In this document: positions 1 through 64,000 of the stretch, one piece after another
Layout of the letters: each line of letters starts with the position of its first letter
How positions within the stretch are numbered: the first letter of the stretch is position 1
Origin: Syntrophales bacterium
GTDB lineage: Bacteria; Desulfobacterota; Syntrophia; Syntrophales; UBA8958
Direction: 5' to 3'
DNA length: 64,000 bases
Assembly (NCBI GenBank): GCA_026416455.1
Contig: JAOAFE010000010.1
Location: 1-64,000, forward strand
Translations under genes and position numbers: made by a program
Notes under the pieces: model-generated
Databases searched by the model: none
Told to the model about the DNA's origin: nothing
What the model saw: only the letters and a program-made list of their open reading frames with translations

Positions 1-1838
1 CGGCGGATGCGAACATTACTGCTTTACTTACTGCTTTGAATGCCACTTCAGGTGCTTTTACTGATGCGTCTTATCGGGTGAGGACGTTGCGGAGTGTATC
101 GGAGGCGGTGCAGCATTTTACGGGGGCGACTTCGGAGCGGTATGTGGTGAGTACGCAGTATGGTCGGGTGAGTGGTTATGCTTATGATTATGATGGGGAT
201 AGTAAGTATGATGTGTGGGTGTGGAAGGGTATTCCGTATGCGAAGCCGCCGGTTGGGAGTTTGCGATGGAAGGCGCCTCAGGATCCGGATAGTTGGACGG
301 GGGTGAGGGAGGCGACGACGGGTTGTGATGTGTGTATACAGCAGGTGTACAATCAGTATTGGATGTCTTCGAATGCGTTTGTGGGTTCGGAGGATTGTTT
401 GTATTTGGATGTGTATCGTCCGAGGACGAGTGATACGAATTTGCCGGTGTTTATGTGGATACATGGGGGTTCGAACAATTTTGGTTCGGCGAAGCAGTAT
501 GATGGTTCGGCGTTGGCGAAGCGTGGGAATATTATAGTGGTGGTGGTGCAGTATCGTTTGAATGCGATGGGATTTTTGACTCATCCGGCTTTGCGGACGA
601 CGGGGACGGATGAGGACAAGTCTGGGAATTATGGGACGTTGGATCAGATTAAGGCTTTGAATTGGATTAAGAACAACATTGCCAATTTTGGTGGAGATCC
701 CAACAAGGTGGTGGTGGGTGGTCAATCAGCCGGGGCCCATAACACCATGAACCTCATCATCTCACCCCTCGCCCAGGGCCTCTTCCGCGGCGCCGTCGTC
801 ATGAGCGCAGCAATGAACATCTTTACGCAGGCCCAGGCTGATACTATGACCGATACAACAATTAAGGGTCTCTTGATCAGAAAGGGGCTTGCCGCGAACG
901 CCACAGAAGCAACCAGCAAATTGGCGAGTATGACAAACGAAGAAATTGCCACCTTCCTTCGTTCCCAACCGGCAGAGCTGGTCGTTCGTTGCCGCCGCGA
1001 CGGAACGGGCGCCGATGGGTCGGGTTCTATGGCAACTCACTCGGCCATCAAGGATGGATACGTCATCAAGCATGGTTCTTGGACGGAAGCGATTGGGGCC
1101 GGTACTTACAACAAAGTGCCCGTCATGATCGGATCCACGGAATACGAATGGAAGGATTTTGCCCCCTTATATGGAACCTTGGTCAAGAGCTACTCCGGCG
1201 GAAAGGTGCCGTCAAGCCAGTATTCCTGGTTCGACCTCTTTAAGGTGATCGGGGTCGGAGGAAACCTGACTTTAGATCAGGTCTTGCCCACACAGCGAGA
1301 CAAAGATATTTACACATCCGTTGTCACTTTGAGGTCGAGGCAGTGGAAATACACGGGCGTCGACTCGATCGCCCGGGCCTTTAAGACCAACGATGCTAAG
1401 AACGGTGTCTGGGCCTTCCTCTTCAAATGGGCGGGAGGAGGAGATCCGGCCAGAGCAGACTTCGCGTTCATTTTTGGTGCGGGCCACGCCATGGAAATAC
1501 CGTTCTTCTTCGGAAATACCAAAGATGCTTGGGATTACTCTTTTACGACGACGAACAAGCCGGGCCGTGACGCCCTCCAGGCGGCGATGATGGATTACCT
1601 AATTTCCTTCGTGAAGACCCTCAATCCGAACCCAACCGGTTCTTCCCTACCGACGTGGAATCAATGGGATAATACGGCCGGGGCTAACAAATTCATTTCC
1701 TTCGACGCCAACCTGACCAATTATATTATCCAATCGAGCACATATGAAGAGACGCTCACTGCCTTAGATACGGACATTAAAGCCGCCAAGGCTGCTTATC
1801 CAGAAGCTACTGCCGTCTACGTCATGTTCGGCATGTAG
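1..1838 (+). CDS. Type-B carboxylesterase (PF00135 family), 5' end outside the window
   Basis: Alpha/beta-hydrolase that would hydrolyse carboxylic esters. The reading frame is open to the left edge (frame starting at base 3), so the true start and any signal peptide lie upstream; the TTG at 36 is only the first possible start in view. Family marks are present in order: the SEDCLYLDVY signature, the oxyanion segment IHGGSNNFG, the nucleophile motif GGQSAGA (serine codon at 726-728), an acidic residue in GSTEYEW and the histidine motif GAGHAMEIPF. It ends at a TAG followed by a terminator, upstream of another secreted esterase. Odd point: codons from about 51 to 671 end almost only in G or T, while codons after 723 are C/A-rich, so the gene may be chimeric. 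The family assignment is firm; the substrate is unknown. Confidence 0.9.
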   Translation, partial: ADANITALLTALNATSGAFTDASYRVRTLRSVSEAVQHFTGATSERYVVSTQYGRVSGYAYDYDGDSKYDVWVWKGIPYAKPPVGSLRWKAPQDPDSWTGVREATTGCDVCIQQVYNQYWMSSNAFVGSEDCLYLDVYRPRTSDTNLPVFMWIHGGSNNFGSAKQYDGSALAKRGNIIVVVVQYRLNAMGFLTHPALRTTGTDEDKSGNYGTLDQIKALNWIKNNIANFGGDPNKVVVGGQSAGAHNTMNLIISPLAQGLFRGAVVMSAAMNIFTQAQADTMTDTTIKGLLIRKGLAANATEATSKLASMTNEEIATFLRSQPAELVVRCRRDGTGADGSGSMATHSAIKDGYVIKHGSWTEAIGAGTYNKVPVMIGSTEYEWKDFAPLYGTLVKSYSGGKVPSSQYSWFDLFKVIGVGGNLTLDQVLPTQRDKDIYTSVVTLRSRQWKYTGVDSIARAFKTNDAKNGVWAFLFKWAGGGDPARADFAFIFGAGHAMEIPFFFGNTKDAWDYSFTTTNKPGRDALQAAMMDYLISFVKTLNPNPTGSSLPTWNQWDNTAGANKFISFDANLTNYIIQSSTYEETLTALDTDIKAAKAAYPEATAVYVMFGM

Positions 1839-1850
1839 CATCGCATTTAT

Positions 1851-1879
1851 GGCGGGGGGAAACCCCCGCCTTTCTTTTT
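1851..1879 (+). terminator. Rho-independent terminator after the carboxylesterase gene
   Basis: A perfect 8-bp stem, GGCGGGGG with CCCCCGCC, closed by a GAAA tetraloop and followed by a T-rich tract (TTTCTTTTT). It lies 13 bases after the stop codon and just before the ribosome binding site of the next gene, so that gene would need its own promoter or read-through. Confidence 0.85.
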
Positions 1880-1899
1880 CGCGAAAGGAGGGATGATTC

Positions 1900-4248
1900 A
1901 TGGGAAAAAGGGTTATAATCCTAACGACTCTGTTTCTCGCCCTGCTCGTCATATTTTCCTCAAAGGCACAGGTTAACGGCACTCCGCAGCCCGTAATGAC
2001 GTGCTCCAAAGCCGCCTTCGAGGCCTTGGGATGGAAAGATGAAGCCTTTGGTCAACCCGTTACCATAACTTCCGCCGAAGTTGTTGCCGCCTCGAGCACG
2101 ACACCGGAATACTGCAAGATCAAAGGCACCATGTGGCCAGAAATTGGATTCGAAATCTATCTACCAACCAAAACATGGAATACCCGCTTCCAAATGACCG
2201 GTTGTGGGGGGGCCGCCGGTAGCATCCCAACTTCCACTATGTTGCTCTATCTGAGGCAGAATTTCGCCGTCGGCGGTACGGATATGGGGCATCAGGGAAC
2301 GACCTTCGATTTTTCCTTCGCCTACAATCCACCCGATAACAGCAATCCCAACGCCGATCAAAAGGTGAAAGATTATGGCTATCGAGCTCTGCACGAAGTT
2401 ACGGTTCTGGCCAAGAAGGCCATTCGGGCTTACTATGGTCAGGGTCCTACTTACTCTTACTATAACGGCTCATCCTGCGGTGGCGGTAGAGGTATGGGCA
2501 ATATGCAGCGCTATCCCGATGATTTTGACGGCTGGGTTGTCGGCATGCCCGCTTTTAACCGGTGGAATAGTATGGGTATGCTCTGGCGGGGCCAATTGGC
2601 TGAACTGGGGGCCGGTAAAATCTCCGTTAATAAATTAAATCTCCTCGCAACCACGGTAATTACGAAGTGTGATGCCATCGACGGAGTGTCGGATGGCTTG
2701 ATCGAAGACCCGAGGCGCTGTCCGTTTAATGCTGTAAAAGATCTACCGGCTTGTCCTAATGACGTGGATGCAGATAATTGTTTCACGTTGGCCCAGAGGC
2801 AGGCGCTCCAGAAAATTTACGAGGGTGTGAAGACGTCTAAATTCTCCCTTCCTGAACAAGGTCTATGCCCAGGCTCCGAAATTATCTATCCATCAGGCAA
2901 CTTTGCGATCAGCAACTGGAGAAACTGGGTTGTGGGCTTCGATGGAACGAATCCGTCAACAAACGTCAATTTGGGCTTCAGCATAAACGCCTACAAGTAC
3001 ATGTCCCGGCCACCATTGGGACCCAATTGGAACTGGCAAGAAGAGTTCAATTACGACGACGATTATTTTAACAACGCCAACTCTCTAGCCCGAGAACATA
3101 CCTCCGCTGAAAGCGTTGATCTACGAACACTGAAACAAAAAGGGAAAAAAGTAATTCTCTTTCACGGTTGGTCGGATCAACTTTTGCCCCCCCTAACCTC
3201 GGTTAAATATTATGAGCGTTTAATGCGTTACCTGGGCGAAAATGAAACGAAATCGTTCTTTAAACTGTATCTAGTTCCCGGATACGGTCACGGCACGGGG
3301 TTCGGTTGTAGTACTGTTGATTGGGATGGAGCACTCCGAAATTGGGTGGAAAAAGGGGAAGAACCGGGAGCACTAATAGGCACCAGGGCGGCGAGTACGG
3401 TCATGGGCACGCAAACAAGAACTCGACCAATTTGTCCCTATCCCAAGGTGGCGAAATACAAAGGTAGTGGCAGTATCGATGATGCCAATAATTTCACCTG
3501 TGAGGATCCCCCTCCCGCTTCAGCGAGCGGTGCCACCATTGCCTCCGTTACATCTTCCACCGCCTTCGTCGATTTACCGCTACCCGGCGTCAACGGTATA
3601 AGTGAAGGCTTCTCGCCCATCAAGATTGTCAATTTAACGGTAGTCGGGGTTGGTGCGAGCGCCGATTTATCCGTCGATTTCGGTCTCATACCGGAGAATC
3701 CCGTTTTCTATAAGAAAACGAAAACGGGTACGTGGAAACTGATCGAGAGTTGCTCCGGCGTATCCAACGTGCGCTACGCAAGCGGTGTACTTAATTTCAC
3801 TATCGCCCAAACGTCTGAATGCAATCTCAGCTCCACTGCAGGTACCATTATCGATCCCATCGTCGCCGGCACCACTTCCACCATTTCACCCCTCCCGGGT
3901 GCTGGCGGTGGCTGCTTTATTGCCAGCGCTACCTACGGTACGTACGACCATCCCCATGTAAAGCTTCTCCAGAGCTTCCGCGACCAGTATCTCCTCTCCT
4001 TCTCACCCGGCAAGGCCTTGGTTAAATGGTACTATCACATCTCCCCCAAAATCGCCTCGGCTGTAAATTCCAATCCTTATCTGCGTCCGATGGTAAAAAT
4101 TATGCTAATGCCCTTCGTAGGCTTCAGCTATCTGACCTTGAAATTCGGTCTGTGGCTTGCGCTGTTGGCTGGTCTCCTCGTTGTGATGGGGATGCTCATA
4201 GGAATGGGGATGTTAAAAAGATTAAAATCGAGATCCGAAATGGCGTAA
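1900..4248 (+). CDS. Secreted tannase/feruloyl esterase family protein with CFI-box C-terminal anchor
   Basis: Probably hydrolyses ester bonds of plant phenolic esters outside the cytoplasm (tannase/feruloyl esterase family, PF07519). The start is supported by AAAGGAGGG eight bases upstream. Residues 1-24 form a signal peptide. The core holds the cysteine-flanked nucleophile region (NGSSCGGGRGMGNMQ), the calcium-loop type segment DGVSDGLIEDPRRC, the acid region HGWSDQLLPP and the histidine region PGYGHGTGFGC. After residue about 530 comes a proline/alanine/serine-rich linker and a beta-rich domain that resembles the choice-of-anchor type. A GGGCFIASATYG motif follows, then a hydrophobic helix (about 745-770) and a basic tail, as in CFI-box-CTERM proteins. 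At 782 residues it is longer than typical tannases because of this tail. The exact substrate is not predictable. Confidence 0.87.
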   Translation: MGKRVIILTTLFLALLVIFSSKAQVNGTPQPVMTCSKAAFEALGWKDEAFGQPVTITSAEVVAASSTTPEYCKIKGTMWPEIGFEIYLPTKTWNTRFQMTGCGGAAGSIPTSTMLLYLRQNFAVGGTDMGHQGTTFDFSFAYNPPDNSNPNADQKVKDYGYRALHEVTVLAKKAIRAYYGQGPTYSYYNGSSCGGGRGMGNMQRYPDDFDGWVVGMPAFNRWNSMGMLWRGQLAELGAGKISVNKLNLLATTVITKCDAIDGVSDGLIEDPRRCPFNAVKDLPACPNDVDADNCFTLAQRQALQKIYEGVKTSKFSLPEQGLCPGSEIIYPSGNFAISNWRNWVVGFDGTNPSTNVNLGFSINAYKYMSRPPLGPNWNWQEEFNYDDDYFNNANSLAREHTSAESVDLRTLKQKGKKVILFHGWSDQLLPPLTSVKYYERLMRYLGENETKSFFKLYLVPGYGHGTGFGCSTVDWDGALRNWVEKGEEPGALIGTRAASTVMGTQTRTRPICPYPKVAKYKGSGSIDDANNFTCEDPPPASASGATIASVTSSTAFVDLPLPGVNGISEGFSPIKIVNLTVVGVGASADLSVDFGLIPENPVFYKKTKTGTWKLIESCSGVSNVRYASGVLNFTIAQTSECNLSSTAGTIIDPIVAGTTSTISPLPGAGGGCFIASATYGTYDHPHVKLLQSFRDQYLLSFSPGKALVKWYYHISPKIASAVNSNPYLRPMVKIMLMPFVGFSYLTLKFGLWLALLAGLLVVMGMLIGMGMLKRLKSRSEMA

Positions 4249-4265
4249 ATCCAATCTAAATACAT

Positions 4266-4301
4266 AAAAACGCCCGCCTCACTGGAGGCGGGCGCTTTTT
4301 T
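4266..4301. terminator. Bidirectional terminator between the tannase gene and lon
   Basis: A perfect 10-bp inverted repeat (CGCCCGCCTC with GAGGCGGGCG, loop ACTG) flanked by an A-run on the left and a T-run on the right. It can therefore end transcription from both convergent genes. It overlaps the last bases of the lon stop codon. Confidence 0.9.
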
Positions 4302-6651
4302 ATTCTTTTTCCAATGCCGTTCTTAAAACTTCCATCATATCCTCGACGAACTTAAACTCCATGTCCTTTTTTACATAAGGGGGAATTTCCTCAAAGTCCT
4401 TTTTATTCCATTTCGGTAGCAGAACGGTGCGAATCCCAGCTCGGTGAGCGGCGAGCACCTTTTCCTTGATGCCCCCTACTGGTAAGACCAGTCCTCGGAG
4501 GGTAATTTCTCCGGTCATAGCCAGATCCTTTTTAACCGGTCGACCGGTGAGAAGGGAAGTAAGAGCCGTTAAAATAGTGACACCGGCCGAAGGTCCATCC
4601 TTGGGAATGGCCCCCGAAGGTACGTGAATGTGAAGATCCATATTCTCGTAAAAATCCCGATCTAAGCCCAAGGCATCGGCGTTGGCTCGGATAAAGCTCA
4701 AGGCGGCCATAGCTGATTCTTTCATTACGTCCCCGAGTTGCCCCGTCAAGGTAAGACCCTTTTTGCCTGGCATGGCTGTGGCCTCGACGAAGAGAATTTC
4801 TCCCCCCGCCGGTGTCCAGGCCAGACCCACCGCCACGCCCGGTTTTCCAGTCCTGGCTACTACTTCAGGGATGACCCGTACCGGTCCCAGGTATTTAGGT
4901 ACATCTTTAACCCCAATTACGGTCCGTGACGTCTTACCCTCGGCTACCTGACAGGCAACGGCCCGGCATATGGCGGCAATTTCTCTCTCCAGATTCCTGA
5001 CCCCTGCTTCCCGGGTGTAACCAGAAATAATCAGGTTGATAGCCTTCTTGGTGAAGGTAATCTGTTCGGGCGTAAGCCCATTTTCCCTTATTTGCCTTGG
5101 GATCAGATAACGCCTCGCTATGTTCATTTTTTCTTCTTGGGTATAACTTACGAGCTCAATTACTTCGAGACGATCGCGCAAAGCGGGCGGTATGGTGTCA
5201 AGAACGTTCGCCGTCGTGATAAACATAACGTGCGTGAGATCGAAGGGCAAATCTAAATAGTGATCCACGAAAGCATGATTCTGAGCGGGATCGAGCACCT
5301 CGAGCAAAGCCGAAGAAGGATCCCCCCGAAAGTCTGCCCCCAATTTGTCTATTTCATCGAGCATAAAGACGGGGTTATTGGATTCTGCGCGTCTGATGCC
5401 TTGAATAATGCGACCAGGCAAGGCGCCAATGTAAGTTCTCCGATGGCCTCTGATCTCGGCCTCATCCCGCACACCACCCAAGGCGATGCGCACGAATTTC
5501 CTACCTAAGGCCCGGGCAATTGATTGGCCCAAAGAGGTCTTACCTGTCCCCGGAGGACCTACAAAACATAGAATGGGCCCCTTGCTTGTGGGCTTTAATT
5601 TTCTTACCGCCAGATATTCTATAATTCTCTTTTTAGGCTTTTCTAGACCGTAGTGGTCTTCATCCAAAATCTTCCGCGCCTTCTTTATATCTAGGTTATC
5701 TTCTGTTCCCTCACACCATGGCAGGGCAATTATCCAATCCAAATAGGTGGCTGCTACGGTATACTCCGCCGACGAAGGGTGCATCTTTTCTAGGCGATTT
5801 AACTCCCTTTCCGCCTCTTTTCTCACCTCTTCCGGGAGGTTCTTTCGGGCCAGCTTCTCCCGGTACTCTTCTATTTCAACCTTTGTTTCATCCGCCTCGC
5901 CCAGCTCCTTTTTAATTGCCTTGAGCTGCTGACGCAAAAAATACTCTCGCTGGGCTTTGTCCATGTCATTCTTCACCTGAGATTGAATCTTGTTGCCCAG
6001 CTCCAAAATTTCCACTTGATGGGTCACCAGCTTCGTGACCAAGCGCAGACGCTCCTTCACATCCAAGGTCTCCAAAACTGACTGCTTTTCCTCTGGGGTT
6101 ACATTGATGATGGAGCAAACGAGATCAGCCAAAACCCCCGGCTCCGTGATCGTCTTCGCCATGGCCCCAAATTCCTGGGGCAGGAAAGGCGTAAGCTTTA
6201 CTACTCGATCGAAGAGGCCCACCAAATTGGCCATGAGGGCCTCGACCTCTATATCCTTAACCTCCACATCTTCTAACGTCTCTATCCTGGCCTGCAGGTA
6301 ACTTTTACCCTCGACGAACTCCCGGATGAGAAATCGACTTATACCCTGCACTAAAAGCTGTGCCTTCTTCTCCATCCCTTTGGCCATTTTTAAAATGATG
6401 GCAACCGTTCCAATGGGGTAAAAATCTTCTGGACGGTATTTCATTTCCTGAGGTGGATTTTTTGACAGTACCAACCCAATCATCCGGTCCTGGGCCATCG
6501 CCTCGTCAACCAAGGCAATGGACTGTTCGCCAAATACCTCGAGAGGAAGCATCATTTTAGGAAAGACAATCATGTTGAAGAGAGGTAAAATCGGCAATAC
6601 CTCAGGTACGCGAATAACTTTTAGATCATCCCCAGACATGGAATCGGACAT
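4300..6651 (-). CDS. lon: ATP-dependent protease Lon
   Basis: Cytoplasmic AAA+ serine protease that degrades damaged and regulatory proteins. The 783 residues match the usual length of LonA. In order they show the N-terminal substrate-binding domain ([21 protein letters not shown]), a coiled linker, Walker A ([11 protein letters not shown]), a Walker B region (MLDEIDKLG) and the proteolytic domain with the catalytic serine motif KDGPSAGVT and a downstream lysine for the Ser-Lys dyad. It starts 3 bp after the hsp20 stop codon, so the two form an operon, probably heat inducible. Identity is secure. Confidence 0.97.
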
Positions 6652-6654
6652 CTT

Positions 6655-7119
6655 TTATCCCCTTTCTTCCGTCTTCACACTCACTTTCATAATGCCCTCT
6701 CCTTCAGGAGAAAGTTTGACCATTCTGATCTCAAGAAACCCATCTCGATAAATGGCAGCTACTTTTTCTTCATCCACCGCCACAGGCAAGGCAATCTGTC
6801 TTTCAAAGTAACCATACGCAATTTCTGCAAGACGGTATTTAGTCGTTCCTCGGAGGACTTTTTGCTCCCTCTTTCCGTATATCTTCACCGTTCTGCGCCC
6901 CACTTCTAGATGGATGTCCTCGATCTTCACCCCCGCCAGATCAACAATAACGAGAATATCTTCCGATGTCTCATACACATCCGTATTTGGCCGCCAAACA
7001 TGTTCCCCCACGGCAAAACGGGTCGGCATGGTAACGCCAAACATTTCTTCAAGGGCCTCCGATAAACTTCCCCTTAAAGTTCCCTGCTCCTTCATTAAAC
7101 TTATCTTGATATAACCCAT
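6655..7119 (-). CDS. Small heat-shock protein, Hsp20/alpha-crystallin family
   Basis: ATP-independent chaperone that holds unfolding proteins. The 154 residues include an alpha-crystallin domain at about 45-150: it begins at PNTDVYETSEDILVIVDLAGV and carries the edge-strand pattern GYFERQIALP and a DGFLEIRM segment. It lies directly upstream of lon, 3 bp apart, which fits a shared protein-quality-control transcript. A candidate promoter lies 32 bp upstream. Confidence 0.93.
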   Translation of the reverse strand: MGYIKISLMKEQGTLRGSLSEALEEMFGVTMPTRFAVGEHVWRPNTDVYETSEDILVIVDLAGVKIEDIHLEVGRRTVKIYGKREQKVLRGTTKYRLAEIAYGYFERQIALPVAVDEEKVAAIYRDGFLEIRMVKLSPEGEGIMKVSVKTEERG

Positions 7120-7150
7120 GGACAGACCTCCCGCGGCGCGATGCTTTTAC

Positions 7151-7178
7151 CTTATCGCATCTTAATAGTCGATGTCAA
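7151..7178 (-). promoter_or_regulatory. Candidate promoter for hsp20-lon
   Basis: On the minus strand, TTGACA (7173-7178), a 16-bp spacer and GATAAG (7151-7156) lie ahead of hsp20. The -35 hexamer is perfect and the -10 matches four of six. It resembles a vegetative promoter; I do not see a clear sigma-32 CCCCAT -10 box. Confidence 0.45.
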
Positions 7179-7203
7179 ATCAAGTTGGGGAAAATCTTAT
7201 TTC

Positions 7204-7998
7204 CTACTCCCGGAAGAGAGAAGTCCTTCCACCATCGACTACCAGGTCACAGCAGTTGACAAAACTTCCCTCATCGCTTGCCAGGTAAACAGCGGCGTAG
7301 GCAATGTCGCGGGGCAGGCCGGCCCGAGGCAGGGGAGTCGCTTTCGCGAGGTTAACTACAAGTTTTCCCATTTTTCGTTCTTGCACCTCCTCTCCAAGGC
7401 TATCGGCAACGTGTGACCCGCCTAGGAAGATAGGGGTAGCAATAGCCCCGGGGGAGATACTGTTTACCCTGATGCCGTAAGGCCCTAGTTCAACCCCGGC
7501 AATCCTTGTAATATGCGTAACGGCCGCCTTAACCGCGCTGTAAAGATACCCTCCTTGATTTAGCCTGATGGCCGCTATGCTGGAGTTATTTATTATACAA
7601 CCACTACCTTGCTTTTTCATAATGGGTGCCACATGCTTCATGCCAAAGACAACGCTACCCAAGAGTAGTTTTACCCCATAGAGAAAATTATCCATCGTAA
7701 TAGTTTCCAAATTGCCTTCCACCCTACCACCTGCGTTGTTGAATAAACAGTCGATGCGTCCATATCTTTCGAAAGTAAATTGAATGAGCCCACTAATATC
7801 TTCCTCCTGAGTCACATCAGCATATTTAAAGCACGCATGAGCACCGAGACGTTCTACTATTTTTTTCCCCCTTTCTTCCGACCTCCCGGCAATCACTACC
7901 TGAGCCCCTTCCTGCACAAAAACCTCCGCCGTCGCCTCACCAATCCCACTCGTCCCGCCTGTAATAATTGCTATCCGACCTTTTAACCTTTCACCCAT
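7204..7998 (-). CDS. Short-chain dehydrogenase/reductase (SDR)
   Basis: NAD(P)-dependent oxidoreductase, probably acting on an alcohol or ketone intermediate of the catabolic operon it ends. It shows the nucleotide-binding TGGTSGIG near the N-terminus, the NNAG motif, a catalytic serine in NNSSIAA and the YSAVK catalytic pair. The start at 7998 is chosen because AAGGAGG lies five to six bases upstream. An alternative start at 8013 overlaps the dctM stop by 4 bp but has a poor binding site. It is the last gene after TRAP transporter genes, so its substrate may be what that transporter imports. The substrate is unknown. Confidence 0.88.
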   Translation of the reverse strand: MGERLKGRIAIITGGTSGIGEATAEVFVQEGAQVVIAGRSEERGKKIVERLGAHACFKYADVTQEEDISGLIQFTFERYGRIDCLFNNAGGRVEGNLETITMDNFLYGVKLLLGSVVFGMKHVAPIMKKQGSGCIINNSSIAAIRLNQGGYLYSAVKAAVTHITRIAGVELGPYGIRVNSISPGAIATPIFLGGSHVADSLGEEVQERKMGKLVVNLAKATPLPRAGLPRDIAYAAVYLASDEGSFVNCCDLVVDGGRTSLFRE

Positions 7999-8009
7999 TT
8001 TTTCCTCCT

Positions 8010-9329
8010 TCATCCCTTACTCATTATCATCTTGGGAAGCCAGAGAATAATCTCCGGGAAAATAATGCACAAAGCCAAACCTATCGCCTGAAGAAAAACA
8101 AAGGGAACAATGGATCGATAAATTTCGACCATCGTCGTCCCTCTAGGGGCAATGGCTTTCATATAGAAAAGATTGAAACCAAAGGGGGGAGTAAGATAAG
8201 CCATCTCCATGTTAACCACAAAAAGTACACCGAACCACAGGGGATCAAACCCCAAGGATTTTATCACCGGTACAAACACGGGTGTACAGATCATTATAAT
8301 ACCGGCCGGGTCGAGAAAGCATCCCAAGACAAAAAACACGATTTGTATCGTCACGAGAATGGCGTACTTACCACCGGGAATGGAGAGAAGAATATGCTCC
8401 ATGAGCTTATGCGCCCCTGTACCCGTGTAGACAGCGGTAAAACCGTAAGCCCCTATGAGTATCCACAAGATCATGGCGGTAAGACTAGCCGTTCGAAAAC
8501 ATGCTTCCCTGACCAATAGCCAGGAAAACTTTCTATATACGAGGGTTGATATGAAGGCGCCTAAACATCCAAGTGCAGCTGCTTCCGTGGCCGTACATAT
8601 GCCCGTATAGATCGAACCCAGAACCATGAGGATTATGACAACGGGCATGACAACGGCTTTTAACGAGGCTATCTTTTCCTCCCATGTGCCGCGTTCCTCG
8701 CGAGGTAGAGGCGGACCCAGTTCGGGCTGGAAAAAGCATCTAATCGCAATATAGAGAATAAAAAGAGCCGATAAGACCAACCCCGGCATAACACCACCAG
8801 CAAACATAGCGCCGATCGATTCTTCCGTCATGGTGGCGTATAAAATCATTGGCACGCTGGGTGGGATAAGTATACCTAAGGCCCCACCGGCGGAGATTGC
8901 CCCCATGGCCATTATTTTATCGTAATTTCGTTTGATCATAGCGGGCAACGCAATGAGACCCATTGATACAGTTGCCGCTCCGCTGATACCCGCCATCGCT
9001 GCGAAGATCGTACAGATTAATACCGTGCCAATGGCCAGCCCTCCCCGTAAAGGTCCCATCCACCTTTGCATCATGGTATAAAGGTCATCGGCAATCCCGG
9101 CCCGTTCCAAAATCATGGCCATGAAAATGAAAAGCGGGATGGAAAGGAGGGAGAACTTGTTCATGGCCCCCCAGGTATTGGAAGCAATTATCATGAGACC
9201 TTTTTCACCCCAAAGAAAGAAGCTCCCCACAACGCCGATTCCTCCTAAAACAAAGGCCAGGGGAAGACCGAGAAATAAAAACAAAATCAAAGACGCGAAG
9301 AGAATGATGGTTATTAGTTCAATACTCAT
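8010..9329 (-). CDS. dctM: TRAP transporter large permease, DctM family
   Basis: Large membrane subunit of a tripartite ATP-independent periplasmic transporter that imports organic acids using an ion gradient. The 439 residues are almost wholly hydrophobic helices, with the DctM features GISGAATVSMGLIALPAM and GGALGILIPPSVPMILYA. A good GGAGGGAG binding site precedes the start. It overlaps dctQ by 4 bp, which implies translational coupling and a stable complex. The ligand cannot be read from the sequence. Confidence 0.94.
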   Translation of the reverse strand: MSIELITIILFASLILFLFLGLPLAFVLGGIGVVGSFFLWGEKGLMIIASNTWGAMNKFSLLSIPLFIFMAMILERAGIADDLYTMMQRWMGPLRGGLAIGTVLICTIFAAMAGISGAATVSMGLIALPAMIKRNYDKIMAMGAISAGGALGILIPPSVPMILYATMTEESIGAMFAGGVMPGLVLSALFILYIAIRCFFQPELGPPLPREERGTWEEKIASLKAVVMPVVIILMVLGSIYTGICTATEAAALGCLGAFISTLVYRKFSWLLVREACFRTASLTAMILWILIGAYGFTAVYTGTGAHKLMEHILLSIPGGKYAILVTIQIVFFVLGCFLDPAGIIMICTPVFVPVIKSLGFDPLWFGVLFVVNMEMAYLTPPFGFNLFYMKAIAPRGTTMVEIYRSIVPFVFLQAIGLALCIIFPEIILWLPKMIMSKG

Positions 9330-9832
9330 TTTTCTCCCTCCTCTCCCTTGAGGAGCACATCTATTGCCCTTAGATACCGTGCCAACCCTTGAAGGAAGAG
9401 GAGAAATGCCCCCACGGGGATCATCATTTTGACCGGGTAGATGGGAGGTGCAAAGGCCGTCGGCTCCGTCTCTCTAAATTTGAAAGAATCCCACGCAATT
9501 TGTCCCCCCTTTACGGTGAGGACACCAGCGAAGGCAAAGAAAACCAGCCAGGTGAAAAGGTCCACCAGTGCCCGTGTTCGAGGCGAAAACCGGCTGTATA
9601 TAAGTTCTACGTTCACATGACCGTCATGGACCTGAAGAAAGCCCCCCAGCAGTATAACGTAGACCCCGAATACCATCTGGGAAAGTTCATGTGCCCAAAT
9701 GGTAGGACTATTGAATACATAGCGAACGAAAATTTCGTACAGGATGATGAAGAGCATAACGATGAGGAAAAAGCTCACCGTCTTTCCCACATATTCATTG
9801 ACCCGATCTATTATTCTCAGTAGCTTAGCCAT
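9326..9832 (-). CDS. dctQ: TRAP transporter small permease, DctQ family
   Basis: Small membrane subunit that partners DctM. The 168 residues hold four predicted transmembrane helices (about 18-38, 50-68, 88-108, 130-150) and the family pattern RYVFNSPTIWAHELSQMVF. It sits between dctP and dctM. A strong hairpin in the 59-bp gap on its upstream side separates it from dctP. Confidence 0.92.
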   Translation of the reverse strand: MAKLLRIIDRVNEYVGKTVSFFLIVMLFIILYEIFVRYVFNSPTIWAHELSQMVFGVYVILLGGFLQVHDGHVNVELIYSRFSPRTRALVDLFTWLVFFAFAGVLTVKGGQIAWDSFKFRETEPTAFAPPIYPVKMMIPVGAFLLFLQGLARYLRAIDVLLKGEEGEK

Positions 9833-9850
9833 AAATTATCCCCCAATGAT

Positions 9851-9880
9851 AAAGCGGACCGAATTTCTTCGGTCCGCTTT
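9851..9880. terminator. Hairpin between dctP and dctQ, possible partial terminator
   Basis: A perfect 13-bp inverted repeat (AAAGCGGACCGAA with TTCGGTCCGCTTT) with a 4-base loop. Read along the minus strand it has only a short T tract (TTTAT), so it may let some transcripts pass. It may also protect the upstream dctP mRNA from 3' exonucleases, giving more binding protein than permease. Confidence 0.65.
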
Positions 9881-9891
9881 TTATTTACACC

Positions 9892-10911
9892 CTAAAGTCT
9901 ACCCAGCTGATGGAGGTAATTTTTGAGCATACCAATAGCCTTATTCGTCTCCGGATCTTTCGCCGCCAGGGCATCCCATATTTTCACTGCCACCGCCCGC
10001 ATCTTCTTTTCATCTTCTGCTGACAACTTAGAGATTTTAACGTTGTAATCTTTAATCATCGTTTCGAGGGACTTTTTTTCTTCCAACTTATATTCCTGGG
10101 TACGTTTGAGCGCCCTCTCTACTAAAGCACGATCTAGAACTTGCTGAAGATCGGACGGCAATTCTTCGAAGGACTTTTTGTTCAAAATGATAATATCAGT
10201 TGTCATCGAGAGATTGGGTTGAAAATAGTATTTGGCTACTTCACAGAGCTTGATGCTCAAAGCACCGCTAGCCGCTCCCCAATGGGCAGCATCAATGACC
10301 CCTGTTTGGAGGGCTAAATAAATCTCCTCACCCGGTATCATCGTTGGTGCCGCTCCCAACTCCTTGAACATGTCCGCCAGTGCACCGGATGTGCGAATCT
10401 TCAAACCCTTCAAATCTTCTATCTTTGTCACCGGCCTTTTGCAAACCATGGCTGTCGGATAAACTCTTTCCGAGTAATACATGAGATTATGCTTCGCATG
10501 GGCATCCTTCAACATCTTTTCAAACCCCAATTTGAACCAGAAATGAACCCCTTCTTCTTCTGTATTGAGATTCATGGGTAAATTGCCGGCTACGGCCGTA
10601 ATGGGAATCTGACCCATCCAGTAACTGGGAAAGGCTGTAGCGCCATCTATGGTTCCCATTCGGCAAGCACCGAAAATATCTTTCGTGGGCACAAGGGCAG
10701 CAGCGGGATAGACAGAGACTTGCAGCCGCCCTTTGGAGAGATGGTAGACCTCCTTTTCAAAGAAATCCTTTATAGGTTTAAATGATGCACTACTTGCGGG
10801 CCAGTGGGACTGAAACTGCCACTTGTAGACCTTTTGCTGAGCCCAAGGGGACCCCGCCGATAAAAATAGACAGACCAATGACAAGGCAATTACTGTTAAC
10901 AACTTTTTCAT
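9892..10911 (-). CDS. dctP: TRAP transporter substrate-binding protein, DctP family
   Basis: Periplasmic solute receptor that delivers an organic acid to DctQM. The start at 10911 is chosen because AGGAGGG lies just upstream and the product then opens with a clean signal peptide (MKKLLTVIALSLVCLFLSAG, cut near AQQKV). A longer frame to 10959 adds a basic stretch without a binding site. Family features include the region YSERVYPTAMVCKRPV, the segment DLKGLKIRTSGA and the GVIDAAHWG ligand-pocket region. An arginine in KIRTSG is the usual carboxylate anchor. It follows CoA-transferase genes, so the imported acid may then be activated to a CoA ester. Confidence 0.92.
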   Translation of the reverse strand: MKKLLTVIALSLVCLFLSAGSPWAQQKVYKWQFQSHWPASSASFKPIKDFFEKEVYHLSKGRLQVSVYPAAALVPTKDIFGACRMGTIDGATAFPSYWMGQIPITAVAGNLPMNLNTEEEGVHFWFKLGFEKMLKDAHAKHNLMYYSERVYPTAMVCKRPVTKIEDLKGLKIRTSGALADMFKELGAAPTMIPGEEIYLALQTGVIDAAHWGAASGALSIKLCEVAKYYFQPNLSMTTDIIILNKKSFEELPSDLQQVLDRALVERALKRTQEYKLEEKKSLETMIKDYNVKISKLSAEDEKKMRAVAVKIWDALAAKDPETNKAIGMLKNYLHQLGRL

Positions 10912-10930
10912 CTTTTTTGCCCTCCTTTTT

Positions 10931-11758
10931 TTAATTCTTCGAAGAGGTGTCTTTGCCACCTTTTAATGAGTTTTTTATGACCAGCTCCATCGCCAGTTTC
11001 CGCCCTATTGCCTGTGCCGGGGCGAATCGCCGGATGAAATCTATCTCTTCCGCTGAGGGAGGAACCGTCTCTTTTAGATCGGGAGATATCTTCAACTCCC
11101 AGGGCACCCTCTTTTTTATATCTTCAAGACGAACGCGGGGATGGATTTGGGCGAGATAAACCTCCTTTGTTTTTTCATCGAACCCAAACACCCCTTGGGT
11201 GGTGATAATAGTCTTAGGCCCCGTCCCCTGTGGATACCAACCCGTATCATCCCGTGTTGAGCCTCCCGTTAGATAGCCGGGCGAGGTAAAATAATCTAAA
11301 CGTTCGACGAATTCTCCTCCCAACATGGTGAGCACTGTCCTCTTCGCGTAGGAGATAAAATCCGGCGCTCCCCCGGCCCCCGGTAATCTTTTTACGGGAT
11401 GGTAATAATCACCTATGCAGGTCGTATTGACATTACCAAATCTATCCACCTGAGCTACGCCAAGAAAACATACATCTACAAAACCTCTATATGTCATGGT
11501 AAACATGGAAAAAAGATCCGTTGCATATTTGAAGCCACGAATGGCGTGCACATCGGCAATGTGATTTAGGGGCACGAGGGGCTTGAAATCTATGATGCCC
11601 GACTCCATCATGAGGATAGCATGAGGTGCATACAGTGCCTTGGCTAAAGCCCCGGCCGTCGTCGGCAGACCTACCCCGAGTATGACCTTTTCGTAATCGT
11701 GAATCTCTCTGGCCGCCGTTATGATCAGCAGTTCTTGCAAGGTATAGGGCTTACTCAT
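10931..11758 (-). CDS. CoA-transferase subunit B (glutaconate CoA-transferase/IpdB-like)
   Basis: Beta subunit of a class I CoA-transferase family enzyme that moves CoA between carboxylic acids, or hydrolyses a ring-opened CoA ester in the IpdAB branch. The ATG at 11758 is chosen because GGGGGGAG lies four bases upstream; it overlaps the alpha subunit stop by 8 bp. The segment MMESGIIDFKPL carries a glutamate at the place where active transferases hold the catalytic residue, which favours a true transferase. The 275 residues match GctB-like proteins. Substrate unknown; neighbours suggest a diacid, hydroxyacid or aromatic-derived acid. Confidence 0.84.
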   Translation of the reverse strand: MSKPYTLQELLIITAAREIHDYEKVILGVGLPTTAGALAKALYAPHAILMMESGIIDFKPLVPLNHIADVHAIRGFKYATDLFSMFTMTYRGFVDVCFLGVAQVDRFGNVNTTCIGDYYHPVKRLPGAGGAPDFISYAKRTVLTMLGGEFVERLDYFTSPGYLTGGSTRDDTGWYPQGTGPKTIITTQGVFGFDEKTKEVYLAQIHPRVRLEDIKKRVPWELKISPDLKETVPPSAEEIDFIRRFAPAQAIGRKLAMELVIKNSLKGGKDTSSKN

Positions 11759-12794
11759 AGAGCTCCCCCCTTTCACGGAGGAAATCCTCCAATTCCTCCC
11801 TGGTTATTCCCATATTTCTTTCCCTCCCATGCTCATCCCACATAGAGGTGAAGGCAGCCCCGTAATCGGCGGGGGCAGAATAGTAAGGTCTGGCCTTTAG
11901 CCGATTGAGCGAATGAAGCCCAAATTTTTCTATATAATGTTCCAGGTATGACTCTCTGCTCAACTGACTCAGGACCCATTCTTCCATCCATTCTTTCATT
12001 CGCCTTTCGTCAGAGCAGGCCCGAGCAAAGATACTGTACATCATAATATCCCGATTGTAGTGGCCGATAACCTCCATGGGATGGGCACCCCACGGTATCT
12101 CCACAACTGCATTCACTCGAAAGGCTGGGATAATAGTCAGATGGGGGCTTGATTCGATGATATCTTCCGATACAATCTGCTCACAGGAAACGACAATCGA
12201 TTTACTGGCCAAGGCAGCGTATGCGACACTACCCATGGCTCCCCAGTATTGGGCATTTCCCTCCCGATCGGCCCTCTGTACATGAACAATGCAAACATCG
12301 GGATTAGCGGCGGGGACAGTCAACACCTCTCTTCCCGTGTAGGGACAAGAAATTATACGATACTTGTCCTCTCCCAAGAAACTCCTTTTATGAAATAGAT
12401 CAGTTGGTCTTACCCCCTCCAACACGGGCATAAAGGGAAAACCATGAACACCGGCCATTAGTCGCGCGCAATATTCAAAATTTGTGTAATCTTCAATTTC
12501 CAAGGTACGATTACGCAGTGCCCTTTCTACCGATGACCCCCCTTCTCTCCCACCCCCTCGGTAGACATAGGTGGTAACAAGCCGCTTCACACACCCTCCT
12601 GCGACGAGGACCTCCACATCGATGACCCCGGACTGGGAATAAACGGTAAGATTCCTTTTGCCTTGACGTACTATTTCTGAGACTAGCTCCATACATGAGC
12701 CAACGGTGTAATTACCGATGGCCAGCTCACAGCCATCGGGCACAAACCTTTCGATGGCTTCCTGTGCTGACATAACCTTGCTTGCTTGCGTCAT
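11751..12794 (-). CDS. CoA-transferase subunit A (glutaconate CoA-transferase/IpdA-like)
   Basis: Alpha subunit that forms the active CoA-transferase with the product of the next gene. It opens with the typical MSAQEAIERFVPDGCELAIG pattern and contains GGCVKRLVTTY and NPDVCIVHVQRADREGNAQYWG, both characteristic of the GctA/IpdA group. The start at 12794 is preferred because it places the conserved N-terminus correctly, although a GTG at 12848 is in frame. The 142-bp gap to the upstream dehydrogenase gene shows only a weak TATATAAG box and no convincing -35. Confidence 0.84.
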   Translation of the reverse strand: MTQASKVMSAQEAIERFVPDGCELAIGNYTVGSCMELVSEIVRQGKRNLTVYSQSGVIDVEVLVAGGCVKRLVTTYVYRGGGREGGSSVERALRNRTLEIEDYTNFEYCARLMAGVHGFPFMPVLEGVRPTDLFHKRSFLGEDKYRIISCPYTGREVLTVPAANPDVCIVHVQRADREGNAQYWGAMGSVAYAALASKSIVVSCEQIVSEDIIESSPHLTIIPAFRVNAVVEIPWGAHPMEVIGHYNRDIMMYSIFARACSDERRMKEWMEEWVLSQLSRESYLEHYIEKFGLHSLNRLKARPYYSAPADYGAAFTSMWDEHGRERNMGITREELEDFLRERGELYE

Positions 12795-12936
12795 GAGAAT
12801 TCCCCCCCCGTCAGGCAACACTTTTCTCCCTGGACTAATCCCTAGCACCCCAAATGACTCTCTTCAATACGGGCAAGCAGGTATTTTGAGGTAGGATTTA
12901 CCCTTATATAGAATTCAATCTCGTCCAGCGATTTCT

Positions 12937-14094
12937 TTAGCGGCAAAGCTCCAGGATGGCACGCATGACATCAGACGTAATATCCTGTTTTTCCCCCAAG
13001 GGCAAGACGCCGTGCTCCGTCAAAAGATGTATGATTAATTCTACATCCAAATCGCAGATGCCATAATCACTTAGGTGGGTGGGAAGACCCATTTGCTCAA
13101 AAAAAGCGCGAGTCAGGGCGATGGCCTGACTTATCTTTTCATCCTCTGTTCCCTCTCCTAATCCAAAAATGCGCTCTCCATATTGGATCAGTTTCTCCCT
13201 TTTTATTTCACGACGAACGTCCATCATCGCTGGCACAAGTATGGCAAGCGTTTGAGCATGATCTAGGCCATAGAGCATAGTGAGTTCATAACCCGCCCGA
13301 TGGGCAGACCAATCCTGGGGAACACCGGCCCCTATGAGGCCGTTCAATCCTAGGGTCGCACACCACATGAGGTTGGCCCGTACACGGTAATTTTCCGGTT
13401 CTTTTAAGGCCCTTGGCCCCTGATCGAGAAGTAGCAAAAGTAACCCCTCCGCTAGCCGATCTTGAACATCACCTCCTACCGGATATGTGAGATACTGTTC
13501 GAGCACATGAACGTAAGTGTCCACTACACCATTTCCAATGTAACGCCTAGGTAGGGTGAACGTTTTGGTGGGATCTAAGGCGGCAAAACGAGGAAAAAGA
13601 TGATCACTCATGAAAGCCCGTTTTATCCCCACGGCTCGACGCGAAATGACGGCGCGATTATTTGCCTCCGAACCGCTGGCCGGCATGGTAACCACCGCTC
13701 CTACGGGTAAGGCCTTCTTAATGCTTACTCCCCGATCCATAACAAATTTCCAAGGATCATCATTATACAAGAGGGCAGCCGCAATAAACTTCGCCGCATC
13801 GATAACTGAACCACCTCCTAGCCCGATCAAACAAGTGATCCCCTCCTTTTCGGCTAGCTTTACTCCCTTCATCAGCTGCTCGTATTCAGGATTTGGTTCT
13901 ATGCCACCGAATTCAACGGCTTTCCTATCTTCCAGGGCGTTCTTCAACTCCTCTACAAACCCATACCTTACGGCGCTCGACTGTCCGTAAAGAATCATGA
14001 TCCGTTCTTCGCGAGGGATCATCTTTACGGCCCGTGAGACCGCCTTCCGCCCAAAGTAGATATGGGTCGGATTGAAATAAAAAAAGTCCCACAT
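12937..14094 (-). CDS. Iron-containing alcohol dehydrogenase, YqhD/BdhA type
   Basis: Metal-dependent, probably NADPH-linked dehydrogenase that interconverts an aldehyde and an alcohol in the cytoplasm. It closely follows E. coli YqhD from memory: EFGGIEPNP, GLGGGSVIDAAKFIAAA, the phosphate-binding TMPASGSEAN, NGVVDTYVHVLEQY and GLIGAGVPQDWSAH, then GLDHAQTLAI. The Asp and three His that bind the metal are present. The start at 14094 matches YqhD in length and sits 2 bp after the aldo/keto reductase stop. A longer frame to 14130 would overlap that gene. It could serve as a 4-hydroxybutyrate or similar semialdehyde dehydrogenase, but that is inference. Confidence 0.9.
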   Translation of the reverse strand: MWDFFYFNPTHIYFGRKAVSRAVKMIPREERIMILYGQSSAVRYGFVEELKNALEDRKAVEFGGIEPNPEYEQLMKGVKLAEKEGITCLIGLGGGSVIDAAKFIAAALLYNDDPWKFVMDRGVSIKKALPVGAVVTMPASGSEANNRAVISRRAVGIKRAFMSDHLFPRFAALDPTKTFTLPRRYIGNGVVDTYVHVLEQYLTYPVGGDVQDRLAEGLLLLLLDQGPRALKEPENYRVRANLMWCATLGLNGLIGAGVPQDWSAHRAGYELTMLYGLDHAQTLAILVPAMMDVRREIKREKLIQYGERIFGLGEGTEDEKISQAIALTRAFFEQMGLPTHLSDYGICDLDVELIIHLLTEHGVLPLGEKQDITSDVMRAILELCR

Positions 14095-14096
14095 CC

Positions 14097-14945
14097 CTAA
14101 TCCCACTGAGTAGATGTCTCTGGCTCCCATGAGGGCGGGAGTGTAGAGAAATGCTCATCCCAACCGGCAATTTCTTCCATATCCGTGTCGGCCAGTTCGA
14201 AATCGAAGATGGATGCATTTTCCAAAATGCGTTCGCGATGAACAGATTTTGGGATGACAACCATTCCCTGCTGGAGGGCCCAGCGAAGGGCAATCTGGGC
14301 CGGCGTACGTCCGTATTTTTTAGCCATAGAAAGAAGTCTTGTATCTTCTAAGCGCTGTCCCCGTGTCAATGTACTGTACGCTTCCACTACAATACCTCTC
14401 TTTCTACAGTATTCGACCAATGCCTTTCTCTGTATGAATGGACTTATCTCGATCTGATTTACGGCGGGAATCACGGGAGAATATTCCAATAACTCTTCTA
14501 AATGCCTGACCATAAAATTGCTCACACCAATGGCTTTGACTACCCCCTCCTCACGCAGGCGGATCAGGGCTTGCCATGTCTCGAGTCTTTTCTGGGGCAC
14601 CGGCCAGTGGATAAGGTAAAGATCGATGTAATCCACACCCAACTTCTTCAAACTCTCCTCGCAGGCCTTCAAAGTAGAATCGTATCCCTGATCATCGTTC
14701 CATACTTTTGTCGTAATAAACACGTGTTCGCGCGGTATTCCACTTTCCCTAATTCCATCCCCCACATCCTTCTCGTTTCCATAGATACGAGCCGTATCAA
14801 CATGACGGTAACCAGCTTCAAGGGCCCATTGAACAGCCTTCCTCGTTTTCTCACCCGGCTCCGACAGGAACGTGCCCAAACCTAGCATTGGCATTTCGAC
14901 GCCCTCGCCTATAGAAACTTTAGACGCTATAGACAAATTCATCAT
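14097..14945 (-). CDS. Aldo/keto reductase
   Basis: NADPH-dependent carbonyl reductase with a TIM-barrel fold. The catalytic tetrad is visible: Asp and Tyr in DTARIYGNE, Lys in TTKVWND and His in YLIHWP. The cofactor-binding end shows IPKSVHRERILEN. The 282 residues are usual for the family. GGGAGGGG lies four to five bases before a double ATG. It starts 19 bp after the rpoH stop with no terminator between, so part of its transcription may come from the rpoH promoter. Substrate unknown. Confidence 0.92.
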   Translation of the reverse strand: MMNLSIASKVSIGEGVEMPMLGLGTFLSEPGEKTRKAVQWALEAGYRHVDTARIYGNEKDVGDGIRESGIPREHVFITTKVWNDDQGYDSTLKACEESLKKLGVDYIDLYLIHWPVPQKRLETWQALIRLREEGVVKAIGVSNFMVRHLEELLEYSPVIPAVNQIEISPFIQRKALVEYCRKRGIVVEAYSTLTRGQRLEDTRLLSMAKKYGRTPAQIALRWALQQGMVVIPKSVHRERILENASIFDFELADTDMEEIAGWDEHFSTLPPSWEPETSTQWD

Positions 14946-14964
14946 CCCCTCCCTTTGACATCAT

Positions 14965-15843
14965 CTATTTTTCCGGTAGCGCTAACTCCTCTCTTGTGAA
15001 AGGTAGGGCTAGCCGTAATTTCTTTAGGGCTTGTTTTTCTAACTGGCGTGCCCTCTCGCGCGTAATATGAAAATGATCACCAATTTCCTGCAAGGTCATG
15101 GGTTCATCGGCCATCACCCGGTGCCGGATGATGTATCTCTCTTTTTCCGAAAGGGTAGCCAACGCCCCTTCAAGATGTCTTTGAACCAGTTCCATCTGCT
15201 CTTTCCTGATCAATGCCGTCTCCTGGTCCTCACCTTCATCGGTGAGAAAATCTATATGCATCGTATCGCCGTCATCATTGACATACTCATCCAAGGATAC
15301 GTCGCGATTACTCATCCGCAGGTCCATCTCCTGGAGCTCTATCTCCTTGACTCCCAACATGTCAGCTATCTCTTTGAATTCTGGGTTTTTTTCTGCCATG
15401 GATTCCAGCTTTTTCTTCGCCTGACCAAGTTTAAAAAACAACTTCCGCTGCGCCTGTGTAGTGCCGATTTTTACGAGGCTCCAAGATTTGATGATATAGT
15501 TTTGCATATACGCCCTGATCCACCAGACGGCGTAAGAAATGAGACGATAACCCTTGTACGGGTCAAATTTCTTCACCGCGTGCATAAGGCCGATATTACC
15601 TTCCTGAATTAGATCGGCCAACTTCACACCGTAGTTTCTATACTCGTGCGCGATTTTTACGACAAAGCGTAGGTTGGACACTACAAGCTTGTGGGCCGCT
15701 TCCATATCACTAAATTTCTTGAAGCGGACGGCAAGAGAAAACTCCTCTTCTGCCGAGAGCACAGGAAACTTATTTATCTCCGCTATGTACCTCTCCAACG
15801 TACCTGTTACAGCAGGGACATCTAGCTCTTCGTTCTTACTCAC
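14965..15843 (-). CDS. rpoH: RNA polymerase heat-shock sigma factor RpoH (sigma-32)
   Basis: Directs RNA polymerase to heat-shock promoters. The 292 residues carry region 2 (DLIQEGNIGLMHAVKKFDPYKGYRLISYAVWWIRAYMQ is the core, given here as the main landmark across about residues 78-115), the RpoH box QRKLFFKLGQAKKKL that separates sigma-32 from other group members, and region 4 (MTLQEIGDHFHITRERARQLE). It starts with GTG; AAGGAGG lies ten bases upstream. A TTGACA-17-TATGCT promoter precedes it. It sits in a divergent pair with the clpB operon. Confidence 0.94.
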   Translation of the reverse strand: MSKNEELDVPAVTGTLERYIAEINKFPVLSAEEEFSLAVRFKKFSDMEAAHKLVVSNLRFVVKIAHEYRNYGVKLADLIQEGNIGLMHAVKKFDPYKGYRLISYAVWWIRAYMQNYIIKSWSLVKIGTTQAQRKLFFKLGQAKKKLESMAEKNPEFKEIADMLGVKEIELQEMDLRMSNRDVSLDEYVNDDGDTMHIDFLTDEGEDQETALIRKEQMELVQRHLEGALATLSEKERYIIRHRVMADEPMTLQEIGDHFHITRERARQLEKQALKKLRLALPFTREELALPEK

Positions 15844-15869
15844 AATGCGGCATCCTCCTTATATAAGGG

Positions 15870-15898
15870 AGCATAAGTTTGACGGCCTGCCCTGTCAA
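15870..15898 (-). promoter_or_regulatory. Promoter of rpoH
   Basis: On the minus strand TTGACA (15893-15898), a 17-bp spacer and TATGCT (15870-15875) are close to the vegetative consensus. The predicted transcript would start near 15863, leaving a leader of about 20 bases that is mostly the ribosome binding site. Confidence 0.7.
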
Positions 15899-15918
15899 GC
15901 CTAATTTACCAGTTTAAC

Positions 15919-15947
15919 TTGACACCCTTTCATGAGGTGCTTAACAT
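15919..15947 (+). promoter_or_regulatory. Promoter of the diadenylate cyclase-clpB operon
   Basis: TTGACA (15919-15924), a 17-bp spacer and TAACAT (15942-15947). It lies back to back with the rpoH promoter, with about 20 bp between the two -35 boxes, so a single regulator could affect both. Confidence 0.7.
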
Positions 15948-15983
15948 ATAGGCGGAAAAAGCGATAAAATCGAGGATGAATCT

Positions 15984-16853
15984 ATGGCGAGTATTAATAA
16001 AACTATTTTCGATTATGGGTACCGCATTGCCTGCGACTTGAAGGCCAAAGCCCTACTTACTTATGCCGAAGCCGTAGAAGACATTGATCTCCCCGAAAGC
16101 GGAGACGGGAAGCCAATCATCATCCTAGCCACCAAAAGTGATGATCATTTGATCGGGCTTTCAGATAAATACCAAACGATAACTGTCCCGAGCGTATCGC
16201 TTACCCGAATTGGTCAGGTGAAGATTGCTATAACCAAAGGCATCGCCATGGGTATCTTTCATCGAGGAGATAAGATTGTCTGCCTCAGTGGAATACCACG
16301 CTTTGGCTATGTAGATAGTATCTTCGTCATCGATGTAGGTAGAGAATTCGAAATCCTGACATCAGAAAACTTTAACGATATAACGGAGGACATTCAACCA
16401 GAGGTGTTTGGCGAGGTGTTAAACATCGCTCTAGAACTTGCCGCTCAAGGTCGGGAGGGCAGGAAAGTGGGCACCACCTTTGTACTAGGAGATCACGAAA
16501 AGGTGCTCCAACTGTCCCGCCAGATGATAATGAATCCGTTCCAGGGATACCGGGAAGAGGACAGAAACATTCTTAATCCCAACCTAAAGGAAACGATAAA
16601 AGAATTTTCTGCTCTCGACGGTGCCTTTGTCATAAGAGGAGATGGAGTGCTCATAACGGCGGGACGTCATTTAAGTGCAGCCTTGGAAAGTAAGGACTTC
16701 CCCCAAGGTTTGGGTAGCCGCCACATTGCCGCGGCCGGTATTACGAGTGTTACGAAAGCGCTCGCCGTCGTACTTTCTGAATCCTCAGGCAATGTTAGTA
16801 TCTTCAAAGACGGCAAGATATTCGTCACAATTGAAAAACCAATCGAACACTAG
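15984..16853 (+). CDS. DAC-domain protein, probable diadenylate cyclase
   Basis: Probably makes cyclic di-AMP from two ATP. The C-terminal part (about residues 130-283) is a DAC/DisA_N domain. The first nucleotide motif is LDGAFVIRGDG (DGA at 212-214). The second is LGSRHIAAAGIT (244-253), where the common RHRAA is RHIAA. The N-terminal 125 residues form an alpha/beta domain with an ILATKSDDH motif and no transmembrane helix. This differs from CdaA and DisA and recalls archaeal DacZ-type proteins with a pyruvate-kinase-C-like domain. It is 12 bp upstream of clpB under a shared promoter. Family call is good; activity is inferred because the RHR motif is altered. Confidence 0.8.
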   Translation: MASINKTIFDYGYRIACDLKAKALLTYAEAVEDIDLPESGDGKPIIILATKSDDHLIGLSDKYQTITVPSVSLTRIGQVKIAITKGIAMGIFHRGDKIVCLSGIPRFGYVDSIFVIDVGREFEILTSENFNDITEDIQPEVFGEVLNIALELAAQGREGRKVGTTFVLGDHEKVLQLSRQMIMNPFQGYREEDRNILNPNLKETIKEFSALDGAFVIRGDGVLITAGRHLSAALESKDFPQGLGSRHIAAAGITSVTKALAVVLSESSGNVSIFKDGKIFVTIEKPIEH

Positions 16854-16865
16854 AAGGAGTCTCGT

Positions 16866-19460
16866 ATGCGTTTAGACAAATTCACTATCAAAGTGCAAGA
16901 AGCCCTTCAGGATGCACAATCTCTGGCCAGCTCCATGGGGCATCAGGCTATAGATATAGAGCATCTGTTGCTGGCGCTCATTCGACAAAAAGAAGGAATT
17001 ACGGGAGAAATATTGAAAAAGATTGGGGCGCCAGTAAAAACAATAGAACAGTCCTTAGAACGCATGCTTACCCGTCACCCTCGGGTAGAGGGAGCGGGCG
17101 CGGGAGGCGTATATATCACGCCTCGCCTAAATCGGGTACTTGAACAGGCCCAGATCGAAGCCTCACGTATGAAGGATGATTACGCCGGCGCCGAACATGT
17201 GCTTCTCGCAGTGACAGAAGAAAAAACTGGAGAGATAGTCAAGATACTAAAAGAATCGGGTGTGACCAGAGACGGCATTCTGCGCGTGCTCGTGGACATT
17301 AGGGGCTCCCAACGCATTACAGACCCCAATCCGGAAGAGAAATATCAGGCGCTAAAGAAGTACGCTAAAGATTTCAACGAACTGGCGAGAAAGGGGGTAT
17401 TTGATCCCGTCATTGGCCGGGACGATGAGATAAGACGCGTCATGCAGGTTCTATCCCGTCGCACGAAGAACAATCCCGTACTCATCGGAGAGCCGGGGGT
17501 AGGAAAAACGGCGATCGTCGAAGGCCTTGCCCAGAGGATAGTAAACGGTGATGTGCCAGAAAATCTTAAAAACAAACGTGTCGTAGGCCTCGATATCGGT
17601 GCTTTAGTTGCAGGAGCAAAATACAGAGGGGAATTCGAAGAACGTCTTAAGGCCGTATTGAAAGAAGTGACGGATGCTCAAGGAGATATAATACTTTTCA
17701 TCGATGAAATACACACGGTCGTAGGGGCAGGAGCGGCAGAAGGATCTGTGGATGCATCAAACATGCTAAAACCTGCCTTAGCGAGGGGAGAGCTTCGGTG
17801 TGTTGGGGCTACCACCATTAACGAGTACCGTAAATACATTGAAAAGGACCCTGCCCTGGAACGCAGGTTCCAGCCTATCATGGTTAAAGAACCAACGGTT
17901 GAAGATACTATCGCCATTCTCCGGGGATTGAAAGAGCGTTATGAGGTCCACCACGGGGTAAGGATCAAGGACTCGGCCTTAATAGCCGCTGCGACACTTT
18001 CCAACCGTTATATAACCGACCGTTTCCTTCCCGATAAAGCGGTGGATTTAATAGACGAGGCCGCTTCCCGGCTACGGATTGAGCTTGACAGCCTACCGGC
18101 AGAAATTGATGCCATTGAACGCCGGATTATGCAATTGGAAATTGAAAGACAATCCCTTAAAAACGAGACGGACACCCCATCTCTAGAGCGGAGAAAGAAA
18201 ATTGAGAAGGAACTGGAAGACCTCCGTTCGGAAATGGAAGGAATGAAAAAGCACTGGCAAGAGGAAAAAGATGCTATCAAACGCATCCAGGATATAAAAA
18301 GCGAAATCGAATCCTTAAAGATACAAGAGCAGCAGGCACAAAGAGAGGGAGACTTAGCAAGGGCAGCAGAAATCAGATACGGGAAGCTCGTAGAGTTAAA
18401 CAAAGAGCTGGAGAAAGAACAATCCCATCTTGAGGAAATTCAGAAAACGAGAAAAATGTTAAAAGAAGAGGTCGACGATAGCGACGTAGCGGAAATAGTT
18501 GCCAAGTGGACGGGTATCCCTGTTGCCCGCATGATGGAGAGTGATATCCAGAAGCTCATCCATATGGAGGAAAGACTCTCGCAGAGGGTAATCGGCCAAA
18601 AAGAGGCCATCTCTGCCGTGTCCAGTGCCCTTAGGCGCGCAAGATCCGGTATGCAGGACCCCAACCGCCCCATTGGCTCCTTCATTTTTTTGGGTCCTAC
18701 CGGTGTAGGAAAAACAGAATTGGCCCGTGCCCTGGCAGAATTCATGTTTGACAGCGAACAGGCCATGATCAGGATCGATATGTCGGAATATATGGAGAAG
18801 CACGCTGTAGCACGCCTAATAGGTGCTCCGCCCGGTTATGTAGGGTATGAAGAAGGAGGCTACCTGACGGAAGCGGTAAGAAGGAGACCTTATAGTGTCA
18901 TTCTTTTTGACGAAATAGAAAAGGCGCATCCAGATGTGTTCAATATTCTTCTCCAGATTTTGGACGATGGCCGCCTGACCGATGGACACGGCCGGACGGT
19001 AGATTTCAAGAACACCATTATTATCATGACTTCCAATTTGGGAAGCCAATGGATTCAAGATCCTTTCCTCACGGATGAGGAGAAACAGGAACGGACGATG
19101 GAAGTGCTGAAGAGCACCTTCAAGCCTGAGTTCCTCAACAGAATTGATGATATAATTACCTTCCGATCCCTTACCATGGAAGATATCGGGCAGATTATAG
19201 AAATACAGCTTCGACTCATACAAAAGAGACTGGACGATAAGAAGATTAAACTCACCTTGACAAAAGAGGCAAAAGACTATATTGCGGAACTCGGTTTCAG
19301 TCCTGTTTACGGAGCAAGACCTTTGAAACGGGCCTTGCAGAAGCAACTCCTGGACACATTAGCATTACGCATACTTGAAGGCAGTATCAAGGAAGGAGAT
19401 ACTGTGACGGTCAATTTTACCCGTGAACAGGGTTTGACCTTTACGACATCAAAAAATTAA
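16866..19460 (+). CDS. clpB: Disaggregase ClpB
   Basis: AAA+ chaperone that, with DnaK, rescues proteins from aggregates. The 864 residues include the N-terminal Clp repeat domain (1-150), AAA domain 1 with Walker [14 protein letters not shown], the coiled-coil middle domain (about 405-525, with the [12 protein letters not shown] pattern) that separates ClpB from ClpA/C, and AAA domain 2 with [14 protein letters not shown]. There is no ClpP-binding IGL/F loop. It shares a transcript with the upstream DAC protein and is followed by htpX. Confidence 0.97.
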
Positions 19461-19483
19461 CTGTCCGTTAGGAGGTGTACTTT

Positions 19484-20335
19484 ATGAACTCCCTAAAAAC
19501 GGTTTTACTACTCGGGCTACTTACGGGTCTCCTAATATTTCTAGGAGGCCTGTTCGGCGGTAAGTCGGGTATAATAATCGCTTTTATCTTCGCCGTCGTG
19601 ATGAATTTCGGTGCCTATTGGTTTTCAGATAAAATTGTCCTATCCATGTACCATGCGACTGAAGTAACGGAAGAAGAGGCACCGGTACTATTTAACATGG
19701 TGAGGAACTTGGCCATGAAGGCTAATCTGCCTATGCCACGGGTGTATATTATCCCGGAAGATACTCCCAATGCATTTGCCACGGGGCGTAATGAGAAACA
19801 TGCTGCCGTAGCCGTAACTGAGGGCATCTTGAGAATGCTCGATCGCGATGAACTAGAAGGGGTTCTGGCTCATGAACTCTCTCATATAAAAAATCGCGAT
19901 ATCCTAATCAGCTCTATTGCCGCTACCATCGCCGGTGCCATCATGATGCTCGCCAACATGGCACAGTGGGCGGCCATCTTTGGAGGGGGGAGAAGCGAAG
20001 ATGAAGAAGGAAGTGGCGGGGGTATCATTGGACTTATTGTGACGGCCATCTTTGCCCCCATTGCGGCGACCCTGATTCAGATGGCCATTTCCCGCTCGCG
20101 AGAATACATGGCCGACGAAGGGGGGGCAAAAATATCGGGCAAGCCGTACGGTCTCGCAAATGCCTTAGAGAAACTGGCCCAGGCAAAAGAGATCGTGTCC
20201 ATGGATGCCAACCCATCGACGGCGCATATGTTTATTGTTAATCCCCTCTCGGGACGTGCCCTTATGAATTTATTTAGTACTCATCCACCAATCGAAGAAA
20301 GAATCGCCAGACTCAGACAAATGAGAATCATTTAA
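19484..20335 (+). CDS. htpX: Membrane metalloprotease HtpX
   Basis: Inner-membrane zinc protease for membrane-protein quality control. It has two N-terminal helices (about residues 5-50), the zinc motif [10 protein letters not shown], two more helices after it and the downstream glutamate in [10 protein letters not shown]. The ATG at 19484 is chosen because TAGGAGG lies eight bases upstream; the frame is open to a GTG at 19475. It is 23 bp after clpB, in line with a heat-shock operon. Confidence 0.94.
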
Positions 20336-20730
20336 TGGAGCAAACTATGGAAGAGGAAAATAAGGACAAAGGTTTTGTCATCAAAGATAGGCGCATCTTC
20401 GACGAAAAGGGAGACGTACGTGAGGACAAGGGGAAGGAAGAAAAAACGGAGAGGAACCGTCCGGAGGAGACCGACCTCCTGGCCCCTACGTTCTCCAATT
20501 TCATCTTATCCTTGAGCACGACCGCTATGTATCACTTCGGTGATTTTCCCGACCCAATGACCGGGGAAAGGAAGGTAAACCTCAAAGGGGCAAGACACAC
20601 GATAGATATTCTTGCTATGCTGAAAGAGAAAACGGAAGGGAATCTGGATGAAAGCGAAAAATCTTTGCTTGAAGGTCTCCTCTTTGAGCTTCGCATGAGG
20701 TATGTAAAGGAAGCCAGCGGCCAGAAATGA
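20335..20730 (+). CDS. DUF1844 family protein
   Basis: Protein of unknown function with a charged, probably disordered N-terminus (about 1-50, rich in Glu, Lys and Asp). The conserved DUF1844 core is TFSNFILSLSTTAMYHFG followed by KVNLKGARHTIDILAMLKEKT. The start codon overlaps the htpX stop by one base and the end overlaps ispE by 4 bp, so it is translated as part of that operon. In this lineage the domain is usually found next to ispE or heat-shock genes. No catalytic motif is visible. Confidence 0.82.
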   Translation: MEQTMEEENKDKGFVIKDRRIFDEKGDVREDKGKEEKTERNRPEETDLLAPTFSNFILSLSTTAMYHFGDFPDPMTGERKVNLKGARHTIDILAMLKEKTEGNLDESEKSLLEGLLFELRMRYVKEASGQK

Positions 20731-21560
20731 AACGCCGCTCATATGCAAAAATCAATCTGCATCTCTCTGTCCTGGGCAAAAGGGGAGATGGATATCATGA
20801 GATCCACACCCTAATGCAACGCATTAGCTTGAGCGATGAAATCATCTTTCTTCCGGCCTCGAAAGGTATTGTCCTCGATTGTCCTGGGTTTCCGGAACTG
20901 GAGAACGAGGAAAATCTCGTTTTAAAAGCAGCACGAATGATCACGTCAGCCGCCAGCTGGTCGGGAGGCCTAAAGATCAGGCTAAAAAAAGAGATCCCAA
21001 TTGCGGCCGGGCTAGGGGGAGGAAGTTCCAATGCCGCCACAACCCTGCTGGCCATAAACGAGATGATGGGATCCCCTTTTACACGCCCGGAGTTGTTGGC
21101 TATGGGCAGGAAACTGGGGGCAGACGTTCCTTTTTTCATTTATGGTAGGAACGCCTGGGCTTCAGGTATTGGAGATGAACTGGAAGACGCAGGCGATCTT
21201 CCTTCATTTTATGTTCTGCTGGTCAATCCAGGTTTTCAGCTCTCAACCCGCTTTGTTTATGAGCACCTCAATTTAAGATTGACAAAAAATTCTCGCCGTT
21301 ATAACATCCGGCGACTTTCGGACGTAGGGGACATTGTGGATATTCTCCATAATGATCTCGAAGGCGTCGCCATCGGTCTCCACCCGGTAATTGGGACCAT
21401 AAAAGAAAGACTCCGTTCCTATGGTGCCGAGGGGACCTTGATGTCGGGAAGCGGACCGACGGTGTTCGGCATCTTTCCTAATGAAGAGAAAGTGAACTGG
21501 GTGGCGGAGGAACTTAAAGGGCAAACCAACTGGAACATAATGGTAGCTCACACCATCTAA
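20727..21560 (+). CDS. ispE: 4-diphosphocytidyl-2-C-methyl-D-erythritol kinase IspE
   Basis: Phosphorylates CDP-methylerythritol in the MEP route to isoprenoids. A GHMP kinase: N-terminal AKINLHLSVLGKRGDGYHEI, the ATP loop IPIAAGLGGGSSNAAT and the C-terminal LMSGSGPTVFGIF. The 277 residues are typical. It overlaps the DUF1844 gene by 4 bp and is followed by a tRNA gene, a common arrangement in this group of bacteria. Confidence 0.95.
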   Translation: MKRRSYAKINLHLSVLGKRGDGYHEIHTLMQRISLSDEIIFLPASKGIVLDCPGFPELENEENLVLKAARMITSAASWSGGLKIRLKKEIPIAAGLGGGSSNAATTLLAINEMMGSPFTRPELLAMGRKLGADVPFFIYGRNAWASGIGDELEDAGDLPSFYVLLVNPGFQLSTRFVYEHLNLRLTKNSRRYNIRRLSDVGDIVDILHNDLEGVAIGLHPVIGTIKERLRSYGAEGTLMSGSGPTVFGIFPNEEKVNWVAEELKGQTNWNIMVAHTI

Positions 21561-21578
21561 AACGTGAAAGGAAACAGT

Positions 21579-21653
21579 TGGGGCGTCGTCAAGTGGTAAG
21601 ACACAAGATTTTGGATCTTGCATGCGGAGGTTCGAATCCTCCCGCCCCAGCCA
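21579..21653 (+). tRNA. tRNA-Gln (anticodon TTG)
   Basis: All arms fold by eye: acceptor TGGGGCG with CGCCCCA, anticodon stem CAAGA with TCTTG around the loop TTTTGGA (anticodon TTG), T arm GGAGG-TTCGAAT-CCTCC, discriminator G and an encoded CCA. It lies between ispE and prs, 18 bp after ispE. Confidence 0.97.
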
Positions 21654-21681
21654 TAAGAAATGAACCAGTACGAGAAAGTTT

Positions 21682-22623
21682 ATGCTGGAAAAGATAAGGA
21701 TCTTTTCAGGAAACGCGAACAAGAAACTAGCCCAGGATATTTGCCGTAACTTGGGTGTCCCTTTGGGGAAAGCAAATGTAACTACATTCAGCGATGGAGA
21801 AACACGGGTCGAAATAGACGAAAACGTGCGTGGCATGGACGTCTTCATCATACAATCCACGTGTCCTCCGGTCAACACGACCCTTATGGAACTCCTCATT
21901 ATGATTGATGCCTTAAAGCGAGCTTCTGCTTACCGTATAACAGCCGTCATCCCTTACTACGGCTACGCCCGCCAGGATCGGAAGGTTGCCCCCCGCGCTC
22001 CCATTACCGCTAAACTTGTGGCCGATCTCATTACTACCGCTGGCGCTAATCGTGTTCTCTCCATAGATTTACATGCCGGTCAGATCCAGGGTTTTTTTAA
22101 CATTCCCGTAGACAATCTCTATGCCACACCGATTCTTCTCAATTACATCCGACAAAAATTTAATAGTGATTGCGTAATTGTTTCCCCGGATATGGGCGGT
22201 GTGGTGAGGGCACGGGCGTTCGCCACTCGCCTCGGAGTTAACCTCGCTATCATAGATAAGCGCCGGGAAGGACCGAACGAATCGCAGGTGATGAACATCA
22301 TCGGAAATGTAAATAATAGCTGTGCCATAATTCTTGATGATATGATCGACACAGCGGGAACGGTTACCCTGTCGGCACAAGCCCTGCTCGAAGCAGGGGC
22401 AAGTGAAGTGACAGTCTGTTGCACCCATCCCGTACTGTCCGGTCCGGCAATCGAGCGGCTGGAGAATTCTAAAATAAAGGAGGTAGTAGTAACCGATACC
22501 ATTCCCCTGAACGAACAAGCGAAGGCATGCAGTTTAATTAAAGTCCTCAGCGTATCAGGACTCTTAAGCGAGGCCATCCGCCGTATATATTACGACGAAT
22601 CCGTAAGTTCACTTTTTGTGTAA
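21682..22623 (+). CDS. prs: Ribose-phosphate pyrophosphokinase
   Basis: Makes PRPP from ribose 5-phosphate and ATP for nucleotide, His and Trp synthesis. The 313 residues show [16 protein letters not shown], the ATP/ribose segment [10 protein letters not shown], the flexible catalytic region and the PRPP loop DDMIDTAGT. It begins 28 bp after the tRNA gene and is probably cotranscribed with it. Confidence 0.97.
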
Positions 22624-22638
22624 GATTAGGAGGAGTAA

Positions 22639-23229
22639 ATGGACATAGAAACAATAAAACTGATCCCTCGACCACAAACGGGCAAAGGTGTGTCCCGAAA
22701 ATTAAGGGCGAAAGGCATGATACCTGCGATCGTTTATGGCCCGACGACAGAGCCCATGCCGGTGGCAGCAAACTTAAAAGAGGTGGAAAAAATAGCGGCC
22801 CGAACGGAGGAAAAGAAATACGTTCACCTCATAGTGGAAGACCATAGTGGGAGAACATGGGAAGGTACATCTTTACTAAAAGATTTCAGCGTTCATCCGG
22901 TAGAAAGAAAAATATTACACGCCGATTTTTACGTAATCGATAAAGGAAGAAAGATAACAGTAGATGTGCCCATAAAATTAAATGGTGAGGCAGAAGGAGT
23001 GTTAGCCGGTGGAGAGTTACAGCAATTCAAAAGAAAAGTGCGTATTACCTGCCTGCCAGATAAATTGCCGGCCAAAATTGAGGTAGATATTAGTAAGCTT
23101 AAAGTAGGGGCTTCTATTAGGGTGGAAGATCTCCCCGTTCCGGAGGGAGTCGTCATTCGAGAACGGGGGGATCAATCGGTTGTCTATATAGCACCTACGC
23201 GAGCCACTTTGAAATCAGCCGAAAGTTAA
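22639..23229 (+). CDS. rplY: 50S ribosomal protein L25, long CTC form
   Basis: Binds 5S rRNA in the large subunit. The N-terminal L25 domain includes the pattern GKGVSRKLRAKGMIPAIVYG. A C-terminal TL5/CTC beta domain follows, for 196 residues in total, which is the long bacterial form rather than the short E. coli one. TAGGAGG precedes the start. It is placed between prs and pth, as is usual. Confidence 0.95.
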   Translation: MDIETIKLIPRPQTGKGVSRKLRAKGMIPAIVYGPTTEPMPVAANLKEVEKIAARTEEKKYVHLIVEDHSGRTWEGTSLLKDFSVHPVERKILHADFYVIDKGRKITVDVPIKLNGEAEGVLAGGELQQFKRKVRITCLPDKLPAKIEVDISKLKVGASIRVEDLPVPEGVVIRERGDQSVVYIAPTRATLKSAES

Positions 23230-23241
23230 TGGGTTCCGGAG

Positions 23242-23817
23242 GTGAAACTAATAGTAGGTTTGGGGAATCCAGGCTTACGTTACGAAATGACCCGTCATAA
23301 CATGGGCTTTTTAACCATAGACAGGCTAACGGAAGATTACGGCATTGAAATCACCCAGAGAGGCTTTCAAAGCTTATACGGAAAAGGGAAATTTGAAGAT
23401 ACTCAAGTAATATTGGCCAAGCCGCAGACCTATATGAACCTAAGTGGACAGGCTGTAAAAAAACTTTTTGACTACTTCAAACTTAACGATTCTTCCAACC
23501 TCATCGTGATCCACGACGATCTCGATCTTCCGTTCGGCACTTTGAGAATTCGAGCCCGTGGTGGCCATGGAGGGCACCGAGGTCTCATGTCCGTCATCGA
23601 GCATATGGGAACAAGTAACTTTATTCGCCTGCGCATGGGAATCGGACGGCCTCCGGTTCATATAGCAGCGGACGAATATGTGCTTGATCGTTTCTCTCCG
23701 GTAGAATTAGACCAACTTGAGAGTCTCCTAAAGTTGGCTAGTGAAGCGGTCTTCCTTACCGTAACTTCTGGAGTAGAAACGGCGATGAACAAGTATAATG
23801 GCAAGGCCATTAACTAA
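23242..23817 (+). CDS. pth: Peptidyl-tRNA hydrolase
   Basis: Releases tRNA from dropped-off peptidyl-tRNAs. It shows the motifs VGLGNPGLRYEMTRHNMGF (with the catalytic His), PQTYMNLSGQAV and HDDLDLPFG, then RGGHGGHRGL. It starts with GTG. The GGAGG directly abuts the start codon, so translation may rely on coupling to rplY, whose stop is 12 bp upstream. No other in-frame start exists after the preceding stop. Confidence 0.95.
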   Translation: MKLIVGLGNPGLRYEMTRHNMGFLTIDRLTEDYGIEITQRGFQSLYGKGKFEDTQVILAKPQTYMNLSGQAVKKLFDYFKLNDSSNLIVIHDDLDLPFGTLRIRARGGHGGHRGLMSVIEHMGTSNFIRLRMGIGRPPVHIAADEYVLDRFSPVELDQLESLLKLASEAVFLTVTSGVETAMNKYNGKAIN

Positions 23818-23838
23818 TTTTATGAGGAGGTTTTCGTG

Positions 23839-26277
23839 ATGTTTAACAATCGGCGAGTTTTATCACTTTTGGTAACCATGGCCGTCATGCTCACCTTCAT
23901 GGCTTCCATGGCCTTCGCCGGCGAGGCAGACATCAAACTGCCTAACCTGGGACAGGTTTCATTTGTCGGCGGATCACTGAGCGGAATGCTGATCCTCAAC
24001 TTGGGCCTCCTGATCTGCATTGTAGGTATGATCTTTGGTCTTATCCAGTACAAGCAGACCAAGGCCCTTCCCGCTCATCAAGCGATGTTGGATGTATCCC
24101 AGACGATCTGGGAAACGTGTAAAACCTATTTGCTTCAGCAAGGAAAATTCCTCATCGTTCTATGGATTCTGATTGCCATCTGTATTGTATACTACTTCGG
24201 CGGTCTGTCCCATATGGAAAGTCATCAGGTATTTATCATTCTCATTTGCTCTGTTCTAGGTATACTGGGTTCGTACGGGGTTGCCTGGTTTGGCATCCGG
24301 ATTAACACCATTGCCAACTCCCGGGCTGCTTTTTCGTCCTTGGGCGGAAAACCACTGGATATCATCAACATTTGTCTGCGCTCAGGTATGAGCGTAGGAC
24401 TCCTTTTGGTCAGTATCGAACTCTTTTTCATGATCATCATCCTCGCTTACGTCCCCGGTGAGCTCTCTGGACCATGTTTCATCGGTTTTGCAATTGGTGA
24501 GTCCTTGGGCGCGAGCGCTTTGAGAATTTGCGGTGGTATCTTCACCAAGATCGCTGACATCGGTTCTGACCTGATGAAGATCATTTTCCATCTGCCCGAA
24601 GACGATCCGAAAAATCCCGGTGTTATCGCTGACTGCACGGGTGACAATGCGGGTGACAGCGTAGGTCCCACGGCGGACGGTTTCGAAACTTACGGTGTAA
24701 CTGGCGTAGCCCTCATTGCGTTCCTAGCTTTAGCTCTAGCCGACAACCCTGCCATGGGCGGCAAGCTGGTAGTCTGGATCTTTGCTATGCGTATTCTCAT
24801 GATCGTGACTTCTCTGGCTTCTTACTTTATCAACCATGCAATCAGCGAGTCGGCATTCGGTAGTAAAAAAGATTTCAATTTTGAACACCCCCTTACCAAT
24901 CTCGTGTGGATAACCTCCATCGTTTCCATCATAGTTACCTTCTTAGCGAGCTACGTACTGCTTTACGACATTCAAGCAGCTACGACGGGGATACCTCTCT
25001 GGCTCGCCCTGGCCATCATTATTAGCTGTGGTACTATTGCCGGGGCTTTGATTCCTGAATTCACTAAGGTATTTACCAGCACCTCCTCCCGTCACTGCGA
25101 AGAAGTCGTCAATGCATCCCGACAGGGTGGAGCGTCCCTCAATATTCTGTCCGGGTTTGTGGCAGGAAACTTCTCTGCCTTTTGGGAAGGTTTAGTCATT
25201 CTCGTCCTCATGCTAATCGCCTATCTTGTCTCTCAGACTCCCTCGGTAATTGCCATCATGCCCGAGGCTTTCAAATTCGCGGCCCCCGTATTTGCCTTCG
25301 GTCTCGTAGCCTTCGGATTCTTGGGTATGGGTCCCGTTACCATCGCCGTAGACAGCTATGGCCCCGTCTCCGACAATGCTCAATCTATCTATGAACTTTC
25401 TATGATCGAATCCCGACCCGATGCAGCCGAGGTTGTAAAGAAGCATTACGGAACGACAGTCGACTTCGAGGAAGCAAAACACTACCTCGAATCGGCGGAC
25501 GGTGCAGGAAACACCTTCAAAGCGACCGCCAAACCTGTGCTGATCGGTACAGCCGTGGTCGGAGCCACGACGATGGTGTTCGGTATTATCATCCTGCTCG
25601 AAAGGCTCTTCGGAAATGTCATCGCTAAACTGAGCTTAGTTCAGCCTGAGATTATTCTCGGCCTCCTCATGGGTGGCTGCGTGATTTACTGGTTTACCGG
25701 TGCCTCCACTCAGGCGGTAGTAGCCGGTGCTTACCGTGCCGTCGTTTACATTAAACAGAATATTAACCTCGACAAAGAGCAGGCTTCGATCGAGGACAGC
25801 AAGGAAGTCGTGAAGATCTGTACGATCTACGCCCAAAAGGGTATGATTAACATCTTCGTGGTTATTTTCTTTATGGCTTTGGGCCTGGCGTTCTTCAACC
25901 CCTACTTCTTCATCGGTTATCTAGTTGCGATCGCCTTCTTCGGCCTCTTCCAGGCCGTGTTTATGGCCAATGCTGGTGGGTGCTGGGACAACGGAAAGAA
26001 AATCGTAGAAGTAGATTTAAAGCAGAAAAACACTCCCCTCCATGAAGCTACCGTTGTGGGCGATACCGTGGGTGACCCGTTTAAGGATACATCTTCCGTG
26101 TCCATGAACCCAGTTATCAAATTCACGACCCTCTTCGGACTCTTGGCCACTGAGATTGCTGTCACCATGACAAGTAAAGGGCTCAAACTGGGACTCGGTA
26201 TCGTCTTCTTCGTCATTGCCCTGATCTTCGTGTACCGTTCTTTCTACAAGACGAGAATTGTTATCGAGAAGATTTAA
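23839..26277 (+). CDS. hppA: Membrane-bound ion-translocating pyrophosphatase, divergent type
   Basis: Couples pyrophosphate hydrolysis to ion (probably proton) pumping across the cytoplasmic membrane, saving energy in anaerobes that make pyrophosphate during acyl-CoA formation. There are about 16 membrane helices in 812 residues. The substrate loop PEDDPKNPGVIADCTGDNAGD and the C-terminal DTVGDPFKDTSS are present. The usual D-x7-K-x-E stretch reads DIGSDLMKIIF, so its Lys and Glu are displaced or lost, marking a divergent branch. GNTFKA has a Lys where potassium-dependent enzymes carry Ala, which suggests potassium independence. The ATG at 23839 is used; GAGGAGG lies about nine bases upstream. 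A terminator follows. Confidence 0.93.
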   Translation: MFNNRRVLSLLVTMAVMLTFMASMAFAGEADIKLPNLGQVSFVGGSLSGMLILNLGLLICIVGMIFGLIQYKQTKALPAHQAMLDVSQTIWETCKTYLLQQGKFLIVLWILIAICIVYYFGGLSHMESHQVFIILICSVLGILGSYGVAWFGIRINTIANSRAAFSSLGGKPLDIINICLRSGMSVGLLLVSIELFFMIIILAYVPGELSGPCFIGFAIGESLGASALRICGGIFTKIADIGSDLMKIIFHLPEDDPKNPGVIADCTGDNAGDSVGPTADGFETYGVTGVALIAFLALALADNPAMGGKLVVWIFAMRILMIVTSLASYFINHAISESAFGSKKDFNFEHPLTNLVWITSIVSIIVTFLASYVLLYDIQAATTGIPLWLALAIIISCGTIAGALIPEFTKVFTSTSSRHCEEVVNASRQGGASLNILSGFVAGNFSAFWEGLVILVLMLIAYLVSQTPSVIAIMPEAFKFAAPVFAFGLVAFGFLGMGPVTIAVDSYGPVSDNAQSIYELSMIESRPDAAEVVKKHYGTTVDFEEAKHYLESADGAGNTFKATAKPVLIGTAVVGATTMVFGIIILLERLFGNVIAKLSLVQPEIILGLLMGGCVIYWFTGASTQAVVAGAYRAVVYIKQNINLDKEQASIEDSKEVVKICTIYAQKGMINIFVVIFFMALGLAFFNPYFFIGYLVAIAFFGLFQAVFMANAGGCWDNGKKIVEVDLKQKNTPLHEATVVGDTVGDPFKDTSSVSMNPVIKFTTLFGLLATEIAVTMTSKGLKLGLGIVFFVIALIFVYRSFYKTRIVIEKI

Positions 26278-26290
26278 GTGTAAAACAGAT

Positions 26291-26320
26291 AAAAAAGGCG
26301 CCTTTCGGGGCGCCTTTTTT
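26291..26320. terminator. Terminator of hppA, bidirectional
   Basis: GGCGCC pairs with GGCGCC around a 6-base loop, extended by flanking A6 and T6 runs. On the plus strand it ends the hppA transcript. On the minus strand it also has a T-run, and would back up the terminator at 26345-26392. Confidence 0.88.
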
Positions 26321-26344
26321 ATTTAATTTAATCTGCAAAAAAGC

Positions 26345-26392
26345 AAAAAAATGGCGGATGTAAGAAAATGGGACTTTTTCTTCATCCGCCAT
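26345..26392 (-). terminator. Strong Rho-independent terminator of the candidate small RNA
   Basis: Read on the minus strand, ATGGCGGATG and CATCCGCCAT pair, continued inward by AAGAAAA with TTTTCTT (one bulged A), a 17-bp stem with a 7-base loop. Seven Ts follow directly, then GC and six more Ts. It cannot serve hppA, which already has its own terminator and runs in the other direction. Confidence 0.85.
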
Positions 26393-26542
26393 CGTATGTT
26401 AACTGAAAGGGTCTTTTTTTAGCTCCCCACCCTTTCAGATTCCCACCGAGGGGGGGGTGGTGGGTGGAAAGGAGGGACAAAAACCACCCACCGCTTTAAA
26501 AACCGTCTTCCCTTCTCACAAAGGGTTTCAATCTCAGTCGAT
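26345..26542 (-). ncRNA. Candidate sigma-54-dependent small RNA, about 198 nt
   Basis: The 473-bp space between hppA and the sigma-54 activator gene holds no convincing gene but an ordered set of signals on the minus strand. A -24/-12 promoter (26552-26569) predicts a start at A26542. The RNA would then form three perfect hairpins: 26459-26492 (9 bp), 26403-26438 (10 bp) and the terminator at 26351-26392. The first two both have 16-base loops. The first loop contains CCCTCCTTT, complementary to a strong Shine-Dalgarno sequence. No open frame of note starts after the predicted transcription start. Known sigma-54-dependent small RNAs such as CrcZ lie next to their activator gene in the same way. 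The existence of the RNA is inferred, not shown. Confidence 0.62.
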
Positions 26543-26551
26543 ATATAATCT

Positions 26552-26569
26552 TTGCAATCCACATGCCAA
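26552..26569 (-). promoter_or_regulatory. Sigma-54 (-24/-12) promoter
   Basis: The minus strand reads TTGGCATGTGGATTGCAA. The -24 GG and -12 GC are exactly 10 bases apart, and eight of nine informative bases fit the consensus TTGGCAC-N5-TTGCA. It points away from the activator gene into the hairpin-rich interval. Confidence 0.72.
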
Positions 26570-26644
26570 AATTGCAAAAATGCATTGCCATCAGGAATTA
26601 TGACCCCTTTAATGGCCATCGGCACACATCGACAGGGCATCATA

Positions 26645-26661
26645 TGTGCAATATATGCACA
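26645..26661. promoter_or_regulatory. Palindromic activator site 1 (TGTGCA-N5-TGCACA)
   Basis: TGTGCAATATATGCACA is a palindrome with 6-base arms. Its centre is about 110 bp upstream of the predicted small-RNA start, a normal distance for an enhancer bound by a sigma-54 activator with a Fis-type helix-turn-helix. Confidence 0.55.
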
Positions 26662-26713
26662 CTTAAATCGGGCAACCCGTCTTCATCGGCTCGTTGACGA
26701 TATAAGCATAAGG

Positions 26714-26750
26714 TGTGCTTAAAACGCACATGGTGTGCGCTGCAAGCACA
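26714..26750. promoter_or_regulatory. Palindromic activator site 2 (nested TGTGC/GCACA repeats)
   Basis: An outer pair TGTGCTT/AAGCACA encloses an inner palindrome CGCACA-TGG-TGTGCG. The same GCACA/TGTGC half-site therefore occurs four times in 37 bp, centred about 190 bp upstream of the predicted small-RNA start. It ends at the last base before the activator gene's stop codon. It could also fold as a hairpin at the 3' end of that mRNA, but no T-run follows. Confidence 0.5.
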
Positions 26751-28826
26751 TTAGGACTCAAGGGAGAGCTTTTTTTCTTCCCGGATAAGTTTGTAACGAG
26801 AAATTCCCAAGAGGCGGGCGGCCCGCGATTTATTTCCCCCGGAGACTGATAAGGCGCGACTGAGGAGTCGTCGCTTGATGGCGCAATTGATCTTATCTGT
26901 AAGATGGTCGTAATTTATGCCCGTGAGGGGCAACTGTTGGATCAAAGGCTCTATATTTAGGTCTGTGTTCTTTTGGGTAGAAGAAAGAATTTCCGTCGGC
27001 ATATCCTCCGGAGTAATGATGTTACCTGAAGATTTCAATATCATTATCCTTTCGATAATGTTCCTGAGTTCCCTCACATTACCCGGCCACTTGTACTCTA
27101 CTAAAATCTGTTCCGCTTCGGGAGTAAAGCCTACTACCGTCTTTTTGAACTTCCGGTTGAACTCGTCAACGAAGTGCCGCGCCAGGATTATTATATCTTC
27201 CTGCCTCTCCCGGAGGGGAGGAATTTCTATCGGTACAACTCTTATACGATACAGCAGATCTTCTCGAAACTCCCCGTTTGCCACCATGGATGAGAGATCA
27301 CGGTTGGTTGCGAAAATAAATCTTACATCGATTGGAATCTTTTCCGCCCCACCCAAACGTCTCACATATCCATTTTCCAGCATTCGTAAAAATTTGGCCT
27401 GTAAATGTAGAGGCATCTCCCCTATTTCATCGAGTAGGACCGTGCCACCGGCGGCATATTCAAGCAATCCAATTTTTCGCTTCTTCGCATCCGTGAAGGC
27501 CCCCGCCTCGTAGCCGAACAGCTCACTTTCTAGTAGGTTTGCCGGTATGGCAGCGCAGTTAAGATCCACAAAGGGTTTATTGCTTCTCGAACTATGTCGA
27601 TGGATGGCCCGGGCTATTAGTTCCTTACCAGTTCCACTTTCACCCTGGATGAGTACATTCGTATTGTGGTCCGCTATCTCGGCAATGATATGGAAAATTT
27701 CTACCATCTTCGGAGAGCGACCTAATATGTCATGAAAACCGAGGAGTTCGTCTTCTCTTTCCTTGAGTTTTTTCACTTCCGATTTCAGATTTTCCGCTTC
27801 TGCATATAGCAGGGCGTGCATGATGGAATTTTCAAAAAAAGCGGCACAATTCTTGACCAAGATATCTATTACGTTCACCTCATCTGAATCATAGTTACCC
27901 TCTTTCTTCGCTATGAGCATGACCCCCACATATCGGTCTTTGATGAGTATGGGAACGGCGAGTTCCACCGGGTATCCAAAGAACACGGGCGAGAAAGAGT
28001 TACCCTTTCCCAATATCCCAATAGATGTGCCCTGGGTAATGGCTTCTGTAGCAATCGTGCCAGCCAGATCTTTTTTTATGTCTTTAACCTTTTTTCTCAC
28101 TACCTCTTCCCCTTCGCTCACCCACCCTTCGCTTTCTTCCGGAGACCAAATAAAGGCGATGGCTTTCGGCGCACCGGTTATTTCCTTGGCGGCCCTCACG
28201 GCGATGGAAAGGATTTCATGACTGTTCTCATAACTGGCGTTCATGGCAGAGACGGCATTCTCCAGAGCAAAAAGACGAAATATCTTTTTTTTGTTTTGAT
28301 CGAATAGATGGGCATTGTGTATGATGATACTCATCTGATTGGTGAGGGCTAAAAATAACTTTATTTCATCGGGATAAAATTTCACCTCCCTTTCACACCA
28401 CACGGCAATGACGCCCATTACATTATCACCCGCTTTCAGGGGGGCACAAATGATGGCTCCCTTTACCATCCGCGAGGACAGGCGATCGAGGCCAAGTATC
28501 CCCTCTTCATCCGTAACCACACCGCCCCCTATGGCCACCGCCCGGCCCGTTCGAAAGACCCTCGCCGCCAAGGAGTCCTGCTTCTCTAAACTGAGAGACA
28601 GAGATCTAATCTTTTCTTCCTCTTCCTGAGCATAGTTCTTAACCATTCTCACTTTCAGTCGATTTTCTGCCGCATCAAGGAGGAGGATACATCCTTGGTC
28701 AAAACCAATCGTTTCCACCACCTCATCGAGGATCGCTGCCAGTACATCGTTTAAATCGGCTTGAATGGTCAAAAGACCACTGATACGAAATATGCTTTTA
28801 AGTAACCTATCCTTATCTATTATCAC
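26751..28826 (-). CDS. Sigma-54-dependent transcriptional activator with GAF domains
   Basis: Enhancer-binding protein that remodels sigma-54 RNA polymerase. Two GAF sensor domains (about residues 10-175 and 185-335) are joined by a coiled coil (341-362) to an AAA+ domain with Walker A GESGTGKE (395-402) and Walker B GGTVLLDEIGE. A Fis-type helix-turn-helix ends the protein (about 650-690, GGNKSRAARLLGISRYKL). The sigma-54 contact loop is GAFTDA (442-447) instead of the standard GAFTGA. There is no receiver domain, so a small ligand probably sets activity. GTG start with GAGGGA upstream. It is the last gene of a minus-strand run and is followed by its likely target sites. Confidence 0.92.
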   Translation of the reverse strand: MIIDKDRLLKSIFRISGLLTIQADLNDVLAAILDEVVETIGFDQGCILLLDAAENRLKVRMVKNYAQEEEEKIRSLSLSLEKQDSLAARVFRTGRAVAIGGGVVTDEEGILGLDRLSSRMVKGAIICAPLKAGDNVMGVIAVWCEREVKFYPDEIKLFLALTNQMSIIIHNAHLFDQNKKKIFRLFALENAVSAMNASYENSHEILSIAVRAAKEITGAPKAIAFIWSPEESEGWVSEGEEVVRKKVKDIKKDLAGTIATEAITQGTSIGILGKGNSFSPVFFGYPVELAVPILIKDRYVGVMLIAKKEGNYDSDEVNVIDILVKNCAAFFENSIMHALLYAEAENLKSEVKKLKEREDELLGFHDILGRSPKMVEIFHIIAEIADHNTNVLIQGESGTGKELIARAIHRHSSRSNKPFVDLNCAAIPANLLESELFGYEAGAFTDAKKRKIGLLEYAAGGTVLLDEIGEMPLHLQAKFLRMLENGYVRRLGGAEKIPIDVRFIFATNRDLSSMVANGEFREDLLYRIRVVPIEIPPLRERQEDIIILARHFVDEFNRKFKKTVVGFTPEAEQILVEYKWPGNVRELRNIIERIMILKSSGNIITPEDMPTEILSSTQKNTDLNIEPLIQQLPLTGINYDHLTDKINCAIKRRLLSRALSVSGGNKSRAARLLGISRYKLIREEKKLSLES

Positions 28827-28849
28827 CGCTTCCCTCGGATACGTCCAAA

Positions 28850-30883
28850 TTAAGGTTGATCAAAGATGGCAAACTGCATGGTAAAAGTTGCCCTCCCCTG
28901 CGTGAGGGACCGTAAATCAGTTGAATAACCAAACATGGATCTCAAAGGGACCCTCGCCTTTATCTCACTGACCGGTCCTTTCGGGGTGATGAGCTCTACC
29001 TCTCCTCTCCTCGCGTTTATATCGCCTATTACCTCTCCCATGAATTCACTAGGCGTGATCACATCTACGTACATGATGGGTTCAAGCAGAATAGGCTCGG
29101 CCTCACTACAACCCTCTCGAAAAGCAGTAACGGCGGCTATCTTATACGCCATAGGTGAAGATTCCCCCTCACGGTAGCTACCTCCCACTATTTCTACCCT
29201 GATATCTACCATGGGATACCCAGCCAACACACCGGTAATTAATCCCTCCCGAATTCCCTCTTCAATGACAGGATGAAATTCCGCCGGTATTGACTCAGAT
29301 GATAGCTGGTTTACCACTTCCACTCCCGCCCCCCTCGCTAGAGGAGACAGAAGTAACCTCACTTCACCAAAGTGGCGCTTATCTCCCAATTCCTTCTCAA
29401 ACCTCCGCTCAACTTCCACTGCCCGCTGTATCGTCTCCCTGTAGACCACCCTCGGCTTACCCACATTTACATGGACGTTATACTCCCTTATCAAACGGTC
29501 AATGACGATCTCTAAATGCAACTCTCCCATCCCCGAGATTACTGTCTGGGCAGTTTCATCGTCGTATTTAAGCCTTAATGTGGGATCTTCCTCTAAAAGT
29601 TTGGCCAGGGCAAAGGATAACTTATCTTGATCTCCTGGTGTCTTCGGCTCTATGGCCTGACTTATCACCGGTTCGTAGAACTCGATGGATTCCAAAAGAA
29701 TGGGATGATTTTCATCACAGATCGTATCTCCCGTGTAGGCCTCTTTCAAACCCATGACAGCCACGATGTCTCCGGCAAGCCCCTCAGTGATCCTCTCCCG
29801 CTTGTTCGCATGCATCTTTAAAATGCGTGAGATCTTTTCCTTTTTGCCCCGCGAGGCATTGTAGACGTCGTCACCCTCTTGGATTCTGCCGGAATAAATC
29901 CTCAAATAAGAGAGTTTTCTTCCCTCATCTTGCATAATCTTGAACACTAAGGCCGTCAGAGGACCATTCACATCACTTACACGCTCCTCCTCTTTATGAT
30001 CGATGGGATTTCTGCCTCGGACGGGACGCACTTCCTCTGGCGAAGGGAGGTATCTTACTACGGCATCCAATAAGGGCTGAATGCCTTTGTTTCTCAGGGC
30101 GGATCCGCAAAGGACGGGCACGACTTTCAGAGACAGGGTTGCCTTCCTCAGGGAGGAAATGATCTCTTCCCCACTTATGTCTTGCCCATCCAGATACTTT
30201 TCCGCCAGCTCATCGTCAAATTCCGCAATTGTTTCAATCATCTTCTCTCGTTCCCGACGTACGATGGATCGCATGTCGGCTGGCACCTCTTCCGAAAAAT
30301 AGTTAACTCCTAATGATTCCTCATCCCACGTTATGGCCTTCTCGTCGATCAAATCGATGACACCGATAAATCCATCTTCCTTACCCCATGGTATACAGAC
30401 GGGGACGGGCACGGACTGGAAACGCTCCCTCATCATCGATACCGTCTCCCAAAAGTCGGCACCCACCCGGTCCATCTTGTTCACAAAGGCTATTTTAGGT
30501 ACCCCGTATTTATCGGCCTGATGCCATACCGTCTCCGACTGTGGCTCCACCCGCCCGACGGCACAGAACACCACCACCGCTCCGTCCAACACCCGCAGAC
30601 TTCTTTCCACCTCGATAGTGAAGTCTACATGGCCCGGAGTGTCAATTAGATGAATCTCGTAACCACCCCACTCGCAGGTAGTCACCGCCGAGGTAATGGT
30701 GATGCCCCGCTCTTGTTCCTGGGGCATCCAGTCCATCACCGCTTCCCCATCGTGGACCTCCCCCATTTTGTGCGAACGTCCCGTGTAGTAAAGGATCCTT
30801 TCCGTAACCGTCGTCTTTCCCGCATCAATATGTGCTATAATACCTATATTTCTTATGCGAGAGAGCCTTTTCTTCTTCGACAT
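28850..30883 (-). CDS. Elongation factor G, second-type paralogue (EF-G2)
   Basis: Ribosome translocase-like GTPase. It carries G1 [10 protein letters not shown]2 RGITI, G3 DTPGHVDF, G4 NKMD and G5 GSA, then domains II-V up to residue 677. It is not in a str operon with rpsL/rpsG/tuf but between a GerMN gene and a sigma-54 activator. Such isolated copies are usually the EF-G2 type, which can act in ribosome recycling or slow translocation. The functional split from the main EF-G is inferred. Confidence 0.9.
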
Positions 30884-30885
30884 TC

Positions 30886-31506
30886 TTATCCTTCTTGTGA
30901 CCTTTCGATTACGAGTTCTTTTTCCGGTACAAAGGCGCGGCGCGTATTGACGTGACCCTTAATGGTTGGTAATTCCTGGCCTTCGACTAGAATCTTAACT
31001 TTTTTAACGGATGGTACATTCACCACCACCGAATGAGTGAGAGAATAAATGGTTGCCATCTCGGCCGCACTGCCCCCGGGATGCCGCTCCACCAAATCCC
31101 GACTAAAGTCTACATAAGCGGTATCCCCCTCCAACTTCACCCCCCGAACGGTAACTTTCTCCGGCATCGTCCTTGTAAGACCTGTTTTAGGCCCATCAAT
31201 TAAGGCCTTAACAATCGCCTCCGTACGCATTCTGGGATCGACTTCTTTAAAGATGTAACGCCTCTCCGAAACCAAAAATCTTTCATTCGCATCGGAGAAG
31301 AAAAGCACCACCTCTTCCTTTTCTTTCTTCACCACTGCCTGCTTGCCCCCTACGGGCGGATACACAATGTCAAATATGGTGAGAAAGAAAAAAACGAGAA
31401 ACCCCACAAAAACGAGCATCATTAGGAGGAGAAGAGATCTCTTGATCGTTTTTTTCTGCCGTTTTGCTTTTTTATCTTCTGACCGGAAACGTTTTTTCGA
31501 AGGCAT
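30886..31506 (-). CDS. GerMN-domain membrane protein
   Basis: Single-pass protein with a basic cytoplasmic N-terminus, one membrane helix (about residues 23-46) and an extracytoplasmic GerMN domain (about 65-185) containing the typical [20 protein letters not shown] and [12 protein letters not shown] segments. The domain is best known from spore germination and from envelope proteins of non-sporulating bacteria, where it may bind peptidoglycan or another partner. The ATG at 31506 is chosen with AAGGGG eight bases upstream; a GTG at 31524 overlaps the TPR gene by 4 bp. It ends 2 bp before the EF-G2 gene. Confidence 0.85.
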
Positions 31507-31520
31507 CACCTCATTCCCCT

Positions 31521-32288
31521 TCACATACGCGTCATTTCATCTTTTGCTTTCTTCGCCGCTTCAGATTCGGGCATGAGCTTGACTAACCTCTTCCACACTT
31601 CCAATGTCTGGGGCTTATCGCCTAGCTTTAAGTAGGCCTCTCCCAATCGGTAATAAGCATCGGCAAAAAAAGGGGCAAGTTCGGTAGCTTTTTTGAAGTG
31701 CTGTACGGCGCGACTAAAATCTCCCCGTTCGTAACTCACCTCTCCCATAGCATACTCGATTACGGGAACCATCTCGCCGCGAAAATCTTTAGCCGCCGCC
31801 TCCTGCAGATGGGACAAGGCCTCATCGTATCTTTTCATGCCCTGATATGCCCGTCCCAGATTGTAAAGGGCCACGGAAGGCGTATCGTAAGTTACATTTT
31901 GAAGGGCCATCTTGAAAGAAAATACGGCCGCTTCGAAATCGCCCTTATTTAAATATAGGGTACCCAAAAGATTATGGGCCTCTGAATAATCCGGTTTCTT
32001 GGCAATTGCGAACTTGCACTCCTCGATTGCTTTTTCCGGATAGCCCCTCCCCTGGTAGGCCAAAGCAAGATAATAACGAATTTCTGGATTATCGGGATCT
32101 AACCTCTGGGCATGGAGAAGCTCTTTCAAGGCGGTGGCAAAATCACCCACCTGAATAGAGGCAATACCCACATTCATAGAGGCCTCGGCTCGAACATTCT
32201 TTTTTCCACCGTCCGTCGCACATGAAGAGACAAAAACGGTTACCAATAATAAAACCGTAATATTTTTAAGGATTTTCATCTTGGCCAT
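31521..32288 (-). CDS. TPR lipoprotein, PilW/PilF-like
   Basis: Probable outer-membrane or periplasmic lipoprotein. A signal peptide ends at the lipobox VFVSSC, and about five to six tetratricopeptide repeats fill residues 40-250 (for example LGTLYLNKGDFEAAVFSFKM). It resembles PilW/PilF, which helps secretin assembly for type IV pili, but no pilus genes are in the window, so that role is only possible. It overlaps the HD-domain gene by 23 bp if the first ATG is used. Confidence 0.85.
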   Translation of the reverse strand: MAKMKILKNITVLLLVTVFVSSCATDGGKKNVRAEASMNVGIASIQVGDFATALKELLHAQRLDPDNPEIRYYLALAYQGRGYPEKAIEECKFAIAKKPDYSEAHNLLGTLYLNKGDFEAAVFSFKMALQNVTYDTPSVALYNLGRAYQGMKRYDEALSHLQEAAAKDFRGEMVPVIEYAMGEVSYERGDFSRAVQHFKKATELAPFFADAYYRLGEAYLKLGDKPQTLEVWKRLVKLMPESEAAKKAKDEMTRM

Positions 32289-32865
32289 TCTTTCTTGAGG
32301 TGCCGTTTACCCACCAATCACTTTTATCTTTGAACCACCAATTGGAAGAATCGGTACTAATTATCTCTTCGGCCAGGAGTCTGGCCGTTTCCGTGTTGAG
32401 CCTTTGGATGGCAAATGAGATCCACTCTTGACTGTATTTGTTTCCTAAGTCACCATACTCTTTCAGTTGCAAAATCAGGGCAAGTTGATCGGCATCCCGT
32501 GCCAGCTTTGCTTCCAAACTCACCTGAGCATTAAACTCCTCAATCAGCGTTTCTATCTCTCTCCCAAAAGGGATCGATTCCGCCAATTCTTTTACCGCTT
32601 TAGCCTCATCCACAATCACGTACTTCTTGTTAACATAATTCATATCCCCCGTTCGCGCTTCCGGTAAATCATGAAAAAGGCACATCTTAAGTGTCTTCAT
32701 CTCGTCTGCCTGCGGCTCGAGTTTGCACAGGGTATAGCCCACATAGACGGTCCTTAAGATATGCTCGGCCACCGATTCGCAGCCAGATCCGAGAAATTGA
32801 AACCCCGTGCGGGGAGTTTTTTGCAACATGCCTACCTCAAAAAGGAAATCGGCCAGCTCGCTCAT
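32266..32865 (-). CDS. HD-domain phosphohydrolase, YfbR/HDDC2-like
   Basis: Metal-dependent phosphohydrolase, perhaps a 5'-deoxynucleotidase. The metal-binding residues are in ESVAEHILR, CLFHDLPEARTGD and the later ARDADQLALILQ. The 199 residues include a C-terminal tail with an unusual tryptophan-rich stretch (SSNWWFKDKSDWW) not expected in the core family. It overlaps the small upstream gene by 4 bp and the TPR gene downstream. Confidence 0.84.
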   Translation of the reverse strand: MSELADFLFEVGMLQKTPRTGFQFLGSGCESVAEHILRTVYVGYTLCKLEPQADEMKTLKMCLFHDLPEARTGDMNYVNKKYVIVDEAKAVKELAESIPFGREIETLIEEFNAQVSLEAKLARDADQLALILQLKEYGDLGNKYSQEWISFAIQRLNTETARLLAEEIISTDSSNWWFKDKSDWWVNGTSRKNGQDENP

Positions 32866-33083
32866 CTTCCCTCTCTCTTCAAGACCTGAATTCGCGTAGA
32901 CATCATGTCGTGAATCTTCTTCACTTGGAGCTGAAGGGGACCGATACCCTCAGGTTTCATGGCGAGAATCTTAGCAATCTGCCCCTGCCAATACTCGATC
33001 ACCTCAATCTCCTTTTCTCTCAATTTACGATCCAGCCGTTCTTGGATCTCGCGAACCAGTGCGGGGGGAATTTTATCCTCCAT
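32862..33083 (-). CDS. Small conserved-looking protein of unknown function
   Basis: A 73-residue, highly charged, mostly helical protein with no recognised motif. The case for a real gene is positional: TGAGGG seven bases before its ATG, and a 4-bp ATGA-type overlap with the next gene. It would be the first gene of the minus-strand run that ends with the sigma-54 activator. Function unknown. Confidence 0.65.
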   Translation of the reverse strand: MEDKIPPALVREIQERLDRKLREKEIEVIEYWQGQIAKILAMKPEGIGPLQLQVKKIHDMMSTRIQVLKREGR

Positions 33084-33196
33084 CTTATGCCCTCAGAGAT
33101 AAAAATAGGTAAAGCCTTGCTCGTATATCGCATTTTATACCCACGTTTCAACCCCGAAGTTACACTTTGGGCGATAAGATTGACAAAGAAGGACAT

Positions 33197-34609
33197 ATGA
33201 AATATAAGAAGTATCGTCGGTCGAAAAGGTCAAGCATGGTTCGCCTAATTCTTATAGGTTTTATCTTCTTTTTTTGTCCCGTCTTTACTTCACATTTACC
33301 AGCTCAGGAGGCAACGGCTCATCTTGTCTTTAAGAAGAAGGCAAGCCCTCCCCCCAAAAAAGAGGTAAGTGAGTACACCGTCAAACCGAACGAGACGCTG
33401 ATCATAATTGTGTCAAGACAACTGGGGATAAAAAAAGAACGTATGCGTTTTATTTATAAGGAAGTCCTACCTTTGAACCCCGGGTTGAAAAACGCAAATC
33501 TCATTTATCCGGGCCAAAAATTATACCTCCCCCTCATCCAGGGTGAGATGAGGGAGTTCACAGATTCCCGTCCCCGACAAAATCTTCTTCTCATTAAAGC
33601 AATAATTGAAAAATTGGGAGGAAACCTGAGCCTTTCGGGTCAACACATCATACCGTTGGGTGAAGCAGGCCAGGTGAGCTTAAATTGCGCCCACGTCCCC
33701 GTGGTCGATTTCCCCAATGGTACGGTAGTTCTGTTGGACCTAAAAGGACATCTCAAAAGGGATGTAAAAAATTTAATTTCTCAATCATGGCCTAGTTACC
33801 GAGTTGTTACCGTCGATCCTAAATGGGATTCTCTCGAAATCTTAAGTCGGGTGATTAACACAAGTGCTCCCGGGCAAACAATGGCCCCGATCAGGCCTGA
33901 TCTACCTCTAAAAAACGGTCTTCGCCTCACTATCCCCGATTCTTGGCTGATTTCAGGCTCAAAGAGGTTAGTTATTTATTGCGCCGACCCTCGAGACGAA
34001 CGATTACCCGCCGTAATCAAAAAGCTTCTCATCCAGCAGGGCATGGACGTTTTGGAAATACAGGGCGAGAAATTGGTCCCTCTCGAGCTGGAGCAAACCG
34101 ATCTGCCAATGGAGCCTCTCCCTCACCTGAAAGCAGAAACGCCTGAGGGTTTTGTGGTTGAGGTGTTGCGCCTTCTCGGTTACGGGCCGACCCAGGTAAA
34201 CGAGATTCCTTTTTTCACTTTGTCAGAGGATGGTTTTACCCTCCATATCCCCGCCATCTGTACATTAGAAAAAGAGGGAGAAACTGTTGTTTTTACAAAC
34301 CGCACCCTTCCTCTCCAATTCCGGCAAATTATGAAGAAGAAAGGAATAAAGGCAGTAAGTTTGAGCCTCACCGATCGCACCCAAACTATAAGAGAAATAG
34401 CCCACTCTTTGCATCTGCCTTGGGCTATTGCCTTAAAAGAATTCAACCTCACTCCTCCTGGTTACCGAAAGAAGTTCGCCGTTACGTGTCCCATTTTAAC
34501 TTTGTCCCGGACCCCTTCCGGGCCGGTCCACCTCATCTCATTTCATCTGGATGAAGTACTTTATGCCTTCATCAAACAGCAATCAAATCTTGGGTTAATC
34601 AGATATTGA
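33197..34609 (+). CDS. Secreted or membrane-anchored LysM-domain protein
   Basis: Envelope protein with a basic start, a hydrophobic signal or anchor (about residues 14-35) and a LysM peptidoglycan-binding domain (about 57-115: EYTVKPNETLIIIVSRQLG ending in YPGQKLYLPL). The remaining 350 residues form a region I do not recognise, with a repeated ILSRV/LRLTIPDSW-like alpha-beta character. The start at 33197 is chosen because AAGAAGGA precedes it; upstream codons to 33167 are in frame but lack a binding site. It overlaps the PP-loop gene start by 4 bp. Function unknown beyond wall binding. Confidence 0.8.
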   Translation: MKYKKYRRSKRSSMVRLILIGFIFFFCPVFTSHLPAQEATAHLVFKKKASPPPKKEVSEYTVKPNETLIIIVSRQLGIKKERMRFIYKEVLPLNPGLKNANLIYPGQKLYLPLIQGEMREFTDSRPRQNLLLIKAIIEKLGGNLSLSGQHIIPLGEAGQVSLNCAHVPVVDFPNGTVVLLDLKGHLKRDVKNLISQSWPSYRVVTVDPKWDSLEILSRVINTSAPGQTMAPIRPDLPLKNGLRLTIPDSWLISGSKRLVIYCADPRDERLPAVIKKLLIQQGMDVLEIQGEKLVPLELEQTDLPMEPLPHLKAETPEGFVVEVLRLLGYGPTQVNEIPFFTLSEDGFTLHIPAICTLEKEGETVVFTNRTLPLQFRQIMKKKGIKAVSLSLTDRTQTIREIAHSLHLPWAIALKEFNLTPPGYRKKFAVTCPILTLSRTPSGPVHLISFHLDEVLYAFIKQQSNLGLIRY

Positions 34610-35577
34610 AGCCAAAAGCTATCGCCCTTATTTCCGGAGGTTTAGACAGCATTTTGGCGGTAAAGGTTATAACCGACCAAGGTATAGAGGTGCATGGAGT
34701 GACTTTTTCGACCCCTTTTTTCGGCCCCGAAAAAGCCATAAAGGCGGCAAAGGCCATCGGGCTACCTCTATCGGTCCTAGATATCACTGAGGAACATTTG
34801 CAAATGCTCAAATCGCCTCGATACGGATACGGGCGCCACATGAACCCGTGCATTGATTGTCATACCCTAATGATAAATCAGGCTGGTAAATTAATGGAAA
34901 AATTACAAGCCCACTTTATCGTCACAGGAGAAGTGATGGGACAGAGGCCCATGTCTCAGGGAAAGCAGACCCTAGCTCTAGTGGCAAAAAATTCGGGCTA
35001 TGGCGAACTGGTACTTCGTCCCTTAAGTGCTCGTCTCCTCCCGGAAACCAAACCGGAACGGGAGGGCCTTGTACAAAGGGAAAAGCTCCTCGCGATCCAA
35101 GGCCGGAGCCGGAAGGTGCAGATGGCCTTGGCCGCCCATTACGGAATTAGGGAATACTCGACTCCCGCTGGTGGTTGCCTACTTACGGACCCCGCCTTTA
35201 GCCGTCGTCTGAAGGATCTTTTGCGTTTTCATCCGGATCCCACCCGCCGAGATATAGAACTCCTCAAATACGGTAGGCATTTCCGCTTCTCCGAGCGAAT
35301 CAAAATTATCGTCGGTCGAAACAACGATGATAATAAGGCCCTCCTCTCACTGGTGAAAGAGGGAGACGATGTCTTGCACCTATTAAATCACCCCGGGCCT
35401 ACCGTCATCATCCCGGGGGGTGGAGATGATGAAAGCCGGGCGTTGGCGGCTGGCTTGTGTGTGTTATACGGGGGAAAAGAGGCAAAGAAAGTGCGTCTTT
35501 CATCTCCGTCGGGCACTACTATCTTAACGGCAGAAGCACCGGACAGTGAAACAGTAGCTCGTCTCATTCTTTCCTGA
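34606..35577 (+). CDS. PP-loop tRNA thiolation-like protein with NFACT-R-like C-terminus
   Basis: ATP pyrophosphatase-type enzyme related to ThiI/MnmA, probably modifying a tRNA base with sulfur or a related group. Residues 7-14 hold the PP-loop ISGGLDS. CIDCH (about 82-86) and GGCLLTD supply cysteines suited to persulfide or cluster chemistry. The C-terminal third (about 218-300) resembles the NFACT-R/DUF814 domain: YGRHFRFSERIKIIVGRNN and GDDVLHLLNHPGPTVII. It starts with TTG overlapping the LysM gene stop, and ends 14 bp inside the convergent rsmA. The substrate is uncertain. Confidence 0.82.
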   Translation: MKPKAIALISGGLDSILAVKVITDQGIEVHGVTFSTPFFGPEKAIKAAKAIGLPLSVLDITEEHLQMLKSPRYGYGRHMNPCIDCHTLMINQAGKLMEKLQAHFIVTGEVMGQRPMSQGKQTLALVAKNSGYGELVLRPLSARLLPETKPEREGLVQREKLLAIQGRSRKVQMALAAHYGIREYSTPAGGCLLTDPAFSRRLKDLLRFHPDPTRRDIELLKYGRHFRFSERIKIIVGRNNDDNKALLSLVKEGDDVLHLLNHPGPTVIIPGGGDDESRALAAGLCVLYGGKEAKKVRLSSPSGTTILTAEAPDSETVARLILS

Positions 35578-36388
35578 GTGAAATTAAAGCGTTACTCAAC
35601 TGAATGAATTGAACCGGATTTACGACCTCGGCGCGACTTCGGGTATTTAGGCCTAGTTCCCGAAGCAAATCACTCACCTTCGACGCATCATAGGAGTAAT
35701 TCATCAGTAGATTATTCAGCAGGGTCTTCCGCTTATGGGCAAAGGCCCTTTTTACGAGCCGTTGAAAATGTTCCTCATCGATGATGGGCCAGGGCGGATG
35801 GGGCGAAAAATCTATCCTTACCACCGCCGAGGTAACCCGGGGTCGGGGATAAAAGCAATTAGCCGCAACTGTAAATGCCTTGACCACGCGGCCATAAGTG
35901 GAGAACATGACCGTTAGAAAACCGTATTCCCTATTTCCTGGCTTTGCGGTCAGCCTTTCTGCAACCTCTTTTTGTACCATGAGAACAGCGGTAGAGACGA
36001 TATTTCTCGCGGCCAGCAGATAAAAGAGAATGGGCCCAGATATGCTATAGGGTATGTTCCCAACTACCTTTATCTTTTCCGCCCCCCAGTTCCGAGCACA
36101 GGAGGTAAAATCGAACGATAGAATGTCCCCCTCTACGACCTCAACTGGGCTGCTGCCCCTTATTTTTTCTCTTAACGTCTGGGCCAGATATGGATCGATT
36201 TCCACGGCAATAAGCTTCCTGACCCTTTCAGCTAAAGAAAAGGTCAGGGCACCTCGGCCGGGGCCGATTTCCACTACCACTTCGTCGGAGTTGAGATCGC
36301 ACCAGTCGACTATTTTACGCACAATATTGGGGTCATGGAGGAAGGATTGACCCCATTTCTTGCGGGGATACCAAAAGGCCTTCGACAT
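35564..36388 (-). CDS. rsmA: 16S rRNA dimethyltransferase RsmA (KsgA)
   Basis: Dimethylates two adenosines near the 3' end of 16S rRNA with S-adenosylmethionine. It shows WGQSFLHDPNI, the SAM loop EIGPGRGALT, the catalytic NIPYSIS and the C-terminal helix pair HKRKTLLNNL. It starts 5 bp after tsaD in a purB-tsaD-rsmA run. Confidence 0.95.
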   Translation of the reverse strand: MSKAFWYPRKKWGQSFLHDPNIVRKIVDWCDLNSDEVVVEIGPGRGALTFSLAERVRKLIAVEIDPYLAQTLREKIRGSSPVEVVEGDILSFDFTSCARNWGAEKIKVVGNIPYSISGPILFYLLAARNIVSTAVLMVQKEVAERLTAKPGNREYGFLTVMFSTYGRVVKAFTVAANCFYPRPRVTSAVVRIDFSPHPPWPIIDEEHFQRLVKRAFAHKRKTLLNNLLMNYSYDASKVSDLLRELGLNTRSRAEVVNPVQFIQLSNALISLRKE

Positions 36389-36393
36389 GTTCC

Positions 36394-37386
36394 CTAAATA
36401 GCTGGACGAGAAGAGGCGTTTAAATCAAGTCCATCTGTGTTTCCTGTCAGGAAGAGTCGATAACCAGCTGCCGCTACCATAGCCGCATTATCGGTACACA
36501 AAGAGACGGGCGGTATAAATACCTTTATTCCTACGCCTTCGGCCTCCGCCTTAAGCCTTTCCCTAAGTCTTCCGTTCGCTGCCACGCCGCCGCTCAGAAC
36601 GATTTTATCAATCCCCGCCTCTTTTGCCGCCCGAATAGTTTTTTCACACAGAACATCGACAACCGCCTCCAAATAGCTGGCCACCAGATCGGGCAATTCA
36701 GACTCTTCAATCTCTCCTTTTTTCTTTACCAAATTCACGAGCGCCGTTTTTAGACCGCTGAAACTAAAATTCACTTCCCCTCTGATAGCGCGGGGAAAGG
36801 AGTAAGCCTGAGAATTGCCTTGCTTTGCTAATCTGTCTATTACTTCTCCTCCGGGGTAACCGAGTCCTAGCAATTTAGCCGCCTTGTCCAGCGCCTCTCC
36901 CGCCGCGTCATCAAGGGTGTGACCCAGTAATTTAACCTCATCGATTCCCCGACAGAGAAAAAGCGAGGTGTGACCGCCCGAGACAACGAGGGATACAAAG
37001 GGAAAGTCTATCTCATCATTCACGAGAAAGATAGAAGACCAATGAGCAGTAAGATGGTTTACGCCTACCAAAGGAACTCGACACGCATAAGCGATGGCCT
37101 TTCCTATGGATAAACCGACCAGGAGCGAACCGATCAGCCCCGGTCCCTTGGTTACGGCTACCAAATCTATATCCCTCCAGGATATTCCGGCATCTTCTAA
37201 GGCGGCCGACAAAATCGGCCCTATCACTTCTATATGGCTCCGGGCAGCCACCTCCGGTACTACCCCACCGTATCTTCGGTGAATGTCTATCTGAGAATGG
37301 ACACAATTAGAAAGAATTTTCTTCCCCTCTTCGACCACGGCCGCTGCTGTTTCATCGCAGGAGGTTTCGATCCCCAAAATCAGCAT
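36394..37386 (-). CDS. tsaD: tRNA threonylcarbamoyladenosine transferase TsaD
   Basis: Transfers the threonylcarbamoyl group to A37 of ANN-decoding tRNAs, with TsaB and TsaE. It has GIETSCDETAAAVV, the metal-binding histidines in GVNHLTAH, SGGHTSLFL and the nucleotide-binding SGGVAANGRLRE. The start overlaps the purB end by 7 bp. Confidence 0.96.
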   Translation of the reverse strand: MLILGIETSCDETAAAVVEEGKKILSNCVHSQIDIHRRYGGVVPEVAARSHIEVIGPILSAALEDAGISWRDIDLVAVTKGPGLIGSLLVGLSIGKAIAYACRVPLVGVNHLTAHWSSIFLVNDEIDFPFVSLVVSGGHTSLFLCRGIDEVKLLGHTLDDAAGEALDKAAKLLGLGYPGGEVIDRLAKQGNSQAYSFPRAIRGEVNFSFSGLKTALVNLVKKKGEIEESELPDLVASYLEAVVDVLCEKTIRAAKEAGIDKIVLSGGVAANGRLRERLKAEAEGVGIKVFIPPVSLCTDNAAMVAAAGYRLFLTGNTDGLDLNASSRPAI

Positions 37387-38690
37387 CCATCTCCCTCGGA
37401 AGAAAAAACTCGGCGAAAGATAAAGTCCACCTGTTTAAGGAAAGGTTCCAAGCTGAAGGCTTCCTTCAGTGAGGATGGGGCAACTTTCGCCATCACCTCT
37501 GCATCCTGTAAGATAAGGTCCTCGAAGGAAGTTCCCGTTTCCCAACACTTCATGGCATTCCTTTGGACTACTTCATAGGCCATATCCCGACTCATACCGG
37601 CATCGATCAGCTTAAGGAGCACATTCTGAGAAAAGATGAGACCCCGCGTCAGATTAAGATTGTATTGCATCCGGTCTGGATAAACGAGTAGCCTTTCTAC
37701 GATACCCGTAAAGCGATGGAGCATAAAATCGAGGGCCGTTGTCGCATCGGGAGCAATTACTCTCTCTACCGACGAATGGCTGATATCTCGTTCATGCCAT
37801 AGGGGAATGTCTTCTAAAGCGGCTACTGCATAAGAGCGAACGAGACGGGCCAAACCGGAGATATTCTCCGAGAGCACGGGATTTCTCTTGTGAGGCATAG
37901 CCGATGAACCCTTCTGACCGGGAGAGAAATATTCCTCCACCTCCCTCACCTCTGTCCTCTGAAGCAGTCTGATCTCCTGGGCATATCTGTCGAGGGAAGA
38001 TGCAATAATGGCCAACGTAGCAAAAAATTCTCCATGACGGTCACGTTGAACGATTTGAGTCGCGACGGGTTCCGGTTTCAAACCCAGCTTCTCGCATACA
38101 TAGGCTTCGACCCGGGGATCCACGAAAGAATACGTACCCACCGCGCCGGCTATCTTTCCGTAGCTTATAACTTCTCTGGCCCGGACGAGACGACTTTTAT
38201 TTCTTTTCATCTCCTCGTACCAAAGTGCAAGCTTAAGGCCGAAGGTGATGGGTTCCGCATGTATTCCGTGTGTGCGCCCGATCATAACGGTGTTCTTGTA
38301 CTGAAAAGCCTTCTCTTTCAAGACGATGAGAAGTTTTTCTATATCTTCAATGAGCACATCGGCAGCGTCCTTCAAAAGGACCGCAAGGGCCGTATCAAGA
38401 ATATCGGACGAGGTAAGCCCCAAATGTATGAATCTACCGTCTCCACCTACCGTCTCCGCGACAGCAGCCACGAAGGCTGCCACGTCATGGTGAGTTATTT
38501 TCTCTAGTTCCTCGACCCTTCCGATATCTACCTTAGCTCTCTCTCTTATGTTTTTAGCCGCCTCGGCTGGAATCTGTCCGATTTCCGCCATGGCCTCACA
38601 CGCCAAAATTTCAATTTCTAGCCATTTTTGATAACGGTTCTCTGTACTCCAGATTTTTTCCATTACTGGTCGGGTGTATCTCGGAATCAT
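37380..38690 (-). CDS. purB: Adenylosuccinate lyase
   Basis: Cleaves SAICAR and adenylosuccinate in purine synthesis. The fumarase/aspartase-superfamily signature GSSAMPHKRNP, the TSSDILDTA segment and the histidine motif GRTHGIHAEPITFG are all present. The 436 residues match the short (bacterial/Bacillus) form. GGAGAAGGA precedes the start. It is 35 bp downstream of a glycosyltransferase gene on the same strand. Confidence 0.96.
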   Translation of the reverse strand: MIPRYTRPVMEKIWSTENRYQKWLEIEILACEAMAEIGQIPAEAAKNIRERAKVDIGRVEELEKITHHDVAAFVAAVAETVGGDGRFIHLGLTSSDILDTALAVLLKDAADVLIEDIEKLLIVLKEKAFQYKNTVMIGRTHGIHAEPITFGLKLALWYEEMKRNKSRLVRAREVISYGKIAGAVGTYSFVDPRVEAYVCEKLGLKPEPVATQIVQRDRHGEFFATLAIIASSLDRYAQEIRLLQRTEVREVEEYFSPGQKGSSAMPHKRNPVLSENISGLARLVRSYAVAALEDIPLWHERDISHSSVERVIAPDATTALDFMLHRFTGIVERLLVYPDRMQYNLNLTRGLIFSQNVLLKLIDAGMSRDMAYEVVQRNAMKCWETGTSFEDLILQDAEVMAKVAPSSLKEAFSLEPFLKQVDFIFRRVFSSEGDGC

Positions 38691-38725
38691 TAGTTATCCT
38701 TCTCCTTCTGTATTTTTTATCATCG

Positions 38726-39730
38726 TTATCCCGATCGAACATTTTCTGCTATTTCAAGACGGAGTATCTGTGCCAACCTAGCGCTAACGGATTCAAACGT
38801 ATAGTCAGTCGCGAAAGTCCTATACCCCGCTTCGCCTATTTTCCTTCTTAGCTCATGATCATGAACTAAAAGAAGAATTTTTTCCACCCACTCATTCTCT
38901 TTCGACGCGAGCAGCCCGTTTACCCCCTCTCTAATCAGTTCAGCTTTGACACCCACCGGCGAAGCGATTACGGGTACCCCATAGCTCATAAAAAGCAAAA
39001 CCTTATATGCGCATTTCCCCTGCGACCAGTCATCATCCGTCAGAGGCACAATGCCTATATCTACCTTTCTAAGTATTTCTTCTTCCGCCTCCTCGCTCCA
39101 GGGTATATTTATCACAGGAAACTGTGATCGGGGAAATCTAAACGGTGCACCGCTCACCACATAAAGAGATAGGTTCACCCCCGTAGACTTCAGTCTCTCA
39201 AACACCCCGTCTAATAATTCTAAATAGCGATGGTTCCATGGACGTCCAATCCAGGCTATTTTCACCGTCTTGTCATCCCCAGGAGAATGGGGAAGCATAT
39301 CTTTCTTTTCTAAAGCGATAGGAACGATCGTTACTTTATCATTAAACTTCTCTGCATAGCGGGCAAGATAAGCATCCGCCACAAACACGTGGTCCACCTG
39401 AGACAGGATAAAGTCAATCTGCTTTTTGTCCCTTTCATAACAGTAGATGGCATCATCGAAGTCAAAAATCAGCCTCTTAGCGAGTAACCGGATGAGGCGA
39501 AATATAACGGGACGAAAGAGCTTCTTCTGAATCAATACTACCTGATGACTCAGGCACCCGGCAAAAAGCCGGGAATAGTAAAAAAAGCGGGGTAATAGTT
39601 TTTTCTCTGGGGGTTTTAGAACGGTGCACTCCCAACCACGTTCCCTGAGATAGGGAGCCATTTTGTACACCCGATATTTGCTGCTTGCCCAGGTCTCATC
39701 GTACAAGGGCAAAAAAAGTATTCTATTCAT
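38726..39730 (-). CDS. Glycosyltransferase, GT-B fold (family 4-like)
   Basis: Transfers a sugar from a nucleotide donor onto a glycan or lipid acceptor on the cytoplasmic face. The C-terminal half has the GT4 donor-site features DIGIVPLTDD, AYKVLLFMSYGVPVIASPVGV and NGLLASKENEWVEKI. The N-terminal half is short and divergent, with an FDFDDAIY segment typical of one surface-glycan subgroup. It overlaps the radical SAM gene by 4 bp. Sugar and acceptor are unknown. Confidence 0.86.
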   Translation of the reverse strand: MNRILFLPLYDETWASSKYRVYKMAPYLRERGWECTVLKPPEKKLLPRFFYYSRLFAGCLSHQVVLIQKKLFRPVIFRLIRLLAKRLIFDFDDAIYCYERDKKQIDFILSQVDHVFVADAYLARYAEKFNDKVTIVPIALEKKDMLPHSPGDDKTVKIAWIGRPWNHRYLELLDGVFERLKSTGVNLSLYVVSGAPFRFPRSQFPVINIPWSEEAEEEILRKVDIGIVPLTDDDWSQGKCAYKVLLFMSYGVPVIASPVGVKAELIREGVNGLLASKENEWVEKILLLVHDHELRRKIGEAGYRTFATDYTFESVSARLAQILRLEIAENVRSG

Positions 39731-40722
39731 TTAACAATCTTATGGTCTAAGCCCGCGAGCTTAGCCAACCCCCACACGTTAGATCTTGTTTGCCTCAACT
39801 TGTCTCGCCATTTACGCGGAATTAGTGATTTCACCATACGTCTTGGTGACCAAAAGGGCACACTTTCATCGCATCGATGGCATATCATTTCCGGCTCGGA
39901 TGGTTTACCCAAATAAATCTGTTCCAGGTAAGAGGCAAAAGACTCCCCGTTCCATACTTCATAGATAGAATTCTCTTCGAGATTACCCAACACCTCTTTG
40001 CGCCCCATATCGTTACAGCAGAGAATGACATCACCATTGTGACATACTACCATCTGATAAAGGACCCGATCCGGCCCACAGCCAGCCAATCGTCTTACAT
40101 ACCTTCTATTGAAAGGCAAAAGCCCTCCTCTCGAGACCGGTCTGTTAATCTTGACGTCTATATTCCAATTAGAAAATAATTCCTTCACTTTTCCCTCTTC
40201 TCCTCGCGGCCAATGGTAGTTTAGGACATTGAAGGAGATTCTTTCTTTTGGATAACGAGAAAGCAGATATTCGATATTTCTCTTTGTCGGCTCAATCGGA
40301 AGCCCCATGATCTCCCGGTACAGATCAGGGGTCGCAGCGTGGAAACTTATGTTGAAAGCCCCTTCGAATCCTGAATTTATGAGCCTATCTATCTTCTCCG
40401 GTGTCATGAGGGAGGCGTTAGTGTTTAAATATACCCAAATACCTTTTTCTTGGGCATATTTTGTAAATGTCTCGAGATTGTTCATGATAAAAGGTTCGCC
40501 CATATTGCAATAGGTCATGGCGCCACGGAATTGGTACTTACTCATAAGAGAAGAGAAATCATCCACAATTTTTTTATAAAGCTCCCACTCCATTTTTCCC
40601 CTATTTAACTTCTCTTTGAGCGCATCATACGGACACATCTTGCATCTGGCGTTACAGAAGTCGTGAATATCGACGATGAGCCCAATGGGAAATTCATTTC
40701 TCTCCAGGTGGCCGATCTTCAT
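39727..40722 (-). CDS. Radical SAM/SPASM-domain protein
   Basis: Radical enzyme that splits S-adenosylmethionine to start a reaction on an unknown substrate. The cluster motif is CNARCKMCPY near residue 25. The C-terminal SPASM-like region has AGCGPDR, VVCHNGDVILCCND and ICHRCDES, enough cysteines for one or two auxiliary clusters. Its coupling to a glycosyltransferase suggests sugar or lipid modification rather than peptide maturation, since no small peptide gene is adjacent. GGGAG lies seven bases before the start, inside a small hairpin. Confidence 0.86.
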   Translation of the reverse strand: MKIGHLERNEFPIGLIVDIHDFCNARCKMCPYDALKEKLNRGKMEWELYKKIVDDFSSLMSKYQFRGAMTYCNMGEPFIMNNLETFTKYAQEKGIWVYLNTNASLMTPEKIDRLINSGFEGAFNISFHAATPDLYREIMGLPIEPTKRNIEYLLSRYPKERISFNVLNYHWPRGEEGKVKELFSNWNIDVKINRPVSRGGLLPFNRRYVRRLAGCGPDRVLYQMVVCHNGDVILCCNDMGRKEVLGNLEENSIYEVWNGESFASYLEQIYLGKPSEPEMICHRCDESVPFWSPRRMVKSLIPRKWRDKLRQTRSNVWGLAKLAGLDHKIVK

Positions 40723-40754
40723 GGCGGAACTCCCATCTTCTTAATACCTCCGCC
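40723..40754 (-). promoter_or_regulatory. Hairpin around the ribosome binding site of the radical SAM gene
   Basis: GGCGGA (40749-40754) and TCCGCC (40723-40728) on the minus strand pair across 20 bases, leaving the GGGAG binding site in the loop and the ATG just after the stem. It may tune translation; the 6-bp stem is modest. Confidence 0.3.
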
Positions 40755-40818
40755 TTCTTATCTATTTACCAATTCCATCAAGCACAATCTGTAGAAAATG
40801 TGCCAAATTTAGAAAAAC

Positions 40819-40847
40819 AATAAAGCACTATGAGCCAAATTTTTCAA
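40819..40847 (-). promoter_or_regulatory. Candidate promoter of the radical SAM-glycosyltransferase genes
   Basis: Minus-strand TTGAAA (40842-40847), 17-bp spacer and TTTATT (40819-40824). It gives a leader of about 90 bases. Five of six and four of six bases fit the vegetative consensus. Confidence 0.45.
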
Positions 40848-40854
40848 ACCTTAC

Positions 40855-41002
40855 CTTCGTTTTTTGTTATTGTGAACAGACAGGGGGTTGTGGTAAAGGA
40901 ATTGACCAAAAAATCCTCCTGCCGGTGTCTGGGAATGACAAGAATAAGAGGTCATTTTTGACATCGGGAGGAGTATATTTCTAAGGTCAGAAAGGAGAAG
41001 AA
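40855..41002 (+). other. Upstream region of the thiolase operon
   Basis: Non-coding space ahead of the thiolase gene. It has an inverted repeat AATGAC-N11-GTCATT (40934-40956) that could be an operator, two TTGAC-type boxes (40902 and 40959 areas) without a good -10 at the right distance, and AAAGGAGAAG as the ribosome binding site. I cannot name a firm promoter. Confidence 0.35.
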
Positions 41003-42187
41003 ATGAGAGAGGTTGTCATCGTAAGCGGGGCACGAACCGCCATAGGAAATTATTTAGGGACATTATCCGATTTCAATGCCGTAGAATTAGGAAAGATCGC
41101 TTTGAAAGGAGCGATCGAGAAAGCCGGTATCGATAAGTCTTTAATCCAAGAAGTGATCTGCGGTCACGTCAACCAAGCCGGCGCACCGGGAAACAGCGCC
41201 CGCCACATCGCCCTGGGTATCGGACTCCCTATAGAATCTTTTGCCTTTACTGTGCATCAGCAATGTGCCTCTTCCATGAGGGCGGCTGAGCTTCTTTCCC
41301 AAGAAATCATGTTGGGAAAAATCGATATCGGTGCCGTGGTGGGCGTAGAAAGCATGAGCAATGCTCCTTATCTTCTCTTTGGCGCCCGAAAGGGTTATCG
41401 TTTAGGGGACGGCGAACAAATCCAAGATAGTCTCATGATCGGAGGTCTGGTGGATGCCCTATTAGGGTATCACATGGGGGTTACGGCGGAGAATATAGCA
41501 GAAATGTACGGCATCACGAGGCAGGAACAGGATGAGTTCGCCCTTATGAGTCACCAGCGGGCCTGCCGCGCCATCAAAGAAGGCTGGTTCAAGGATGAGA
41601 TCGTGCCCGTTGAGGTAAAGACAAAAAAGGGTACGGTCATTTTCGATACGGATGAGCATCCCATGCCCGATACGTCTCTTGAAAAGCTGGCCCAACTCAG
41701 ACCAGTCTTCAAAAAGGACGGAACCATCACGGCCGGCAATGCCTCCAGTCTCAACGACGGGGCCTCTGCCCTGATTATGATGGCCGCAGAAACGGCGAGA
41801 AAGATGGGTATCAAGCCGATTGCTCGAGTAGTCGCCTCGGCTCCCGGCTCAGTAGAGCCCAGAATCATGGGCATGGGCGTCGTGGTGGCCGTAAGAAATG
41901 CTCTAAAATTTGCGGGATTATCTCAGGATCAAATAGATTATTGGGAATTTAACGAAGCCTTTGCCGCTCAGGTCCTGGGTGTAAATCGAGAGTTAAAAGT
42001 CAGTCTCGACCGCTTGAATGTCGTGGGATCCGGGGTGAGTCTGGGACACCCCGTCGGCGCCACGGGGGCAAGACTCATCATTACCCTCATAAACGTCTTA
42101 AAAAGGGCCAACGCCCGCTATGGATGTGCTGCCCTCTGCGCGAGTGGTGGTCCTGCCCATGCTTTTATCGTTGAATTGATCAAATAA
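41003..42187 (+). CDS. Acetyl-CoA C-acetyltransferase (thiolase)
   Basis: Condenses or cleaves acetoacetyl-CoA. The nucleophile Cys is in VHQQCASSMRA, the other active-site residues in NEAFAAQ, VSLGHPVGATGAR and the C-terminal CASGGPAH. The 394 residues are typical. It opens a three-gene operon with an acyl-CoA dehydrogenase and a 4-hydroxybutyryl-CoA dehydratase, which fits the route from 4-hydroxybutyrate through crotonyl-CoA to acetyl-CoA. The thiolase may accept longer chains. Confidence 0.92.
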   Translation: MREVVIVSGARTAIGNYLGTLSDFNAVELGKIALKGAIEKAGIDKSLIQEVICGHVNQAGAPGNSARHIALGIGLPIESFAFTVHQQCASSMRAAELLSQEIMLGKIDIGAVVGVESMSNAPYLLFGARKGYRLGDGEQIQDSLMIGGLVDALLGYHMGVTAENIAEMYGITRQEQDEFALMSHQRACRAIKEGWFKDEIVPVEVKTKKGTVIFDTDEHPMPDTSLEKLAQLRPVFKKDGTITAGNASSLNDGASALIMMAAETARKMGIKPIARVVASAPGSVEPRIMGMGVVVAVRNALKFAGLSQDQIDYWEFNEAFAAQVLGVNRELKVSLDRLNVVGSGVSLGHPVGATGARLIITLINVLKRANARYGCAALCASGGPAHAFIVELIK

Positions 42188-42206
42188 TTAAGGAGGCGAA
42201 GGTCAG

Positions 42207-43346
42207 ATGGATTTCAGACTATCGGATGAACACATAGCCCTCAAGAATATGGCCCGTAAGTTTGCGGAGCAGGAGATAATCCCCGTCATTAGAGAGTATG
42301 ACGAAAAGGAGGAGTTTCCCTGGGACATAATCAAAAAAATGCACGAAGTCGGACTTCTCACCTGTGGTGTTCCAGAAGAATATGGAGGACCCGGCATAGA
42401 CATGTTAGGCCAGATCATTGTGACGGAAGAGCTATGCTACGGCTCGGCCGGTGTAGGAGCTACTATGGCGGCCAGTTCTCTCCTTTCCGCCGAACCTGTC
42501 ATTGTGGCCGGGAATGACGCCCAAAAAAAACATTACTTCGATGTCCTGAATGAGGGGAAATTGGGAGCCTTCTGTCTTACGGAGCCTGGGGCCGGCTCGG
42601 ATGTAGCTGGCCTTTCTATGACGGCCAAAAGAGATGGTGATTACTACATTCTAAACGGTACCAAACAATTCATTACGAATGGGGGTGTGGCGGATATCTA
42701 CACCGTTTTTGCCACCACAGATAAGAATCTAAAATACAAGGGCATTATCGGTTTTATCGTAGACAGAAATACTCCCGGTATCAGTGTCGGCCCCGAAGAA
42801 AAGAAAATGGGCATCCGCACCTCCGATACCCGTCAGGTGATCTTTGAAGACGTACGAGTACCTGTTGAAAACAGGTTGGGCGAAGAAGGGGAGGGATTCA
42901 GTATCTGTATGAAATCACTTGACCTTTCGAGACCATCAGTCGCGGCAGAGGCAATCGGCATCGCCCAACGCGCCTTCGATATCGCCGTTAAGTACTGCAA
43001 AGAAAGGGTCGCCTTTGGCCAACCCATTGGAAACTTCCAGGCGCTTCGCTTTATGCTTGCCGATATGGCCATGGAAATAGAAGCCGCTCGTCTTCTTACT
43101 TACAAGGCCTGCTGGTTAGCCATGAACAACGAGCCATTTAATTACATGGCTTCCTATGCGAAGTGCTATGCCGCGGATATGGCCATGCGAGTAACAACGA
43201 ATGCTGTTCAGATTCTGGGAGGTTATGGGTACTTACGGGAATATGGGGTGGAGATGTGTATGCGTGACGCAAAGGTCATGCAAATTTATGAGGGAACGAA
43301 CCAAATTCAGAGGGTGGTCATTGCCAATCACATCTTCCGTGGATAA
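42207..43346 (+). CDS. Acyl-CoA dehydrogenase, short-chain type
   Basis: FAD enzyme that oxidises an acyl-CoA to the enoyl-CoA, probably using electron-transfer flavoprotein. Motifs are LTEPGAGSDVAGL, the FAD-binding FITNGGVADIY and the catalytic Glu in MQIYEGTNQIQR. It is closest in pattern to butyryl-CoA dehydrogenases. It is 19 bp after the thiolase gene and 32 bp before the dehydratase. In this operon it would link butyryl-CoA and crotonyl-CoA. Confidence 0.93.
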   Translation: MDFRLSDEHIALKNMARKFAEQEIIPVIREYDEKEEFPWDIIKKMHEVGLLTCGVPEEYGGPGIDMLGQIIVTEELCYGSAGVGATMAASSLLSAEPVIVAGNDAQKKHYFDVLNEGKLGAFCLTEPGAGSDVAGLSMTAKRDGDYYILNGTKQFITNGGVADIYTVFATTDKNLKYKGIIGFIVDRNTPGISVGPEEKKMGIRTSDTRQVIFEDVRVPVENRLGEEGEGFSICMKSLDLSRPSVAAEAIGIAQRAFDIAVKYCKERVAFGQPIGNFQALRFMLADMAMEIEAARLLTYKACWLAMNNEPFNYMASYAKCYAADMAMRVTTNAVQILGGYGYLREYGVEMCMRDAKVMQIYEGTNQIQRVVIANHIFRG

Positions 43347-43378
43347 ATTAGAGCGAACCAAACGAAGGAGGAAAAAAC

Positions 43379-44830
43379 ATGTCACTTATGACACCGGAAC
43401 AATATGAAGAAAGTTTGAGGAAAATGAAATTCAAAGTTTACATGTTTGGTGAGCAAGTAAAAAATCCCGTCGACCATCCTATAATTCGCCCGTCTATGAA
43501 TTCCGTGAAGATGACCTACGCCCTCGCCCATGACCCTCAGTATGAAGATTTGATGACCGCAACCTCCCATTTAACGGGGAAAAAAATTAACCGCTTCTGC
43601 CATCTCCACCAAAGCACGGAAGACCTGATAAAAAAGGTGAAGATGCAACGTTTGCTAGGTCAAATGACGGGTTCCTGTTTTCAAAGGTGCGTGGGGATGG
43701 ATGCGATAAACGCGCTAGATTCGGTAACTTACGAGATGGATCAGAAACTCGGCACCGACTATCATAAACGGTTCACCAAATTCCTTCTCATGGCCCAAGA
43801 GGGGGATTTTACCATCGATGGGGCGATGACGGACGTAAAGGGTGACAGAAGCTTGCCTCCCAGCAAGCAGGCTGATCCGGACATGTACGTCCATGTCGTG
43901 GAGAAGAACGAAAAAGGCATCGTAGTCCGGGGTGCTAAAGCCCATCAGACGGGGGCGATAAATTCCCATTGGGTTCTCGTGATGCCCACGATTACTATGG
44001 GGAAGGAAGATGCGGACTACGCCGTTTCTTTTGCCGCCCCAGCAGACGCGGAAGGTATTTTCTATATTTACGGCCGCCAGTCCTGCGATACGCGGAAATT
44101 AGAAGGGAGCGAAATAGATGTTGGGAACGCCATGTACGGTGGTCATGAAGCCCTCATGGTGTTCGATAATCTCTTCGTCCCATGGGAATACGTATTTATG
44201 TGCGGTGAATATGAATTTACCGGCATGCTGGTCGAGCGTTTTGCCGGGTACCATCGCCAGAGTTATGGAGGGTGCAAAGCTGGCGTCGGAGATGTTTTGA
44301 TCGGGGCGGCGGCCCTGGTTGCCGAGTACAACGGTGTGGACAAGGCCTCTCATATTAGGGACAAACTCATTGAAATGATCCACTTAAATGAAACCCTTTA
44401 TTCCTGTGGAATCGCATGCTCGGCCGAGGGTCATCGAACCGCTTCCGGGACCTATCTCATCGACCTCCTGCTCGCCAACGTATGTAAACAGAATGTAACT
44501 CGTTTCCCGTATGAGATCTGCCGACTTGCCGAGGATATTGCCGGAGGCATGATGGTAACCATGGCTTCGGAGAAGGACCTGCGGCATCCTGAAATTGGGC
44601 AAGTGCTCGCCAAGTATCTAAAGGGCGTCTCTGACGTGCCCTTTGAGCATCGCTGCCGAGCAATGCGTCTCGTAGAAAACCTGACTCTCGGCACGGCGGC
44701 AGTTGGCTACCGCACGGAATCCATGCACGGTGCTGGCTCTCCCCAGGCCCAACGGATAATGATTGCCCGACAAGGCAATCTCGAACATAAGAAGGCTATC
44801 GCCAAACGTATCGCCGGCATAAAGGACTGA
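43379..44830 (+). CDS. abfD: 4-hydroxybutyryl-CoA dehydratase/vinylacetyl-CoA isomerase
   Basis: Radical-type flavoenzyme with a [4Fe-4S] cluster that converts 4-hydroxybutyryl-CoA to crotonyl-CoA. The ligands known for the Clostridium enzyme (two Cys spaced by three, then His and Cys spaced by six) are all present: Cys100 and Cys104 in GSCFQRCVG, His292 and Cys299 in YHRQSYGGC. This separates it from the flavin monooxygenases of the same family, which lack the cluster. The N-terminus (MTPEQYEESLRKMK) also fits. AAGGAGG precedes the start. Oxygen sensitivity of the enzyme supports an anaerobic host. Confidence 0.92.
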   Translation: MSLMTPEQYEESLRKMKFKVYMFGEQVKNPVDHPIIRPSMNSVKMTYALAHDPQYEDLMTATSHLTGKKINRFCHLHQSTEDLIKKVKMQRLLGQMTGSCFQRCVGMDAINALDSVTYEMDQKLGTDYHKRFTKFLLMAQEGDFTIDGAMTDVKGDRSLPPSKQADPDMYVHVVEKNEKGIVVRGAKAHQTGAINSHWVLVMPTITMGKEDADYAVSFAAPADAEGIFYIYGRQSCDTRKLEGSEIDVGNAMYGGHEALMVFDNLFVPWEYVFMCGEYEFTGMLVERFAGYHRQSYGGCKAGVGDVLIGAAALVAEYNGVDKASHIRDKLIEMIHLNETLYSCGIACSAEGHRTASGTYLIDLLLANVCKQNVTRFPYEICRLAEDIAGGMMVTMASEKDLRHPEIGQVLAKYLKGVSDVPFEHRCRAMRLVENLTLGTAAVGYRTESMHGAGSPQAQRIMIARQGNLEHKKAIAKRIAGIKD

Positions 44831-44840
44831 TGTAATCATA

Positions 44841-44867
44841 GGGGGTACCAAATTATGCGGTGCCCCC
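44841..44867 (+). promoter_or_regulatory. Hairpin between abfD and the glycosyltransferase gene
   Basis: GGGGGTACC pairs with GGTGCCCCC (one G-U pair) around a 9-base loop that contains an ATG in frame with the next gene. There is no T-run, so it is a weak candidate terminator. If the loop ATG were used, the stem would hide its GGGGG binding site. Confidence 0.4.
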
Positions 44868-44890
44868 AACTTCACTGGGCAAGCGAAAAA

Positions 44891-45637
44891 ATGCTGATGG
44901 GGAAAAAGATCGTCGTGGTGATGCCGGCTTACAACGCGGCCCGCACACTGGTGAAGACATTCAGAGAGGTCGTTGCCCAGGAGGTTGTAGACCGTATCAT
45001 CATCGTGGATGATGCCAGTGGCGATGAGACTGTGCAAATAGCCCAATCTCTTCCGGGAGTGAAACTGGTCGTTCACGAACGTAATCTCGGTTACGGAGCC
45101 AATCAGAAGACGTGCTATCGCCTCGCCTTGGAAGAGGGAGCCGATATCATCATCATGGTCCATCCCGACTATCAATATACGCCTAAGCTCATCCCGGCCA
45201 TGGCCTCGCTAATTGCGAGCGGACTCTACCAATGTGTACTCGGTTCCCGCATTCTCGGAGGCTACGCCTTAAAGGGAGGGATGCCCCTGTGGAAATATAT
45301 CGCCAACCGTATCCTTACCTTCATGGAAAATGTGCTTATGGGGGCAAAACTATCAGAATACCACACGGGTTACCGGGCCTATGCGCGACAGATACTTACC
45401 ACCATACCTTGGGAAAATAACTCAGACGATTTTGTGTTTGATAACGAAATCCTCGCGCAAATTCTATGGCAGGGTCATATCATTGCCGAGGTTTCTTGTC
45501 CTACCCGTTACTTTCCCGAGGCCTCTTCCATCGATTTCTGGCGGAGCCTACGTTATGGCCTCGGCTGTCTTAGGGTCGCCATGCTGTTTAGACTGGCAAA
45601 GCTAGGTCTCGTTAAGACGCCTCTGTTCCCCCGGTGA
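44891..45637 (+). CDS. Glycosyltransferase family 2 (polyprenyl-phosphate sugar transferase-like)
   Basis: GT-A enzyme of the dolichyl-phosphate mannose synthase-like group. It begins with KIVVVMPAYNAARTL, has IIIVDDASGDET, the metal-binding MVHPDYQY (replacing the usual DxD) and GSRILGGYALKGGMPLWKY. The start is uncertain: the frame opens at 44855 inside a hairpin, while 44891 or 44897 puts the conserved strand near the N-terminus; I use 44891. It begins the plus-strand glycan run and ends 4 bp before the next gene. Confidence 0.87.
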   Translation: MLMGKKIVVVMPAYNAARTLVKTFREVVAQEVVDRIIIVDDASGDETVQIAQSLPGVKLVVHERNLGYGANQKTCYRLALEEGADIIIMVHPDYQYTPKLIPAMASLIASGLYQCVLGSRILGGYALKGGMPLWKYIANRILTFMENVLMGAKLSEYHTGYRAYARQILTTIPWENNSDDFVFDNEILAQILWQGHIIAEVSCPTRYFPEASSIDFWRSLRYGLGCLRVAMLFRLAKLGLVKTPLFPR

Positions 45638-45641
45638 ACGG

Positions 45642-46619
45642 ATGGAAAAGCATCTTATCACGGCTAATCAGCAACCCCACAGGAAGAACTATTTGACCCG
45701 CCTTGTGAGATTTTTCGTTAGCCTCTTGCCAGCTTTGGTGCCGAACAAATTCAGGGTTCGGCGTCCGATGGGTGTCTCGGTCTATATGCGGGTCAAAGAT
45801 GAAAGGGACTGGATTATCCCTTCTATCAATTCCATTCGGCCTATCGCCGACGAGATCTGCATAGCCGATAACGGTTCGTCCGACGGCACCTATGAGCTGC
45901 TCTCCGAACTCGCCGCTAAAGAAAAGGATTTCATCAGACTGTGGCGGTGCCCGGAGTTAAAACACGTCGAACTATCTAATTTCATCCTTCGAAAAACCCG
46001 CTACCACTACGTACTACGCTGGGACGGGGACATGGTGGCCCATACTTCCGGAGAATTCGATATTAGAAAATTGAGAAATCGCCTTCTCGAGCTTAATCCA
46101 AGAATTTTTTATGTTATCTACCTTCGCCACATAAACCTCTCCGGTGATCTTTCTCATCAAGATCGAAGAGAAATGGTTCACATTGAAGAATACATCCACA
46201 CGTATTCTAAAAATGCGTATTTTATTCATCCCGGTCGCTTCGAGGCGGTAAAGTTTCCCCTGTACTACCGTCCCCTCTTCTGGTATGAACCTTATGCCTT
46301 TCACGTCAACGTAAAGCCGCGGTTACGTATGCTCAAACGCTTCTTCTGGGAAGAGTGGATGGAGAAGAAAGAATATAACACATATCCTAACCTGGAAGAC
46401 TATATGAAATCGCGCATTCAAGAAATCTTTGGCACGGACGATGAGACAGAAGCGGCGAGAAGATGTCTCAAGGAAACGCTTATCTATCATATACCTTACG
46501 ATGAAAAGAAATTCGGCCCTTATCCAGCACTTCTCATACCCCATCTAAATTCTCCCATTTATAGTTTAGAGTACCGAGATGGCAGACCTGAAGACCGGCG
46601 AGAACCCTATGAAGGTTAA
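45642..46619 (+). CDS. Glycosyltransferase family 2-like protein
   Basis: Probable GT-A enzyme. Landmarks are VSVYMRVKDERDWIIPSI, ICIADNGSSDGTYE and the DxD-type LRWDGDMVAH. The C-terminal half (about 190-325) is rich in aromatic and charged residues and I do not recognise it. It overlaps the next gene by about 11 bp. Likely acts in the same surface-glycan pathway; donor unknown. Confidence 0.8.
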   Translation: MEKHLITANQQPHRKNYLTRLVRFFVSLLPALVPNKFRVRRPMGVSVYMRVKDERDWIIPSINSIRPIADEICIADNGSSDGTYELLSELAAKEKDFIRLWRCPELKHVELSNFILRKTRYHYVLRWDGDMVAHTSGEFDIRKLRNRLLELNPRIFYVIYLRHINLSGDLSHQDRREMVHIEEYIHTYSKNAYFIHPGRFEAVKFPLYYRPLFWYEPYAFHVNVKPRLRMLKRFFWEEWMEKKEYNTYPNLEDYMKSRIQEIFGTDDETEAARRCLKETLIYHIPYDEKKFGPYPALLIPHLNSPIYSLEYRDGRPEDRREPYEG

Positions 46620-47760
46620 CATTCTCTTCGTCATCGACGGGCTAGAATTCGGGGGCGGAGAAAGGGTCTTTTCCCAAATCATAAGGGGCTTACCCAGGGA
46701 GAGGTATGAAATTCACGTGGCCGCATCGCCTGTTGGGCCATTTCATGCATCTTTGCCAAGCTACGTTACGTTTCATGCTACGGACTTTTCACGACGAACC
46801 GATGTGAGAACTCTCTTCCATCTTGTTAAAATCGTTAAGAAACACCGTTTAGACATCGTTCATGGCCAAGGGGGACGGGCGGAATTCTTCGCCCGCCTGG
46901 CCGCCCGTCTTGGCGGCGCCAAATCATATATTTCCACGATCGCCATGCCAGTGGAAGGCTATGATGTTTCTCCCCCTCGGGGCATTTTGTATCAATTCTT
47001 CGATCGCGCCACAGAACATCTGGTTAGCCGTTTTCTCGTCTGCTCCTCTGCCCTTGAGCAGTTACTCATAGAAGAGCACGGAATTGAAAAGGAAAGGGTT
47101 TGCAAGATTTACAACGGCATCGAGTGGCGCGAGTATGATCCCCGTTCCCTTTCGGAGGAAAGGAAAGAAACCAGGAATCGCTTAGGGTTAAGGGAAGAAA
47201 ATCCTCTGGTGGGAACGGTAGGCAGGTTGGTTTGGCAGAAGGGCTTTTTCTTCTTTTTAAAGGCCATCCCCATCATCTATCATGCCTTACCGAAGACAAG
47301 ATTCGTGCTCGTCGGTGACGGTCCCCTGCGAAAGGATTTGGAAGAAGAAGCAAAAAGGCTCAAAATCATGGACCGTCTCTTTTTCGCTGGCCATACCACA
47401 GAGGTAAATAAGTTCATGGCCGCCATGGATGTGGTTGTCATTCCCTCCCTGAGAGAAGGGTTCCCCATGGTGACCTTGGAAGCCATGTCTTTAGAAAAAC
47501 CTATTGTTGCCACCGAGATCGACGGAATCAACGAACAAATACAATCGGGAAAGGATGGTATCCTAGTCCCGCCACAATCACCCGAATCCTTAGCCCGTGC
47601 CGTCGTTACCCTCCTTCAGGATCGGGACTATGCCGCATCCCTGGGGAGATCAGCTAGAAAGAAGGTCATATCAGAATTTTCGCTGGAAAAAATGATCGAA
47701 AAAACAATAGCTGTCTATGAGGACCAAATTGCTCGCCTATCAGGGGGAATAAACATATGA
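46609..47760 (+). CDS. Glycosyltransferase family 4
   Basis: GT-B retaining transferase. It has the N-terminal glycine-rich LEFGGGERVF, IVHGQGGRAEFFARLAA and the donor site GTVGRLVWQKGFFFFLKA, VVIPSLREGFPMVTLEAMSLEKPIVATEIDG. The ATG at 46609 is chosen because the conserved strand KVNILFVIDG begins there; the open frame extends to 46579. Overlaps the genes on both sides, so the run is one transcript. Confidence 0.9.
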   Translation: MKVNILFVIDGLEFGGGERVFSQIIRGLPRERYEIHVAASPVGPFHASLPSYVTFHATDFSRRTDVRTLFHLVKIVKKHRLDIVHGQGGRAEFFARLAARLGGAKSYISTIAMPVEGYDVSPPRGILYQFFDRATEHLVSRFLVCSSALEQLLIEEHGIEKERVCKIYNGIEWREYDPRSLSEERKETRNRLGLREENPLVGTVGRLVWQKGFFFFLKAIPIIYHALPKTRFVLVGDGPLRKDLEEEAKRLKIMDRLFFAGHTTEVNKFMAAMDVVVIPSLREGFPMVTLEAMSLEKPIVATEIDGINEQIQSGKDGILVPPQSPESLARAVVTLLQDRDYAASLGRSARKKVISEFSLEKMIEKTIAVYEDQIARLSGGINI

Positions 47761-48968
47761 GAATCCTCTTTCTGGCCGATGTTTCTATCGAACGGGTGAT
47801 AGGTGGGGCCGAACGCGTCCTCCATGAGCAGGCTACCCGCCTTGCCCAGAGGGGACATCAGGTTTACGTCCTTACGAGGCTCCTGCCGGAGCACGAGAGT
47901 AAATCGAAAGTCATCGGAAAGGTTCATGAATGGCGTTATTCTGTGGACTACAAAAATGCCATCACCCTCCTCTTTTCGACCCGCGTGAATGCTCCTTTTG
48001 TGCTTTCTCAACTACTACAAGAAGGCGTCTTCAACGTAGTAAACGGTCACCAGCCGTTTACGTCGTGGGCTTTTCTTTGTACTCCCTTCGCTCAAAAAAT
48101 GCCCTTCATCTACACATGTCATTCTCTCGCCTTCGAAGAATTCCTATCTCGCAATCCACAACCCGTTCAACTGGTAAAGATGCTTTTATACCGATTGAAG
48201 ATGATAGCTCTGCGACGCATGGAAAAAGACGTCTTAATGCGTTCACATCACATTATCACTTTAAGCGAATACACGCAGAAAAAACTTCAAGCCGCCCACA
48301 ATATCAGCGAACACAAGATCAACATCATACCCGGCGGGGTAGATACCGACAGATTTCGTCCCCTTTCTGATCGTTACGAAACGAGGAGAAACTTGGGATT
48401 GCCTCTGGATAGGCCGGTAATCATTACCGTTAGAAATCTCGTCTCCCGCATGGGCCTGGAAAACTTGATTGCCGCTACAGGAGAAATAAAGAAGGCATTT
48501 CCGGAATTCTCACTGATTATAGGAGGGACGGGACCGCTAAAAGACACCTTAGAAGAGATGGTCACCCGTCTCAATCTATCAAAGCATGTATCCTTCCTAG
48601 GCTTTATCCCGGAGGATAAGCTTCCCCTTTATTTAGGGGCCGCTGATTATTTTATCCTGCCCACCATAAACCTAGAGGGCTTCGGTCTTGTTACTGTCGA
48701 AGCCCTAGCCTGCGGTACTCCCGTTCTTGGGACATCCATCGGAGGCACAGTGGAGATTCTTACCCCGCTAGATGAGAGATTGCTGATTCCCAGCCCTGCG
48801 TCGGAATCAATCGCCGCTGCCATTATCGATCACATGAGACTGTGGACTCGAGACCAGACAGCCTATCTAAAGCTGCGGGAGAGATGCCGCCATTACGTAG
48901 AAGAGAGATACTCCTGGGAGGTCAATATAGAAAAAACCGAAGAGCTTTTCTTTCGGATGGCGAGGTAA
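47757..48968 (+). CDS. Glycosyltransferase family 4
   Basis: Second GT4 enzyme of the run. N-terminal RVIGGAERVLHEQATRLAQRGHQV, then IPGGVDTDRF, LIIGGTGPLKDTLEE and the donor-site ILPTINLEGFGLVTVEALACGTPVLGTSIGGT landmark (about residues 300-330). Its start overlaps the previous stop by 4 bp (ATGA). It is followed 2 bp later by the asparagine synthetase-like gene. Confidence 0.92.
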   Translation: MRILFLADVSIERVIGGAERVLHEQATRLAQRGHQVYVLTRLLPEHESKSKVIGKVHEWRYSVDYKNAITLLFSTRVNAPFVLSQLLQEGVFNVVNGHQPFTSWAFLCTPFAQKMPFIYTCHSLAFEEFLSRNPQPVQLVKMLLYRLKMIALRRMEKDVLMRSHHIITLSEYTQKKLQAAHNISEHKINIIPGGVDTDRFRPLSDRYETRRNLGLPLDRPVIITVRNLVSRMGLENLIAATGEIKKAFPEFSLIIGGTGPLKDTLEEMVTRLNLSKHVSFLGFIPEDKLPLYLGAADYFILPTINLEGFGLVTVEALACGTPVLGTSIGGTVEILTPLDERLLIPSPASESIAAAIIDHMRLWTRDQTAYLKLRERCRHYVEERYSWEVNIEKTEELFFRMAR

Positions 48969-48970
48969 AT

Positions 48971-50869
48971 ATGTGCGGCATCTGCGGTTTTGTGTCTCTG
49001 AATGGGGAAAAACTGGAGGAAAAACTCCTCATTCACATGAATGCGAGCCTCCATCATCGCGGCCCCGATGACGGAGATATTTATTTCTATCGAGGAGATG
49101 AGCTTACCGTTGGTTTAGGGCACCGCCGCCTCTCTATCATCGACCTCTCACCAGCCGGACGGCAGCCCATGAAAAACGAAAACGGCAAAATACGTCTCGT
49201 CGTAAACGGTGAGATCTACAATTTCAAAGAATTGAGGACAGAACTGGAGAAAAAAGGGCACCGGTTTAGTTCCCACTCCGACTCTGAAGTCATCATTCAT
49301 CAATACGAAGAAATGGGCACCTCCTGTGTGGCCACTTTGCGGGGTATGTTTTCCTTCGCCCTTTGGGACGAAAAAGAAGAACTTCTCCTGCTCGCCCGCG
49401 ATCCGGTGGGGATCAAACCTCTCATATATTTTTGGGACGGAACAAGGATGGTCTTTGCGTCGGAACTCAAAAGCATACTCCAAGATAGATCTATACCGCG
49501 CATTATAGATAAGGAGGCACTTGATCTTTTTCTCACCCTCAATTACATTCCCGCCCCCTTCACCATCATCACGGGCTGCCGCAAATTGAATCCCGGCCAT
49601 CTCCTCATCCTCCATCGGGGACAGATAAGAGAGATGCGATATTGGCATCCGGAGAGAAAGGTAAAAAGTACGGCTACAGACGAAGAAGGGATAAAAGAAG
49701 AACTCCGCCAACTACTCTCACAGGCGGTGCGAGAACAGATGGTGGCTGATGTGCCTTTAGGAGCTTTCTTGAGCGGTGGCATTGACTCAAGTATCGTCTG
49801 TGCCCTGATGGCAATCAATTCCGCTCGACCTATCAAAACATTTACCGTCGGTTATTCCGATATGCCCCTCTTCGACGAGACAGCTTACGCCCGTGCGGTA
49901 TCCAACCGTTTCCAGACTGACCACCACGAGATTATTTTAACCTCTCGCGATATGCTCGATGTGGTACCCGAGGTGTTATCGAGCCTCGACGAACCCTTTG
50001 GCGACTCCTCCGTCATACCTACTTACGTCGTATCGCGGGAGACAAGAAAAGAGGTAAAAGTGGCCCTCTCGGGCGATGGAGGAGATGAGCTCTTCGCTGG
50101 ATATCGGATGTACCGAGCCGAAGAATGGTATCGAACGTACGGGATTATACCACGTATTCTGCGTCGGCGTGTCATAGAACCGTTAGTCAACTTCCTGCCT
50201 TCCTCTCGAGAAAGTATACTGGGAGATTATTTAAGAAGGGTCAAGAAGTTTACCTACGGCTACGCCTTATATCGGTGGCAAAGATTTCTCCGTCTTAACG
50301 AGATATTTCCACCCTCTCTTCGAAAGGAAATCCTCCTTCATCCTTATCCGGTGCCCAGCGCGGAGTCTATCTTTCGTCCCTTATTGGAACCGGAGGCGGA
50401 AGATTACTTAAACCAGCTCCTTCTTGCCGACTTTCTCATCTCCCTTCCGGGAGACATGCTCTGGAAAGTGGACAAGATGAGTATGGCCAACTCCCTTGAA
50501 GTAAGGGTGCCCCTTCTCGATCACCGTTTTTGTGAGTATGCCTTTTCATTGCCCGGCCATTTAAAGCTCTGCCGGGGAAAAGCCAAGTATATCTTCATTG
50601 AAGCCTTTAAAAACCTATTACCTCAAGAGCTGCACGCCAAAAATAAATGGGGATTTGAAGTACCTATCAGCAAATGGCTAAAAACCTCCATGAAAAACCT
50701 GATTGAAGATTATCTGTCACCGGCACGCATCTCCCGACAAGACATATTTAAGGCGGAAGCCGTCGATTCTTTGGTCCACCAATTTCTCGTCGGCGGGGAA
50801 GAACGCGGATGGCAGATCTGGAGTCTTATCGTTTTTCAGGTCTGGTATGAGAAATTTATCGGCTCGTAA
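48971..50869 (+). CDS. asnB: Asparagine synthetase (glutamine-hydrolysing), glycan-cluster type
   Basis: Two-domain amidotransferase. The class II glutaminase domain begins with the nucleophile Cys2 (MCGICGFV), so the start must be 48971 and not the longer frame; GAGG lies five bases upstream. The synthetase domain has the PP-loop FLSGGIDSSIV and the ALSGDGGDELFAGY motif. It could make asparagine, but copies inside glycan loci are thought to amidate sugar carboxyl groups such as uronic acids. The 632 residues are full length. It overlaps the next gene by 23 bp. Confidence 0.92.
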   Translation: MCGICGFVSLNGEKLEEKLLIHMNASLHHRGPDDGDIYFYRGDELTVGLGHRRLSIIDLSPAGRQPMKNENGKIRLVVNGEIYNFKELRTELEKKGHRFSSHSDSEVIIHQYEEMGTSCVATLRGMFSFALWDEKEELLLLARDPVGIKPLIYFWDGTRMVFASELKSILQDRSIPRIIDKEALDLFLTLNYIPAPFTIITGCRKLNPGHLLILHRGQIREMRYWHPERKVKSTATDEEGIKEELRQLLSQAVREQMVADVPLGAFLSGGIDSSIVCALMAINSARPIKTFTVGYSDMPLFDETAYARAVSNRFQTDHHEIILTSRDMLDVVPEVLSSLDEPFGDSSVIPTYVVSRETRKEVKVALSGDGGDELFAGYRMYRAEEWYRTYGIIPRILRRRVIEPLVNFLPSSRESILGDYLRRVKKFTYGYALYRWQRFLRLNEIFPPSLRKEILLHPYPVPSAESIFRPLLEPEAEDYLNQLLLADFLISLPGDMLWKVDKMSMANSLEVRVPLLDHRFCEYAFSLPGHLKLCRGKAKYIFIEAFKNLLPQELHAKNKWGFEVPISKWLKTSMKNLIEDYLSPARISRQDIFKAEAVDSLVHQFLVGGEERGWQIWSLIVFQVWYEKFIGS

Positions 50870-52073
50870 AAAGATAAAGGTCGTCCACGTCATCACCCGT
50901 TTCGATAAAGGCGGTTCGGCAGAAAATACCTATCTCACCGTCTCCGGCCTCGACAGAGATACATACGACATTTCTCTTATGTTTGGTTCCTCCGTAGAGA
51001 GAAGTACTTCTCCGGCAGAGATCAAGTCGATCGAAGAAAATATCTCCCACCTCCGCGAAAAGGGAATCGAAATCGTCCATTTACCTTATCTGACCAGACC
51101 GATTTCTCCGATAAAAGACATTTTGGCCCTCACTCGCCTCTATCAATACTTCAAAAAAACAAAACCTGTTATCGTTCACACTCACACGTCGAAGGCAGGT
51201 ATTTTGGGTCGGTTTGCGGCCTATCTCGCCCGAACACCTATCATCTGTCACACACCTCACGGCCATGTCTTTTGGGGTTATTTTTCACCGTTGGAGACTA
51301 ATATATTCATTCTCCTGGAAAAGATTGCTGCCCGGATTACAGATCGCCTCATTATGCTTACCCCCCAGGAGAGGGACGATCACCTCCTCTATCACATTGC
51401 GGCTCCAGAAAAATTCGAGATTATCCACAGCGGAGTTGACCTCTTGCCCTTCTTAAAGGTGGGCAGATCGGAGCGAGAACGCATGAGAACGGCCATGTCC
51501 ATCAAAGAAGATGAATTCGTAGTCGGGACGGTAGGAAGACTGACGGGAATCAAGGGCCATCGCTACCTTCTTTCCGCCTTTTCCCTCTTTCTCCGCATGG
51601 GTGGAGAGGGTATCCTCATTATCGTTGGCGATGGTGAACTGAGGAGCGACTTAGAAGAAAAGGCGAGGGTATTGAAGATCTCGGATCGCGTTCATTTCCT
51701 GGGATGGCGCCGGGATGTAGCTGACATAATGGCTTCCTTCGATGTCTTTGTTCTTCCATCATTAAACGAGGGCATGGGGAAGGTTATAGTCGAAGCGATG
51801 GCAAGTGGCTTGCCAATAATTGCTTCGCAAATAGGAGGTATCAAAAACTTAGTTGCGCCGGGAGAAAACGGTTTTCTAACACCTCCGGGAGATGAAGAAA
51901 ATCTTGCCGCATCTTTAATGATACTGTATAAACAACCCCATAAAAGGGCAGAGATGGGCCTTCGAGGAAGAGAAAAGGCTGCCCTCTACTCCAAGGAGGC
52001 AATGGTAGAAAAAATTGACCACCTTTACCGAACGCTTTTATTGGACTCGAAACTTAAAATTATCGTCCCATGA
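50847..52073 (+). CDS. Glycosyltransferase family 4
   Basis: Third GT4 enzyme of the run. Landmarks: VVHVITRFDKGGSAENTYL, VHTHTSKAGILGRFAA (as in WbpH/PglA-like enzymes), TPHGHVFWGYF, GTVGRLTGIKGHRYLL and VLPSLNEGMGKVIVEAMASGLPI. The start is set at 50847, inside the asnB end, because the open frame to 50703 runs through asnB coding sequence. It ends with a 4-bp overlap with the PHP gene. Confidence 0.9.
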   Translation: MRNLSARKKIKVVHVITRFDKGGSAENTYLTVSGLDRDTYDISLMFGSSVERSTSPAEIKSIEENISHLREKGIEIVHLPYLTRPISPIKDILALTRLYQYFKKTKPVIVHTHTSKAGILGRFAAYLARTPIICHTPHGHVFWGYFSPLETNIFILLEKIAARITDRLIMLTPQERDDHLLYHIAAPEKFEIIHSGVDLLPFLKVGRSERERMRTAMSIKEDEFVVGTVGRLTGIKGHRYLLSAFSLFLRMGGEGILIIVGDGELRSDLEEKARVLKISDRVHFLGWRRDVADIMASFDVFVLPSLNEGMGKVIVEAMASGLPIIASQIGGIKNLVAPGENGFLTPPGDEENLAASLMILYKQPHKRAEMGLRGREKAALYSKEAMVEKIDHLYRTLLLDSKLKIIVP

Positions 52074-53503
52074 TGCACTTACTTTTTAACCTCCTCTTTA
52101 TCATTTTTAGTTTTGCCGTAGCTTTTCCCATCTATGGCCAATACGTGGAGGTGAGGGGGTTAATTGATCTTCGGTCGACTTTCAGCGACGGAGATCATTC
52201 AATTGATGAACTGGCACGCCTGGCCCGGTCGAGAGGGTTTGATGCCATATTTATTAATGACCATGACCGCCTGGTGATGGAATACGGTTTTCCGCCCTTT
52301 CGGCATATTTTGAAAAAATCCTACGAACTCAATTCCATAAACAAGAACGGAGCCGAGAATTTTTTGAAGGCCATCGAGAGGGCTCAGGGGAGAAACCCAG
52401 AGGTTATTATCATCCCCGGTGCCGAAACGGCACCCTTCTATTACTGGTCAGGGACCCCTTGGGGTAAAGGTCTTACCGCCCACAATCATGAAAGGCGTCT
52501 CCTCGTCATAGGGCTAACCAAGCCGGAAGACTATGCTTCCCTTCCCATCCTTCACAATAAACTCCCCATCTCTCAGGTAAATCTCAGATCTCCTTCCCTC
52601 TTTTACCTGCTCGCCATGATAATGTCACTCACCCTCCTTTTTTGGCCCGGTCGCACGAGAATCATGGGGTTTATTTTATTTGCCCTCTCCTTCCTCTTCT
52701 TTTGGAATAGCGATCCCCTTAGAGCTTCACCTTTTGACCCCTATTCCGGAGACCAAGGAGAGGCTCCCTATAATCTGGTAATCAGGTATGTTAACGACCG
52801 TGGAGGGCTTATTTTTTGGAATTATCCTGAAACGAGGTCTGGTGTTCGTCGCCTAGGACCTATTTCGTTGGAAACCAAACCCTATCCGGAAATGTTGCTA
52901 AAGACGAAAGGGTACACGGGGTTTGCGGCACTCTATGGAGAAAATATCACAGTTACCGAACCAGGTAGTATCTGGGACATGACCCTGTTGGAATACTGTA
53001 GCGGTCAGCGTACTTGGCCACCTTGGGCCATCGCTACGGCCGACTATCATGGCGAAGGCAAAGATGGAGCCCGATTGGGAGACTATCCAACCGTTTTCTG
53101 GGTAAAGGAAAAGAGTCGAGAAGATATTCTAAAGGCCATGCAGACGGGAAAGATGTATGCCTGCGCTACTAGTTATCCCACTCGAATTCATTTGGACGAA
53201 TTTTCCGTTTCCCCACCGGAGGGTGAAAAAAAGGCCATCTCGGGTGATGAGATTCTGATGAAAGGACACCCCCGCATAAAAATTGTTCTTTCCGTCTCGG
53301 GTACAGAAAAGGCTGGCCCGGTGCGAGTACGTCTAATCAGGTCAGGTCAGCTCATAGCCACGAGTGAAGGAAATCTACCTCTCACCATAGAGTACGAAGA
53401 TCCCTATTATCGGCCGGGAGAAAAAATCTTCTATCGATTTGACATGAAGGGAAACGTAGGCCAGGTCATCTCGAACCCCATTTTTGTTACCTTTGCGAGG
53501 TAA
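52070..53503 (+). CDS. PHP-like protein with two inserted membrane helices
   Basis: Membrane protein that appears to be a split PHP (polymerase/histidinol phosphatase) metallophosphoesterase. After a signal or anchor helix (residues 3-22) comes DLRSTFSDGDHSIDELARLA, where the family's first metal pair HxH (33-35) is D-L-R. Later ligands survive: NDHD (63-66), GAE (117-119), His138/His140 and ADYH (324-327). Two membrane helices (about 175-192 and 197-213) interrupt the barrel. A beta-rich C-terminal domain (about 380-477) follows. Its place in the glycan run suggests a role in polymer export or lipid-linked sugar handling. Activity is uncertain. Confidence 0.75.
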   Translation: MMHLLFNLLFIIFSFAVAFPIYGQYVEVRGLIDLRSTFSDGDHSIDELARLARSRGFDAIFINDHDRLVMEYGFPPFRHILKKSYELNSINKNGAENFLKAIERAQGRNPEVIIIPGAETAPFYYWSGTPWGKGLTAHNHERRLLVIGLTKPEDYASLPILHNKLPISQVNLRSPSLFYLLAMIMSLTLLFWPGRTRIMGFILFALSFLFFWNSDPLRASPFDPYSGDQGEAPYNLVIRYVNDRGGLIFWNYPETRSGVRRLGPISLETKPYPEMLLKTKGYTGFAALYGENITVTEPGSIWDMTLLEYCSGQRTWPPWAIATADYHGEGKDGARLGDYPTVFWVKEKSREDILKAMQTGKMYACATSYPTRIHLDEFSVSPPEGEKKAISGDEILMKGHPRIKIVLSVSGTEKAGPVRVRLIRSGQLIATSEGNLPLTIEYEDPYYRPGEKIFYRFDMKGNVGQVISNPIFVTFAR

Positions 53504-53506
53504 CCA

Positions 53507-54196
53507 TTGATCTGCGGCATCCATCAACCTCAGTATCTTCCGTGGCTGGGCTATTTCGATAAAATAGACCGGTCCGACGTTTTCGTACTCTTGGATACAG
53601 TTCAATACAAAAAAAACGAATGGCAAAACAGAAACCGCATCAAGACCGCCACCGGTCCTCAATGGCTTACCGTACCGGTGCTCTATCGCTTCGGGCAAAA
53701 AATCATGGAGGTGGAAATCAACAATAAAGAAAGATGGCAGCACAAACACTGGCAAGCCCTCGTGACCAACTATGCCCGGGCACCTTACTGGGATTTCCTC
53801 ACCCCTTTTCTTGAGAACATGCTTAAACAAAGGTGGGACAAAATAGGGGCTTTAAATATCGAGATAGTCAAAGGCCTATGTGAGATTCTGGGCATAAAAA
53901 CACCCCTTTACGTAGCTTCTGAGTTGGGTTCTTTTCCTGACACACCAGACGAAAGGCTAATCGCCATTACCCGTCAGGTCGGAGCTGACACTTACTTGGC
54001 GGGAAGCGGCGGACATAATTATATGGACCTCCAGGCATACGAATCGGCGGGAGTAAAAGTTATCTTCCAAGAATTTCGCCATCCTGTCTACCGCCAATTA
54101 TTCTCCCGCGAATTCATCTCTCATCTCTCGGTCATCGACCTCATCTACAACCACGGACCCGAGAGCCTGAATATTATAAGGTCGACCAGAAATTAG
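53507..54196 (+). CDS. WbqC-family protein
   Basis: Family found in O-antigen and sugar-amine pathways, where members are linked to acylation or related modification of amino sugars. The conserved start GIHQPQYLPWLGYFDKI, the QYKKNEWQNRNRIKT segment and the YLAGSGGHNYMD region are clear. It starts with TTG, 3 bp after the PHP gene. The biochemical reaction of the family is poorly known. Confidence 0.88.
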   Translation: MICGIHQPQYLPWLGYFDKIDRSDVFVLLDTVQYKKNEWQNRNRIKTATGPQWLTVPVLYRFGQKIMEVEINNKERWQHKHWQALVTNYARAPYWDFLTPFLENMLKQRWDKIGALNIEIVKGLCEILGIKTPLYVASELGSFPDTPDERLIAITRQVGADTYLAGSGGHNYMDLQAYESAGVKVIFQEFRHPVYRQLFSREFISHLSVIDLIYNHGPESLNIIRSTRN

Positions 54197-54208
54197 GGGA
54201 GGCTAATT

Positions 54209-54838
54209 ATGAGAATAGTGGCCGTTGGTGCCCATCCTGATGATATAGAATTTGGATGCGGAGGAACTCTAGCTTACTTCGCCGAGAGGGGGCATGAAGT
54301 GTTCCTGCTCGTCATGACTCAGGGGGGACGGGGGGGGGATAAAGAAACAAGAAAGAAAGAGCAGGAAGAGGCATCACGTATTCTTCCGGCCCACGAAGTC
54401 ATATGGGGCCGTTATCATGACACAGAACTCTCTCCCCACATGAATGACCTCATTCAGGATATCGAAGGGGTCATAAAGAAAATTGCCCCGGAGCTCACAT
54501 TTGTCAACTTTTTCGATGATACCCACCAAGACCACAGAACCTTGGCAGAGGCCACGGTCAGCGCCACCCGGTATATAAAAAATGTCCTTTTTTACGAAGG
54601 CCCAACGACCCAAAACTTTTCCCCCACCATCTTCGTTGATATCACCCCGACCATAGAAATTAAAATGCGGCTCCTTCAGGCCCATAAATCTCAGGTAACA
54701 AAAACAAACATCGAAGGCCTTTCCATTCTTGACATCGCCCGGTCAACGGCCGTCTTTCGAGGCATCCAGGCGCGGGTAACATGGGCAGAAGGTTTTGTTC
54801 CACTTAGATACCTTCTTACGGCGGGGGATGTGTTATGA
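54209..54838 (+). CDS. PIG-L/LmbE-family deacetylase
   Basis: Zinc-dependent N-deacetylase, probably acting on an N-acetylated sugar. The zinc motif AHPDD (residues 8-12) and the third ligand in HQDHR are present, with the catalytic Asp in the first motif. The 209 residues are normal. GGGGAGG precedes the start. Together with WbqC and DegT neighbours it suggests a modified amino sugar. It overlaps the next gene by 4 bp. Confidence 0.92.
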   Translation: MRIVAVGAHPDDIEFGCGGTLAYFAERGHEVFLLVMTQGGRGGDKETRKKEQEEASRILPAHEVIWGRYHDTELSPHMNDLIQDIEGVIKKIAPELTFVNFFDDTHQDHRTLAEATVSATRYIKNVLFYEGPTTQNFSPTIFVDITPTIEIKMRLLQAHKSQVTKTNIEGLSILDIARSTAVFRGIQARVTWAEGFVPLRYLLTAGDVL

Positions 54839-55887
54839 TTCCCCATTCTCGACCCTTTTTCGACACGGCAGATGAGGAGGCCGTGCTTAAGGTCATACGT
54901 TCGGGTCACGTAGCACAGGGCAGTGAGGTGGAACAATTCGAAAAAGAAATGGCCGCGATGATTGGCGTCAAACATGCAGTGGCCGTAAGCTCCGGGACAG
55001 CAGCCTTGCATCTGGCCCTTCTATCTCTCCATATTGGCGGACATGATGAGGTTATAATTCCTTCCTATGTGTGTACGGCGGTTTTAAACGCCGTCAGATA
55101 CGTTGGCGCCACACCGGTCGTTGCCGATATCAACGAACAGGATTTTAATCTCTGTCCTGATGAGGTGACCAAAAAACTGAGCCCGCGCACGAAAGCCATA
55201 ATCGTACCCCACATGTTCGGCCTTCCCGCCGAGTTAGACCGCCTTTCCCATTTAGGCATAAACATAATCGAAGACTGTGCCCAATCCTTAGGCAGCGTTT
55301 ACCGGGGAAAAATGACCGGCAGCCTCGGCCGACTTTCCATATTCTCTTTCTATGCCACTAAAGTGATCGCTACCGGAGAAGGGGGAATGGTGCTTACAGA
55401 CGAGGATAACCTGGCGGAAAACCTCAGAGAATTGAGAGATTATGATGAAAAAAAAACGGACAAAACCCGTTTCAACTATAAGTTAACGGACTTACAAGCT
55501 GCCCTTGGGAGGAGTCAGCTCAGCAAATTACACTTTTTTATCTCTCGCAGGAGGGAAATCGCCCATATGTATCACGAAGTCTTAAGAAAAGGCGGTTTCT
55601 CTCTTCCACAGGCCCTGGAGGGGCGCCAGCACATCTACTTCCGTTACTGCATCCAAGCGGAAAAGGCTGATCTTTTCATAGGGGAAATGGCGGCTAAGGG
55701 CATTAAATGTAGGCGTCCCGTATATCAAACGATCCATAGATATTTAGGTTTAGATAATTATCCGATCGCAGACAAGGTGTGGCAAAAAACGGTTTCCCTT
55801 CCCATCTACCCGGGCTTAACAGATGAAGAGGTACTTTACATATGTGACACTTTAACAGAACTATATAAAAGGGGGGTGTTGTGGTAA
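54835..55887 (+). CDS. DegT/DnrJ/EryC1/StrS-family sugar aminotransferase
   Basis: PLP enzyme that aminates a keto-sugar nucleotide. The active-site lysine is Lys176 in SFYATKVIATGEGG, with the pyridoxal-stacking region VSSGTAALHLAL and the phosphate-contact EDCAQSLGS. It would provide an amino sugar for the glycan encoded here. ATGA overlap with the deacetylase gene and a 7-bp overlap with the next gene. Confidence 0.93.
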   Translation: MIPHSRPFFDTADEEAVLKVIRSGHVAQGSEVEQFEKEMAAMIGVKHAVAVSSGTAALHLALLSLHIGGHDEVIIPSYVCTAVLNAVRYVGATPVVADINEQDFNLCPDEVTKKLSPRTKAIIVPHMFGLPAELDRLSHLGINIIEDCAQSLGSVYRGKMTGSLGRLSIFSFYATKVIATGEGGMVLTDEDNLAENLRELRDYDEKKTDKTRFNYKLTDLQAALGRSQLSKLHFFISRRREIAHMYHEVLRKGGFSLPQALEGRQHIYFRYCIQAEKADLFIGEMAAKGIKCRRPVYQTIHRYLGLDNYPIADKVWQKTVSLPIYPGLTDEEVLYICDTLTELYKRGVLW

Positions 55888-57056
55888 CCTTTGCGAAAAG
55901 GCGGTTCTTCGTCTATTGGTTGTTGGCGGTTTTCGTTTTTCTTATCTTTCAACTTCCACCGGTAAGATACTTTTTCTTTAACTTCGTGGGTCGTTGGGTC
56001 TACATCTTTTTGTATTCCCTTTGCCTTTCTTTTACCCTTACCCCGCTAGTCAGGCAAATCGCGGTGCGACTCAACATTCTTGACCATCCGGCGGACAGGA
56101 AAGTTCATGAGAAGGCAACCCCTCTTCTCGGTGGCCTTGCCATCTTTCTTGCTTTCACGGCATCTCTGTTATCAAACATGATCATCAACCGCCAGATGGG
56201 GGTGATCTTGGTAACTGGTTCCATTCTGGCCGTCGTATCTCTCATCGATGACTGGAAGGGACTGACTGCAAAATTCAAACTAATGGTTCAATTAGTCATG
56301 TGTCTCGTTTTAATGGCAAGTGGTACCGTTCTAGATTTTTTCCCTATCCACACCTGGTGGGGACAAATCCTCAATCATCTTATGACGGCAGTCTGGATAA
56401 TAGGTATCATCAATGCCATGAACTTTCTCGACGGGATGGATGGTTTGGCAACGGGCTTAGGAATAATAATCTCGGGTTACCTCTGCATCATCGCTTTTCA
56501 GACCGCCCAACCTAACTTGGGATGGATAGCGATTGCCATGTTGGGGAGCTGTTTGGGTTTCCTCCCATACAACTTTAGAAAAAAAAAGCCCGCCCTCATT
56601 TTTCTCGGCGATATGGGAAGTATTTTTCTTGGCTATGTGCTAGCCGCTTTGGCCGTGGTGGGAGACTGGTCTGAACGGGACCCGGTTGTGTCTTTCGCTG
56701 CACCCGTCCTCATCTTCGGAGTCCTGATTTACGACATGATTTTCATTACCATCGAGCGCGTAGCAACGGGAAAGGTAAGAAGCGTCAAAGAATGGATTGA
56801 TTATGTAGGAAAAGATCACATCCACCACCGCATGTTTTACCTCTTAGGGGACAAGAGGAAGGCGGTCATGCTTATTTTGCTTTTATCCCTCACCCTGGGA
56901 GTGACGGCCATAACTCTCAGAAATGCCAGAACGATCGATAGCATTCTTCTCGTCATGCAAGCCGCAAGTATTACCATCATTTTTTCCATCCTCGATCATG
57001 TCGGCCGCAAACGGATAAGAGAAATGGCAATTGACAAGGACCGATTCAATGATTAA
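55881..57056 (+). CDS. MraY/WecA-family undecaprenyl-phosphate sugar-1-phosphate transferase
   Basis: Integral membrane enzyme that starts glycan assembly by moving a sugar-1-phosphate to undecaprenyl phosphate. About eleven helices. It has DHPADRKVHEKATPLLGG, the Asp pair in LIDDWKGL, the NFLDGMDGLATG motif and the HIHHRMF histidine cluster near the C-terminus, which places it with WecA/TagO rather than MraY. GTG start after GGGGGG. It is the last enzyme gene of the run. Confidence 0.92.
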   Translation: MVTFAKRRFFVYWLLAVFVFLIFQLPPVRYFFFNFVGRWVYIFLYSLCLSFTLTPLVRQIAVRLNILDHPADRKVHEKATPLLGGLAIFLAFTASLLSNMIINRQMGVILVTGSILAVVSLIDDWKGLTAKFKLMVQLVMCLVLMASGTVLDFFPIHTWWGQILNHLMTAVWIIGIINAMNFLDGMDGLATGLGIIISGYLCIIAFQTAQPNLGWIAIAMLGSCLGFLPYNFRKKKPALIFLGDMGSIFLGYVLAALAVVGDWSERDPVVSFAAPVLIFGVLIYDMIFITIERVATGKVRSVKEWIDYVGKDHIHHRMFYLLGDKRKAVMLILLLSLTLGVTAITLRNARTIDSILLVMQAASITIIFSILDHVGRKRIREMAIDKDRFND

Positions 57057-57095
57057 TTTTAAGGCGCTTACTCAAGAAGGAGGATCTAGTAGCAA

Positions 57096-57377
57096 TTGAC
57101 TAACTATTATCGCTGCAAGAAGAAAGGTCACTTAATAAGGGAAATCTGCCGAGAAAATACGTGCGAATGGTTTATTAAAAACGAAAACTTCTACAATTGC
57201 ACCTGGGTGGCCTGTAATTTTGGTCCCTTTACCCTGGAAGAAGTGGGAGAAATGATGGGTGTGACGAGGGAACGGATACGGCAGATCGAGGCTAAGGCCC
57301 TTAAAAAACTACAACATAAAAAGAGAAGAGACCTTTTAAAGGATTTTGCTTCACCCGATAATGAATGGGAATATTAA
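57096..57377 (+). CDS. Mini sigma-region-4 protein with cysteine-rich N-terminus
   Basis: A 93-residue protein whose C-terminal half (about 45-75) is a sigma-70 region 4 helix-turn-helix: [25 protein letters not shown]. Regions 1-3 are absent, so it cannot act as a full sigma factor. The N-terminal half has five cysteines (7, 18, 23, 35, 40; two C-x4-C pairs) that could bind zinc or an iron-sulfur cluster. TTG start; AAGGAGG lies about 12 bases upstream, rather far. It is 39 bp after the glycan run and may regulate it, but this is inference. Confidence 0.75.
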
Positions 57378-57387
57378 AGCCCCAAGT

Positions 57388-58155
57388 TCAGCGCTTTTTT
57401 AATTTTCCTAACAGCTCGCGGGTCATAAACTCACTCATAAGTAGCTTTCTCTCCACGCTGGAGAAGAGTCGACGCGTCACATCAAATTCCAATTCCAAGG
57501 CTTGGCCCTTATCCAAATGGGGTGTAATTTCTGACAGTTTTTTCACCGCCTGGATGGCCGCTTCCGATTTCTCAGCCAGCCTTTCGGCCAATCTCACCGC
57601 TTCCGTCATGAATTCTTCGGGAGGACAAAGGCGGGCCACCAGACCAATTCGGTAGGCTTCCCTCGCTCCGATTGGTTCCCCGATCATGGTCAATTCCTTG
57701 GCCTTGGCCATACCGACGAGCTCTTTTAACATATGGAAAAGGGGGTTAAGACCAAATCTCAATTCCGGATGCCCAAAAATGGCACTTTCTGAAGCCACGA
57801 TCAGATCGCATAAGGTCGCCAGATTGAAACCCCCTCCGAGGGCAATCCCTCCCACGGCAGCAATGGTCGGTTTCTTACAGGTATATACGCGTTTGAAACT
57901 CCTCTTTAAAAGATCAAAAAAAGGGGGTATCTCTTCATCGGGTAAGGTTGATAATTCCTTAATATCCATACCGGCGCAGAACACCTGATCGCCGCCCGTG
58001 ACTATAATCGAACGGATGCTATGATCATTCTCAAGCGATTCCACCGCTTCATAGAGTTCGCCTAACATCTCCCTTGTTAAGGCGTTCATTTCCCGGGGTC
58101 GATTCATCGTTACTATCGCGTAACCATCTTTCTTCTCTACCAGAATGGAACCCAT
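57388..58155 (-). CDS. Enoyl-CoA hydratase/isomerase family protein
   Basis: Crotonase-fold enzyme on acyl-CoA esters. It has the oxyanion-hole segments QVFCAGMDIKEL and AVGGIALGGGFNLATLCDL. The position of the second glutamate of a true hydratase (PELRFGL) is filled by Glu in GHPELRFG, so hydratase activity is possible. It lies after sppA in the cmk-rpsA-sppA run, where ihfB often sits in relatives. Substrate unknown; could serve the crotonyl-CoA route. Confidence 0.87.
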   Translation of the reverse strand: MGSILVEKKDGYAIVTMNRPREMNALTREMLGELYEAVESLENDHSIRSIIVTGGDQVFCAGMDIKELSTLPDEEIPPFFDLLKRSFKRVYTCKKPTIAAVGGIALGGGFNLATLCDLIVASESAIFGHPELRFGLNPLFHMLKELVGMAKAKELTMIGEPIGAREAYRIGLVARLCPPEEFMTEAVRLAERLAEKSEAAIQAVKKLSEITPHLDKGQALELEFDVTRRLFSSVERKLLMSEFMTRELLGKLKKR

Positions 58156-58159
58156 TTCC

Positions 58160-59065
58160 CTACCTCTCCTTTACCATTCCCGGTGTATATACATAGAAGA
58201 GCCCAAAAGGGGCAAACTCTCTATTCAGGGAATCGGTGGTTAGAAAAGAGAGGGTTTCTTTCAGTAACATGCCCCACCAAGATTTCTTCTTCCTAGGGGC
58301 GTACACGGCCTCCGGTGTATCTTTTACATTAGCTAATCGGGCGGCGAGCTTGATTGCTTCTTCCAAACCTCCAAGCTCGTCTACCAAACCCACCATCTTC
58401 GCTTGGCGCCCTGTAAAAATACGTCCATCGGCGATTTCTTTCAATTTTTCTTTTGAAATTTTTCTCTCCTGTACGATGATATCAAGGAAGTGATCGTATA
58501 TGTCATCTACGACAAACTGGAGCAGTTCTTTCTCTTCCGATGTCATCTCCCGCATAGGGGAGCCCATATCCTTATACTTTCCACTTTTTATGACCTGGGA
58601 TTTAACCCCTACTTTCTTAAGCAGGTCTTCGATATTCGCAAAATGCATGAGGGCCGAAATGCTTCCTGTTATTGTACCGGGGCTGGCTAAGATTTTTTCC
58701 GCCCCACAGGCAACGAGATATCCTCCGGAGGCCGCAATCGAGCCCATCGAGGCTACCACCCGCTTTTTCTTCCTCAATTCCTTAAGGGCACCGTATATTT
58801 CCTCTGAAGGAACGACCCCTCCCCCGGGGGTATTTACCCTAACGACGATGGCTTTGAGGCGCTCTTCTTTCTCAAAATACTTGATTTGATCGAGAACATC
58901 CTGGCTGTCCGCAAGAATACCTTCCACGGTAATGACACCCACATTACCTGCGGTCACAGCGGTCCGTCCCCCCACCAAAAACGCCAATAGATAGACAACC
59001 ATGCCTAGTGCCACCACGGCTGCTATGATGACAATGAAAGCCAGTAGTATAGGGTGTCTTCTCAT
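58160..59065 (-). CDS. sppA: Signal peptide peptidase SppA, 36-kDa type
   Basis: Membrane-anchored serine protease that degrades leftover signal peptides. One N-terminal helix (about 8-30), the catalytic Ser in GSIAASGGYLVACGA and the Lys in KSGKYKDMGSP. The 301 residues match the short single-domain form. It starts 10 bp after the rpsA stop. Confidence 0.93.
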   Translation of the reverse strand: MRRHPILLAFIVIIAAVVALGMVVYLLAFLVGGRTAVTAGNVGVITVEGILADSQDVLDQIKYFEKEERLKAIVVRVNTPGGGVVPSEEIYGALKELRKKKRVVASMGSIAASGGYLVACGAEKILASPGTITGSISALMHFANIEDLLKKVGVKSQVIKSGKYKDMGSPMREMTSEEKELLQFVVDDIYDHFLDIIVQERKISKEKLKEIADGRIFTGRQAKMVGLVDELGGLEEAIKLAARLANVKDTPEAVYAPRKKKSWWGMLLKETLSFLTTDSLNREFAPFGLFYVYTPGMVKER

Positions 59066-59075
59066 CTATTCGATT

Positions 59076-60806
59076 CTATTCTGTTCCGGAAAATTTCACA
59101 TCGGCCAGGACCTGCCCAAGATTAGATACCAGTTTTTCCTTGTTGTTTAAATATTGTTTTACCGTACCCTGGTCTGATTCCCTAGGAGCTTGAAATTCTT
59201 TAACACTGAGTCGGATCTTACGGCTTTTTACGTCTATACTCTTGACGACCGCCGTTACCTCATCACCGGGAGAATAAAGCTCCGATGCCGATTTGACCCT
59301 TTTATGACTCAACTCTGATATATGGATGAGCCCTTCAATGCCTTCTTCCACTTCTACAAAGACCCCGAATTCTGTCACATTCGTTACCCTACCGGTAACC
59401 ACGGAGCCCGGGGGATTCTTTTCTGCAAATTCTTCCCACGGATCCTTCTCCAGTTGTTTTATTCCCAGGGAGAATTTCTCATTTTCCACATCAACCTTGA
59501 GGACCATGGCCTCTATTTCCTGGCCCTTCTTAAATAGTTCCGACGGATGTTTAATTTTCTTCTTCCACGAAATATCGGACAGATGAACGAGTCCGTCGAT
59601 TCCTTCCTCTATCCCGACAAAGATACCAAAGCTAGTTACATTTCGTATCACGCCTTTGACCACGGAGCCCTCGGGGTACTTCTCCTTTATCTTCTCCCAC
59701 GGATTGGGCATGGTCTGTTTCAAACCGAGGGAAATGCGTTTGGCCTCTTCGTTAACTTCTAACACCTTTACCTTCACTGTCTGCCCAGGAGAGACCACCT
59801 TGGACGGATGTTTTATTTCTCGGGTCCAAAACATTTCTGAAATGTGGATTAGTCCCTCGACTCCCGGTTCCAATTCAACAAAGACACCATAATCGGTGAT
59901 GTTCACGACCTTACCTTCCACGATGTCACCGGCGCGATATTTTTCTGCAATTCTTAGCCACGGATCTTCCGTAAGCTGTTTAATACCTAAAGACACCCGC
60001 TCTTTTTCCGGATCGAAGGAAAGGACCTTCACCTTAACCTGATCCCCCTTACGAAACATTTCCGTGAGTCGACCCACCCTCCCCCAGGACACATCCGTCA
60101 CATGGAGAAGGCCATCCAAACCGCCTAAGTCTATAAAAACTCCATAGTCCGTTATGTTCTTAACCGTACCTTCTACAATCGAACCTTCCGAAATATGGGC
60201 CAATGTTTCTCTTTTCCTTCGCTCCTTCTCCTCCTCTAAAACTGTTTTCCGAGATAGGACTACATTGTTCCTCTTACGGTCATATTTAAGAACATGGAAA
60301 TCGAGGGTCTGTCCGACCAATTTATCCATATCTTTTATCGGTCGGATATCTAAATGCGAACCGGGCAGAAAAGCCGTCACACCAATATCGACAGAAAAAC
60401 CACCTTTCACCCTTTCTATGATCGTACCTTGAATTACATCTTTTTCTTCGTAGGCCGTCTTCAAACGCTCCCACACCTTCACCCAGTTTGCCTTCTCCCA
60501 GGACAGCACTAAGTTTCCTTCCTGATCTCGGCGATCGACCAATACTTCTATTTCATCCCCTTCCCGACAGCGGAGATTCCCATGTCGATCTTTTAATTCC
60601 TTTATCGGAACGTAACCCTCCGTCTTCCATCCCACATCTACCATGACTACTTCAGGCGTAATTTGGACGACTTTTCCGGTCACAATCTCCCCCATGTGCA
60701 AACTCTGCAGGGACTGTTCATAAAGCTCCTTGAACCCGATATCTTCCGACCTTTCCCCTTCTTCGGCTTTGTTTTCCATCGGGTCCGTTTGATTCTCGTT
60801 AACCAT
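59076..60806 (-). CDS. rpsA: 30S ribosomal protein S1
   Basis: RNA-binding protein that brings mRNA to the 30S subunit. The 576 residues hold six S1 repeats, for example GSIVEGTVKNITDYGVFIDLGG, GDIVEGKVVNITDYGVFVEL and GSVVTGRVTNVTEFGVFVEV. The C-terminal tail is short. It lies between cmk (upstream) and sppA, the usual order. No LytB/IspH fusion is seen. Confidence 0.96.
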   Translation of the reverse strand: MVNENQTDPMENKAEEGERSEDIGFKELYEQSLQSLHMGEIVTGKVVQITPEVVMVDVGWKTEGYVPIKELKDRHGNLRCREGDEIEVLVDRRDQEGNLVLSWEKANWVKVWERLKTAYEEKDVIQGTIIERVKGGFSVDIGVTAFLPGSHLDIRPIKDMDKLVGQTLDFHVLKYDRKRNNVVLSRKTVLEEEKERRKRETLAHISEGSIVEGTVKNITDYGVFIDLGGLDGLLHVTDVSWGRVGRLTEMFRKGDQVKVKVLSFDPEKERVSLGIKQLTEDPWLRIAEKYRAGDIVEGKVVNITDYGVFVELEPGVEGLIHISEMFWTREIKHPSKVVSPGQTVKVKVLEVNEEAKRISLGLKQTMPNPWEKIKEKYPEGSVVKGVIRNVTSFGIFVGIEEGIDGLVHLSDISWKKKIKHPSELFKKGQEIEAMVLKVDVENEKFSLGIKQLEKDPWEEFAEKNPPGSVVTGRVTNVTEFGVFVEVEEGIEGLIHISELSHKRVKSASELYSPGDEVTAVVKSIDVKSRKIRLSVKEFQAPRESDQGTVKQYLNNKEKLVSNLGQVLADVKFSGTE

Positions 60807-60887
60807 TACCTATACCTACCCCCTAACGTTTATAAATCATCAGTTCTTTCTGTGGCTGCGTAGCACACTGAATATCAAATATCAAGT

Positions 60888-61559
60888 TTAATCAGCCCGT
60901 CTTAACATCTTAATGTAGCTCAACATGTTTTTTACGACCTCTTCCACAGAAAGATAGGATGTATCGATAATTATGGCCTCCGGATGCGGTTTCAAAGGAG
61001 CGATGCCTCTTTCCATATCCTGTCGGTCACGCTTAATGATACTCTCGGCAATGGCATTCTGGTCCACCTCTTTTTCCCCCCGCATGATAAGTTCTCGCAC
61101 ACGTCTTCTCACCCTTTCTTCCACAGAGGCATCGAGGAAGAACTTCACCTCCGCCCAAGGGAAAACAACGGTCCCCATATCCCTCCCCTCCGCTATTATA
61201 TCTCCCATATCTGATGCTTGTCTCTGAACAGGTAAGAGCCTCTCCCTTACCGCAGGGATTTTAGATATGCGCGATGCCAAGGCCCCTATCTCTTCTGATC
61301 GAATCTTATCCTCCACTTCTTCACCCCTTACTCTTACCCCCAAACCCATGTCTTTTCTGAACAACTCGATTGTTATCTCGCCCAAGAAGGATAATAATTC
61401 TCTCTCTTCTTCAAAATTTACCTGCTCCTCTCTCAAGGCATAGGCCAGGGCCCGGTATAGTGCACCGGTATCAAGATATAAGAAACCCAGTTTTTGAGCG
61501 AGCGATTTGCTTACCGTACTCTTGCCCGCTCCGGCGGGTCCATCGATTGTAACAACCAT
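60888..61559 (-). CDS. cmk: Cytidylate kinase
   Basis: Phosphorylates CMP and dCMP. P-loop GPAGAGKSTVSK, LYLDTGALYRALAYAL, EGRDMGTVVFP and DRQDMERGIAPLKP are all family marks. The start at 61559 is chosen because AAGGAG lies six bases upstream and it places the first strand (MVVTIDGPAG) at the N-terminus; the frame runs to 61592 without support. Confidence 0.95.
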   Translation of the reverse strand: MVVTIDGPAGAGKSTVSKSLAQKLGFLYLDTGALYRALAYALREEQVNFEEERELLSFLGEITIELFRKDMGLGVRVRGEEVEDKIRSEEIGALASRISKIPAVRERLLPVQRQASDMGDIIAEGRDMGTVVFPWAEVKFFLDASVEERVRRRVRELIMRGEKEVDQNAIAESIIKRDRQDMERGIAPLKPHPEAIIIDTSYLSVEEVVKNMLSYIKMLRRAD

Positions 61560-61568
61560 GTTTTCTCC

Positions 61569-61597
61569 TTGACGCTTGAGTGGTAACGACATATATC
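61569..61597 (+). promoter_or_regulatory. Candidate promoter of the BepA-like protease gene
   Basis: TTGACG (61569-61574), 17-bp spacer and TATATC (61592-61597), five of six and five of six to the vegetative consensus. It overlaps the leader of the divergent cmk gene. Confidence 0.55.
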
Positions 61598-61629
61598 ACA
61601 AGCCATAAAAAAATGAATCCACATAATCC

Positions 61630-63048
61630 ATGAAATACATGAGAGCGGCAATCGTTTTGATTATACTTGGCATCTTCATCGTATCGCCGGTATGGGGAGC
61701 CTTTACTTTAGAAGATGAAAAAAGGGTGGGGCTGGAAACGTACAAGCAGCTGGAAAACAATAACGCCTTTCTGAGGACAAAAAAAGTCGTCGATTATATA
61801 AATGCACTGGGCAACAAAATCTTGGCACAAATGGACACCAAACAACCCTTCGACTATCGGTTTAATATAATAAGGAGTGCCTCCATCAATGCCTTTGCTA
61901 CACCTGGTGGGTACATATACATTCATCGAGGCTTGATTAATCTAGCGGAAAACGAAGCGCAATTGGCATCTGTCATCGCCCACGAAATCGCCCACGCCAA
62001 TTTACGTCATATCGCTGATGCGATAGAAAAATCGAAAAAGATAAACTTGGCCACCTTGGCCGGTATCTTGGCTGGAGTTTTAATCGGTGGCAGTCCAGAA
62101 CTAACCGCTGGTGTTATGACCATGTCCGTGGCGGGCGGCGCTCACATGTCGTTGAAATACAATCGAGAGCATGAAGAAGAAGCGGATCGCATGGGGATGT
62201 ATTATCTAGTCCGTGCCGGGTATGATCCCCAAGCCATGGTGGACTTTCTCAAGGTAATGAAGAGGCAAGAGCTTTATTCTGGCCTTGTACCTTCTTATTT
62301 TCTTACCCATCCGGGTACGGAAGAGAGGATTAGGTATCTCGACTCACTACTCCAGACGATTTACCGTAATCCGGGGAAAACGGAAATCATAGGAAATTTT
62401 AAGCGCATTCAAACCATTCTCCTCATCGTGTCCGCTCGAGATCAGGAAGCTAACAAACGCTACTTCGAAGAAAACCTAAAGAAAAATCCCTCTAGCGTTG
62501 ATGATCTCTATGGGCTTGCCATTACCGAGGCCAAAATGGGCCGTCTAGACCATGCATTGGGCCTCTTCGAGAAAGCCCTATCTCTTTCACCAAATGATCC
62601 TGACATCCTCGGTGACCTGGGTATTACATATTTCTTGGCGGGCAGGACGAAGGAGGCCATGAAACCTCTCTCCGAGGCCGTCGCCCGTGGAAGTGAAGAC
62701 CCAGACGCTTACATTTTTCTCGCCAAGGCGCACGAGGCATTGGGGGATCGGGAAAACGCATTAGCCTCTTTGAAACTATTGGAAGAAAAAAAACTGGGTA
62801 GCGAGGAGGAACTTTACTATAACATGGCCTCCGTGTACGGCAAACTTGGACAAAAAGGAGCTTCCCATTACTACTTTGGCCTTTATTTCAAGAAAAAAAA
62901 CCGCCTTGACAGTGCCCTTTATCACTTTCGCGCGGCAAGAGAAAACCTGCCACCGGAAGACGGCAGAATAAAAGATATTGAAAGAGAAATTCAAGACCTA
63001 GGAAAGGGCAGAAAGCCTAATCGCCCTTCTAATTTGACAACTCCTTGA
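61630..63048 (+). CDS. Periplasmic M48 metalloprotease with TPR repeats, BepA-like
   Basis: Exported zinc protease and chaperone that in E. coli (BepA/YfgC) checks LptD and BAM assembly. Signal peptide at residues 1-24, the zinc motif HEIAHANLRH, a following glutamate in REHEEEADRMG, and tetratricopeptide repeats from about residue 285 to the C-terminus. No clear ribosome binding site precedes the ATG; Met4 is an alternative. The last 20 bp overlap the convergent HD-GYP gene. Confidence 0.92.
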   Translation: MKYMRAAIVLIILGIFIVSPVWGAFTLEDEKRVGLETYKQLENNNAFLRTKKVVDYINALGNKILAQMDTKQPFDYRFNIIRSASINAFATPGGYIYIHRGLINLAENEAQLASVIAHEIAHANLRHIADAIEKSKKINLATLAGILAGVLIGGSPELTAGVMTMSVAGGAHMSLKYNREHEEEADRMGMYYLVRAGYDPQAMVDFLKVMKRQELYSGLVPSYFLTHPGTEERIRYLDSLLQTIYRNPGKTEIIGNFKRIQTILLIVSARDQEANKRYFEENLKKNPSSVDDLYGLAITEAKMGRLDHALGLFEKALSLSPNDPDILGDLGITYFLAGRTKEAMKPLSEAVARGSEDPDAYIFLAKAHEALGDRENALASLKLLEEKKLGSEEELYYNMASVYGKLGQKGASHYYFGLYFKKKNRLDSALYHFRAARENLPPEDGRIKDIEREIQDLGKGRKPNRPSNLTTP

Positions 63049-64000
63049 GGGCGTATTCCTTATATATTTGCTTTCTCAAAAACAGGTCGAAGATATTGCG
63101 ATCGACATGACCTTTCCCTGCCAAATCGGCCATTACACGAAGGGCCTCCTCCATCGGCATTGCCTTTTTGTAAGGTCGATCTCGTGCCGTCAGGGCTTCG
63201 AATATGTCGGCAAACGCTAAGATCCGGGCTTGGACGGATAAGTCCTGGGCAGATAGACCTTTTGGATATCCGCTTCCATCCAACTTTTCATGATGACTGG
63301 CGGCAATGAATGGAACACGGCGTAGCTTTTTCGGGAAGGGTAAACTGGACAGAATCTTAAATGTCATGACGACATGGTTATTTATGATCTCTCTTTCCCT
63401 TTCGTTTAGAGTCCCTCTTCTTATGGACAGATTTTCCACTTCTTCGGGAGAAAGCAAGGGTTCTTTCCTGCCATCGATGGAATAAGAACACTGAGCAATG
63501 GTCTTCAAGCGCTCTATCATTTCATCCGTGACGAATTCATCTCCCCGATTCAAACGCTCGAGAAAGGCCAGGTTGTCTTTCCAACTGCCCATTTCCTCAT
63601 TCTCCATAACCTCCCGTTTCATCAATTCCATTCTGAGGCGTATTATTTCCATGCGATCGTACAGGGATTCAAGCTTCGTGGCCTTATCGACTACGTATTC
63701 GGGAGTGGTAATTTTTCCCACATCGTGTAGCCATGAGGCAATTCTTAACTCCTTCAACTCATCTTCTGTAAAATGCACGTCCGCAAAAGGTCCTTCTTTT
63801 TCTTCGTTAATAGCCCTAGCTAAGGCAAGCGTAAGTTCCGCCACTCTCTTTACATGACCACCTGTGTAAGGGGACTTTTCATCTATCGCCTGCCCGATAG
63901 CTACTATGAAAGAATCGATTAGCCTTTCCAAATCCATTATGAGTTGATTTTTTGATAAGGCAACGGCGGCCTGAGAGGCAAGGGCCTCCCCCATAAGTTG
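63029..64000 (-). CDS. HD-GYP domain protein, 5' part outside the window
   Basis: Likely cyclic-di-GMP phosphodiesterase or related signalling hydrolase. The open frame runs off the right edge. The visible part begins with the last helix of a GAF-type domain (LMGEALASQAAVALSKN). It continues into the HD-GYP domain: KSPYTGGHVKRVAEL, the HDVGK motif with TPEYVVDK, and HHEKLDGSGYPKGL. A 65-residue insertion between HDVGK and the later histidines (including MKREVMENEEMGSWKDN) is longer than usual. Confidence 0.9.
   Translation of the reverse strand, partial: QLMGEALASQAAVALSKNQLIMDLERLIDSFIVAIGQAIDEKSPYTGGHVKRVAELTLALARAINEEKEGPFADVHFTEDELKELRIASWLHDVGKITTPEYVVDKATKLESLYDRMEIIRLRMELMKREVMENEEMGSWKDNLAFLERLNRGDEFVTDEMIERLKTIAQCSYSIDGRKEPLLSPEEVENLSIRRGTLNEREREIINNHVVMTFKILSSLPFPKKLRRVPFIAASHHEKLDGSGYPKGLSAQDLSVQARILAFADIFEALTARDRPYKKAMPMEEALRVMADLAGKGHVDRNIFDLFLRKQIYKEYALKELSN

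Follow-up and report, generated by a model that had tools for sequence, protein, structure and literature searches.

A Syntrophales family of predicted sigma-54-dependent small RNAs with a conserved anti-Shine-Dalgarno loop and an adjacent candidate enhancer-binding protein

What does a -24/-12 promoter transcribe when it follows the end of a sigma-54 activator gene? This arrangement occurs on the minus strand of the window, the whole stretch of 64,000 nucleotides analysed here, and the initial annotation proposed a two-gene module in which the activator controls a regulatory RNA of about 198 nt. The promoter was present as described, with GG and GC ten bases apart and a predicted start at 26542, and we confirmed that hppA has its own terminator and that the activator gene ends at 26751. 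Conserved promoter elements, enhancer-like sites and covarying stems support the module, and expression is inferred. The initial annotation had not recorded the enhancer sites, an anti-Shine-Dalgarno (anti-SD) loop, a small open reading frame (ORF) in relatives or the restriction to one order. Following the activator stop codon (26751-26753), the minus strand carries three palindromes, the promoter, the RNA and the terminator, in that order, and hppA is convergent to the RNA gene:

26751..28826, minus strand: sigma-54 activator of the enhancer-binding protein class (bEBP), GAF-GAF-AAA+-HTH, 691 aa (ORF, Pfam, orthologues)
26734..26750, minus strand: enhancer-like site 1, TGTGCTTGCAGCGCACA, abutting the activator stop codon (pattern search; conserved in relatives)
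26714..26730, minus strand: enhancer-like site 2, TGTGCGTTTTAAGCACA, 20 bp from site 1 (pattern search; conserved in relatives)
26645..26661, minus strand: enhancer-like site 3, TGTGCATATATTGCACA, 69 bp from site 2 (pattern search; conserved in relatives)
26553..26568, minus strand: sigma-54 -24/-12 promoter, TGGCATGTGGATTGCA (position and sequence conserved in relatives)
26346..26542, minus strand: predicted small RNA, about 197 nt (start from the -12 element, end from the terminator)

The activator matched the Pfam families Sigma54_activat (5.6e-69), GAF and HTH_8, and its full-length orthologues (46-58% identity) are spread across the Syntrophales. The sigma-54-contacting motif reads GAFTDA where GAFTGA is expected, in all 30 activator loci checked (window 26751-28826 and L003-L031). 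RpoN is encoded in the same genome; Hfq was not found there. Upstream of the activator lies fusA (28850-30883), likewise in many relatives (L005, L010, L016, L019, L021 and others). Downstream of the RNA, many relatives carry a convergent gene with a YchF-like FRFNV C-terminus (L004-L015), the place that hppA occupies in the window. The activator gene of genome G044 is split by an insertion that apparently encodes an opposite-strand transposase (L214 = G044:C1:1967500-1972500; L217).

The promoter TGGCATGTGGATTGCA differs at one position from TGGCACG-N4-TTGCW, and +1 was placed at 26542 from the C of the GC at 26554. The palindromes have the form TGTGC-N7-GCACA and lie within 106 bp after the activator gene, with the centre of site 3 at about -111 relative to the predicted start. 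Pattern searches of the whole 2.1-Mb genome returned seven YGTGC-N7-GCACR sites, three of them behind the activator gene, and no further occurrence of the full TGTGC/GCACA form. Twenty-nine loci have an orthologous activator and sufficient sequence beyond it. Two or more palindromes stand behind the activator in 26 of them and three in 19 (shuffled mean, 0.008 per sequence), at a spacing fixed at 20 and about 68 bp. A -24/-12 element with at most two mismatches follows the activator in 23 of the 29, compared with 1.7% of shuffles. Three activator loci are devoid of sites (L018, L025, L026); in those genomes the RNA has been relocated and is accompanied by sites and promoter (L119, L068, L071).

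The predicted RNA has a folding energy of -76.5 kcal/mol (z = -4.5; not one of 200 shuffles was equally stable). The three hairpins of the initial annotation, CCCTTT/GAAGGG, GGTGGGTGG/CCACCCACC and CTGAAAGGG/CCCTTTCAG, were all found. Its terminator hairpin and T7GCT6 run also stood, but the helix length of 17 bp did not, as RNAfold gives 18 pairs with one bulge. The parts of the RNA were assigned as follows:

26510..26525, minus strand: 5' hairpin CCCTTTGTGAGAAGGG, CCCTTT/GAAGGG, outside the conserved core (fold)
26458..26493, minus strand: hairpin 1, conserved stem GGTGGGTGG/CCACCCACC, 9 bp (covariation, helix 1)
26468..26477, minus strand: anti-SD loop UCCCUCCUUU of hairpin 1 (unpaired probability 0.88-1.0; loop conservation)
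26450..26457, minus strand: C-run behind hairpin 1 (alignment, column identities)
26403..26438, minus strand: stem 2, CTGAAAGGG/CCCTTTCAG, 9 bp (covariation, helix 2)
26346..26390, minus strand: terminator hairpin GGCGGATG/CATCCGCC and T-run (covariation, helix 3)

A covariance model built from an alignment of 21 relatives matches positions 26346-26495 within the RNA. An automatic alignment was set aside, because the palindromic hairpins produced reverse-strand matches, and 55 copies were aligned without structural guidance. In these, 95.4% of the cells pair, and two-sided changes occur in 19 of 27 pairs (8.9 in shuffles; none of 500 as high), while sliding the pairing partners lowers pairing to 37-55%. 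The alignment was drawn from model hits and is biased toward conserved copies; the shuffles and slides argue that the stem covariation is real despite this bias. A further conserved stem, GAGACCTC...GGTCTC, was seen near the predicted start in the leaders of seven loci (L013, L014, L016, L017, L020, L021, L030).

The model matches 87 of 155 Syntrophales genomes, often once and sometimes two to six times; the genome of the window holds a single copy. The initial annotation had suggested a covariance search across the phylum for a conserved promoter, hairpins and adjacent activator. All three proved conserved in relatives, and the RNA is confined to the Syntrophales: no credible match was obtained outside the order in a search of 395 genomes across the phylum. 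The sole hit there (G432, 29 bits) sits inside an htpX-like coding sequence and was dismissed as chance. The viral contigs searched gave no match, and the named records that match the hairpin are labelled Syntrophales, Syntrophaceae, Syntrophus or, broadly, deltaproteobacterial MAGs. Rfam, at gathering and permissive thresholds, yielded only low-scoring overlaps, mostly with terminators and none credible.

Activator and RNA also occur together. Across 60 genomes, 42 have both, one the activator only, four the RNA only and 13 neither (Fisher p = 6e-9), with the truncated activator orthologues of G006, G044 and G053 scored as present; kinship among the genomes inflates this p value. The activator-only genome (G054) has a contig that stops before the RNA. 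Among the four genomes with the RNA alone, enhancer sites are missing from the copies in G018 and G031; in G043 the contig breaks off shortly upstream of the RNA, and in G048, which is 72% complete, the copies retain the sites. In genus g25, the RNA lies directly behind fusA, a place that the activator takes in the window, and has neither sites nor a -24/-12 element; judged from these sequences, activator loss and site loss go together. The case that the initial annotation had named as a refutation, relatives keeping the activator with promoter or compensatory changes lost, was sought and not encountered. RNA copies behind fusA without sigma-54 signals (L084, L085, L095, L098) have AAATCAGAWACACTCCCATTG upstream in common, possibly another type of promoter.

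The control region accompanies the RNA beyond the activator locus. Two or more sites and then a -24/-12 element precede 67 of 92 distinct RNA copies, and the absence of the full arrangement in the remaining 25 is due partly to contig ends or longer leaders and is partly real. Copies distant from the activator gene can carry sites and promoter (e.g., L062, L063, L068, L071, L078), and two extra copies in G005 do so as well.

A nearly invariant part of the RNA is predicted to be unpaired. Of the 55 aligned copies, 52 show the motif CTCCTTT in the hairpin-1 loop and 33 show it in the terminator loop, and the loop columns are nearly fixed while stem positions change in pairs. The window differs from most relatives in having no anti-SD motif in its terminator loop. 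Its hairpin-1 loop, UCCCUCCUUU, is the complement of AAAGGAGGGA, a Shine-Dalgarno (SD) type sequence; NfeR1 uses loops of this sort to pair with the ribosome-binding site of mRNAs, which are thereby silenced (PMC10746234). The pattern of the 16S 3' tail was not found in this MAG, a negative without weight. In the genome of the window, GAAAGGAGGGA is not over-represented (9 occurrences, 7 for the reversed pattern), and the genome therefore offers no independent target signal. An exact SD complement with a start codon at SD spacing occurs at 12 sites in this genome, for which no background was computed. The list, which includes acyl-CoA ligase, acyl-CoA dehydrogenase, ABC transporter and nitroreductase genes, contains many enzymes of acyl-CoA and fatty-acid metabolism, but these bacteria commonly carry such genes and the candidates have no statistical support. 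We regard exact-complement targets as leads only. Within the window, GAAAGGAGGGA, to which the sRNA loop is exactly complementary, stands at SD distance (1883-1902) before an ORF of about 500 aa that starts at 1900 and resembles tannase/feruloyl esterase. One recurrent candidate, a CaiB-like CoA-transferase gene, retains the SD AAAGGAGGGA in genomes of one genus (L181, L184, L185, L193, L206); among these is G010, a genome in which no copy of the RNA was found.

Many relatives encode a charged small protein of 60-80 aa between promoter and hairpin 1, with FF(L/I/V)S and a C-terminal FFLPE or FFLSD as motifs. Six close pairs gave a dN/dS ratio, which was 0.14-0.43 in five; the sixth, very close, had too few changes for a judgement. 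These proteins had no Pfam match at E values up to 1. In the window, only 60 nt separate promoter and hairpin 1 and there is no ORF, as in at least nine further RNA copies; a search for the protein elsewhere in the genome, run without a positive control, found none. The ancestral transcript was probably a small-protein mRNA with a 3' sRNA, of which the window lineage has the sRNA part only. Three copies (L070, L081, L094) lie behind another small ORF, which is marked by LE(K/H)DALEII; the one tested had no Pfam match.

We consider it likely that these loci form a Syntrophales family of sigma-54-dependent, trans-acting sRNAs that are switched by an adjacent, dedicated enhancer-binding protein and block ribosome binding, with expression and targets inferred. 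The GAF domains of the activator would sense some signal, and its C-terminal Fis-type helix-turn-helix would bind the three YGTGC-N7-GCACR sites that follow the activator gene, as suggested by their conservation, position and co-loss. AAA+ hexamers, reaching the promoter by looping, could then open sigma-54 RNA polymerase at -24/-12, a step established for this activator class. The predicted product would be a terminated RNA of about 197 nt, in which the hairpin-1 loop UCCCUCCUUU may pair with an SD of the AAAGGAGGGA type and block translation of the target mRNA; in most relatives the terminator loop would supply a second anti-SD element. Counting against this explanation, transcript, activator binding and target are all without measurement, and as no Hfq was found, base pairing would have to proceed with a different chaperone or unaided. 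The lack of GAAAGGAGGGA enrichment, the real absence of the full control arrangement in some of the 25 copies and the terminator loop of the window, which has no anti-SD motif, also weigh against it.

The small protein might instead be the real product, with the hairpins acting in cis as its 3' UTR on stability, termination or autoregulation through a GGAGG near the start codon, and with the window copy as a degenerate remnant. The frequent occurrence of the two-motif ORF among the copies, its dN/dS values and the A/G-rich GGAGG just inside several ORF starts speak for this reading. We hold it to be unlikely, since at least ten ORF-less copies in several families, the window included, retain promoter, sites and hairpins, the loop motif is better conserved than the protein, and the stems are intact in the ORF-less window. 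That the region is merely a tandem terminator or transcription boundary without a functional RNA agrees with its position between convergent genes and its strong terminator; this is barely tenable given the conserved enhancer-promoter unit upstream, the presence of the RNA with that unit at unlinked sites, the conserved loop and the covarying stems.

Known decoys of Crc/Hfq present A-rich CA motifs, and the present RNA could act as a decoy too, its repeated C-rich loops titrating an RNA-binding protein in the way that CrcZ titrates Crc. The loop motif in two hairpins of most relatives resembles multi-site decoys, Hfq was not found, and the control logic is like that of CbrB/CrcZ (PMC6296734). 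However, the loop fits the anti-SD character of established base-pairing RNAs and lacks both the CA motifs on which Crc/Hfq decoys rely and the GGA of the CsrA type. A CsrA decoy was rejected on the missing GGA, and a protein decoy seems to us quite unlikely. A wider proposal, which we offer as a long shot, is an order-wide translation throttle of syntrophic bacteria. The GAF activator would respond to the energy or redox state, and a single sigma-54 transcript would then supply a mimic of the 16S rRNA tail, in the form of one or two anti-SD hairpins, together with a disordered FFL-motif protein in most species that targets the ribosome or some translation factor; such a function would be mirrored in the gene order fusA - activator - RNA - ychF.

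As members of methanogenic communities, the Syntrophales subsist on very little energy, and nothing on sRNA regulation in this order was found in the literature searched. They gain with trans-acting sRNAs of this kind a first well-supported RNA family and a matching one-component sigma-54 sensor, which has few other strong sites in the genome of the window. In many relatives the transcript also encodes small proteins of a new family, and the window offers a possible case of a small-protein mRNA turned into a pure sRNA. The family would also be a further arrangement of an enhancer-binding protein commanding an RNA, beside Qrr/LuxO and CrcZ/CbrB.

Qrr and CrcZ are each an Rfam family; Qrr RNAs are Hfq-dependent, and crcZ adjoins cbrB. 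The Qrr/LuxO system of Vibrio shares a sigma-54 promoter, upstream palindromic enhancer sites and a bEBP-driven sRNA (PMC10162802), and its multiple Qrr copies parallel the extra copies found here, which are similarly controlled. LuxO belongs to the response regulators and its sites read TTGCAWWWTGCAA, whereas we found a GAF sensor and YGTGC-N7-GCACR sites, and the RNA differs from Qrr in sequence, in its anti-SD loops and in that Hfq was not found. The RNA does not qualify as a Qrr, as the region has no Rfam match and its sites are TGTGC-N7-GCACA, not LuxO-type TTGCAWWWTGCAA. In Pseudomonas, the bEBP CbrB directly drives the sigma-54-dependent CrcZ/CrcY RNA, sometimes in two or three copies (PMC6296734). 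The parallel with CrcZ drawn in the initial annotation thus holds for bEBP command of a sigma-54-dependent RNA but not for the RNA itself, which resembles an anti-SD RNA, not a protein decoy: CbrB sites are non-palindromic and CrcZ sequesters protein, whereas the present locus has palindromic sites and a conserved anti-SD loop, no Rfam match and no repeated CA-rich decoy motifs. The alphar14 family (NfeR1) of the Rhizobiales is similar in its hairpins with an ultraconserved unpaired anti-SD motif and divergent stems. It represses translation by SD pairing (PMC10746234), a mode of action that is inferred here from complementarity alone. It carries CCUCCUCCC in three hairpins under LysR/NtrC control, in contrast to CCCUCCUUU in one or two hairpins under sigma-54 control in an unrelated taxon; with UCCCUCCUUU as the window loop, the anti-SD character is common and the alphar14/CcsR motif CCUCCUCCC is not. 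The transcript layout of the relatives resembles ccaF1-CcsR, the CIN1 case of Rhodobacter, where a small protein of about 70 aa is co-transcribed with downstream hairpin sRNAs (CcsR1-4) and followed by a terminator (PMC10253847). There, the promoter is of the RpoH type and the protein has DUF1127; here, the promoter is of the sigma-54 type, and the FFL-motif protein is unrelated, without Pfam match in relatives and absent from the window, so that the locus does not qualify as CIN1 either. The tested membership features fail for each system, and the RNA belongs to none of Qrr, CrcZ, alphar14 and CcsR. Two features of a bEBP-commanded RNA are present, namely a -24/-12 element directly upstream of the RNA and conserved palindromes of fixed spacing as predicted bEBP sites, and RpoN, on which transcription would depend together with the bEBP, is encoded. 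We therefore class the locus with a Syntrophales family of predicted bEBP-commanded anti-SD RNAs, with control like that of Qrr/LuxO and CrcZ/CbrB and a loop like that of alphar14.
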